From an uncultured Eubacteriales bacterium (GTDB lineage: Bacteria; Bacillota; Clostridia; Oscillospirales; Oscillospiraceae), in NCBI GenBank assembly GCA_934572535.1, contig CAKTLJ010000017.1, positions 1-38,363 of the forward strand: a DNA stretch of 38,363 nucleotides. Reading direction: 5' to 3'. Made by a program: the position numbers and the translations under genes. Shown in pieces: positions 1 through 38,363 of this stretch. The number at the start of each line of letters is the position of its first letter. Positions within the stretch are counted from its first letter, which is position 1. The notes under the pieces were generated by a model, which made no database searches, was not told the origin of the DNA, and worked only from the letters and a program-made list of their open reading frames with translations.

Positions 1-656
1 CGGGTGATGTTCCCCTGCGGCTGCACCGTCCCGTCGGGATACCCGACGATGTAGGCGTAGTGGTCCTTCTTGTTCAGGGTGGGCTTGGAGGAACCACCGC
101 TGCTGGACTGGTGCTTGGTGTAGGTGTTGGTGAAGAGGATTGGATCCTTGGGAGCGGGCTGTGTGATATTATTGTCAACAGGGGGCGTTACACTAGTGAT
201 CGTGCCATCCTGCTTATAACTACTTGTAACGTCTGCTGTCAACTTACCGTCATCAGTTTTAGTCACGGTCACAGTCACGAGGTAAGTCGCGGGATCGTAG
301 GTCCAGTATGTAGTATCGTTACCGGGAGTTTCTTTGACTTCATAGACATAGGTGTCCTTTTCCTTGCCATCGGTCAAATTGGTATAGCGAGGATTGAATT
401 TGAAGTCACCCTTACCGCTGGTTACGGTGTACGTCTCGCCGTCCGCAACAGCCGTATCATTCTTTTTGACCAGCTTCATGGTAAAGGTAAAGTTTTTATC
501 GGGAGGCGTCACATTGCCGCCCTGCACCACGTTCTTCGTGCCATTGATGGCAACCGTTGCGGCAACCGTGATGGTTGCGCTAGTCTCTTTGTTATCAACT
601 TTCACGGTGTTCTTGTATTCGGTTCCAGGGACTGCACTATAGTCACAGCGACCTCG
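1..656 (-). pseudogene. Distal part of VWA surface protein (Spy0128-like and SLH domains), out of frame with its upstream part
   Basis: A reading frame is open on the minus strand from a stop at 657-659 to the window edge, one frame away from the preceding VWA gene. Its translation continues that protein sensibly: a beta-rich region with FTFTMKL and ending in ILFTNTYTK is typical of Spy0128/FctA-type pilin isopeptide domains. A Ser/Gly linker follows, then DHYAYIVGYPDGTVQPQGNITR-like sequence (DHYAYIVGYPDG visible), the start of an S-layer homology domain. SLH domains bind secondary cell-wall polymer, so the intact product would be non-covalently wall-anchored. There is no plausible separate start or ribosome site, so this is the 3' half of the upstream gene, disconnected by a one-base shift somewhere in 605-656. 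Adding one base near 641-642 would give a smooth join (V-T-Y-S-A-V-P-G). It could be a sequencing error, a true mutation or a phase-variable site. The protein continues beyond position 1. Confidence 0.8.
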
Positions 657-2848
657 CTATCCTGGGTAAATTCCTTTGCAACAGGATCATAGGTCAGGGC
701 CAGAGTGGGGGCAGTGCCCATCATCGTCACGTTTTCACTATTTGTGACGTTATCCCCTGTACCGTGCTTCCAAACAATGCCGACCTTGTTGTCGGTATCA
801 TAGTTGGGAGTCTCTCCCTGGTTGATGGTAGTATCCTGGAACGTGATCACGGGCTTATAGACATGAACGGTGCCAGTTGCATTTTTGGGTACAGCTTCGG
901 CAGGTGTGCCAACAGCAACCGGATCATGCTTGGGGGTAACAGTCGCCTGAACGGTGTAGTTACCGTCTTCAACATTGCTGATAGAGGCAGAAGTATCCTG
1001 AAGCGCAACATTACCAACGTTCACGAAAGCAGTCTTCCAGGAATTCTGATCTGCAAAAAATGCTCCCGTCTCGTCTACGAGATCTCTAGCGCTCGGCGCT
1101 GCATTCCCGCAGTAGATATTGACGGTCTTACCCTCAAGGTCAGGAACATTCAGCGGAACATTGACCGTAGGCACAGGGAAGGTCCCAATCTTCTGGTCTT
1201 CCTTATTGTAGATACCAGAGGTATCAAGATTGGTCGGAACATTATTGCCGCCCCAGAATCCAGCCTTGGGCGTGACCTTCACTTCAACGACCAGCTTCTT
1301 GCCGTAGAAGTTGTTGCCGTTAACTGTTCTTGGCGTACCAGAGACAAAGTTTGCATCGTAGTCAAACCCGGTCACGGTCACTTTATCCCCATCAACAGTT
1401 GGTTCAATAGTGGAGTTATCGGGATCCCCCCACTTATAGTTCCCGTCCTCATCAACTCCTGTGCAGGGAACCTCCTTTACGGTGACCGAGCCTTCACCTT
1501 CAACCACATCAAAATACGGTGTAACGGTATCCACCAACGTTGCCTCGGCTCCCAGCTGGATTGCGGGACTTGCAATATTCTGAGAAATCTTTTCAAAGAC
1601 GCCAGCCAGGCTCATACCCTCACCCGGAACCATGTAATAGCCCTTGGCAGGGTCGCCGCCATTGCCCGGAGTGTTCATGGCTGTAGCGTTAGGATAGTTG
1701 CTGGATAAAAGGTGCATGAAGCGGTTGATATTGGTGTTACCACCTGGAAGAGTCGTTCCTACGTTCGCACCTTTATCAATGCAGACAGAATAGACGGCAA
1801 CATCCTTAGACTTCAAGTCCTTGGCTTTCAAAATTGCAGCGTTTGCAACGTTAATTTCAAAGTCGCTGTTGTAAGTAGGTTCTCCATCGGTAAAGACAAC
1901 AACGACCTGATTTCTTTCGCTGCTAGCCTCTCCCAGAGCCGCAGTCGCTCTGCTCAATCCCTTGTCAACAGCTGTAGCGCCAGCTGCACTCAATCCTTGA
2001 ACCGTATCCTTAAGAGACTGTGCTGTCTCAGTGGTTACGCTTGTCAACCCTGTTACGATCTGAGAATAATTGTACTTGTGTCCGTATTCCGTATAGGTAT
2101 CATTTCCTGTTTCAAACTTTTCCGTTCCCGCGAACTTAACAATAGAAATTCTATGCTGTTTAGCCTCCGCAACACCCTCATTCTGTTGCGCAGTCAGATC
2201 AATGAAGCTGTTGACCGCAGCTTTCAGAGACTCTAACTTGTTCACGGTTTTCGATGTTATCTTTTTTGTATAAAACTGAACAACCTCAACATCTGTATAC
2301 TCTCTTAGAGGCGCTCCTGTCACGTTCGTGTTAAGTTGCGGATAATAATAGTGATACTGTCGATTCAAGAAAGAACCAGTGGCGTAATAAAAGTATTCAT
2401 ACCCATTTTTATCCATACCACCGTATCTCAATTGCTGATAGGTTTCACCATTTTTTATGTAGTAAGTATCGTTGTTGTTAAATCCATAGCCTGTGTAGTT
2501 CTGAAAGAACCACTTATACGTATACTCCTTGCCCAAAACCGCTGTATAGGTGTCTGTATATGTTGTATAGGTGGCATCCATACTGCCAGACATATCCAAC
2601 ACGAGGACAATGTCGGTGGGTCTGCTGCTGGTTGAGCTTGTCACCGTACCGGTCGTGTAGGCCTCCATGGTCAGTGTGTAAGAGCCGTCATTGTTCGCCG
2701 TGGCAATCTTACTGACATGCAGGCCTTCCGGGTTAGTACTAGCATCCGGAGTAGGCCCTGTTCCGCCGCCTGTCGCCAACGCAGTCATCGGCAACAGCGA
2801 CAAGCACATGGCCAGGGTCATGGCCAAGGCCAGTATTCGTTTCTTCAT
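602..2848 (-). CDS. Secreted VWA-domain surface protein, N-terminal part before a frameshift
   Basis: This 748-residue product begins with a Sec signal peptide (residues 1 to about 25, basic KKR, then a hydrophobic run ending TALA). The VWA domain runs from about 78 to 420. Its MIDAS metal-site motif is complete: DMSGSM with D85, the GATAVDKG threonine near 292, and FTDGEP with D321. A Tyr/Asn-rich insertion (about 92-195) sits between the first MIDAS motif and the rest of the fold. Immunoglobulin/adhesin-like beta domains follow. VWA proteins of this layout are adhesins or pilus-tip-like proteins, which is inference here. The ribosome site AGGAGG lies 8 nt before the ATG. The frame stops at 602-604, while the next frame carries the expected C-terminal domains, so the gene is frameshifted in this assembly. 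It is AT-richer than the housekeeping genes. Its only good upstream promoter lies in a putative invertible segment and points away from it. Confidence 0.88.
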   Translation of the reverse strand: MKKRILALAMTLAMCLSLLPMTALATGGGTGPTPDASTNPEGLHVSKIATANNDGSYTLTMEAYTTGTVTSSTSSRPTDIVLVLDMSGSMDATYTTYTDTYTAVLGKEYTYKWFFQNYTGYGFNNNDTYYIKNGETYQQLRYGGMDKNGYEYFYYATGSFLNRQYHYYYPQLNTNVTGAPLREYTDVEVVQFYTKKITSKTVNKLESLKAAVNSFIDLTAQQNEGVAEAKQHRISIVKFAGTEKFETGNDTYTEYGHKYNYSQIVTGLTSVTTETAQSLKDTVQGLSAAGATAVDKGLSRATAALGEASSERNQVVVVFTDGEPTYNSDFEINVANAAILKAKDLKSKDVAVYSVCIDKGANVGTTLPGGNTNINRFMHLLSSNYPNATAMNTPGNGGDPAKGYYMVPGEGMSLAGVFEKISQNIASPAIQLGAEATLVDTVTPYFDVVEGEGSVTVKEVPCTGVDEDGNYKWGDPDNSTIEPTVDGDKVTVTGFDYDANFVSGTPRTVNGNNFYGKKLVVEVKVTPKAGFWGGNNVPTNLDTSGIYNKEDQKIGTFPVPTVNVPLNVPDLEGKTVNIYCGNAAPSARDLVDETGAFFADQNSWKTAFVNVGNVALQDTSASISNVEDGNYTVQATVTPKHDPVAVGTPAEAVPKNATGTVHVYKPVITFQDTTINQGETPNYDTDNKVGIVWKHGTGDNVTNSENVTMMGTAPTLALTYDPVAKEFTQDSEVAVTIVQSLEPNTRTP

Positions 2849-2881
2849 GGTATTCTCCTCCTATTCAAATTCGTTGTCGTG

Positions 2882-2908
2882 GGAAGCCCGGCACAGGGCC
2901 GGACTTCC
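2882..2908 (-). other. Leader hairpin of the left VWA gene
   Basis: An 11-base inverted repeat (2882-2892 against 2898-2908) has one position that is a G-U wobble only in the minus-strand RNA, which suggests it acts in the VWA mRNA. It has no T-tract, so it is not a terminator. It lies 17 nt upstream of the AGGAGG ribosome site and could affect translation or stability; that is inference. Confidence 0.5.
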
Positions 2909-2935
2909 TCCTTCCAGGGTGTACCGCAGTCCACC

Positions 2936-2963
2936 GCTACCAAAATGTGTACCTTTTGATAGC
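2936..2963. repeat. Putative recombination site A (left, VWA-proximal)
   Basis: This 28-bp imperfect palindrome has 14-bp half-sites GCTACCAAAATGTG and, on the other strand, GCTATCAAAAGGTA. The central GTGTAC lies at 2947-2952 in plus-strand orientation. It matches site B (3073-3100) at 23 of 28 positions when the two are aligned as inverted repeats, including the whole GTGTAC core. Direct alignment gives only 22 and breaks the core. The 28-bp dyad with a central dinucleotide (GT) resembles crossover sites of small serine recombinases, and such a gene lies 142 bp away. The role is inferred. Confidence 0.62.
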
Positions 2964-3027
2964 GGATGAAAGCTGCGCCAAACGCCGAATTTTGCGCTGA
3001 GATCTCGTAAATATTTTAACAAAGCTA

Positions 3028-3056
3028 TTGCGATGTAAAGGATTTTAGGGTAAAAT
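3028..3056 (+). promoter_or_regulatory. Sigma-A promoter inside the left putative invertible segment, pointing away from the VWA gene
   Basis: The -35 box TTGCGA (3028-3033) and -10 box TAAAAT (3051-3056) are separated by 17 nt. In the present orientation it would transcribe rightwards, antisense to the end of the recombinase gene, where no plus-strand gene exists. If sites A and B recombined, the promoter would turn round and start transcription near 2973 on the minus strand, about 125 nt upstream of the VWA start codon. I see no comparably good minus-strand promoter here: the best is TTTACA/TAAAAT with only 15 nt between the boxes. Confidence 0.6.
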
Positions 3057-3057
3057 A

Positions 3058-3104
3058 GGAAAAACAGAAGCAGCTATCAGAGAGTACACCTTTTGATAGC
3101 TGCT

Positions 3105-3105
<1 letters not shown>
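3058..3105 (-). terminator. Rho-independent terminator of the recombinase gene, overlapping site B
   Basis: A perfect 12-bp stem (3068-3079 with 3094-3105) is followed in the minus-strand RNA by CTGTTTTTCC. It begins at the recombinase stop codon. The stem contains recombination site B. If the segment inverted, the stem would lose its T-tract, which could allow read-through from the recombinase into the VWA leader; that is inference. Confidence 0.7.
3073..3100. repeat. Putative recombination site B (recombinase-proximal)
   Basis: This 28-bp dyad has half-sites GCTATCAGAGAGTA (plus strand) and GCTATCAAAAGGTG (minus strand), with the core GTGTAC on the minus strand (3084-3089). All four half-sites of A and B fit GCTAYCARARNGTR. 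Core-to-core distance to site A is 137 bp, enclosing a 109-bp segment with one promoter. The dyad doubles as the recombinase terminator stem, so part of its symmetry may be due to that. The half-site similarity to site A is not explained by a terminator. Confidence 0.6.
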
Positions 3106-3821
<716 letters not shown>

Positions 3822-4604
3822 TTACAGCAGCCCCAGTCGCCCCAGAACGGCGGTCAGCTCGTCCCGCTTCACCAGGGCCTCCGGCCCTGTGCCGTCGGTG
3901 ACCGTCCGCTCGGCGGCCTTCCGCCAGCTGCCCTCCGCCCGGCTCCAGTCCGGCTCGGTCAGGGCGCGCGCGTGGCGCTGCGCCTTCCGCAGCAGTTCAT
4001 AGGCCTCCTGGTCGCTCAGGGCCGCGATGATCTCTCTTCCCGTCATACGTTCCTCCTTTTCCGGCTTTTCAATTTCCGGCTTTTCAATGATCCAATAGTA
4101 TTTGACCTGGCGCTTGAACAGGTCGTAGTCTCCGCGGGTCCGGGCCGCCTGGGTGGAGGCCGGGTCGTTGATGTACACCGTGCCGCCCCGGACCGCATAC
4201 ACGACGACATAGTGCCCGGACCGGGTCCAGTTCCCCTTGCCCATGCAGGCAATGGCCAGGCAGCCCCGGTCCAGGGCCGCCTTGACCCGCTGGTGCAGGG
4301 GGCTTCTGGCGTCGCCGTAGAGGCTTGTCCCGTTGAGCCGGGTGACGGTCAGGCCATACCTGGCCCCGGCGGGGACGAAATAGCCGTAATAGGTCCCGCT
4401 GTGGGGCGCCTTGTACCCGCGCCGCAGCGCCCAGGCGCACTCGGTCTCCGGCGTGACGGCGGGGTCCGCCCAGGTCGCCAGGACCATCGCCATGGCGGTC
4501 GGGCCGCAGCCCGAGGCGGCGATGGTGGTCTTCTCCCCCGCCGCGGAGTAGTCCCGCCGACCCCAGCGGGGGTCGGTCTGGAGGTAGGATACCGGCTGCG
4601 TCAT
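3822..4604 (-). CDS. Phage-type endolysin with C39-like cysteine peptidase fold
   Basis: The 260-residue product has an N-terminal papain-like C39_2-type domain: SGCGPTAMAM with the catalytic cysteine, GHYVVVYAV with the histidine and YINDP with the aspartate. Such domains cleave peptide bonds, here probably in peptidoglycan cross-bridges. A Glu/Lys linker leads to a roughly 70-residue C-terminal module (PDWS, DGTGPEALVKRDELTAVLGRLGLL-type; VKRDELTAVLGRL visible) like the wall-targeting repeat of clostridial phage endolysins. The ATG overlaps the holin stop (ATGA), so the two are translationally coupled. An in-frame reading extends upstream to 5000, but that stretch is the holin gene in another frame and is rejected. 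No other phage genes are nearby, so this is a prophage remnant or a domesticated lysis or export module. Confidence 0.8.
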   Translation of the reverse strand: MTQPVSYLQTDPRWGRRDYSAAGEKTTIAASGCGPTAMAMVLATWADPAVTPETECAWALRRGYKAPHSGTYYGYFVPAGARYGLTVTRLNGTSLYGDARSPLHQRVKAALDRGCLAIACMGKGNWTRSGHYVVVYAVRGGTVYINDPASTQAARTRGDYDLFKRQVKYYWIIEKPEIEKPEKEERMTGREIIAALSDQEAYELLRKAQRHARALTEPDWSRAEGSWRKAAERTVTDGTGPEALVKRDELTAVLGRLGLL

Positions 4605-4792
4605 TCCTCGCTCCCCCCTTCCTTGGGCCGCTTGGTGAAGAAGTAGGTGATGATCGCGCCGTAGGCTGTGCAGAAGAGACTCTGGGCCTCGGCGTTTCCG
4701 GCGGTGGGCACGAAGAGCAGGGCGATCATGGCCCCGGTCATGGCCAGGGTGACGATGCTCTTCACATCCACCAGGTTCAAAAGCTGTTTCAT
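4601..4792 (-). CDS. Small phage holin-like membrane protein
   Basis: The 63-residue protein has a short amphipathic start (MKQLLNLVDVKSI) and two predicted membrane segments: VTLAMTGAMIALLFV and, after a short polar turn, SLFCTAYGAIITYFFT. It ends in a charged tail (KRPKEGGSEE). This is the layout of small clostridial phage holins, which pierce the membrane to let endolysin out. The ribosome site AAAGGAG is 8 nt from the ATG. It overlaps the endolysin gene by 4 nt. I found no convincing promoter in the 243 bp upstream on this strand. Assignment rests on size, topology and the adjacent lytic enzyme. Confidence 0.72.
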   Translation of the reverse strand: MKQLLNLVDVKSIVTLAMTGAMIALLFVPTAGNAEAQSLFCTAYGAIITYFFTKRPKEGGSEE

Positions 4793-4955
4793 GAAAAATT
4801 CTCCTTTCTAAATATGCTTTCACTAATAGGAGAAAATGACGGATTTCGTGCACGCAAACGTACATCCTCACAAAATTCTTTTTCACATTGCTGGAAACTT
4901 TTTGGGACTTGTCCCTCTTTTTTTGCATTTTCGCCAATATGACGAACCGTTTTCC

Positions 4956-4984
4956 TTGACGAGCAGGGCATTCTCCTGTAATAT
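4956..4984 (+). promoter_or_regulatory. Sigma-A promoter for the first MFS transporter
   Basis: TTGACG (4956-4961) and TAATAT (4979-4984) are separated by 17 nt, giving a leader of about 45 nt to the GTG start at 5036. The rest of the 243-bp gap to the holin gene is AT-rich with nothing else recognised. Confidence 0.75.
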
Positions 4985-5035
4985 GAATGTTAAGTTTCAT
5001 CCCGAGAACGAACGTTTTGAAAGGAGGCGTCCGCT

Positions 5036-6247
5036 GTGCCGCCCAAAGTCATCAGCCCCAGACGAGCCATCGTGATCGAGTGTCTGCTCTTCCTGGCCTA
5101 TGTCTTTTTCAGCGCGTCCTGGATGGTGGGCTCCATCGTCACCACCGATATGTGCCAGGAGTTTGGTCTTACCGCGCTGCCCTCTTCTGTGAACAACGCC
5201 ATCTCCTTGGCGAAGATCCTGGGCAACTTCGTTGCCGCCTGGATCCTCCTGAAGCTGGGACCCAAAAAAACCGTGGCCTTCTCCTGCCTGCTCACCTGCT
5301 CGGTCGTGGTGGGCGCCTTCGCCACCAACCTGTCCTTCTTCGTGGCCACCCGCTTCCTGCTGGGCTTCGGCGGCGCGGTCCTGATGATCTGCCTGACCCC
5401 CTATGTGGTCTACTGCTTTGAGCCGAAGCAGCAGTCCCTCTGGATCGGCGTGAACAACGCCGGACCCAACACCGGCAACCTCGTCGCCCTCTTCACCATC
5501 ACCCCCGTGCGGCACTGGCTGGGCGACTGGCGCGCGGTCATCCTCTTCTACGGCGCGTTCAGCGTGATCTTCCTGGTCCTGTGGCTCTTCCTGGGCAAGG
5601 GCTACCCCATCGCCCCCAAGGCCGAACGCGACAAGCCCGCCAAGGTCTACCGCTACCGGGACGCCATCAAGGAGCCCTTCCTCTATCAGTTCATCTTCAC
5701 CATGACCGGCCGCCTGGTCCTGTACACGGTGATGCTCTACCTCTTCCCCCTGAACCCCGACTTCACCGTCAACTCCCAGTTCATCTCCCTGATGATCGCG
5801 CTGACGGGCATCCCCGGCACCATCATCGGTATCGTTCTGGCGAAAAAGCTCAAGCGGCAGATCAACCTCTTCCGCTTCTCGGGCATCGCCCAATCCCTCC
5901 TCTTCTTCCTCATGATCCTCACCAGCTCCCCCGCAGTGGCCACGATCTCCGCCATCCTCCTGGGCTTCGTGGTCTTCATCTCCACCCCGTCCCTCTTCAC
6001 CCTGCCCACCAGACTGCCCGGGGCCTCCCCGGCCAAGGTGGCCGTCATCCTCACCCTCTACTGGGCGGCGGCCTATACCTTGCAGATGGTCGTCTACGCG
6101 CTGGTGGTCCACCTGGTCAACACCCAGGGCTGGTTCATCGCCATGATATTCACCGCCTGCTACTCCCTGACCTTCCTCGTCGGCACCTTCCTCCTGCCCG
6201 ACTTCGATCGGCCCGCCGGAAGGGACCCGGAGACGGACGCCGACTGA
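5036..6247 (+). CDS. Major facilitator superfamily transporter
   Basis: This 403-residue integral membrane protein shows about 12 hydrophobic segments in two halves, a central cytoplasmic loop (about residues 190-215, rich in K/R/D) and a hydrophilic tail. The first half carries LGPKK between membrane segments 2 and 3, the usual MFS signature place. The overall look is of the nitrate/cyanate-type (NarK/CynX-like) MFS branch. The substrate cannot be read from sequence. The start is GTG, with AAAGGAGG 8 nt upstream, behind a strong promoter. It stands alone and converges on a second, unrelated MFS gene; the two share a terminator. Confidence 0.85.
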   Translation: MPPKVISPRRAIVIECLLFLAYVFFSASWMVGSIVTTDMCQEFGLTALPSSVNNAISLAKILGNFVAAWILLKLGPKKTVAFSCLLTCSVVVGAFATNLSFFVATRFLLGFGGAVLMICLTPYVVYCFEPKQQSLWIGVNNAGPNTGNLVALFTITPVRHWLGDWRAVILFYGAFSVIFLVLWLFLGKGYPIAPKAERDKPAKVYRYRDAIKEPFLYQFIFTMTGRLVLYTVMLYLFPLNPDFTVNSQFISLMIALTGIPGTIIGIVLAKKLKRQINLFRFSGIAQSLLFFLMILTSSPAVATISAILLGFVVFISTPSLFTLPTRLPGASPAKVAVILTLYWAAAYTLQMVVYALVVHLVNTQGWFIAMIFTACYSLTFLVGTFLLPDFDRPAGRDPETDAD

Positions 6248-6255
6248 CCTCATGC

Positions 6256-6298
6256 AAAAACGCCGCATCGCTTTCTAAACTGCGATGCGGCGTTTTTT
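6256..6298. terminator. Shared bidirectional terminator between convergent MFS genes
   Basis: A perfect stem ACGCCGCATCGC / GCGATGCGGCGT has AAAAA before it and TTTTTT after it, so it can end transcripts from both sides. Confidence 0.85.
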
Positions 6299-6323
6299 GC
6301 CGTAAAATAGGTCCCCGGCGATG

Positions 6324-7544
6324 TCAAGGCTTCCGCCTCTCCCGGTAGGCCAGGGCGAGCCCAACCAGGGCCAGCGCCATGAAGACGGAGAAGGTCACGT
6401 AGGCGGGGATGTAGCTGCCGCCCGCGTGGTCGGCTATCACGCCCGGCACGCTGGCAAACGCCAGCGCGCCCCCGGCGTAGATGACCTGGAGCCGCCGGAC
6501 CACCGTGGGGTACCGGTCCGAAGCGCTCATGTCATTGGCCCAGACGGAGGGGCCGATGGTGGCGATGGGAAAGCCCACGCCCATACACAGGACCGTAATG
6601 ACCGTGATGGTCATGCTTTGCAGGAAGGAGAGGCAGCACAGCACAAGCCCCAGCAGCAGGAGCGCGCCGAAGAGGAGGCTGGCCCGGCAGCCGCCCAGGC
6701 GGTCGGTACATTCCCCGTAGAGGAGCTTGCCCAGAGTGAGCATGATCCCCAGGGCGCTGAGGATGCCCGCGACGACCATGGGGGAAAAGCCCTCCGCGGT
6801 GTACAGCACCGACAGGTGCGTGAAGCCCGGGTTGGCCATGGCCCCCATGAACAGACTCACGCAGCCCAGCAGGACCCAGGTCTTGGCCGTCAGAGGCGCG
6901 GAAGGGCCCGCCTCCACGGTCTCCTCCCCCGCCGGGTGGGCCGCCTCCCAGCCGCAGGGAGTGAGTCCCTTCTCCGCCGGGTCGTTGCGCAGCAGCCAAA
7001 AAATCAAAGCCACCAGCAGGAAAATGGCGGCGGCTTCTATGCGGAAGGCGGTCTTCATGGACAGGCCCTCCACGAGGGCGGTGGTCACCGGGGGCAGGAG
7101 GATGGTGGCCAGGCCGCTGCCCGTGGCGCAGATGCTCAAAGCCAGGGCCTTGTGGCGGACAAACCAGCGGTTCATCAGGATGGACACGGGGATCATCGAC
7201 CCCAGGCCGTAGCTCAAGCCGGAAATGGCCGCGCCCAGGCAGTAGACCGGATAGGTCTCCGCCACGCTGTAGAGCGCGTAGGCCGCCCCGGCGCAGGCGG
7301 CGGCCAGCGTCGTGCCCGCCCGGATGGAGAGCTTTTTATAGTAGGCCCCAATGCCCAGCATGGCAAAAAAGGCCACCAGGCACCGCAGGGTCACCAGGAA
7401 GGAGGTTTGCGCGTTGAGAAAGCCATGCTCCTCCAGGATGTAGGGTAGGTAGACGGAAAAGCCGTTGGACACGGTGCCCATGGTCACGAAGAGCAGCAGC
7501 AGCCCCGCCAGACAGACCACCCAGCCGTAATGAAATTTTCGCAA
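6324..7544 (-). CDS. MFS transporter of the OxlT/monocarboxylate-like type
   Basis: The 406-residue protein has 12 predicted membrane segments. The start FHYGWVVCLAG is characteristic of oxalate:formate antiporter-like and monocarboxylate-porter-like MFS proteins, which exchange small organic anions. A hydrophilic loop (about 205-230) separates the halves, and the protein ends AYRERRKP. The start is TTG, with AAAGGGG about 11 nt upstream; no internal ATG fits the conserved N-terminus better. A hairpin, not an obvious terminator, separates it from the upstream SIR2-like gene, so it may be partly co-transcribed with that operon. Substrate unknown. Confidence 0.83.
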   Translation of the reverse strand: MRKFHYGWVVCLAGLLLLFVTMGTVSNGFSVYLPYILEEHGFLNAQTSFLVTLRCLVAFFAMLGIGAYYKKLSIRAGTTLAAACAGAAYALYSVAETYPVYCLGAAISGLSYGLGSMIPVSILMNRWFVRHKALALSICATGSGLATILLPPVTTALVEGLSMKTAFRIEAAAIFLLVALIFWLLRNDPAEKGLTPCGWEAAHPAGEETVEAGPSAPLTAKTWVLLGCVSLFMGAMANPGFTHLSVLYTAEGFSPMVVAGILSALGIMLTLGKLLYGECTDRLGGCRASLLFGALLLLGLVLCCLSFLQSMTITVITVLCMGVGFPIATIGPSVWANDMSASDRYPTVVRRLQVIYAGGALAFASVPGVIADHAGGSYIPAYVTFSVFMALALVGLALAYRERRKP

Positions 7545-7569
7545 GCAGAGGACCCCTTTCTCATCCGGC

Positions 7570-7605
7570 GCCGCTTGGGCGGCTCGTCCGGACGCGCCAA
7601 GCGGC
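7570..7605 (-). other. Intergenic hairpin between SIR2-like and MFS genes
   Basis: A perfect 9-bp inverted repeat GCCGCTTGG / CCAAGCGGC encloses 18 nt. No T-tract follows on either strand, so it may be a processing or stability element or a weak terminator. Confidence 0.45.
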
Positions 7606-7618
7606 CCAGGCTATCCGG

Positions 7619-8551
7619 TCATTTTTTCTCGCGGACCATGCGGCCGATCTCCTGGACCGCCTTCTCGTAGAAGCCGCGATAGTCCGCGTCCTTCAGCTCT
7701 TCCATCCCCAGGGACAGATGCTTGGCGTTGTACGCCTGGAGAAGGGCGATCTTGGTCACCGCCGACGTTCGGTCCGGCTCGATGAAATACAGGTCCCCGT
7801 GGGCGGCGACCTCCCGCTTTTTTCGGCAGAGGAGCCACCAGAGGTCCATCTCCGCCGTGTCGTAGCCGAAGCCCAGGCAGTAGACGTCCCCCAGGATGAA
7901 GTAGTCCAGCCAGCTCATCACCGGCAGGCCCTTGGGATTCCCCGCCGTGGGATAGCGGCGGTTGGGCGCGCGGCGGGTCAGGTAGTCATCGTAGCAAAAG
8001 AGAAGGTTTCCGTAAAAATAATGGCCCAGGATCACCGAGTCGGGCTTTCTCGCCTCCCCGTGGATGTGGAAGAGGGGGACCTCTCCCCGCTCGGTGGGCA
8101 GAGAATAGTATGTATGGAGCATGAACCGCTTCTCCACCCGCTGGACCGCCGCCGTGTGCCGCTGGTACTTGCGGTAGCGGCTCTTCCCCTCCAAAAAGTC
8201 CGGGTCGGCCGCGCACTCCAGCTCATAGGTGAAGTTGGGGGTCAAAATGCAGTCAAAGGGCATGGACAGCAGCGTTTTCAGCTGGCCGTCCAGCCAGGGG
8301 TGAAGCTCGCACCGCGTCAGCTCCTGCCGGAGATCCTTCAAGGATTCGTCCACGTGGTCCTCGCTGAGCAGGACAGCCTGCATGGGCAGGGGGATGGTCC
8401 GCACCTCCTCCGGGGTGAAGCGGGTGCGGTTGATCTTTTGCAGCAGCCCCGCCCAAGAGGTCCCGCCGTAGACGCGGTTCATGCCGTTGCCCAGGAGCAG
8501 GACCTGGGGCCGGGCATGGGTTTGGATGGTGAGCTGCGGGATTTCTTTCAT
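7619..8551 (-). CDS. SIR2-like domain protein, probable NAD+-binding
   Basis: The 310-residue protein has sirtuin-fold motifs in order: LLLGNGMN (GNG at about 21-23) for dinucleotide binding, ILTPNFTYELE (TPNF about 104-107, matching the T-N-F/Y-D motif), FHIHGE (about 161-166, with the candidate catalytic histidine) and GFGYDTAEMDL (about 227-237). It lacks the zinc ribbon of true deacetylase sirtuins, so it fits the SIR2-like/SIR2_2 group. Some members are phage-triggered NADases; others are uncharacterised. ATG 8551 is chosen because GGGAGG precedes it; an in-frame TTG 21 nt upstream lies before that ribosome site. It follows folA by 28 bp and is probably last in the mtaB-thyA-folA transcript. 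No partner sensor protein is seen. Confidence 0.75.
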   Translation of the reverse strand: MKEIPQLTIQTHARPQVLLLGNGMNRVYGGTSWAGLLQKINRTRFTPEEVRTIPLPMQAVLLSEDHVDESLKDLRQELTRCELHPWLDGQLKTLLSMPFDCILTPNFTYELECAADPDFLEGKSRYRKYQRHTAAVQRVEKRFMLHTYYSLPTERGEVPLFHIHGEARKPDSVILGHYFYGNLLFCYDDYLTRRAPNRRYPTAGNPKGLPVMSWLDYFILGDVYCLGFGYDTAEMDLWWLLCRKKREVAAHGDLYFIEPDRTSAVTKIALLQAYNAKHLSLGMEELKDADYRGFYEKAVQEIGRMVREKK

Positions 8552-8579
8552 AGGGGTCCCTCCCTGGGGCAATCTCGAA

Positions 8580-9071
8580 TCAAGTGGGGTCGTTGTTTCT
8601 CCGCCGGTAGGTCACATAGGTGAAGGTCAGCCCCTCGTGGGTGTACGGCCCCTCCTCCTCCACCGCCTGCCAGGCGGGGTCCCGGTCCAGGTCGGGAAAA
8701 TACCGGTCCGCCGGAAAGGCCCTTTGAACCTTGGTCACATAGGCGGTGTCGCACCGGTCCAACGCCGCCCGGTAGACCGACTCGCCGCCGATGACAAAGG
8801 TGTCCGCCGGGGCGGCCGCCAGCGCGGCCTCCAAAGAGCGGAAGACTTCTCCGCCCTCGGGGCGGAAGTCCTCTCGGGTGGACAGGATCAGGTTTCGCCG
8901 GTTCTTCAAGGGGCGGCCGCCGGGAAAGGTGGCCAGGGTCTTCCGGCCCAGGAGCACCGGATGGCCGGTGGTGAGCCGCTGGAACCGCTTCAAATCGGCG
9001 GGGATGTAGCAGAGCTGGTCCCCGTCCAGGCCAATGGCCCAGTTTTCATCCACAGCAACGATGACATTCAT
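8580..9071 (-). CDS. folA: Dihydrofolate reductase
   Basis: It reduces dihydrofolate to tetrahydrofolate with NADPH in the cytoplasm, regenerating the cofactor consumed by the adjacent ThyA. The 163-residue length is typical. Visible motifs are AVDENWAIGLDGDQL, IPADLKRF (with the catalytic aspartate), VLLGRKTLATFPGG, the NLILST strand, FVIGGESVY (the NADPH-binding GG) and YVTKV. The usual LPW before IPxD is LCY here, a small oddity near the active site. It lies 12 bp downstream of thyA, an old and common pairing, and the SIR2-like gene follows. The ribosome site GAGGAGG is 7-8 nt upstream of the ATG. Confidence 0.95.
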   Translation of the reverse strand: MNVIVAVDENWAIGLDGDQLCYIPADLKRFQRLTTGHPVLLGRKTLATFPGGRPLKNRRNLILSTREDFRPEGGEVFRSLEAALAAAPADTFVIGGESVYRAALDRCDTAYVTKVQRAFPADRYFPDLDRDPAWQAVEEEGPYTHEGLTFTYVTYRRRNNDPT

Positions 9072-9083
9072 GGGGCGTCCTCC

Positions 9084-9914
9084 TCAAATGGCCACGGGGA
9101 TCCTGGCGTCCAGCTCGTGGCAGCGATAGCCCTCCAGCTTGAGGCTGTCGGGGGTGAAGTCGTAAAAGTCGGTGACGCCCGGGTCCAGGGTCAGCTTGGG
9201 GGCCTCGAAGGGCTTGCGGCTGATGATCTCCTCCACGATGGGCACATGGCGGTCGTAGATGTGGGCGTCGGCAATGACGTGGACCAGCTCCCCCGCCTCC
9301 AGGCCGGAGACCTGGGCCAGCATGTGGACCAGGACGGCGTACTGCATCACGTTCCAGCCGTTGGCAGTGAGCATGTCCTGGGAGCGCTGGTTGAGAATGG
9401 CGTTCAGGGTCCTGCCGCTGACGTTAAAGGTCATGGAGTAGGCGCAGGGGTAGAGGGCCATCTCGCTCAGGTCGTGGTGGTTGTAGAGGTTGGTCAAGAT
9501 CCGCCGGGAGGCCGGGTCGTGCCTCAGGTCGTAGAGGACCCGGTCCACCTGGTCCATCTCCCCCTCGCGGTAGCGGTGCTTGACCCCCAGCTGGTAGCCG
9601 TAGGCCTTGCCGATGGAGCCGGTCTCGTCGGCCCAAGCATCCCAGATGTTGGAGCGCAGGTCGTGGATGTTGTTGGACTTCTTCTGCCAGATCCACAGCA
9701 GCTCATCCACGGCGCTCTTCAGGTACATCCGGCGGATGGTCTGGATGGGAAACTCCGCCCGCAGGTCGTAGCGGTTGACCAGGCCGAAGGCCTTCACCGT
9801 GTGGGCCGGGGTCCCGTCCTCCCAGCGGGGGCGGACGTTCTGGTCGGTGTCCCACACCCCGTTGGCCAAGATCTCCTTACAATTTTGAATAAACAGCTCG
9901 TCTGCTCTGCTCAT
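9084..9914 (-). CDS. thyA: Thymidylate synthase (ThyA type)
   Basis: It methylates dUMP to dTMP using methylenetetrahydrofolate and releases dihydrofolate. The 276-residue product shows WEDGTPAHT, the active-site YPCAYSMTF (nucleophile about C157), the LNQRSQD and WNVMQYAVL segments that hold substrate, and HIYDRH near the end. It is the clostridial ThyA subtype in which PCAYSMTF replaces PCHxxFQF. The ATG at 9914 overlaps the mtaB stop (ATGA) and has GGAGGAG upstream; a longer in-frame reading to 10052 only shadows mtaB. Gene order mtaB-thyA-folA-SIR2 suggests one transcript. Confidence 0.95.
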   Translation of the reverse strand: MSRADELFIQNCKEILANGVWDTDQNVRPRWEDGTPAHTVKAFGLVNRYDLRAEFPIQTIRRMYLKSAVDELLWIWQKKSNNIHDLRSNIWDAWADETGSIGKAYGYQLGVKHRYREGEMDQVDRVLYDLRHDPASRRILTNLYNHHDLSEMALYPCAYSMTFNVSGRTLNAILNQRSQDMLTANGWNVMQYAVLVHMLAQVSGLEAGELVHVIADAHIYDRHVPIVEEIISRKPFEAPKLTLDPGVTDFYDFTPDSLKLEGYRCHELDARIPVAI

Positions 9915-11215
9915 GTCTTCTCCTCCTCCATGATGGTCCCAAAGACCTGGTCCTCGCCCACGGCAGTGATCCTGACCCGGCAGAGGACGTTGTGCAAATC
10001 GGTTTCGCTCTTCCCTCTGACCTCCATATACTGCGGGGTGTAGCCCCGCCAAAAGCCCTCCTTCTCCTCCTCAAAGAGGACCTCCACCGTCTGGCCCAGC
10101 CAGCCGCTGAGCCAGCTCCGGCGCATGGCCCGGGCAACCTCAGCCCCGCGGTGGGCCCGCTGGGCCTTCTCGGCCTGGGAGAGCTGATCGGGCAGGACCG
10201 CCGCCGGGGTCCCCTTGCGGCGGGAGTAGGGGAAGATGTGCATCTGAGAAAATGCACAGCGTTGCAGGAAGGCAAGGGTCTGGGCAAACTCCTCCTCGGT
10301 CTCTCCGGGGAAGCCCACGATCATGTCGGTGGTGATGCCGGGGCGGTCAAAATGCGCCCGCAGCAGCGCCACCGACGCATCGTATCGGGCGGTGTCGTAC
10401 TTCCGCTTCATCCGGGCCAGGGTGGCGTCGCAGCCGCTCTGCATGGACAGATGAAAGTGGGGACACAGGTTGGGCAAACCGGCCAGCCGCGCGCAGAATT
10501 CCTCGGTGACCGTCCGGGGCTCCAGAGAGCCCAGGCGCACCCGCATGGCCGGGACCGCCCGGCAGACGGTCTCGATGAGGTCGGTCAGGGTGGGGCGGCC
10601 CTCCAGATCCCGACCGTAGGAGGAGATCTCAATGCCAGTGATCACCAACTCCCGGTAGCCCACGGCCGCCAGCCGTCTGGCCTCCTCCGCCGCCTCGTCC
10701 AGGGGCAGGGAGCGCACCGGACCCCGGGCGTAGGGGATGATGCAATACGCGCAGAAGTTGGTGCAGCCGTCCTCCACCTTGAGCATGGCGCGGGTGCGGC
10801 CCTCCAGTCCCCCGGCGGGGAGATGCTCAAAGGTCCGCCGCCGGAAGGCGTCGTCCACGGCCACGGTCTTCTGCCGGTCCTCCGCCATCTGCTCCAGGAG
10901 GTCCAGAAAGCCCATCCGGTCGCCGCTGCCGCCGATGAGGTCAGCGTCCAGCCCGGCGGCCTCCTCCGGGGAGACCTGGGGGTAGCAGCCGCACAGGGCC
11001 ACGATGGCCCCAGGAGCCCGCTTCCGGGCCTGACGGACGGTCTGGCGTGACTTTTTGTCGCTGACCGCCGTGACGGTGCAGCTGTTTATAATGTATACGT
11101 CGGCCTCCCCCTCAAAGGGGGCCAGGGTGTGTCCCCGGGACAGGAGGATCTCCTCCATGGCCTGGGTCTCGTACTGATTCACTTTGCAGCCTAGGGTGTG
11201 AAAGGCAAAAACCAT
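9911..11215 (-). CDS. mtaB: tRNA t6A37 methylthiotransferase MtaB
   Basis: This radical-SAM enzyme adds a methylthio group to t6A37 of tRNA, giving ms2t6A in ANN-decoding tRNAs. The 434 residues fit the family. The N-terminal UPF0004 domain has its three cluster cysteines (TLGCKVN C10, INSCTV C46, LCGCYPQ C77). The radical-SAM domain has CTNFCAYC (C151, C155, C158), binding the SAM-cleaving 4Fe-4S cluster. A TRAM-like RNA-binding tail (about 370-434) ends the protein. TLGCKVNQYET distinguishes MtaB from MiaB and RimO. The ATG is preceded by CGAGGAG. It heads the thyA-folA-SIR2 operon; its promoter must lie in 11216-11358, but I see only a weak minus-strand candidate. Confidence 0.93.
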   Translation of the reverse strand: MVFAFHTLGCKVNQYETQAMEEILLSRGHTLAPFEGEADVYIINSCTVTAVSDKKSRQTVRQARKRAPGAIVALCGCYPQVSPEEAAGLDADLIGGSGDRMGFLDLLEQMAEDRQKTVAVDDAFRRRTFEHLPAGGLEGRTRAMLKVEDGCTNFCAYCIIPYARGPVRSLPLDEAAEEARRLAAVGYRELVITGIEISSYGRDLEGRPTLTDLIETVCRAVPAMRVRLGSLEPRTVTEEFCARLAGLPNLCPHFHLSMQSGCDATLARMKRKYDTARYDASVALLRAHFDRPGITTDMIVGFPGETEEEFAQTLAFLQRCAFSQMHIFPYSRRKGTPAAVLPDQLSQAEKAQRAHRGAEVARAMRRSWLSGWLGQTVEVLFEEEKEGFWRGYTPQYMEVRGKSETDLHNVLCRVRITAVGEDQVFGTIMEEEKT

Positions 11216-11259
11216 AGGGATACTCCTCGAAAGTGCTTTTCTTTTTCGTTCTGTTCTGG

Positions 11260-11265
11260 TATAAT
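11260..11265 (+). promoter_or_regulatory. Extended -10 promoter for the yfbR-like gene
   Basis: TATAAT is preceded by TGG, an extended -10 element. The -35 region (TTTTCT at 11237-11242, 17 nt away) is weak. It lies in the divergent gap between mtaB and the HD-domain gene and would give a leader of about 87 nt. Confidence 0.5.
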
Positions 11266-11358
11266 ATTTTGCAACTTTATGCAGCAGGGGGCGTAGCGCC
11301 TTTTCTTTAATCTATCACATCCCCGCCGTAAAATCCACACGTTTTGGAGACTTTCCCT

Positions 11359-11937
11359 ATGTCTTACTCCTTTTTCGCCTACATCGCCCGGATGAAATAC
11401 ATCGGCCGGTGGGGCCTCATGCGCAGCACCGTCCCGGAGAACATCCAGGAGCACTCCCACATGGTAGCCGTTCTGGCCCACGCCCTGGCGGTCATCCGCC
11501 GGGACAAGTTCGGGGGGGCCGTGGACCCCGGCCATGTGGCCGCCGTGGCCCTCTACCACGATGCCCCGGAGATCTTCACCGGCGACCTGCCCACCCCCGT
11601 CAAGTACGCCAACCCGGCCATCCGGGACGCCTACAAGGCCGTGGAGGAAAGCGCCGCCCAGCGGCTGGTGTCCATGCTCCCCCAGGAGATGCGCCCGGCC
11701 TTTGGCCAGCTCCTCTCCGAGACCGACCCCGAGGTGCTGACCCTGGTGAAGGCGGCGGACAAGCTCTCGGCCTATTTGAAGTGCCAGGAGGAGCTGAAGG
11801 CAGGCAACCGGGAGTTTCAGTCCGCGGCGGAGCAGACCCTGGAAGCCCTGCGGTCCTACCGCCTGCCGGAGCTGGACTACTTCATGGAGGACTTCCTCCC
11901 TGCCTTCCAGCTGACCCTGGACGAATTACAGGGGTGA
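11359..11937 (+). CDS. HD-domain 5'-deoxynucleotidase, YfbR-like
   Basis: The 192-residue HD-superfamily phosphohydrolase resembles YfbR, which removes phosphate from deoxyribonucleoside 5'-monophosphates. Metal-binding residues are visible: the histidine in ENIQEHSHMVA, the HD pair in ALYHDAPEIFTGD, and an aspartate in VKAADKLSAYLK. The W-G-L-M-R substrate-side motif (RWGLMRSTVPENIQEHS region) is present. ATG 11359 is used because TTTGGAG lies just before it; the longer TTG start would overlap that site. Opposite it is the thyA/folA operon, so both sides of this divergent gap handle deoxynucleotides. The ACT gene follows by about 80 bp. Confidence 0.88.
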   Translation: MSYSFFAYIARMKYIGRWGLMRSTVPENIQEHSHMVAVLAHALAVIRRDKFGGAVDPGHVAAVALYHDAPEIFTGDLPTPVKYANPAIRDAYKAVEESAAQRLVSMLPQEMRPAFGQLLSETDPEVLTLVKAADKLSAYLKCQEELKAGNREFQSAAEQTLEALRSYRLPELDYFMEDFLPAFQLTLDELQG

Positions 11938-12016
11938 GGGCGCAAGAAAGCCGTCCCAAAACGATCCATCATTCGCACATTCCACAAAAATACAGCAAAG
12001 AGCGAGGTACAACATC

Positions 12017-12289
12017 ATGCGCGCAGTCATCACCGTCATTGGCAACAATCGCGTCGGCATCATCGCCGCCGTCTCCCAGGAGCTGGCCCAGCAGAACGTG
12101 GACATCCTGGACATCACCCAGACCATCCTTCTCACCGATGTTTTCACCATGACCCTGTTGGTGGAGACCACCCATTCCAAGATCCCCTTCGGCGAGCTGG
12201 CCGACCGCCTGTTCGACCTGGGCAAGGGGATCGGTCTGTCCATCCACGCCCAGCGTGAGGACACCTTCGACGCCATGCACCGCATCTGA
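12017..12289 (+). CDS. ACT-domain protein, UPF0237 family
   Basis: This 90-residue protein is a single ACT domain ([22 protein letters not shown] at the start; [14 protein letters not shown] is the ligand-loop/helix region). ACT domains bind amino acids or other small ligands and often dimerise. UPF0237 members are regularly encoded directly before a UPF0210 (PFL) protein, as here with 17 bp between them, so they probably work together. In streptococci this pair includes the regulator GcvB/YbfN-type proteins only by name; no function can be assigned. The ribosome site GAGGT is close to the ATG. Confidence 0.85.
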
Positions 12290-12306
12290 GAAAGGAGGTC
12301 CCTTCC

Positions 12307-13665
12307 ATGATCAACTCCTCCGAGGTCTTACAGACCATCGACATGTTCGACCGCCAGAACCTGGACATCCGCACCATCACCATGGGCATCTCCCTGCTGG
12401 ACTGCGCCGACCCCAGCCAGAAGGCCGCCTGCCAGAAGATCTATGACAAGATCTGCCGCCGGGCGGAAAAGCTCGTCTCCACCGGCCTGGACATCGAGAA
12501 AGAGTTCGGCATCCCCATCGTCAACAAGCGGGTGTCCGTGACCCCCATCTCCCTGGTGGCCTCCGCCAGCGACTGCACGGACTACGTCCCCTTCGCCCGG
12601 GCCTTGGACAATGCGGCCAAGACCGTGGGCATCAACTTCATCGGCGGCTTCTCCGCCCTGGTCCAGAAGGGCTTTACGCAGTCTGACCGCAAGCTCATCG
12701 CCTCCATCCCCGAGGCGCTGGCCACCACCGACCTGGTCTGCTCCTCGGTCAACGTGGGCTCCACCAAGGCCGGCATCAACATGGACGCCGTGGCGGAAAT
12801 GGGCCGGGTCCTCAAGAAGACCGCCGACCTCACCGCCGACTCCTTCGGCTTCGGCTGCGCCAAGCTGGTGATCTTCGCCAACGCCGTGGAGGACAACCCC
12901 TTCATGGCCGGTGCCTTCCACGGGGTGGGCGAGCCCGAGTGCGTCATCAACGTGGGCATCTCCGGCCCCGGCGTGGTCCACCACGCCCTCCAGCAGGTGA
13001 AGGGCCAGCCCTTTGACGTGGTGGCCGAGACCATCAAGAAGACCGCCTTCCGCATCACCCGCATGGGCCAGCTGGTGGCCCGGGAGGCCTCCGCCCGCCT
13101 GGACGTCCCCTTCGGCATCGTGGACCTGTCTCTGGCGCCCACCCCCGCCGTGGGCGACTCCGTGGCCCGCATCCTGGAAGAGATGGGCCTGGAGGTCTGC
13201 GGCACCCACGGCACCACCGCCGCCCTGGCCCTCCTGAACGACGCAGTGAAGAAGGGCGGCGTCATGGCCTCCAACCACGTGGGCGGCCTGTCCGGCGCCT
13301 TCATCCCCGTCAGTGAGGACGAGGGCATGATCGCCGCCGCCCAGCAGGGCGCACTCCAGCTGGACAAGCTGGAAGCCATGACCTGCGTGTGCTCCGTGGG
13401 TCTGGACATGATCGCCGTTCCCGGCGACACCTCCGCCGAGACCCTCTCGGCCATCATCTCCGACGAGGCCGCCATCGGCATGGTCAACGCCAAGACCACC
13501 GCCGTCCGCCTCATCCCGGCTCCCGGCAAGAAGGTGGGCGATATGGTCGAGTTCGGCGGCCTGCTGGGCTCCGCCCCCGTGATGCCCGTCCATCCCTTCT
13601 CCAGCGCGGCCTTCGTCCAGCGCGGTGGCCGCATCCCCGCTCCCATGCAGAGCTTGAAGAATTAA
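12307..13665 (+). CDS. PFL-fold protein, UPF0210 family
   Basis: The 452-residue protein is recognisable as UPF0210, whose fold resembles pyruvate formate-lyase (PFL-like) but whose reaction is unknown. Visible conserved stretches include [14 protein letters not shown] at the start, [48 protein letters not shown], the [20 protein letters not shown] segment and [14 protein letters not shown]. Glycine-rich loops are frequent, and a C-terminal glycyl-radical motif is not evident. It is coupled to the ACT protein upstream (RBS AAAGGAGG about 7 nt before the ATG), a partnership seen across Firmicutes, archaea and some proteobacteria. Localisation is cytoplasmic. Confidence 0.92.
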
Positions 13666-13670
13666 GCAGC

Positions 13671-13700
13671 CTTCGGGCGACCGCAAATCGCCCCTACGAA
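13671..13700. repeat. Short hairpin repeat of the interspersed GGGCGA type
   Basis: GGGCGA ccgcaaa TCGCCC (13675-13693) with flanks CTTC and CTACGAA matches a kind of short palindromic repeat I recall as common between genes of gut Oscillospiraceae. A related palindrome, GTCGCCC gct GGGCGAC, occurs at 16559-16575. It sits between the PFL gene and pgi. Family assignment is from memory only. Confidence 0.4.
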
Positions 13701-13714
13701 TGGAGGTAGGTCCC

Positions 13715-15040
13715 ATGCTTCAATTTGACGTGTCCCACGCCCTTCCCTTTCTGCCCCAAAACTGGCTCTCCTCCCGTCTGGACGGTCTCACCGACGCCAG
13801 AGTCCTTCTGGAAAAGGGCAACGGCGTGGGGGGCGAGTTCACCGGCTGGGTCCACCTGCCGGAGAACTACGACAGGAAGGAGCTTGCCCGCGTCCTCCAG
13901 ACCGCCAGGATCATCCGGGAGCAGTCCCAGGTCCTCGTCGTGGTGGGCATCGGCGGTTCCTACCTGGGCGCGCGCGCCGTGCTGGAGCTGGTGACCTCCC
14001 CCAACTACAACCTCTTCTGCAAAGGCCCCCAGGTCTTTTTCACGGGCAACACCCTGTCCTCCGACGCCCTGAACGAGCTGCTGGACTACGTCCGGGACAA
14101 GGACTTCTCCGTGAACGTCATCTCCAAATCCGGCTCCACCACCGAGTCCTCCATCGCCTTCCTTCTCTTCCGGCAGCTGCTGGAGGAGAAGTACGGCAAG
14201 GCGGGGGCCAGAGACCGGATCTTCGCCACCACCGACTGGCACAAGGGGACCCTTCGGGCCTTGGCCAACCAGGAGGGCTACGCCACCTTCTCCGTCCCCG
14301 ACTCCATCGGAGGGCGGTACTCCGTCCTCACCGCCGCGGGCCTGCTGCCTCTGGCGGTGGCGGGGATCGACGGGGAGGCACTTCTCGCCGGGGCGGCCGA
14401 CGCCATGACCCACCTGCGCCAGCCCGGTCAGAACAACCCCGCCTGGCAGTATGCCGCCGCCCGCCACGCCCTCTACACCGAGGGCAAACGCATCGAACTG
14501 CTGGCCTGCTACGAGCCCTCCTTCCGGTTCTTCGGGGAGTGGTGGAAGCAGCTCTTCGGCGAGAGCGAGGGCAAGGACGGCCAGGGCATCTTCCCGGCCA
14601 GCGTGGAGTTCACCGCCGACCTGCACTCCATGGGGCAGTACATCCAGGAGGGAGAGCGGAACCTCTTCGAGACGGTGGTGCGCTTTGCCCGCCCCGCCTC
14701 CACCTGCACCCTGACCCCCATCCCCGGGGATCACTCCGGGCTGGAATTCCTCCGGGGGAAGGATCTGCGGCATGTGAACGAGCAGGCCCGCCTGGGCACC
14801 GTCCTGGCCCACGTGGACGGCGGTGTGCCCAACCTGCTGCTGTCCGCAGAGGAGCGGACGGCCTATTGGGTGGGGCAGCTCATCTATTTCTTTGAATACT
14901 CCTGCGGCCTGTCGGGCTACCTGCTGGGAGTCAATCCCTTCAACCAGCCCGGGGTGGAGGCCTACAAGGAGAACATGTTTGCCCTGCTGGGCAAGCCGGG
15001 GTACGAGGAGACCCGAAAAAAACTGGGATCCCGCTGTTAA
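13715..15040 (+). CDS. pgi: Glucose-6-phosphate isomerase
   Basis: It interconverts glucose-6-phosphate and fructose-6-phosphate in glycolysis. The 441-residue product is the shorter bacterial form. Motifs seen are VVVGIGGSYLGARAV, the phosphate-binding SKSGSTTESSIAF, TDWHKGTL, GGRYSVLTAAGLLPLA (active-site region), LACYEPS and GVEAYKENMFALLGKPGYEE near the end, with the conserved lysine in EAYK. ATG 13715 is chosen because GGAGGT is 7 nt upstream; the ATG at 13700 lies before this ribosome site and reads through it. It is probably expressed with, or from near, the ACT/PFL genes. Confidence 0.95.
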   Translation: MLQFDVSHALPFLPQNWLSSRLDGLTDARVLLEKGNGVGGEFTGWVHLPENYDRKELARVLQTARIIREQSQVLVVVGIGGSYLGARAVLELVTSPNYNLFCKGPQVFFTGNTLSSDALNELLDYVRDKDFSVNVISKSGSTTESSIAFLLFRQLLEEKYGKAGARDRIFATTDWHKGTLRALANQEGYATFSVPDSIGGRYSVLTAAGLLPLAVAGIDGEALLAGAADAMTHLRQPGQNNPAWQYAAARHALYTEGKRIELLACYEPSFRFFGEWWKQLFGESEGKDGQGIFPASVEFTADLHSMGQYIQEGERNLFETVVRFARPASTCTLTPIPGDHSGLEFLRGKDLRHVNEQARLGTVLAHVDGGVPNLLLSAEERTAYWVGQLIYFFEYSCGLSGYLLGVNPFNQPGVEAYKENMFALLGKPGYEETRKKLGSRC

Positions 15041-15066
15041 TTTTTCGTGAAATTCTCGCAATCCCA

Positions 15067-15095
15067 TTGCTTTTTTTCCGGTTGGATGGTAACAT
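15067..15095 (+). promoter_or_regulatory. Candidate sigma-A promoter for the mini P-loop gene
   Basis: TTGCTT (15067-15072) and TAACAT (15090-15095) are separated by 17 nt, 50 nt before the start codon at 15145. The boxes are of average quality. Confidence 0.5.
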
Positions 15096-15144
15096 ATTGC
15101 CAACAGGAAAATAATCTTTTCTGGATCAAGAAGGAGTGATTACT

Positions 15145-15558
15145 ATGGTTAGAGTTATTATGGGCGCAAAGGGCACTGGTAAGACCAAGCAGCTCATTGA
15201 TATGATCAATTACGCCGCCGAAAACGAGAGCGGCAACGTCGTCTGCGTAGAGATGGGCAAGAAGCTGGTCTTCGACGTCAGCCCCGCCGTCCGTCTGGTG
15301 GAGTCCAGCGACTTCGCGGCAGACAACTTTACATTCTTCAAGGGTTTCATCAGCGGCATGTACGCTTCCAACTACGACCTGACTCACGTGTTCGTGGACA
15401 GCCTGTGCAAGATCATCCCCTCCGAACCCGATTCCGCCGAGGTGGAAGAGTTCCTGGCTTGGCTGGACCGCTTCTCCGAGCAGAACCAGGTGAAGTTCAC
15501 CATCACCATCAGCGCTGACGTCGCCCTGGCCACCGAATCCTTGAAGGCATACTTCTAA
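15145..15558 (+). CDS. Small P-loop protein of unknown function
   Basis: The 137-residue protein has a clear Walker A motif at the N-terminus (MGAKGTGKTKQLI) and a plausible Walker B strand (DLTHVFVDSL). It is too short for a full AAA+ or kinase fold and has no visible lid or sensor region. A C-terminal strand FTITISADV resembles the end of a RecA-like core. ATP or GTP binding is likely, but the substrate is unknown. ATG 15145 is preceded by AAGGAG at 8 nt; the GTG 9 nt upstream overlaps that spacing. A zinc-ribbon protein follows after 44 bp in the same direction and may be a partner. Confidence 0.7.
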   Translation: MVRVIMGAKGTGKTKQLIDMINYAAENESGNVVCVEMGKKLVFDVSPAVRLVESSDFAADNFTFFKGFISGMYASNYDLTHVFVDSLCKIIPSEPDSAEVEEFLAWLDRFSEQNQVKFTITISADVALATESLKAYF

Positions 15559-15602
15559 TATTCACAGCCATTCCGACTGCCCACATAAAGGAGAAATGAC
15601 CT

Positions 15603-16109
15603 ATGGCACTGCTGGATAGACTCAACGATCTGGCCGCTGCTGCCACCACCAAGGCAAACAGCGCCATCGAAACTGGTAAGCTAAACCTGAAGATCTCCAC
15701 CGAGGAGCGTAAAATCACCGAGTTCACCCTGAGCATCGGCGACCTGATGGTGGATAAGCTGGACGCTGGCGAGACCTTTGACGATGAGATCATGGCGCTC
15801 TACGCCTCCATCCAGGCCGCCCGAGAGGTCATCGACGCCGCCAGAGCCGAGATCAACACCAACCGTCCGGCGGCGGCTGAAGAGGACCCGGCCTGCCCCG
15901 TCTGCGGCGCAAAGCTTGCGGAGCAAGCGCTGTTCTGCGCCTACTGCGGCGCCAAGGTGGAAGAGCCCTCCCCCGAAGTAGTCGAAGCCGAGGTGGTCCC
16001 CTCCACCTGCGCCAACTGCGGCGCGGAGCTGGAGCCCGAGGCCAGATTCTGCGTCCGATGCGGCGTCAAGGTGCATCCCGAGTCCGCCCCGGAGACCTCC
16101 GCGGAATGA
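15603..16109 (+). CDS. Double zinc-ribbon protein with N-terminal helical domain
   Basis: In this 168-residue protein, the first roughly 90 residues form a helical/coiled-coil region (ALLDRLNDLAAAATTKANSA, then an ISTEERKI segment). Two treble-clef/zinc-ribbon units follow: CPVCGAKL...CAYCGAKV and CANCGAEL...CVRCGVKV, separated by a Pro/Glu/Val linker. This layout is common in Firmicute proteins annotated only as zinc-ribbon domain-containing, and no reaction is known. The ribosome site AAAGGAG is present. It is probably co-transcribed with the mini P-loop gene and ends before a strong terminator. Confidence 0.75.
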   Translation: MALLDRLNDLAAAATTKANSAIETGKLNLKISTEERKITEFTLSIGDLMVDKLDAGETFDDEIMALYASIQAAREVIDAARAEINTNRPAAAEEDPACPVCGAKLAEQALFCAYCGAKVEEPSPEVVEAEVVPSTCANCGAELEPEARFCVRCGVKVHPESAPETSAE

Positions 16110-16206
16110 TCCCAAGCAGCAGAAACCGCTTCCCATCGGGTAGCTGTCCATAAAACAGGTTTCACGAAACAAACACTATGGCAGTTGCCAGACGAGGGTT
16201 GCTGAC

Positions 16207-16250
16207 AAAAGGGGTATGTGTCGTAATGGCACATACCCCTTTTATTTTTT
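16207..16250 (+). terminator. Rho-independent terminator after the zinc-ribbon gene
   Basis: The perfect stem AAAAGGGGTATGTG / CACATACCCCTTTT has a 9-nt loop and is followed by ATTTTTT. The roughly 97 bp between the stop codon and the stem hold nothing else I recognise. Confidence 0.88.
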
Positions 16251-16256
16251 GCCGCC

Positions 16257-16499
16257 TCATCTCCCTCTCCTATGCACATCCTCGTCGATGCGGCGCTTCC
16301 AGTCGGCGCTGAGCGGCCGGGCGGCGCGGACGCTGCACACCGCCTCGCTGATGACCTCGTAGTTCAGCGCTGTGGAGACCACCGCCTCCCCTGCCTCCTT
16401 CTTCTGCCGGGCGAGCATGGAGTTGAACCCACCGATGGTGTCCGTCTCCAGCCCCGACATAGAGCCGCTGCGATCCAAAATAAAAACCAATTCTGTCAT
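16257..16499 (-). pseudogene. VWA-domain protein with its middle deleted
   Basis: The 80-residue product starts as a TerY-like VWA protein (MTELVFILDRSGSMSGLETD, with the DRSGS metal-site motif) and runs to about residue 45. It then jumps to NYEVISEAVCSVRA and DWKRRIDEDVHRRG. From memory of full-length relatives (about 200 residues or more), the latter is the extreme C-terminus of the same protein, so roughly 130-150 residues including the rest of the VWA fold are missing, in frame. The join is near 16363-16367, where CTG could have served as microhomology. The ribosome site AGGAGG is intact (start 16499). The product cannot form a VWA fold. A database alignment should confirm the missing part. 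Confidence 0.62.
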
Positions 16500-16579
16500 A
16501 AAAAAGCCCTCCTTCGTTTGATCACGCTCACATTGTAGCGCATCCGAAGGAGGGTTTGGTCGCCCGCTGGGCGACATTC

Positions 16580-16594
16580 AGACCATTAAATGGT
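16580..16594. repeat. Palindrome just after the GIY-YIG gene
   Basis: GACCATT a AATGGTC is a perfect 7-bp inverted repeat 5 bp beyond the nuclease stop codon. It has no T-tract and could be an operator for the following VWA remnant or chance. Confidence 0.3.
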
Positions 16595-16598
16595 CCTT

Positions 16599-17672
16599 TT
16601 ATTTCTGCTTTTTATTGATATAATTTAGCAGTTGCCAAGTAACTTTGCTTCGTCCCTGCACATTCGTCAATCCATTTTCCTTTAGTTCTCGCAGCGGGAG
16701 TTCTCCCGCCTCATATTTTTGGATCAAGCGCAGCTTCATGTATTTGGTATCGGGCTGCTTCGTCATGGCTTTGTAGTATTTTTGATCCGCGTCGCTCCGA
16801 TTTCCGTGCAGGTTTGCCGCAGATACTTCGCACTTGAACATAATGGATTTATACGCGCCGCCCACATATAGGTAAACCACATCCCCGATGACAGTGTTTG
16901 TGGTTTGGTTCCATTCAATTTCATCAAATTCGGAGAATGCCCCTACAACATCATAGAATTTTGGATTAGATGGAATCACCCATACATTCTCGACTCTGGC
17001 CGACACAGCACGTCCCTCTGCCTTCGCTCGCAAAGCGTTCAGCCATTGACCCTGATATTTGAAATAGCGTGGTCCCGCCACACCCCATTTCCCTCCTGTT
17101 AATTCTGTGGCAAGGGCAGACAGGGACAATCTCCTTCCTTGATACTCCACCGTTTTATCATCCACAACAACGCACTCCGTGCCAGAATTTTCATTGCCAC
17201 GATTGTAATATGTAATCGTGGCGCCCACGGGAATATTACACTTAGAAAACGCAAAGGGAGATAAGCGCTCTACATGCTCTTCCTCAATTTCTTGCGCCAG
17301 CTCCTGTTGTTGCTGTTCGACCTCGGTCGGGTCAAAGAGATGCAGCTTGTCCGCCCGCCCACTCAACTCAGCAATAGTTTCCAAGATGGAATACGCCGTT
17401 TCGGGAGACATGGCGTAAAATTCGCGCACACGCTGTTTGCCTTCCACATTGTCAATCGTTCGCAAATTGGGGTTGATGCGGTCAATCATAGTGTGAAGTT
17501 TCAAGTCCGACAATCTCGCGTCAACTTCATAAGTGGCATACTTGCGAAAGGCATAGGGAATGCACTCGCTGCGGTTAAGCTGCCGCAGTCTCTTGTCCAC
17601 ATCATCGGCGTAGCCAATTTTAACATATTGCTCAAAAGACGGATTGGTAAGAATATAAATGACCCCGCTCAT
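16599..17672 (-). CDS. GIY-YIG nuclease (T5orf172 type) with DUF4357 and EVE-like domains
   Basis: The 357-residue protein appears to have three parts. Residues 1-105 are a T5orf172/MUG113-type GIY-YIG nuclease: VIYILTN, YVKIGY, the arginine in KRLRQL (R28), H60 in LKLH and E84 in REFYAM. A Gln/Glu-rich coiled linker (115-135) follows. Residues 145-195 resemble DUF4357 (VGATITYYNRG, then VEYQGRRLSLSALA). Residues 228-318 look like an EVE/PUA-type fold (NVWVIPSNPKFYDV, then GDVVYLYVGGAYKSIMFKC), a fold that in related proteins reads modified bases. A nuclease joined to a modified-base reader suggests modification-dependent DNA cleavage, that is, a type IV-like defence; this is inference. The ribosome site GGGGAGG is good. 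The gene is clearly AT-richer than its neighbours, consistent with transfer, and sits between two internally deleted genes. Confidence 0.72.
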   Translation of the reverse strand: MSGVIYILTNPSFEQYVKIGYADDVDKRLRQLNRSECIPYAFRKYATYEVDARLSDLKLHTMIDRINPNLRTIDNVEGKQRVREFYAMSPETAYSILETIAELSGRADKLHLFDPTEVEQQQQELAQEIEEEHVERLSPFAFSKCNIPVGATITYYNRGNENSGTECVVVDDKTVEYQGRRLSLSALATELTGGKWGVAGPRYFKYQGQWLNALRAKAEGRAVSARVENVWVIPSNPKFYDVVGAFSEFDEIEWNQTTNTVIGDVVYLYVGGAYKSIMFKCEVSAANLHGNRSDADQKYYKAMTKQPDTKYMKLRLIQKYEAGELPLRELKENGLTNVQGRSKVTWQLLNYINKKQK

Positions 17673-17754
17673 AATTGAATTCCTCCCCTATGCAACGATC
17701 TCTCCAGAAAACTCGTCCATACTGTCAGCAATCTTTCCATGCCAGTACACTTTC

Positions 17755-17991
17755 TCACGCGCCCAGCAATCTCTGCTCAAGCGCAAACAGCGCCTCGTTG
17801 CTCTTGAAGATATCGTAGTCCCGCCGCGTGATGAAGTACTCGATGATGACATCGAACTTGCTGCTGGGACTGAGGGCATAGCCCGCACAGGCGATAAAGT
17901 CCCTCGTCTCCGCCAAGTCCAACTCCAGCGCGTTGACGATGGCGTCCACGCTCATTTTCGTAATGTCGTTTCGAACGATGATAAGGGGCAT
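17755..17991 (-). pseudogene. Macro-domain/HTH-like protein with its middle deleted
   Basis: The 78-residue product begins like a macro domain (MPLIIVRNDITKMSVDAIVNA, of which DITKMSVDAIVNA is the ADP-ribose loop region). It continues directly with LELDLAETRDFIACAGYAL, YFITRRDYDIF and NEALFALEQRLLGA. From memory of full-length relatives (about 330-350 residues), that second part is the extreme C-terminus, beyond an HTH-like region. About 250 residues would be missing, in frame. The join is near 17929-17934, with GCG as possible microhomology. ATG 17991 has AGAGGTGA upstream, and a strong promoter remains. The product cannot bind ADP-ribose as a macro domain. It lies upstream of the GIY-YIG gene, probably in the same transcript. 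Confidence 0.62.
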
Positions 17992-18025
17992 GATACTCAC
18001 CTCTGCGCAATCACTATTTGAAGCT

Positions 18026-18054
18026 ATTGTATCAAACCAAAGTTGCTTTCACAA
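18026..18054 (-). promoter_or_regulatory. Sigma-A promoter of the macro/GIY-YIG/VWA island
   Basis: On the minus strand, TTGTGA (18049-18054) and TACAAT (18026-18031) are separated by 17 nt, about 35 nt upstream of the macro-remnant start. It would drive the whole minus-strand island. Confidence 0.72.
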
Positions 18055-18097
18055 TGGGAAAATCGTTTCAGGCCACGTTTCATCTCTACGGACTTGT

Positions 18098-18138
18098 GAA
18101 AACAGAGCGTTCCGACTTCCAGCCGAAACGCTCTGTTT
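18098..18138 (-). terminator. Terminator of the Fe-alcohol dehydrogenase gene
   Basis: The 12-bp stem AAACAGAGCGTT / AACGCTCTGTTT is followed in the minus-strand RNA by TTTTC. It lies 18 bp beyond the stop codon. Confidence 0.75.
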
Positions 18139-18155
18139 GACAGTCTCTTTTGTGC

Positions 18156-19328
18156 TCACTGATAGGATTCGGTATAGATCTTCACCAGATCCTCGTCGGA
18201 CAGCTGGATGCGGTCCATCTTGAAGAGGATGCCCATGGTGCTGCGGGCGTTGGCGGCGAACTTGGGGAACTCATCGGGGGTGATGCCGTAGTCGGACATC
18301 TTCAGCGCATCCACGCCGCAGGCCTTTTGCAGCTCGACCAGCGCGGTGACGAAGTCCATGGCCTCGGAGGCGTCTTCCTTACCCAGCGCCTTGGCCATAT
18401 CCACGAAGCGGTCCTTCAGCTCAGGGCAGTTCTTCACCATGTGGGTGTAGTAGGCCCGGCTGATCATGATAAGACCGGCGCCGTGGGCGATCTCGGGGTG
18501 GTAGGCGGACAGGGGGTGCTCCATGGAGTGCTCGGAACACAGGTTGTCCACGCTCATCACCAGGCCGCCCAGGCTGCTGCCGTAGGCCACCTGCTCCCGG
18601 GCCTTCACGTTGCCGCCGTCGGTGCAGGCGGTGGCCAGGTTCCGGCCCACGCACTCGATGGCCTTCAGGGCGATCATATCGCGCATCAGGTTGTTGGTCT
18701 TGTTGATGTAGGACTCGGCGGAGTGGAAGAGCGCGTCAAAGCCCTGGTAGGCGGTGAACTTGGGCGGCACGGACAGCATGAAATCAGGGTCCACGATGGC
18801 CAGAACGGGGAAGGTGTTCTTGTTGCCGCCGCTCATCTTTTCATTGGTCTCCTCGTTGGTGATGATGGTCCAGGCGTCCAGCTCGGTGCCGGTGCCGGCG
18901 GTGGTGGGGATGGCCACGATGGGCAGGGGCTTGTTCTTCATTCTCTGGCCCCCGCCGGTGCCGCCGTAGATGTAATCCCAATAGTTTCCCTCGTTGGGGA
19001 TCATCATGGCAATGGCCTTGGCCGCGTCAATGGAGCTGCCGCCGCCCAGGCCGATGACGAAGTCACAGCCGTTCTCCCGGCCGAAGACCGCGCCGTCCAT
19101 GACGTTGGCGATGACGGGGTTGGCCAGGATCTTGTCAAACACAGCGTACTCCACACCGGCCTGGGTCAGCTGATCCTGCACGGTGTCCAGGTAGCCGTTG
19201 GCCCGGGTGGACTTCCCGCTGGAAATGACGATCATTGCCTTTTTGCCGGGCAGGCGCTGCTTGTGCAGCTTCTGGATGGCGCCCTGACCAAACACAAAAT
19301 TGGTGGGGACATGGAAAGAAAAGCTCAC
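18156..19328 (-). CDS. Iron-containing alcohol dehydrogenase
   Basis: The 390-residue group III dehydrogenase interconverts alcohols and aldehydes or ketones with NAD(P)H, probably a butanol/ethanol dehydrogenase-like fermentation enzyme. Visible are the nucleotide-binding GLGGGSSIDAAKAIA, the IPTTAGTGTEL motif, VDPDF, and the metal-binding region with D and H residues (YQGFDALFHSAES; SMEHPLSAYHPEIAHGAG). The length is as expected. The start is GTG with AAAGGAG 9 nt upstream; the longer ATG-initiated reading would run into the tRNA terminator. It stands alone 45 bp after the tRNA terminator, and the promoter is unclear. The physiological substrate is unknown. Confidence 0.9.
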   Translation of the reverse strand: MSFSFHVPTNFVFGQGAIQKLHKQRLPGKKAMIVISSGKSTRANGYLDTVQDQLTQAGVEYAVFDKILANPVIANVMDGAVFGRENGCDFVIGLGGGSSIDAAKAIAMMIPNEGNYWDYIYGGTGGGQRMKNKPLPIVAIPTTAGTGTELDAWTIITNEETNEKMSGGNKNTFPVLAIVDPDFMLSVPPKFTAYQGFDALFHSAESYINKTNNLMRDMIALKAIECVGRNLATACTDGGNVKAREQVAYGSSLGGLVMSVDNLCSEHSMEHPLSAYHPEIAHGAGLIMISRAYYTHMVKNCPELKDRFVDMAKALGKEDASEAMDFVTALVELQKACGVDALKMSDYGITPDEFPKFAANARSTMGILFKMDRIQLSDEDLVKIYTESYQ

Positions 19329-19371
19329 GATTAACGTCTCCTTTCGACAGAAAAAATCTTTGGTAAACAAG

Positions 19372-19408
19372 AAAAAGCCCAAAATCCTCTGGTAGGATTT
19401 TGGGCTTT
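19372..19408 (-). terminator. Terminator after tRNA-Arg
   Basis: The perfect 15-bp stem AAAGCCCAAAATCCT / AGGATTTTGGGCTTT is followed by T residues on the minus strand. It starts 4 nt after the tRNA CCA end and separates the tRNA from the dehydrogenase gene. Confidence 0.88.
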
Positions 19409-19411
19409 CCT

Positions 19412-19487
19412 TGGCACGCCAGAAGGGACTCGAACCCCCAACCCTCAGAACCGGAATCTGATGCGCTATCCATTACGCTACTGGCGC
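19412..19487 (-). tRNA. tRNA-Arg (anticodon CCG)
   Basis: The cloverleaf can be folded by eye: acceptor GCGCCAG with CTGGCGT (first pair G-U), a D-arm containing AATGGATAGC, anticodon stem TCAGA/TCTGA around loop TTCCGGT, a T-arm with GGTTCGAGTCC, discriminator G and an encoded CCA. The anticodon CCG reads CGG arginine codons, which fits a GC-rich genome. Confidence 0.95.
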
Positions 19488-19509
19488 GTACCTCGTAACT
19501 TACCAAATG

Positions 19510-19538
19510 ATTATATCAGCCGACAGAACAAAAGTAAA
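19510..19538 (-). promoter_or_regulatory. Promoter of tRNA-Arg
   Basis: On the minus strand, TTTACT (19533-19538) and a perfect TATAAT (19510-19515) preceded by TGA (extended -10) are separated by 17 nt. It lies about 23 bp upstream of the tRNA. Confidence 0.75.
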
Positions 19539-19632
19539 GGGATTTTTGATGTTTTCTCAAAAGAATTCCGACTGCCTGTCCCATCTTTCGTGCTCCCTCT
19601 TTTTATCCACAACTTCTTCTCTCTCCTTCTCA

Positions 19633-19661
19633 TTGACCGGGCCCTATGCGTATGATACACT
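19633..19661 (+). promoter_or_regulatory. Promoter of the CNNM/CBS gene
   Basis: TTGACC (19633-19638) and TACACT (19656-19661) are separated by 17 nt, with a very short leader of about 20 nt to the start at 19688. Confidence 0.75.
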
Positions 19662-19687
19662 GGACACAAAATAGGAGGGAGCCAACC

Positions 19688-20989
19688 ATGAGCTTTATCG
19701 CATTCTGTATCCTGCTGCAGGTCGTCCTGATCTTTCTCAACGCGGTCTTTGCCTGCGCGGAGATCGCCATTGTCTCCGTGAACGACACCCGGCTGGCTCT
19801 GCTGGTGGCCCAAGGCGACAAGCGGGCCATCCGCCTGGCTCAGCTCACCAGCCGTCCCGCCCGCTTTCTTTCCACCATACAGATCGCCATCACCCTCTCC
19901 GGCTTCCTGGGCAGCGCCTTCGCCGCCAACCACTTCTCCGATCCCCTGGTGGCCCTCCTGCTGGACCTGGGCGTCCCCCTGCGGGAAAAGACGCTGGACA
20001 CCCTGGTGGTCATCCTCATCACCCTGCTGCTGTCCTTCTTCACCCTGGTCTTTGGCGAGCTGGTCCCCAAGCGCATCGCCATGCAGAGGGCTGAACCCCT
20101 CGCCATGGCCCTTTCCGGTCTCATCTCCGGCATCTCCCGGGTCTTCGCCCCCATCGTGGCCATCCTCACCGGCGCGACCAACGGGGTCCTCCGTCTCCTG
20201 GGCATCGACCCCAACGCCCACGAGGAGGAGGTCAGCGAGGAGGAGATCAAGATGATGGTGGACCGGGGCAGCGAAAAGGGCGTCTTCGACCGGGACACCA
20301 AGGAGTTCATCACCAACGTCTTCGAGTTTGACAACATCACCGTGGGAGAGTTCGCCACCCACCGCACCGACATCGACCTGCTGTGGACCGACCAGACCAC
20401 CCAGGAATGGACCCAGATCATCCTCTCCACCCGGCACACCCGCTACCCCGTCTGCCATGAGACCGTGGATCAGATCGTGGGCATCCTGGACGCGCGGGAC
20501 TTCTTCTCCATGCAGACCGCCGCCGTGCCGGAGATCCTCAAGGCCCTGGTGAAGCCCGCCTTTTTCGTCCCGGAGACCGTCAAGGCCGACGTGCTCTTCA
20601 AGCAGATGAAGACCCGCCGGAGCTATTACGCCGTGGTCCTGGACGAGTACGGCGGCTTCCTTGGGGTGGTCACCATCCGGGACCTGCTGGAGCAGCTGGT
20701 GGGCGACATCGCCCCCGAGGGAGAGCTGCCCGACATCGAGGAGCTGGACGACCACACCTGGCGAATTCGCGGCGCGGCCCGGATGGACGATGTGGCCCAC
20801 ACCCTGGGGGTGGAGCTGCCCCTGGAGGAATACGAGACCTTCGGCGGCTATGTCTTCGGGCTCTACGGCGCCATCCCCCGGGACGGCCAGACCATTTCCC
20901 TCACCACCGATACCCTCCGCATCCAGGTGGAGTCCATCCGCAACCACAAGCTGGAGTCCGCCGCCGTCACCCGCTTGGAGAAGCCATAA
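19688..20989 (+). CDS. CNNM/CBS-domain transporter-associated protein (CorC/HlyC family)
   Basis: The 433-residue protein has a DUF21/CNNM membrane domain (residues 1 to about 185) with several hydrophobic segments, including the conserved FACAEIAIVSV near the N-terminus and FGELVPKRIAMQ. A pair of CBS domains follows (about 200-320; HTRYPV, VGILDARDF, YAVVLDEYGGFLGVVTIRDL). A C-terminal CorC_HlyC domain (about 345-430) completes it. Relatives such as PaeA/MpfA act in Mg2+ or polyamine efflux; the older name hemolysin is misleading. ATG 19688 has AGGAGGG upstream. It stands alone, with its own promoter and a terminator. Confidence 0.9.
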   Translation: MSFIAFCILLQVVLIFLNAVFACAEIAIVSVNDTRLALLVAQGDKRAIRLAQLTSRPARFLSTIQIAITLSGFLGSAFAANHFSDPLVALLLDLGVPLREKTLDTLVVILITLLLSFFTLVFGELVPKRIAMQRAEPLAMALSGLISGISRVFAPIVAILTGATNGVLRLLGIDPNAHEEEVSEEEIKMMVDRGSEKGVFDRDTKEFITNVFEFDNITVGEFATHRTDIDLLWTDQTTQEWTQIILSTRHTRYPVCHETVDQIVGILDARDFFSMQTAAVPEILKALVKPAFFVPETVKADVLFKQMKTRRSYYAVVLDEYGGFLGVVTIRDLLEQLVGDIAPEGELPDIEELDDHTWRIRGAARMDDVAHTLGVELPLEEYETFGGYVFGLYGAIPRDGQTISLTTDTLRIQVESIRNHKLESAAVTRLEKP

Positions 20990-20992
20990 GAA

Positions 20993-21035
20993 AGGCCCGT
21001 CACAGTTCGATGCAACTGCGACGGGCCTGCTTTTC
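20993..21035 (+). terminator. Terminator after the CNNM/CBS gene
   Basis: The stem AGGCCCGTC / GACGGGCCT has an inner CAGTT/AACTG extension, followed by GCTTTTCTT. It abuts the convergent membrane-protein gene. Confidence 0.82.
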
Positions 21036-21485
21036 TTAACTTGTGCTTTCTGCCGGGTTCTCCTGGTAGCGAAGGAACTCTCGCCAGAACATCACCCCGG
21101 CCAGGGCCAGGGCGCAGCCAAGGCCGGTGTAGAAAAAGGCGATGAACACATGCGGGACCAGCCCCGAGGCGCGGAGCCCGATGCCGCCGCCCATCATCAC
21201 CGCCATGATGAGGTAGGCCTTCCAGTCGAAGAAATGCCACACCGGGCGGAAGGGCTCTTCGTACCCATGGATGCGTCGGCTGTGCTTTCCGCTCATCTTG
21301 AAGAACATCCTCCCAAAGACGCAGAACACCACCAGGGAGAGCAGAATATGGATGGCGCTCACCGGCAGGATCTCCTGATAGGAGAGCAGGCCCAGGCGAG
21401 CCACATTCGCCCCCGCGATGAGCCACACGCACCCTGCAACGGCCAGCAGTGTGCGCTTTTTTACATGGAAAAGAGGTCGTTTCAC
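21036..21485 (-). CDS. Four-helix membrane protein of unknown function
   Basis: The 149-residue protein has four predicted membrane segments: about TLLAVAGCVWLIAGANVA, AIHILLSLVVFCVFG, AYLIMAVMMGGGIGL and IAFFYTGLGCALALAGVMF. A polar, charged loop with KHSRRIHGYEEPFRP lies in the middle, and a hydrophilic tail follows. The start is GTG, overlapping the stop of the upstream gene (GTGA), with AAAGGAGG before it, so the pair is translationally coupled. I recognise no family motif that fixes a function. Confidence 0.75.
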   Translation of the reverse strand: MKRPLFHVKKRTLLAVAGCVWLIAGANVARLGLLSYQEILPVSAIHILLSLVVFCVFGRMFFKMSGKHSRRIHGYEEPFRPVWHFFDWKAYLIMAVMMGGGIGLRASGLVPHVFIAFFYTGLGCALALAGVMFWREFLRYQENPAESTS

Positions 21486-22150
21486 GCCTGTTCCTCCTTT
21501 TTCATGGCCCGGAAGCCGATCAGCACCGTCCAAACATAGGCGCAGGTCTTGGGGATCATCAGCGCGCCCACCACCGGGACCGCGTCAGCGAAGAGGACCA
21601 CCGGCAGGTAGCAGGCAAAGCTCAGCACCACCGTCAGCCACAGGAAGCGGAAGGGGCGATCCTGCCGCGCCTTCGCGCCGCGGTAAAACAGGACCACGAT
21701 GAGTATCCCCAGGATGGTGAAGGGGATGTTGCGATACATGCCCCAGGAGAGCGGCGGGACCGCGCTGGTCCAGGCGTTCTGCGGCATAAGGCACAGGGCA
21801 ACGCGGGCGATGGCCAAGATCCAGACCGCCGCCGTGGCGCTCCCGTGTCCGCTGATCTGGTAGCGGCTGCGCCAGACGTAGTACAGCAGCACATAAAAGA
21901 CCGTCATGGTGACAGAGGTCACCAGCTTGCCCAGACCCAGAGCTGCCGTGTAGTTCTCCAACCCCGTGGTGCACAGGGCCACAGCCCGGGGAACCAGGTG
22001 GAAGGCGTCTCCGCAGCCCAGGGTCACCGCCATGACGCCATACAGCAGGTACTGCTTTCGTCCCTTGCTGCCCCGGATCATCAGGACGCCCAGGGTGATG
22101 ACGGTCACCAGATACACAATGTCAAACAGGGTCTCAAAAATTGCCTGCAT
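21482..22150 (-). CDS. Polytopic membrane protein of unknown function
   Basis: The 222-residue protein has about seven hydrophobic segments spread over its length, starting AIFETLFDIVYLVTVITLG, and a short basic C-terminus (MKKEEQA). Polar loops contain RGSKGRKQ, WRSRYQI and RGAKARQDRPFR, which are basic and so probably cytoplasmic. ATG 22150 has GGGAGGA 6 nt upstream; an in-frame extension to 22303 passes through the promoter and is rejected. It is coupled to the smaller membrane protein downstream. No recognised family or catalytic motif. Confidence 0.75.
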   Translation of the reverse strand: MQAIFETLFDIVYLVTVITLGVLMIRGSKGRKQYLLYGVMAVTLGCGDAFHLVPRAVALCTTGLENYTAALGLGKLVTSVTMTVFYVLLYYVWRSRYQISGHGSATAAVWILAIARVALCLMPQNAWTSAVPPLSWGMYRNIPFTILGILIVVLFYRGAKARQDRPFRFLWLTVVLSFACYLPVVLFADAVPVVGALMIPKTCAYVWTVLIGFRAMKKEEQA

Positions 22151-22259
22151 AGAATTCCTCCCATCTGAGGTCGTTCTTTCTTCGGGGAAGAGAGGCCTTC
22201 TCTCCCCCGCGCCCCTCTCAGCGAGCGAGCCGACTCGGGATCGTACCCGAACAATGTTC

Positions 22260-22287
22260 ATTATAGCACGGTCCCGGACTTTTGCAA
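22260..22287 (-). promoter_or_regulatory. Promoter of the membrane-protein pair
   Basis: On the minus strand, TTGCAA (22282-22287) and a perfect TATAAT (22260-22265) are separated by 16 nt. It gives a leader of about 100 nt with no recognised riboswitch. Confidence 0.7.
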
Positions 22288-22311
22288 GGGGCGCTGCGGG
22301 CAATTTTTCTC

Positions 22312-22340
22312 TTGCGCATCCTCCGCTGCCATGGTAAAAT
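22312..22340 (+). promoter_or_regulatory. Promoter of prfC
   Basis: TTGCGC (22312-22317) and TAAAAT (22335-22340) are separated by 17 nt, about 35 nt upstream of the TTG start. It is divergent from the membrane-pair promoter. Confidence 0.65.
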
Positions 22341-22383
22341 TAAATGTTAAAAAATGCACATTACTCAGAGGAGGTCATTTCCT

Positions 22384-23991
22384 TTGCCTAAATACGAGAA
22401 CGAAATCAAAAGAAGACGAACCTTTGCCATCATCTCGCACCCCGACGCCGGTAAGACCACCCTGACGGAAAAGTTCCTGCTCTACGGCGGAGCCATCGCC
22501 CAGGCCGGTCAGGTCAAGGGCAAGAAAAACACCCGGGCCGCCGTCTCCGACTGGATGGAGATCGAGAAGCAGCGCGGCATCTCCGTCACCTCCTCCGTCC
22601 TGCAATTCCAGTACGACGGCTTCTGCATCAACATTCTGGACACCCCCGGCCACCAGGACTTCTCCGAGGACACCTACCGCACCCTCATGGCCGCCGACTC
22701 CGCCGTCATGGTCATCGACGCCGCCAAGGGCGTGGAGGCTCAGACCCGGAAGCTCTTCAAGGTCTGCGCCATGCGGGATATCCCCATCTTTACCTTCATC
22801 AACAAGATGGACCGAGAGGCCCGGGACCCCTTCGAGCTCTGCGAGGAGCTGGAAAAGGAGCTGGGCATCGAGACCTATCCCGTCAACTGGCCCATCGGCT
22901 CCGGCAAGGAGTTTTTGGGGGTCTATGACCGGACCAAGGGGGAGATCCTCCACTTCTCCTCCAACTCCAACGCCAAGAAGTCCGGCACGACCCAGATCGA
23001 CCTCCAGGACCCCGTCCTCATCGACATGCTGGGCCAGAGCAAGCGGGACCAGCTGCTGGACGAGATCGAGCTGCTGGACGGCGCTTCCTCCGACTTTGAC
23101 CTGAATCGGATCCGCCACGGCCAGCTCTCCCCCGTCTTCTTCGGCTCCGCCCTGACCACCTTCGGCGTGGAGCCCTTCCTGGAGAACTTCCTCCGCATGA
23201 CCACCCCGCCCCTGCCCCGCATGGCCCACGGCGAGGAGATCGATTCCATGGACGACAACTTCTCCGCCTTTGTCTTCAAGATCCAGGCCAACATGAACAA
23301 GGCCCATCGGGACCGCATCGCCTTCATGCGGATCTGCTCCGGCCGCTTCGACGCGGACAAGGAGGTCTACCACGTCCAGGGCAAGAAGAAGCTGAAACTC
23401 TCCCGCCCCCAGCAGCTCATGGCCGCCGAGCGGGAGATCATCGAGGAGGCCTACGCCGGCGACATCATCGGCGTCTTCGACCCGGGCATCTTCTCCATCG
23501 GCGACACCCTCTGCTCCCCCGGCAAGAAGTTCCGCTTCGACCCCATCCCCACCTTCGCCCCCGAGCACTTCGCCCGGGTCCGCCCGGTGGACACCATGAA
23601 GCGCAAGCAGTTCTTGAAGGGGGCGGAGCAGATCGCCCTGGAGGGCGCCATCCAGATCTTCAAGATCCCCTACACCGGCATGGAGGAGGTCATCGTGGGC
23701 GTGGTGGGCACCCTGCAATTTGACGTCTTCCAGTACCGCCTGCGCAACGAGTACAACGTGGAGATCCGCATGGATACCCTTCCCTACGAGTACCTGCGGT
23801 GGATCAAGGAGCCCGAGGAGTTCCACGAGACCGACCTGGTCCTGGGCAACGACACCAAGCTGGTGGAGGATTACAAGGGCAACAAGCTGCTGCTCTTCTC
23901 CTCCTTCTGGTCCATCAAGTGGGTCTCCGACCACAATCCTCAGCTGGTCCTCACTGAATTCAACGAAAAGAACAACGAAGAAGACGAATGA
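22384..23991 (+). CDS. prfC: Peptide chain release factor 3
   Basis: This GTPase recycles RF1/RF2 from the ribosome after termination. The 535 residues are normal for RF3. G-domain motifs are all visible: G1 SHPDAGKTTLTE, G2 region QRGISVTSSV, G3 DTPGHQDFSEDT, G4 NKMDRE and G5 near SAL. The beta-barrel and C-terminal domains follow, ending near HNPQLVLTEFN. The start is taken as TTG 22384 (LPKYENEIKRRRTFAI), with AGGAGG 9 nt upstream. The ATG at 22354 lies upstream of that ribosome site and is less likely. udk follows after about 58 bp, with a small hairpin (24004-24023) but no T-tract between them. Confidence 0.95.
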   Translation: MPKYENEIKRRRTFAIISHPDAGKTTLTEKFLLYGGAIAQAGQVKGKKNTRAAVSDWMEIEKQRGISVTSSVLQFQYDGFCINILDTPGHQDFSEDTYRTLMAADSAVMVIDAAKGVEAQTRKLFKVCAMRDIPIFTFINKMDREARDPFELCEELEKELGIETYPVNWPIGSGKEFLGVYDRTKGEILHFSSNSNAKKSGTTQIDLQDPVLIDMLGQSKRDQLLDEIELLDGASSDFDLNRIRHGQLSPVFFGSALTTFGVEPFLENFLRMTTPPLPRMAHGEEIDSMDDNFSAFVFKIQANMNKAHRDRIAFMRICSGRFDADKEVYHVQGKKKLKLSRPQQLMAAEREIIEEAYAGDIIGVFDPGIFSIGDTLCSPGKKFRFDPIPTFAPEHFARVRPVDTMKRKQFLKGAEQIALEGAIQIFKIPYTGMEEVIVGVVGTLQFDVFQYRLRNEYNVEIRMDTLPYEYLRWIKEPEEFHETDLVLGNDTKLVEDYKGNKLLLFSSFWSIKWVSDHNPQLVLTEFNEKNNEEDE

Positions 23992-24049
23992 TCCCCACTG
24001 CGCAAGCCCGCTCGACCGGGCTTCCAGAGCCTAAAAAGGAGGAAACGGT

Positions 24050-24685
24050 ATGAAATCTCTGATCATTGGCATCGCCGGCGGCACCGGCTCGGGCAAGACC
24101 ACCCTGGTGGATCGGCTGAAGGAACAGTTCGGCAACGACATCAGCGTCCTGACCCACGACAGCTACTACGCCGCGCATCACGATCTCTCTCTGGAGGAAC
24201 GGCAGGCCCTGAACTACGACCACCCGGCCTCCTTCGACACCGACCAGATGATCCAGGACCTGGAGGATCTCCGGGGCGGCAAGACCATCCACTGTCCCGT
24301 CTATGACTTCGCCATCCAGGACCGCCTGGAGGAGACCCAGGAGGTGGCCCCCAACAAGGTCATCCTGGTCGAGGGCATCCTGATCTTTGACAACAAGGCC
24401 CTCCGGGACCTCATGGACATCAAGCTCTTTGTGGACACCGACGCCGACGTGCGCATCCTCCGCCGCATCCACCGGGACGTCACCCAGCGGGGCCGCACCA
24501 TGGACGCTGTCATGGAGCAGTACCTCTCCACCGTGAAGCCCATGCACGAGCAGTTCGTGGAGCCCTCCAAGCGCTACGCCGATCTCATCATCCCCGAGGG
24601 TGGTAAGAACTCCGTGGCCCTGATGATGATCATGCAGCGCATCGCCTATCACATCGAACACGGCGACATCGTCTCGCACCAGTAA
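24050..24685 (+). CDS. udk: Uridine kinase
   Basis: It phosphorylates uridine (and usually cytidine) with ATP or GTP to the monophosphate in pyrimidine salvage. The 211-residue length is typical. Motifs are the P-loop GIAGGTGSGKTTL, the substrate-region THDSYY and NYDHPASFDTD, YDF, VILVEGILIF (Walker B-like), FVDTDADVRILRRIHRDV and RGRT, followed by the KPMHEQFVEPSK motif. The ribosome site AAAGGAGG lies just upstream of the ATG. It lies between prfC and a flavin-binding protein gene in the same direction and is probably one transcript with them. Confidence 0.95.
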   Translation: MKSLIIGIAGGTGSGKTTLVDRLKEQFGNDISVLTHDSYYAAHHDLSLEERQALNYDHPASFDTDQMIQDLEDLRGGKTIHCPVYDFAIQDRLEETQEVAPNKVILVEGILIFDNKALRDLMDIKLFVDTDADVRILRRIHRDVTQRGRTMDAVMEQYLSTVKPMHEQFVEPSKRYADLIIPEGGKNSVALMMIMQRIAYHIEHGDIVSHQ

Positions 24686-24696
24686 GGAGGATCCCC

Positions 24697-25194
24697 ATGC
24701 TCGATCGACCCATCCGCCGGAAGGACCGGCAGCTCTCCCGGGAGGAGGCCCTGGCCCTTCTGGACCAGGGCGTCTATGGCGTTCTCTCCGTCATCGGAGA
24801 CGAAGGCTGGCCCTATGGCGTTCCCATGCACTACCTCTATTGGGAGGGCGCTCTCTATCTCCACTGCGCCAAGGAGGGCCACATGCTGGAAAGCATCGCC
24901 CGGGATGCGCGGGTGTGCTTCACCGTCGTCCCCCGCCACACGCTGGTCCCCGACCACATCACCGCCCTGTACGAAAGTGTCATCGTCTTCGGCACTGCCG
25001 ACCGGGTGGAGGACGAGGCCCAGCGGCAGCAGATCCTGGACGCCCTGGTGGAGCGGCTGGCCCGGGTCTCCCCGGAGCACAAGGCCCAATACATCCAGAG
25101 CAAGGCGGCCAGGACCGGCCTGGTGCGCATCCGCCCTGTCCGGATCACCGGCAAGGCCAACCGGCAGTACATCCCTCTGACCCAGCGGATGTAA
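24697..25194 (+). CDS. Pyridoxamine 5'-phosphate oxidase-like flavin-binding protein (NimA-like)
   Basis: The 165-residue split-barrel protein has a family pattern that includes the start RRKDRQLS...ALALLDQGVYGVLSV (LLDQGVYGVLSV visible), PYGVPMHYLYWEGALYLHCA, then HMLESIARDARVCFTVV. Related proteins such as nitroimidazole-resistance NimA bind FMN or haem and reduce small molecules; the exact activity here is unknown. The ribosome site AAGGAGG lies between the udk stop and its ATG, 11 bp apart, so it is likely co-transcribed with udk. Confidence 0.85.
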   Translation: MLDRPIRRKDRQLSREEALALLDQGVYGVLSVIGDEGWPYGVPMHYLYWEGALYLHCAKEGHMLESIARDARVCFTVVPRHTLVPDHITALYESVIVFGTADRVEDEAQRQQILDALVERLARVSPEHKAQYIQSKAARTGLVRIRPVRITGKANRQYIPLTQRM

Positions 25195-25206
25195 GGCCCA
25201 TGGGGG

Positions 25207-25235
25207 TTGCATTTGCCTGCCCCCGGAGATATAAT
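25207..25235 (+). promoter_or_regulatory. Promoter of asnS
   Basis: TTGCAT (25207-25212) and a perfect TATAAT (25230-25235) are separated by 17 nt. The 45-nt leader is too short for a T-box, so asnS is not T-box controlled here. Confidence 0.78.
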
Positions 25236-25285
25236 ATCTCATACTTCCCACCGTTATTATTATCCGCTGAAAGGACTTGAATCAT

Positions 25286-26677
<1,392 letters not shown>

Positions 26678-26697
26678 GGAACAAAAAACAGGATACT

Positions 26698-26749
26698 AAA
26701 AGGGCTGGCTCAAATGACGGAGAGAAATCATTTGAGCCAGCCCCTTTTT
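26698..26749. terminator. Strong terminator between asnS and lysA (bidirectional)
   Basis: A stem of about 20 bp (GGGCTGGCTCAAATGA / TCATTTGAGCCAGCCC core) has AAAA and TTTTT flanks. It ends asnS, and the reverse reading can serve lysA. Confidence 0.88.
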
Positions 26750-26759
26750 CGCGATCCGG

Positions 26760-28055
26760 TCAAAGATCGCAGGACACCAGGTCCTCAAAGGTCTGCCGCC
26801 GGACGGCCAGCCGGGCCTTGCCCGCATGGAGCATCACCAGCGCCGGACGGCACAGGCGATTGTAGTTGGAGGACATGGTGAAATTATAAGCCCCGGTGGT
26901 CAGAACGGCGATGAGGTCGTCCCGCCGGGCCTCGGGCATTTGGATGTTTTCCTGGATCAGATCGCCGCTCTCGCAGCAGCGGCCCGCCAGGGTGCAGACA
27001 AAATTCCGCGCGTCGTTCATCCGGTCGGCGGGCAGGACGGTGTAGGGCGCCTGGTAGAGCGCGTACCGGGGGTTGTCGGTCATGCCGCCGTTGACGGTAA
27101 TGTAGCTGCGGTAGCCCTCGATGGTCTTCACGCCGCCCACCCGATAGAGGGTGACACCGGCGTCGGCCACGATGCTCCGGCCTGGTTCCAGAAGGACCTG
27201 GGGGACCGGGTAGTTTCGGGCGGCGCAGCCCGCCTTCAGGTGCTCGGACAGGGCCTGGATGTTGCCGGGGATGTCCACCATCGGGTCGGTCTCCTGATAG
27301 CGGACGCCGAAGCCGCCCCCCAGATTCAGGACCCGGACGGTGAAGCCCAGCGCCTGCCGCATCTCCTCTGCGAAGGCCAGGAGGATGTCCACCGCGTCGC
27401 AGAAGGGCTCGGCCTCAAAGATCTGAGAGCCGATGTGGCTGTGGAAGCCCAGGACGTCCAGGTTCTCCATCCCCACTGCGGCTTGGACAAACCGGGATGC
27501 CTGTCCTGTTTCAATGGGGACGCCGAACTGGCAGTCGATGCGGCCGGTGTTGATGGCCTGGAGGGTGTGGGGGTCGATGCCGGGGGTGACCCGGAGGAGG
27601 ACCTTCTGACGAATGCCCTTCTCCCCGGCGTAGCGGTTCACCCGCTCGAGTTCGTGGTGGTTATCCACGATGAAATGGCCCACGCCGCTTTCCATGGCAT
27701 AGAGGATGTCCTCGTCGGTCTTGTTGTTGCCGTGGAAGTAGAGGCGCTCTGCCGGGAACCCACCGGCCAGGGCGGTGTAGATCTCGCCGGAGGAGACCAC
27801 GTCGGCCCCCATGCCCTCCTCCCGCAGCACCGGGTAGAGGCCCTTGAAGCACAGGGCTTTCCCGGCGAAGAGGGGGTAGGACCCGGCGGGCATATGCGCG
27901 GCCAGGGCCTGGACATAGGTGCGGCAGTTGGCCCGGACCCGGTCCTCGTCCAGCACGTACAGGGGGGCGCCGAACTCCTCGGCCAGCGTCACCGCGTCGA
28001 TGCCACCGATGGTCAGGTGGCCCCTTTCGTTGATTCCCAGATTGTCATACAGCAT
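26760..28055 (-). CDS. lysA: Diaminopimelate decarboxylase
   Basis: This PLP enzyme makes L-lysine from meso-diaminopimelate, the last step of lysine synthesis. The 431-residue length is typical. Visible are FAGKALCFKGLY, whose lysine is the usual PLP site (AxKA), HGNNKTDEDI, FHSHIGSQIF, LNLGGGFGVRY for phosphate binding, EPGRSIVADAG, and the C-terminal AGRCCESGDLI with CESGD, plus GAYNFTMSSNYNR. Downstream of dapA and dapB in the same direction, it may share the riboswitch-controlled transcript, although there are about 60 bp to dapB. Gene order dapA-dapB-lysA is a compact lysine/cell-wall pathway segment. Confidence 0.95.
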   Translation of the reverse strand: MLYDNLGINERGHLTIGGIDAVTLAEEFGAPLYVLDEDRVRANCRTYVQALAAHMPAGSYPLFAGKALCFKGLYPVLREEGMGADVVSSGEIYTALAGGFPAERLYFHGNNKTDEDILYAMESGVGHFIVDNHHELERVNRYAGEKGIRQKVLLRVTPGIDPHTLQAINTGRIDCQFGVPIETGQASRFVQAAVGMENLDVLGFHSHIGSQIFEAEPFCDAVDILLAFAEEMRQALGFTVRVLNLGGGFGVRYQETDPMVDIPGNIQALSEHLKAGCAARNYPVPQVLLEPGRSIVADAGVTLYRVGGVKTIEGYRSYITVNGGMTDNPRYALYQAPYTVLPADRMNDARNFVCTLAGRCCESGDLIQENIQMPEARRDDLIAVLTTGAYNFTMSSNYNRLCRPALVMLHAGKARLAVRRQTFEDLVSCDL

Positions 28056-28116
28056 AGGTCATTCCCGTCTTTCTCTTTTTCGGTTTGTGGGCGCGGGCCG
28101 CTTGCGAAAGCGCCCG

Positions 28117-28845
28117 TCAGGGACCCAGAAGGTCGTCCATGTGGTAGAATCCGGGGGCCTGCTTCACGATGAAGTTGGCCGCCGTCAAGGCCCCTTCCGC
28201 AAAGAGGGCCCGGTCGTGGGCCTGATGCTTCAGGGAGATGGTCTGGTTGTCGGTGGCGAAGATGACCTCATGCTCGCCCACCACGTTGCCCATGCGCAGG
28301 GCGTGGATGCCGATCTCGTTGGGCTGACGCTTGTGCTGGCCGGAGCGGCCAAAGACATACTCCGCGTCGGGCCGCTTCTCCTTCACGGCGTCGGCCAGAA
28401 GAAGAGCGGTGCCGCTGGGGGCGTCGGCCTTGCGGTTGTGGTGGGCCTCGACGATCTCCACGTCGCAGCCGCCGAAGATGGCGGCTGCCTGCTTCACCAG
28501 GCGAGCCAGAAGGGCCACGCCCACAGACATATTATAGGATTGGAAGATGGGGACGGTCTTGGCCCCCTCCTCCAGGATGGCGAACTCCTCAGGGGTGTAG
28601 CCGGTGGTGGCGGCCACCAGGGGCAGGCGGCGGGACGTGCAGTAGTCCACCAGCTCCCGGGCGCTGGCGTGGTTGGAAAAGTCGATGACCACGTCGGCAG
28701 GTCCGGTGTAGTCGGCCAGGGTGGGATAGACGCCCTCGCCGCCGGCCCGGTCCACCGCTGCCGCCAGGGTGGCGTCGGACCCTTCAATGATCCGGCACAC
28801 CTGCTGGCCCATGCGCCCTAAGGCGCCGTTTACGATGATGTTCAT
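28117..28845 (-). CDS. dapB: 4-hydroxy-tetrahydrodipicolinate reductase
   Basis: It reduces the DapA product with NAD(P)H in the diaminopimelate/lysine pathway. The 242-residue protein has an N-terminal Rossmann motif (VNGALGRMGQQV), the VVIDFSNHAS strand, ATTGYTPEEF, SYNMSVGVALLA, and the substrate-binding HHNRKADAPSGTAL with the catalytic histidine pair. ATG 28845 is favoured over the GTG 9 nt upstream because GAGGTG then gives normal spacing. dapA ends 16 bp upstream, so the two are surely co-transcribed. Confidence 0.95.
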   Translation of the reverse strand: MNIIVNGALGRMGQQVCRIIEGSDATLAAAVDRAGGEGVYPTLADYTGPADVVIDFSNHASARELVDYCTSRRLPLVAATTGYTPEEFAILEEGAKTVPIFQSYNMSVGVALLARLVKQAAAIFGGCDVEIVEAHHNRKADAPSGTALLLADAVKEKRPDAEYVFGRSGQHKRQPNEIGIHALRMGNVVGEHEVIFATDNQTISLKHQAHDRALFAEGALTAANFIVKQAPGFYHMDDLLGP

Positions 28846-28861
28846 GTCGCACACACCTCAC

Positions 28862-29755
28862 TCACACCTGGATGCCCAGGGCGCGCATCCGCTGGAGCAT
28901 CACCTGATAGTGGTCCTCCTCCATCGTGACCAGGGGCAGGCGCAGGAAGTTTTCGCAGAAGCCCATGGCGGCCATGGCGGCCTTGACGGGGATGGGGTTG
29001 CTCTCGCAGAACAGGGAGCGGATCAGGGGCATGTAGTCGCACTGGAGCTTGGCGGCCCCGGCCACGTCCCCGGCGAAGAACTTGTCGGTGATGGCCACCG
29101 TCTCAGCGGGCATGACGTTGGACAGGACGGAGATGCAGCCCATGCCGCCCATGGAGAGGATGGGGACGATCTGGTCGTCGTTGCCGGAGTAGATGTCCAG
29201 CTTGTCGCCCACCAGAGAGAAGGTCTCGACGATCTTGGAGATGTCGCTGTTGGCCTCCTTGATGGCGCAGATGTTGGGGTGCTCGGCCAGCTTCACATAG
29301 GTCTCGGGGTTGATGCCGATCCCGGTGCGAGAGGGCACGTTGTAGAGGATCACAGGCTTGGTGCTGGCATCAGCGATGGTGTTGTACATCTGCACCAGAC
29401 CCTTTTGGGTGGTCTTGTTGTAATAGGGGGTCACGACCAGGACGGCGTCCGCACCGTCGGCGCAGGCGCTTCTGGTCAGCTCCACGGCGTAGTCGGTCTC
29501 GTTGCTGCCAGTGCCGCAGATGACGGGGACGCGGCCGTTGATGTGCTGAATGGAGCGGCGCATGACCTCCCGGTGCTCGGCGTCGGTGAGGGTGGAGCTC
29601 TCACCGGTGGTGCCGCAGATGACCAGCGCGTTGATGCCCTGGGCGATCTGCCAGTCGATGAGCTTTTCTAAGCGAGCATAATCCACGCCGTCGGGGGTGG
29701 TGGGGGTGACCAGTGCGGTTGCGATGCCCTGAAAGATAGGATCCTGATGCTTCAT
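28862..29755 (-). CDS. dapA: 4-hydroxy-tetrahydrodipicolinate synthase
   Basis: It condenses pyruvate with aspartate semialdehyde, the committing step of lysine and diaminopimelate synthesis. The 297-residue TIM barrel shows GTTGESSTL, GSNETDYAVEL, VTPYYNKTTQKGL (with the active-site tyrosine), YNVPSRTGI, and AIKEANSDISK, whose lysine forms the Schiff base with pyruvate. ATG 29755 is preceded by AGGAGG; the in-frame ATG 18 nt upstream includes that site. Expression is controlled by the upstream lysine riboswitch. It is first gene of dapA-dapB-(lysA). Confidence 0.96.
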   Translation of the reverse strand: MKHQDPIFQGIATALVTPTTPDGVDYARLEKLIDWQIAQGINALVICGTTGESSTLTDAEHREVMRRSIQHINGRVPVICGTGSNETDYAVELTRSACADGADAVLVVTPYYNKTTQKGLVQMYNTIADASTKPVILYNVPSRTGIGINPETYVKLAEHPNICAIKEANSDISKIVETFSLVGDKLDIYSGNDDQIVPILSMGGMGCISVLSNVMPAETVAITDKFFAGDVAGAAKLQCDYMPLIRSLFCESNPIPVKAAMAAMGFCENFLRLPLVTMEEDHYQVMLQRMRALGIQV

Positions 29756-29803
29756 GATAAATTCCTCCTGCATAATTTGAGATGTTCGCTTGATTTTTGC
29801 AAT

Positions 29804-29840
29804 AAAAAATCAAGCACACTATGCGGGATAGCTGCTTGAT
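29804..29840 (-). terminator. Riboswitch-controlled terminator before dapA
   Basis: On the minus strand, ATCAAGCA pairs with TGCTTGAT (plus an inner CTAT/ATAG), followed by TTTTTT. Just after the riboswitch aptamer, CTTGATA (about 29882-29888) can pair instead with TATCAAG of this stem, forming an antiterminator. This is a complete readable on/off device. A second small hairpin (about 29789-29814) could also form after the T-run. Confidence 0.82.
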
Positions 29841-29888
29841 AGAACGATAAATGCCACGAACGGAACTCCGCCTGGCTGTTGTATCAAG

Positions 29889-30057
29889 GATAGCCCTCCG
29901 CAAACTGTATCCATTTGCGACAGTCGGACAACTGTTCGTTTGTCCGCCCAGCCTGGACTCCCATGCAGGGAAGCCCGACTTCGGCGTTTGCCCCTTTTCC
30001 CGCCCCTGCCCTGCACGGCATTGGAAACGGGTACTCTTGGCGAAACGCGCCTCTATC
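29889..30057 (-). promoter_or_regulatory. Lysine riboswitch (L-box) aptamer
   Basis: On the minus strand, the leader starts GATAGAGGCGCG, then CAAGAGTA (loop-E-like), GGGGCAAACGCCGAAG, a TTGTCCGACTGTCGCA region, and closes with GGAGGGCTATC pairing back to GATAGAGG. These are the conserved blocks of the L-box. When lysine binds, P1 is stabilised and the downstream terminator forms, turning off dapA. The coordinates are the P1 ends. The aptamer would respond to lysine, the pathway's end product. Confidence 0.93.
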
Positions 30058-30071
30058 TCTGGTTTGGCAAC

Positions 30072-30100
30072 ATCTTAGTGGATTTCCTGTGGTTTGTCAA
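30072..30100 (-). promoter_or_regulatory. Promoter of the dapA leader
   Basis: On the minus strand, a consensus TTGACA (30095-30100) and TAAGAT (30072-30077) are separated by 17 nt, placing the start about 8 nt before the L-box. Confidence 0.88.
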
Positions 30101-30120
30101 GGGTAATTTTTCACAAATGC

Positions 30121-30149
30121 GTGACAACAGGAGGGAACTGTGGTATGCT
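30121..30149 (+). promoter_or_regulatory. Promoter of the small acidic protein gene
   Basis: GTGACA (30121-30126) and TATGCT (30144-30149) are separated by 17 nt. The expected start near 30156 excludes the in-frame GTG at 30152 and supports the ATG at 30185. Confidence 0.65.
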
Positions 30150-30184
30150 AGGTGCAGAAAATCTCAACGAGAGGTACCGATCCA

Positions 30185-30412
30185 ATGGACGATTTTAAAA
30201 ATCTTGACTTAAACGCGCTCACTTCCATGGACGAGCTGGACATGGCCATGCTGGGCCTGCTCCCCACAGAGGAGGAGCCGGAAACCTCGGACGACTCCCC
30301 CGCCGTCAGCCCCTTCCACGATATGGACAGCATCGAGTTCCACCTGTGGATGGAGGAGGAAGTAGACAAGGAGGCCGCCCGTCGCCTGGCCATGAAAAAG
30401 CCCAACAAGTAA
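30185..30412 (+). CDS. Small acidic protein of unknown function
   Basis: The 75-residue product is strongly acidic (clusters of E and D such as PTEEEPETSDD and WMEEEVDKE) with a short basic end (RRLAMKKPNK). No signal peptide, membrane segment or cysteine is seen. A pattern FKNLDLNALTSMDELDMAML suggests one amphipathic helix. It has its own promoter, a weak GAGAGG ribosome site about 10 nt upstream and a strong terminator, so it is probably a real single gene. I do not recognise a family. Confidence 0.6.
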   Translation: MDDFKNLDLNALTSMDELDMAMLGLLPTEEEPETSDDSPAVSPFHDMDSIEFHLWMEEEVDKEAARRLAMKKPNK

Positions 30413-30422
30413 GCCAAAAATC

Positions 30423-30475
30423 AAACCCGGCAGGAAGCACATCCCTTGATGTGCCCCTGCCGGGTTTTGGTTTTT
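30423..30475. terminator. Terminator between the small acidic gene and trpZ
   Basis: A long stem AACCCGGCAGG / CCTGCCGGGTT with inner GCACAT/ATGTGC is followed by TTGGTTTTT on the plus strand. The left flank is A-rich, so it may also serve the trp operon. Confidence 0.85.
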
Positions 30476-30499
30476 GTTGATGGCGCAGGACCTCCAGCG

Positions 30500-31264
30500 T
30501 CACTGCATACTCAGCTGGCCGAAGGTGGTGAGGATCTGATCGGTGGTCATCGCCGCCTTCTCCTCCCCTGCCTTGTCCACCACGATCTTTCCCCGGTCCA
30601 GCATCAGCAGCCGGTCGCCGTACTCCAGCGCGTAGCGCAGGTTGTGGGTGACCATCAGGGCGGTGAGGTTCTTCTCCTTCACCACCTTGCCGGTGAGGAC
30701 CATGATGATCTCGGCGGTCTTGGGGTCCAGGGCGGCGGTGTGCTCGTCCAGGATGAGGAATTTCAGCGGGGTCATGGTGGCCATGAGCAGGGCCACTGCC
30801 TGCCGCTGTCCGCCGGAGAGGGACCCCATCTTCACGTCCAGCTTATCCTCCAGGCCCAGACCCAGGCCGAAAAGCTGCTCCCGATAGAAGTTCATCCGCT
30901 TCTTATTCACCCCGAAGCCCAGGCCGAACTTCTTCCCCTTGTTGTCCGCCAGGGAGAGATTTTCCAGCATCGTCAGGTTCGGGCAGGTCCCCAGGGAGGG
31001 GTTTTGATACACCCGGCCAATGGAGGCGTACCGCTGGAAATCCTTCTGCTTGCGGATGCTCTTCCCGTCGATGCGCACATCGCCGCTGTCCAGGGGGATG
31101 CTGCCGCAGAGGAGGTTCAGCAGGGAGGTCTTGCCCGAGCCGTTGCTCCCCACGATGGAGACGAACTGTCCGTCAGGGACCGTCAGGTCGAAGTCCTGGA
31201 AGAGCTTCAACTCGGTGACCGTTCCGGGGTTATAGGTTTTGGTCATGTTTCGGATCTCAAGCAT
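30500..31264 (-). CDS. trpZ: ABC transporter ATP-binding protein, TrpZ-like
   Basis: The 254-residue ATPase has Walker A VGSNGSGKTSLLN, the Q-loop near GRVYQNPSLG, signature LSGGQRQAVALLMA, Walker B FLILDEHTAALD and switch histidine MVTHN. It would power uptake by the permease encoded next to it; the two genes overlap by 8 bp. This family of ATPase (COG1101-type) belongs to the TrpXYZ system predicted to import tryptophan in Firmicutes. The T-box upstream supports an amino-acid role. The symbol is by family and context; the substrate has not been shown. Confidence 0.85.
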   Translation of the reverse strand: MLEIRNMTKTYNPGTVTELKLFQDFDLTVPDGQFVSIVGSNGSGKTSLLNLLCGSIPLDSGDVRIDGKSIRKQKDFQRYASIGRVYQNPSLGTCPNLTMLENLSLADNKGKKFGLGFGVNKKRMNFYREQLFGLGLGLEDKLDVKMGSLSGGQRQAVALLMATMTPLKFLILDEHTAALDPKTAEIIMVLTGKVVKEKNLTALMVTHNLRYALEYGDRLLMLDRGKIVVDKAGEEKAAMTTDQILTTFGQLSMQ

Positions 31265-32195
31265 GGATGATCTCCTCCCCCTTTCGACCAGCCGCCACCA
31301 GCACCAGCAGGAAGAGGACGGCGGTGATGAATTTCAGCATATTGGCCGGCAGGCCCACGTTGATGGCGATCTGGATGCAGAACTTATAGAGGATGCTGCC
31401 CAGCAGGACGGCCGTGGTCCCCTTGGGGCTGGCCAAAAAGCGCAGGACGGGGCGCTTGCCCATCCGGCAGGAGAGCTTGGAGCCCGCGAAGAAGCGGATC
31501 AGGGACACGCCGATGATGACGGTGGCCAGACCGAAGACCACCTGGCCGATGCCCATGACGGCGGAGTAGCTCCGCTGCTCCTGGCACAGAACGCTGCCGC
31601 AGAGCGCCACGAGGGCGTTGGAGAGGACCACGCCCAGGATCTTCATGTTGCCCTTGTTCTTGGCCAGGGTGGTGACCAGGGTGGCGTTGTCGCCCACCGC
31701 CCGCAGGAGCAGGCCGGACTTGGTGCGGAAGTAGAGGTCCAGCACCAGCTTCACCACCAGCGCCAGCACCAGGGCCACCACCAGCTTCCGGCCGGTGAGG
31801 GTCAGGCCGCCCAGGACCGCCATGACGGGAGCGGAGACGAAGATCGTGTCCACCGCCCGCTCAACGGTCAGGTTGGACCCGGCGATGAGCAGATTGATGG
31901 AGGACAGGGCGGTCATGGTGATGATACCGGCCAGCAGGTCACGGACCTTCAGCTTCACGTGGATAAGGCCGGTGCACAGCCCGGCCAGCGCGCCTGCGCC
32001 CGCGGCGCAAACCAGGGTCAGCCAGGGGTCCACCCCGCGAAGCAGGAGGACGGCTGTCACCGCAGCGCCCAGGGGAAAGCTGCTGTCCACGGTCAGGTCG
32101 GGGAAATCCAGCACAGAATAGGTGATGTACACGCCGTAGGACAGCAGGGCGTAGATAAAGCCCTGGGTCAGCGTACTGGCGATCAGGTCAGTCAT
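31257..32195 (-). CDS. trpY: ABC transporter permease, TrpY-like
   Basis: The 312-residue membrane protein has about eight to nine hydrophobic segments and the layout of the branched-chain/COG4120 permease group (YGVYITYSVLDFPDLTVDSSFPLGAA near the start; VDSSFPLGAA is characteristic). It forms the channel of the TrpXYZ-type importer, with the ATPase gene overlapping its end. The ribosome site is AAGGAGG just before the ATG. A strong hairpin separates it from trpX, which commonly lets the binding protein be made in excess. Confidence 0.86.
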   Translation of the reverse strand: MTDLIASTLTQGFIYALLSYGVYITYSVLDFPDLTVDSSFPLGAAVTAVLLLRGVDPWLTLVCAAGAGALAGLCTGLIHVKLKVRDLLAGIITMTALSSINLLIAGSNLTVERAVDTIFVSAPVMAVLGGLTLTGRKLVVALVLALVVKLVLDLYFRTKSGLLLRAVGDNATLVTTLAKNKGNMKILGVVLSNALVALCGSVLCQEQRSYSAVMGIGQVVFGLATVIIGVSLIRFFAGSKLSCRMGKRPVLRFLASPKGTTAVLLGSILYKFCIQIAINVGLPANMLKFITAVLFLLVLVAAGRKGEEIIHA

Positions 32196-32272
32196 GGGAT
32201 AGCCTCCTTGTTGGTTGGTTGCGCCGCCCTTTGGGGCAGGCCGCTGGGGTCATAGCCCCAAACAGGACAGGA

Positions 32273-32305
32273 CGTCGGGAACGGGCGATAGACCCGTTCC
32301 CGACG
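32273..32305 (-). other. Strong hairpin between trpX and trpY
   Basis: A perfect 13-bp stem CGTCGGGAACGGG / CCCGTTCCCGACG has a 7-nt loop and no T-tract. It likely protects the upstream trpX message from decay or partly stops transcription, raising binding-protein levels relative to the permease; inference from typical ABC operons. Confidence 0.65.
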
Positions 32306-32311
32306 AAAGGA

Positions 32312-33289
32312 TCACTGGCCCACTTCTTCGGCAGTCTCGGCCAGCTCGGCGGGCAGCTCCAGGTTCATGGAAGCCAGCGCGGCGCCGTTTACGTACAGCG
32401 CGTAGTTTTCAATGACCTCATAGGGCATATCCTCACAGGTGGCTTCCCCCTTGAGGATCTTGGCGGCCATGAGCCCGGTCTGGATGCCCAGCTGGACGTA
32501 GTCCAGACCGGCGCCGGCCACGCAGCCCAGCTTCACCTGCTCGATCTCGGAGCCGTAGACGGGGATGCCTGCCTCGTTGGTCTTCTCCAGGATGGAGCTC
32601 AGAACGCCCACCACGTTGTTGTCGGTCAGGTTGGTGAAGCAGTCCACGCCCTTGGCGATGAGGGTGTCCACCGCCTGGGTCACCTCGGACTGGGCGGTGA
32701 CGCCCACCGTCTCGATGGTGAAGCCGTAGTCGGCGGCCAGGTCCTCATAGACCCCCACGGAGTAGACGGAGTTGGACTCGCTGGTGGTGTAGACGATGCC
32801 GATGGTCTTGGCCTCAGGCTGGAGGGCGCGGATCAGCTGGAGCTGACCCTCCACGGGCAGCACGTCGGAGGTGCCGGTGATGTTGCCGCTGTCCAGCTTG
32901 GCCCCCACGGGGTCGGTGATGGCGGTGAAGACCACGGGGATGTCTTTGTCCTCTGCCGCCGCGTAGCAGGCCGTGGCCGAGGGGGTGGCGATGCCCACCA
33001 TCAGGGCCGCGTTCTCGGCGGAGAAGGCCTGGGCGATCTGGATGGCCATGTTGTCGTCAAAGCTGGCGTTCTGATAGTCGATGGTGTAGTCGGTGCCTTC
33101 CACCAGACCGGCCTTCTCCAGGCCCTGGAGGAAGCCCTCCCGGCAGTTGTCCAGGGAGGCGTGCTGGCCATACTGGCTGATGCCGATGACGGGGACATCT
33201 CCGGCGGTCTCACCGCCGCCGCAGGCGCACAGGGACAGGACCATGCCCAGGGACAAAACGCCGCACAGATACTTCTTCAGATGTTTCAT
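32312..33289 (-). CDS. trpX: ABC transporter substrate-binding lipoprotein, TrpX-like
   Basis: The 325-residue lipoprotein has a signal sequence with lipobox LCAC (MKHLKKYLCGVLSLGM start, cysteine near 22), then the ABC_sub_bind (COG2984) fold with GISQYGQHASLD, the DNMAIQIAQAF stretch and IGIVYTTSESNS. It would capture the substrate outside the membrane for the permease and ATPase that follow. ATG 33289 follows AAAGGAG; the longer reading to 33373 lies in the T-box leader and is rejected. Family and T-box suggest tryptophan. The gene is first in the operon. Confidence 0.88.
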   Translation of the reverse strand: MKHLKKYLCGVLSLGMVLSLCACGGGETAGDVPVIGISQYGQHASLDNCREGFLQGLEKAGLVEGTDYTIDYQNASFDDNMAIQIAQAFSAENAALMVGIATPSATACYAAAEDKDIPVVFTAITDPVGAKLDSGNITGTSDVLPVEGQLQLIRALQPEAKTIGIVYTTSESNSVYSVGVYEDLAADYGFTIETVGVTAQSEVTQAVDTLIAKGVDCFTNLTDNNVVGVLSSILEKTNEAGIPVYGSEIEQVKLGCVAGAGLDYVQLGIQTGLMAAKILKGEATCEDMPYEVIENYALYVNGAALASMNLELPAELAETAEEVGQ

Positions 33290-33354
33290 AATGATCTCTC
33301 CTTTTCGTTCATTCGATGCTTCTCGCTTCTCGATGGTTGATGAGGGGGACAAAA

Positions 33355-33648
33355 TAAAAAAGCCCTGCTCCACTCGTTTCCTTCAACGAAATGGGACAAG
33401 ACTAAACTTTCCTGCGGTACCACCCAAATTGACGCGCTGCGCCCGCTCTTGTTCGCGTACCATCATACGCGCCGCCCGGATAACGGGTGCGGTCCCCGTC
33501 GGCCGCTACTGACCTTTCGGTGTTCGCTCCGCCCTCGTAAGGCCATTCCCTTCCAGTCATCCCGCCGCGATCTCACCATCCGCGACTCTCTTTGGGGCCT
33601 CTCTGAGAGGTACTATTCTTACTCACTGGTTTGCTGTTGTTTGAACTT
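33355..33648 (-). promoter_or_regulatory. T-box riboswitch controlling trpXYZ, probably tryptophan-specific
   Basis: On the minus strand, the T-box sequence GGGTGGTACCGCAGG is complete (33411-33425) and is followed by a terminator stem and TTTTT (33355-33403). Stem I features are visible: AGTAAGAATAGTA, then GAGAGTCGCGGATGGTGAGATCGCG. A GAA-TGG-CC stretch places TGG (33543-33545) where the specifier codon is expected, giving Trp. Uncharged tRNA-Trp would bind and prevent termination. The specifier was read by eye without a fold, so the amino acid is less sure than the T-box itself. Confidence 0.87.
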
Positions 33649-33654
33649 GTCTTT

Positions 33655-33684
33655 AGCATAGCACCGGACGCGGGACATCGTCAA
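33655..33684 (-). promoter_or_regulatory. Promoter of the trpXYZ T-box leader
   Basis: On the minus strand, TTGACG (33679-33684) and TATGCT (33655-33660) are separated by 18 nt, with a TGC before the -10. Confidence 0.75.
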
Positions 33685-33751
33685 GACAGAGTTTTCACCA
33701 AAAGCGCGCCGCGTTTTCCCGCGTCCTCTGTACGGACTCCACAAAGCAAGA

Positions 33752-33782
33752 AACCACAGTGGATCGACCATCCACTGTGGTT
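33752..33782. repeat. Perfect 13-bp inverted repeat upstream of trpX
   Basis: AACCACAGTGGAT and its complement (33770-33782) flank the 5-nt loop CGACC. T-richness is modest on both sides, so a terminator is possible but not clear. It lies in the roughly 480-bp non-coding stretch between the trp promoter and the LysR gene, which otherwise holds only the operator-like motifs listed separately and a loose repeat (ACTATACTAA...CATTTGTAAAA at 33927 and 34083). Confidence 0.55.
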
Positions 33783-33976
33783 GCTTTCTGAGGAAGCTGC
33801 GCGGTCTCAAGAGAGCGGGAGACCTTGGGAACCCGGTCAGGAGAGGGAGACCAAGCTCTGATGCAACTTCAATGTATGGTCTGGCTCTGGGGCGGAGCCT
33901 TTCATACGTTCTCTTCCGTTGCTGCTACTATACTAAAAAACCTGCCATTTGTAAAACGAGAAAACCACATAGCCCC

Positions 33977-33993
33977 CATCAGAGTTTCTGATG
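33977..33993. promoter_or_regulatory. LysR-type operator candidate
   Basis: CATCAGA gtt TCTGATG is a perfect 7-bp inverted repeat containing the LysR-type T-N11-A pattern. The half-site CATCAGAG recurs as CTCTGATG at 33856-33863 and as CATCAGAG at 34132-34139, so three sites lie within 300 bp upstream of the LysR gene. An autoregulator site is a reasonable inference. Confidence 0.55.
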
Positions 33994-34162
33994 GTCCCTC
34001 TCCTGCCTCACTCCGGGGAAGGACCGGGCAAACCGGGCGTCCCGCGCGGCCGAAGTCCCCCTTGCTTTCTTCGCTGGATTCCACTATACTAACATGGAAT
34101 CATTTGTAAAATCACAGCTTTGCATCTCTAGCATCAGAGTCACTTGTGGAAAGGACGTCGCC

Positions 34163-35035
34163 ATGGACCTCAACAAACGAAACGCGCTGCTCACCGCCAT
34201 TGACGTGGGCAACATGACCCGGGCCGCCGAGCAGCTGGGCTACACCCAGTCCGGCCTGAGCTACATCATCAAGACCCTGGAAGCTGAGGTCGGCTTCCCG
34301 CTGCTGGTGCGCTCCCGCTCCGGGGTCCGTCCCACGGCGGACTGTATGCGCATCCTCCCGATCCTCCGGGACCTGCACCGCAAGAGCCAGATGCTGGAGC
34401 AGGAGGTGGCGGACATCCGTGGTCTGGCGGTCGGCACGGTCTCCGTGGGGGTCTTTCCCTGCATCTCGCGCTTCTGGATGCCCAGCATCCTGCGCAGCTT
34501 CACCGCCCGCTATCCCGGCATCACCCTGTCCATCCGGGAGAGCGGCCAGGAGGATCTGGACCAGTGGCTGCGGGACGGCTCCGTGGACCTGCTTCTCTAC
34601 AGCCGCCAGCCCAACTACACCCACCAGTGGATCCAGTTCAAGCAAGACGACCTGTGCGCCGTGGTGCCTGCGGGGCATCCCCTGGCCGCCGCGCGGGAGA
34701 TCGCCCTGGACCAGCTCACCGGAGAGCCTTTCATCATGGAGGACGACGCCCACGACCACGACATCCCCCGGCTGCTGAAAAATTCCGGCTTTCACCCCAA
34801 TATCTGCTGGTCCTCGAAGGACGAGCTGGCCATCCTGAACATGGTGGCCGCCGGTCTGGGGGTGAGCGTTCTGCCCGGCCTGTACCTCCAGGACATGCCC
34901 CAGGGGGTCACGACCCTGCCCCTGGTCCCCCGGGCCTACCGCCAGCTGGGGGCCGCCATGCTGAGCTTGCAGGAGCTGTCCCCCGCCGCCAGGCGCTTCC
35001 TGGACAGCGCCAAGACCACCATGGGGGTCACGTGA
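34163..35035 (+). CDS. LysR-family transcriptional regulator
   Basis: The 290-residue LTTR has an N-terminal winged HTH (KRNALLTAIDVGNMTRAAEQLGYTQSGLSYIIKTLE; MTRAAEQLGYTQSGLSYIIK is the HTH core) followed by an effector-binding domain (about 90-290) of periplasmic-binding type. The inducer cannot be read. ATG 34163 has AAAGGA upstream; an earlier in-frame ATG at 34094 would cross that site and the non-coding repeats. It lies between trpXYZ (divergent) and a small exporter gene 45 bp downstream, either of which may be a target. Operator-like CATCAGAG repeats lie upstream. Confidence 0.92.
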   Translation: MDLNKRNALLTAIDVGNMTRAAEQLGYTQSGLSYIIKTLEAEVGFPLLVRSRSGVRPTADCMRILPILRDLHRKSQMLEQEVADIRGLAVGTVSVGVFPCISRFWMPSILRSFTARYPGITLSIRESGQEDLDQWLRDGSVDLLLYSRQPNYTHQWIQFKQDDLCAVVPAGHPLAAAREIALDQLTGEPFIMEDDAHDHDIPRLLKNSGFHPNICWSSKDELAILNMVAAGLGVSVLPGLYLQDMPQGVTTLPLVPRAYRQLGAAMLSLQELSPAARRFLDSAKTTMGVT

Positions 35036-35080
35036 GGCCCCCATCCCTCCCGCAACGACGAACGACAAAGGAGCACCCTC

Positions 35081-35548
35081 TTGGAAGATTCTCTTCTCAT
35101 GCAATGCGCCGCCATCATGGGCATTTCCATGACCCCCGTGCTGGAGCTTCGCGGCGCCATCCCCTTTGGCCTGGCCATGGACCTGCCCGTGTGGCTGGTC
35201 TACCTCGTCGCGGTGATCGGCAACATGGTCCCGGTCCCCGCGATCATCCTCTTCGTCCGCAGCGCCTTCCGGTTCCTGCGGAAATTCCCCCGGTTGGAGG
35301 CAAAGATCTCCAGCCTGGAAAAGCGCGCCCATTTGAAGGGGCGGCTCGTCCGGAAATACCGCGTCCTGGGCCTCATCATTCTGGTGGCCATCCCCCTTCC
35401 CGGCACGGGGGCCTGGACCGGCGCGCTGGTCGCCGCCTTGCTGGAGATCCGCATCCAGTCGGCCCTGCCCTCCATCCTTCTGGGCGTTATGATCGCCGGC
35501 GGGATCATGACCGCCGCGGCCTGCGGCGTCAGCTCCCTTTGGTTTTGA
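35081..35548 (+). CDS. Small multidrug export family membrane protein (COG2426)
   Basis: The 155-residue protein has about four hydrophobic segments and resembles the Sm_multidrug_ex/COG2426 family. The ELRGAIPFGLAM stretch near the start and PLPGTGAWTGALVAALL near the middle are recognisable. Despite the family name, transport activity is poorly established. The start is TTG with AAAGGAG 7 nt upstream. It follows the LysR gene by 45 bp and may be its target or operon partner. A strong bidirectional terminator follows. Confidence 0.8.
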   Translation: MEDSLLMQCAAIMGISMTPVLELRGAIPFGLAMDLPVWLVYLVAVIGNMVPVPAIILFVRSAFRFLRKFPRLEAKISSLEKRAHLKGRLVRKYRVLGLIILVAIPLPGTGAWTGALVAALLEIRIQSALPSILLGVMIAGGIMTAAACGVSSLWF

Positions 35549-35554
35549 AGACAC

Positions 35555-35607
35555 AAAAAACTCGCAGCAGTTCAGGATAGCAACATCCTGCTGCTGCGAG
35601 TTTTTTT
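35555..35607. terminator. Bidirectional terminator before the right promoter switch
   Basis: The perfect 12-bp stem AACTCGCAGCAG / CTGCTGCGAGTT has an inner CAGGAT/ATCCTG hairpin, TTTTTTT on the right and AAAAAA on the left. It ends the exporter transcript and, read the other way, would stop transcription from the switch promoter in its present orientation. Confidence 0.9.
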
Positions 35608-35626
35608 ATGTGTACTTTTTGCGACC
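35599..35626. repeat. Putative recombination site C (right switch)
   Basis: The core GTGTAC (35610-35615) sits in ATGTGTAC, with an inner half-site GGTCGCAAAAAGTA (minus strand) that matches site A's inner half GCTATCAAAAGGTA at 10 of 14 positions. The outer half is blurred by the terminator T-tract. It pairs as an inverted repeat with site D (18 of 28 positions). The site is weaker than A or B; the geometry argument is stronger than the sequence. Confidence 0.42.
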
Positions 35627-35642
35627 TCGTGTCAATAGTTTC

Positions 35643-35671
35643 ATTATACAGCACAATTACAAATGTTACAA
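35643..35671 (-). promoter_or_regulatory. Sigma-A promoter inside the right putative invertible segment, pointing away from the VWA gene
   Basis: On the minus strand, TTGTAA (35666-35671) and a perfect TATAAT (35643-35648) are separated by 17 nt. As it stands it transcribes leftwards into the bidirectional terminator at 35555-35607. If sites C and D recombined, it would start near 35725 and drive the VWA gene at 35775. I see no good plus-strand promoter in the segment. Confidence 0.6.
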
Positions 35672-35734
35672 GCTGTTTCTGTCATTTCTTGTCAGTTTGA
35701 CGGAAATACTTGAAGCTTACAGAGAAAAGAACGT

Positions 35735-35762
35735 GTTCTTGAAATGTACACATTTCAAAAAA
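35735..35762. repeat. Putative recombination site D (right switch)
   Basis: TTGAAATGT ac ACATTTCAA (35739-35758) is a perfect inverted repeat, with core GTGTAC on the minus strand (plus GTACAC 35746-35751). Core-to-core distance to site C is 136 bp, against 137 bp for A/B. The outer half abuts the AGGAGG ribosome site of the VWA gene. It could instead be a plain operator or leader hairpin. Confidence 0.45.
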
Positions 35763-35774
35763 GGAGGATTTTTC

Positions 35775-38363
35775 ATGCGAAAACGAATCTTAAGTATCTT
35801 GCTCTCCCTTGTGATGGTGATGAGCTTACTGCCCGCTGCCGCCTTCGCGACAGGAGAGACAGAGGGCGAAGGCGAGACAGGAACGCCTGCGGCAGAGCCT
35901 AAGACGATTTATGTTGATGCAGCAAATGGCGATGACACGCAAACTGATGTTGGTACGACAGCAGAGAAGGCGTATCAGAGCTTGGAAAAAGCTGTTACCG
36001 CAGCAGCAAGCGGCGATACCATCCAGCTGGGCACGGGTAACTATACGCTATACAAGGTCGACAGCACAGGGCATACCAAAGGCAAAGACTTGACCTTTGT
36101 GGGTCAGGGAGCCGATAAAACAGGCTGGAATATCGGTGCAGAAGTTCCCGACCCGGCGAACTTCGGTACAGAGTACAACGGTGATTACAGCTTTGACGGC
36201 GCAGGAACGATTAAGTTCAAGGACATGACGCTCCGTTCCGGAAGTGCAGATTATCTGGGCTTTATCCGTGCGGATCAAACGGTTGTAGAAGATTGCACGA
36301 TCAACGGCAAGACGTTCTACTGGGGCTATACTTCTGCAACGTTTACGAATACCACGTTTAACTGCCCGAGTGGCGATTATGCACTCTGGACGTACAGTTC
36401 GCCCACAATGACCTTTGACAACTGTACCTTTAATTCTTCCGGTAAGGTTATCAATGTCTATACCGATTATGGTGCGGGTCAGCATGATATTACGGTTAAC
36501 TTTAAGGACTGCACGGTTACTAATACGGGATGGAGTTTTCTTTCAAAGCAGGTACTGAATGTCAATGACAGCAATATGGGCAATTTCAAGTATGTCCTCA
36601 ATATCTCCGGAAATAATACGGTTTCTAATGTGCCGTATGATAGCGTCACTTGTTCCCGTTTGTATGGTTTTGGTGGAAATGCTAAGACTAACAACACAGG
36701 TAGATTGGATGTAAACATTGACGGTACACCTGTTTGGGCAAATGGTAAGATGCTTACGCACGATCACTCTGCCGGTCAGCAGGACAATGCATTTACCACC
36801 GTTGAAGGCGATTGGATTACAAAACCAGACGGTACTCAAATCCGTACCGTAACCAAAACCTGCAAATACTGCGGCTATCAGGAAGAAACAAAGGAATTTG
36901 GATTGGACATTTCCCGATCCAAGACCGCAACGGCGCTGAATACGCGCGATTGGACTTCTGACGTGACCCTGTCCCTGCCCAGCGCAGAGGAAAAGCTGGC
37001 ATCGGATGTGGTATTTGTGCTGGACAAGTCCACGAGTACTGCATTGGAAGAACAGGCGCTGGATATGCTCAATAAACTGAAAGAGCAGGCAGAGAGCACG
37101 GAAGCAAAGGTCAAGGTCGGCGTTGTAATCTTCAATAAACAGGCAAATGTAACTCCGCTTACAGATCTTGCTGCCGGTTACGACTCCATTAAAAGCGCAA
37201 TCGAGCAAGAGATTAGCAGCGGAACAAACACCCACGCCGGACTTCTTGCAGGCAAGCAGATGCTGGACGAGGATACCGAAGTTGCCGCAAATCGGAAATA
37301 TCTGATTTTTGTAAGTGATGGTATCTCGTATATGTATGATCCGGACGGTAAGATTGTTCCGTACTATTGGAGAAGTGACAACCCGTACTATTCTTATGAC
37401 CCCTATAGCTGGTCGTTCAAGTATCACAACGATAATCCGCCTGAGGATTGGTCGGCATGGATTGCACAGATCGGCGGTATTATTGAAAAGGAAAACGTTA
37501 CCCCTATTCTGTACGCAGATCATAGGGCGGCTGTTAAAAATGGCACCTTAAATATTAGTGATTACACGGATGTAACGGATTTTGATGTCGATCAGTATAC
37601 TACCTGCGTGGATCGCGCATTGTATTATACATATCAGACTTACGCTGCCGCAAAGAATGCGGGATATAACTGCTACGCAGTTACTAATGGAAGCTCGACC
37701 GCATATCTTTGGGGTCCGGACTTTATGCGCTACTTGGCCGATGGACAAACGGTAGACTTCGACAAAATCCAGAATGACATCCTCTACGCCGTCAGTGCCG
37801 GTTCTACGGTAGAGGACAAGATGGGCGATGCGTTCGATTTTGTTCCCGGTTCGCTGAAGCTGACTGTCGGCGGCAAGGAGCTGAAATCCAAGGCAGACGG
37901 CAACATGACCTATTTCGGAGATGATGCCGAAAATCTGAGTGAAAATAACTACCGTTTCAAGGTGCTGTACGCTCTGGATACGGATGCTTTCGTCTGGACG
38001 ATCAACGAAAATGTTTCCAACTTTGCACCGGTTCAGCTGACCTATACCGTCAAGCTGACCACCCCCGAAACCACGCCGGGTACATACGGTGTAGAGGATC
38101 TGAAGGGCAAAAACGTGCTTTCTGACGAAGAGGCTGCAAAGGCGCTGTTCACCAATGAAAGTGCTGTTCTGAACGCTAAGAACAGCGCCGGTGCACCGCT
38201 CAAACCCTTGAACTTCCCGAAGCCCTCGGTTTCCTACAGGGTAACCGGCGGTGGAGGCGGCGGCGGTGGTTCGACCAGCTACTACCTTGCCCTCAAGAAG
38301 GTAGACGCGCAGGACGGCCACGCGCTCAGCGGCGCGCAGTTCGGCCTCTATCAGGACGGCAAG
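35775..38363 (+). CDS. Secreted VWA surface protein with beta-helix and SpaA-like domains, partial
   Basis: An 863-residue stretch is visible and runs off the window. The Sec signal peptide (MRKRILSILLSLVMVMS...AFA; cleavage near residue 25) resembles that of the left VWA protein. Residues about 40-330 look like a right-handed beta-helix (TIYVDAANGDD opening, repeated DCTIN, NTTFNC, NCTFNSS turns). A CKYCGY motif follows near 363, then a VWA domain with MIDAS residues DKSTS (D417), SGTNTHAGL and FVSDG. Beta-sandwich domains come next, then a glycine run, then LKKVDAQDGHALSGAQFGLY (from about 836), the start of a SpaA/prealbumin-like pilin domain. It probably acts as a large adhesin or pilus component. 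The ribosome site AAGGAGG is 7 nt from the ATG. Its promoter seems inverted away from it. The gene is AT-richer than the housekeeping genes, and the anchor lies beyond the window. Confidence 0.87.
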   Translation, partial: MRKRILSILLSLVMVMSLLPAAAFATGETEGEGETGTPAAEPKTIYVDAANGDDTQTDVGTTAEKAYQSLEKAVTAAASGDTIQLGTGNYTLYKVDSTGHTKGKDLTFVGQGADKTGWNIGAEVPDPANFGTEYNGDYSFDGAGTIKFKDMTLRSGSADYLGFIRADQTVVEDCTINGKTFYWGYTSATFTNTTFNCPSGDYALWTYSSPTMTFDNCTFNSSGKVINVYTDYGAGQHDITVNFKDCTVTNTGWSFLSKQVLNVNDSNMGNFKYVLNISGNNTVSNVPYDSVTCSRLYGFGGNAKTNNTGRLDVNIDGTPVWANGKMLTHDHSAGQQDNAFTTVEGDWITKPDGTQIRTVTKTCKYCGYQEETKEFGLDISRSKTATALNTRDWTSDVTLSLPSAEEKLASDVVFVLDKSTSTALEEQALDMLNKLKEQAESTEAKVKVGVVIFNKQANVTPLTDLAAGYDSIKSAIEQEISSGTNTHAGLLAGKQMLDEDTEVAANRKYLIFVSDGISYMYDPDGKIVPYYWRSDNPYYSYDPYSWSFKYHNDNPPEDWSAWIAQIGGIIEKENVTPILYADHRAAVKNGTLNISDYTDVTDFDVDQYTTCVDRALYYTYQTYAAAKNAGYNCYAVTNGSSTAYLWGPDFMRYLADGQTVDFDKIQNDILYAVSAGSTVEDKMGDAFDFVPGSLKLTVGGKELKSKADGNMTYFGDDAENLSENNYRFKVLYALDTDAFVWTINENVSNFAPVQLTYTVKLTTPETTPGTYGVEDLKGKNVLSDEEAAKALFTNESAVLNAKNSAGAPLKPLNFPKPSVSYRVTGGGGGGGGSTSYYLALKKVDAQDGHALSGAQFGLYQDGK

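Follow-up and report, generated by a model that had tools for sequence, protein, structure and literature searches.

A segment at positions 2936 to 3100 of the window (the whole stretch of DNA that was analysed, 38,363 nucleotides) is most probably an invertible promoter that is flipped by the product of the adjacent serine recombinase gene at 3105-3728, the switch being OFF as assembled and ON after inversion. The recombinase would bind both inverted 28-bp sites, which would be brought together via looping of the roughly 137 bp that separate them; cutting of the shared central dinucleotide and rejoining would then turn the promoter around, so that transcription of the gene for a VWA surface protein would start from it, the leader being about 125 nt long. 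These protein–DNA mechanics and the control of expression are proposed from the sequence, as is inversion itself, for which the family as a whole gives good support and which is very likely in the window. The features concerned are the following:

602 to 2848, minus strand: predicted target, a VWA surface protein with a signal-like N-terminus
3 to 605, minus strand: FctA-domain ORF in another frame, directly downstream of the VWA ORF and leaving the window edge
2936 to 2963, no strand: putative recombination site on the VWA side, a 28-bp dyad with centre GT in GTGTAC
2964 to 3072, no strand: putative invertible segment, the 109 bp separating the dyads
3028 to 3056, plus strand: promoter TTGCGA-17-TAAAAT, with 59 bp between the start of its -35 and the centre of the core in the downstream site; OFF, directed away from the VWA gene
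3073 to 3100, no strand: putative recombination site on the recombinase side, a 28-bp dyad whose flanks prolong it into a terminator-like hairpin at 3067-3106
3105 to 3728, minus strand: small serine recombinase of 207 aa, 3' end toward the segment (Pfam Resolvase, 9.5e-30; Sin 2r0q, 6.4e-29)

The two facing 28-bp dyads with GTGTAC cores that an initial annotation had reported were located at these positions, with a start-to-start distance of 137 bp, cores consisting of GTGTAC and its reverse complement, and an interval of the same length as the 109 bp given there. The four half-sites that it had regarded as fitting all match the pattern GCTAYCARARNGTR without a mismatch (4/4). Half-sites alone say little, since the pattern with up to two mismatches gives 6 matches against 5.5 expected by chance; the complete 28-mer dyad pattern has 0.00 expected occurrences in shuffles. 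Each main site is an imperfect dyad with 2 mismatches. With regard to the promoter, its position on the plus strand, the VWA gene being on the minus strand, agrees with the direction away from that gene and with the OFF state that had been described, and after a flip about 125 nt would separate the promoter's start from the ATG at 2848, which reproduces the predicted leader. It had also been called the lone good promoter of the segment. The promoter is real, but a second match, TTTACA-18-AATATT on the minus strand (9/12), has an equal simple score inside the same segment, so that the claim leans on the position being conserved in relatives.

The adjacent gene is likewise real, although 4 bp and not 5 bp separate it from the outer site. 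Its product scores 104 bits for the Resolvase N-terminal domain, above the curated cut-off of 23.3, and its nearest solved structure is that of Sin; the alignment spans the catalytic N-terminal motifs and the ORF is intact. On the NCBIfam Mpi model (PRK13413) it reaches 41.5 bits, below the cut-off of 272, and as a serine recombinase it falls outside the tyrosine-recombinase invertons of Clostridia. In a recombinase tree that took in 78 of 81 sequences, the window enzyme groups with two relatives (L001 and L002, support 97/82), and names from Lachnospiraceae, Oscillospiraceae and others are mixed.

The target had been annotated as a VWA/SLH protein. The VWA domain is present in the target ORF, but a domain scan found no SLH domain either there or in the FctA ORF, the gene continuing past the window edge. 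These two ORFs (602-2848 and 3-605) lie in different frames with a 4-nt overlap; the FctA ORF is probably the rest of the same surface-protein gene after a frameshift, and either a real frameshift or an assembly error seems to lie near 600-650. A candidate second pair of sites, missed in the initial annotation, accompanies another predicted target:

35599 to 35626, no strand: candidate left site of the second pair, weak, with one good half-site
35643 to 35671, minus strand: second-pair promoter TTGTAA-17-TATAAT, offset 59, OFF (the second VWA gene lies in the opposite direction)
35735 to 35762, no strand: candidate right site of the second pair, weak
35775 to 38363, plus strand: second predicted target, a surface protein of VWA / GBS104-like type, incomplete because the window ends within it

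The second-pair cores, GTGTAC at 35610 and GTACAC at 35746, are 136 bp apart, and one half-site scores well while three score poorly. None of 60 first-order simulated windows matched this pair in sites, spacing and promoter, in a test designed after the pair had been noticed. When the DNA of 35541-35990 was searched for in 250 family genomes, 10 gave matches, all of them short (22-55 bases). The second pair may have decayed, or it may serve another recombinase. A family switch that is locked or decaying in the window strain could account for the different frames of the VWA and FctA ORFs, for the three poor half-sites out of four in the second pair and for the two mismatches in each main site. 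This is nevertheless an unlikely state for the window switch, in view of the intact recombinase ORF, which aligns with Sin over the catalytic motifs, and of the main pair, which retains matching centres, the spacing of 137 bp and the promoter offset of 59 bp.

The reading as an invertible promoter draws further support from related loci. A scan of a genome collection gave 456 relatives of the recombinase; the analysis used the best 80 loci (66-77% identity). Inverted TCAAAARGTNNACYTTTTGA-like sites occur as a pair in 56 of these 80 recombinase-fetched loci, almost always just 3' of the gene, and of the 72 loci whose contig extends for 300 bp or more on that side, 56 have the pair and 16 lack it; five sets of first-order simulated loci contained no inverted site pairs. 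The recombinase has its 3' end toward the segment wherever its ORF is listed with a pair. The pair list was cleared of five chance pairs, each sharing a true site, and of six entries that duplicated a genome place already present, leaving 107; one chance pair (L202) was removed as well, and the final total, including loci from whole genomes, stands at 121 pairs.

The central dinucleotides are identical in inverted alignment in all 121 pairs, the window pair included. Such identity is a requirement of serine recombinases that work with a 2-bp overlap. The same match holds for 57/57 pairs when only the recombinase-fetched loci and the window are considered, for which the search had left the centre free. 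Positions other than the centre do vary within pairs, and across loci the centres fall into several classes (GT/AC in 105 pairs, AT in 11, CT/AG in 4 and TT/AA in 1). Furthermore, site spacings cluster at 114-115, 125-128, 134-139, 146-148, 156-158, 166-169 and 176-180 bp, the lengths between being unused up to 175 bp, with outlying values of 190 (two pairs), 204, 253 and 257 bp. This corresponds to a periodicity of about 10.5 bp (R 0.77) that was reached by 0 of 20,000 smoothed resamples, with the loci being related and their kinship ignored; it was likewise unmatched in resamples when the 134-139 class was left out and in the recombinase-fetched set alone. The place of the promoter is also fixed, with a distance to the downstream site of 57-60 bp in 90 of 92 confident calls (allowed range 55-64 bp) and at least 9 of 12 promoter bases at that place in 56 of 121 pairs, against 1.8% of shuffled segments.

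Orientation among relatives had been suggested as a check of inversion, and two sets of related loci carry the segment in opposite orientations. Between L062 and L079, which have methyltransferase-like targets, segment identity is 0.83 when inverted and 0.55 in the same orientation, with flanks at 0.81 and 0.77; for L021 and L025 the corresponding values are 0.77 and 0.57, with flanks at 0.89 and 0.60. These are the two convincing cases among the similar segments compared. The remaining similar segments with a known target side share one orientation, except for L073/L087, an opposite-orientation case that was set aside since the target side of L087 is wrong. Together with the site pair and recombinase in 56/80 relatives, the 121/121 matched centres and the fixed promoter place, these opposite orientations support the inverton that the initial annotation had proposed.

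Most callable switches are OFF (68/77). Among the 67 pairs adjoining a recombinase, 51 are OFF, 7 are ON and 9 were uncalled, and among the 40 pairs scored as orphans, 17 are OFF and 2 ON (one of them, L087, called from the wrong target side), with 21 uncalled or ambiguous. The orphan class includes L040, despite its locus having been fetched via its own recombinase, and L115, which adjoins a truncated recombinase, and for some orphans a neighbour is possibly hidden past the contig ends. Of the type-A pairs in Evtepia gabavorous (G001), four are OFF and one is ON, if the signal-peptide protein is assumed to be the target of the latter. The bias among recombinase-adjacent pairs could suggest that the OFF orientation mainly exerts antisense control over the recombinase, the promoter facing its 3' end; judged from these sequences such a main role is improbable and was rejected, since pairs scored as orphans are likewise biased to OFF (17 against 2 of 40). 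Contigs end within 250 bp of the recombinase on its 3' side in 8 of 80 loci and on its 5' side in 2 of 80, with 1.2 expected per side; the excess at the 3' side fits mixed orientations, and assembly breaks at repeats are also possible.

It is highly improbable that the dyads flank a fixed promoter as terminators or operators and are not recombination sites: the recombinase-side dyad does score as a terminator-like hairpin, and the dyads would form RNA hairpins too, but this reading was rejected on account of centres that match in 121/121 pairs yet vary between loci, inverted segments in related loci and an adjacent recombinase gene in 56/80 loci. Resolvase-type deletion was rejected because the sites are inverted.

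Beyond the flipping of an adjacent promoter, the family recombinase probably acts on several promoters per genome in trans. A protein search with E up to 1e-20 detected a single recombinase in each of five genomes that carry three to six pairs, namely G261 with six (all of 137 bp, all GTATAC), G265 with five, G285 with three, G307 with five and G309 with four. In G307 and G309 the recombinase (L004 and L024, respectively) has no pair in its own locus, and the recombinase is absent from the stretches surrounding their pairs. One detected enzyme against three to six pairs, with two genomes having no pair beside the gene, makes it likely that the enzyme is trans-acting. Both GTGTAC and GTATAC pairs occur in G307 and in G309, each pair being internally matched. 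Central dinucleotides may serve as address labels. The segments compared in G261 with one another, and likewise those in G265, show 82-98% identity and lie upstream of different, partly related genes. Seven other genomes (G300, G293, G009, G310, G060, G299 and G311) have four to seven recombinase-family matches each, so that their pairs are not assignable to one enzyme, which counts against any simple rule. The window enzyme may serve further loci too, as its relatives appear to do.

A broader reading, which we favour slightly, is that Clostridia harbour a widespread master-invertase system, in which promoter cassettes scattered in front of surface, restriction-modification, kinase and metabolic genes are all flipped in trans by a single small serine recombinase. 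The dinucleotide classes would keep loci from cross-recombining, the helix would quantise segment length since the tight loop made by sites at a distance of about 137 bp requires that they face one another, and the window would hold two such switches. If this is true, a common switch of Clostridia could be read from sequence by its TCAAAARGTNNACYTTTTGA pairs, its 10.5-bp ladder and a promoter offset of 57-60 bp. It would then predict phase variation of surface proteins and of restriction-modification genes in many species known from metagenomes only. It would also offer a natural test of DNA twist as a limit on short-range serine-recombinase synapsis, and of dinucleotides as address labels.

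With regard to known systems, Sin is the closest solved structure to the window enzyme (2r0q, 6.4e-29), but Sin is a resolvase, labelled a plasmid resolvase in a further PDB entry, whereas the inverted sites of the window imply inversion. The RecV switches of C. difficile and Clostridia inverton group 139 resemble the window in their invertible DNA and phase-variable control in Clostridia, yet RecV is a tyrosine recombinase and the window system uses a serine recombinase. Hin and Gin share with it a small serine recombinase and inverted sites; the window sites are only about 137 bp apart, whereas the invertible segment of Hin is larger. Hin inverts through site-specific recombination at hix (according to an excerpt of PMC11868660) and requires a Fis-bound enhancer (according to an excerpt of PMC3798978). 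Group 139 is linked to tyrosine-type recombinases in the available part of Jin et al. 2025 (PMC11892184). Mpi is described, in an excerpt of PMC4747536, as a serine recombinase that flips 13 promoter regions in Bacteroides fragilis. It is similar in the type of enzyme, in the several promoters per genome that the window family probably flips and in having surface functions among its targets. Conversely, the window enzyme falls far below the Mpi cut-off (41.5 bits against 272) and comes from another phylum, the sites, promoter type and target range differ, and the window-family cassette often travels with its own recombinase. Among the literature matches listed by a full-text search, no title or abstract concerned the window serine-recombinase family, an earlier listing of single cases being possible, and a master-invertase system of small serine recombinases in Clostridia was not found described among them.

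The targets of the family were characterised for 63 of 83 ORFs; long ones were truncated at 900 aa, so that domains near the C-terminus, SLH for instance, would be missed. These 63 include 8 proteins with BspA-type leucine-rich repeats, 5 AMP-binding enzymes, 3 SPFH proteins, 2 SLH proteins, 2 PP2C, 2 FkbH, 2 MmeI-type methyltransferases, 1 Eco57I methyltransferase and 1 protein kinase; methyltransferase models gave strong matches for L079 and L136 and weak ones for L018 and L062. The cassette is therefore not restricted to surface proteins. Among the targets at L039 (8814-11261), L026, L034, L040 and L148 are a radical SAM protein and AMP-binding enzymes with a common N-terminal motif, TGYPSIDKPW.

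The distribution of the family site was followed with up to one mismatch allowed. It occurs in 46 of 49 genomes that had been chosen for a pair or lone site at the locus (reversed control 0/49), in 9 of 12 genomes with a pairless recombinase locus (control 0/12) and, within the family to which G001 belongs, in 21 of 250 genomes (control 5/250). In the last sample a DNA match to the recombinase region was found in 84 of 250 genomes, against 21 with the family site, so many relatives must have other sites or none, and the same may be true of more distant members. With less stringent criteria, diverged sites were sought 3' of the gene in 54 loci: 14 showed a match and 40 did not, room being lacking in some of the latter. 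Three of the 14 coincide with type-A places already known, L188 is a repeat of L103, and the match in L070 is poor. One diverged pair (L183), with a core inverted in letters, CCTATAGG-like sites and a spacing of 126 bp, adjoins a more distant recombinase. Evtepia gabavorous has a second site type, TGAAAA-like, with a spacing of 114-115 bp (L085:2957-3090 and L086:2908-3042); a second recombinase (62%) goes with it, and one of these pairs is adjacent and the other an orphan.

Phage records gave a match in 229, one of them at 60-80% identity, and 15 IMG/VR contigs carry the family site. Twelve IMG/VR stretches (L155-L160, L162, L163 and L165-L168) have a single TCAAAARGTGTACYTTTTGA palindrome, with no partner or recombinase within the stretch, and several of them have common surroundings. 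A site pair and a piece of a recombinase are found in L161, and two contigs classed as viral in IMG/VR carry the cassette of recombinase and site pair (L154:7300-8093 and L164:7529-8294).
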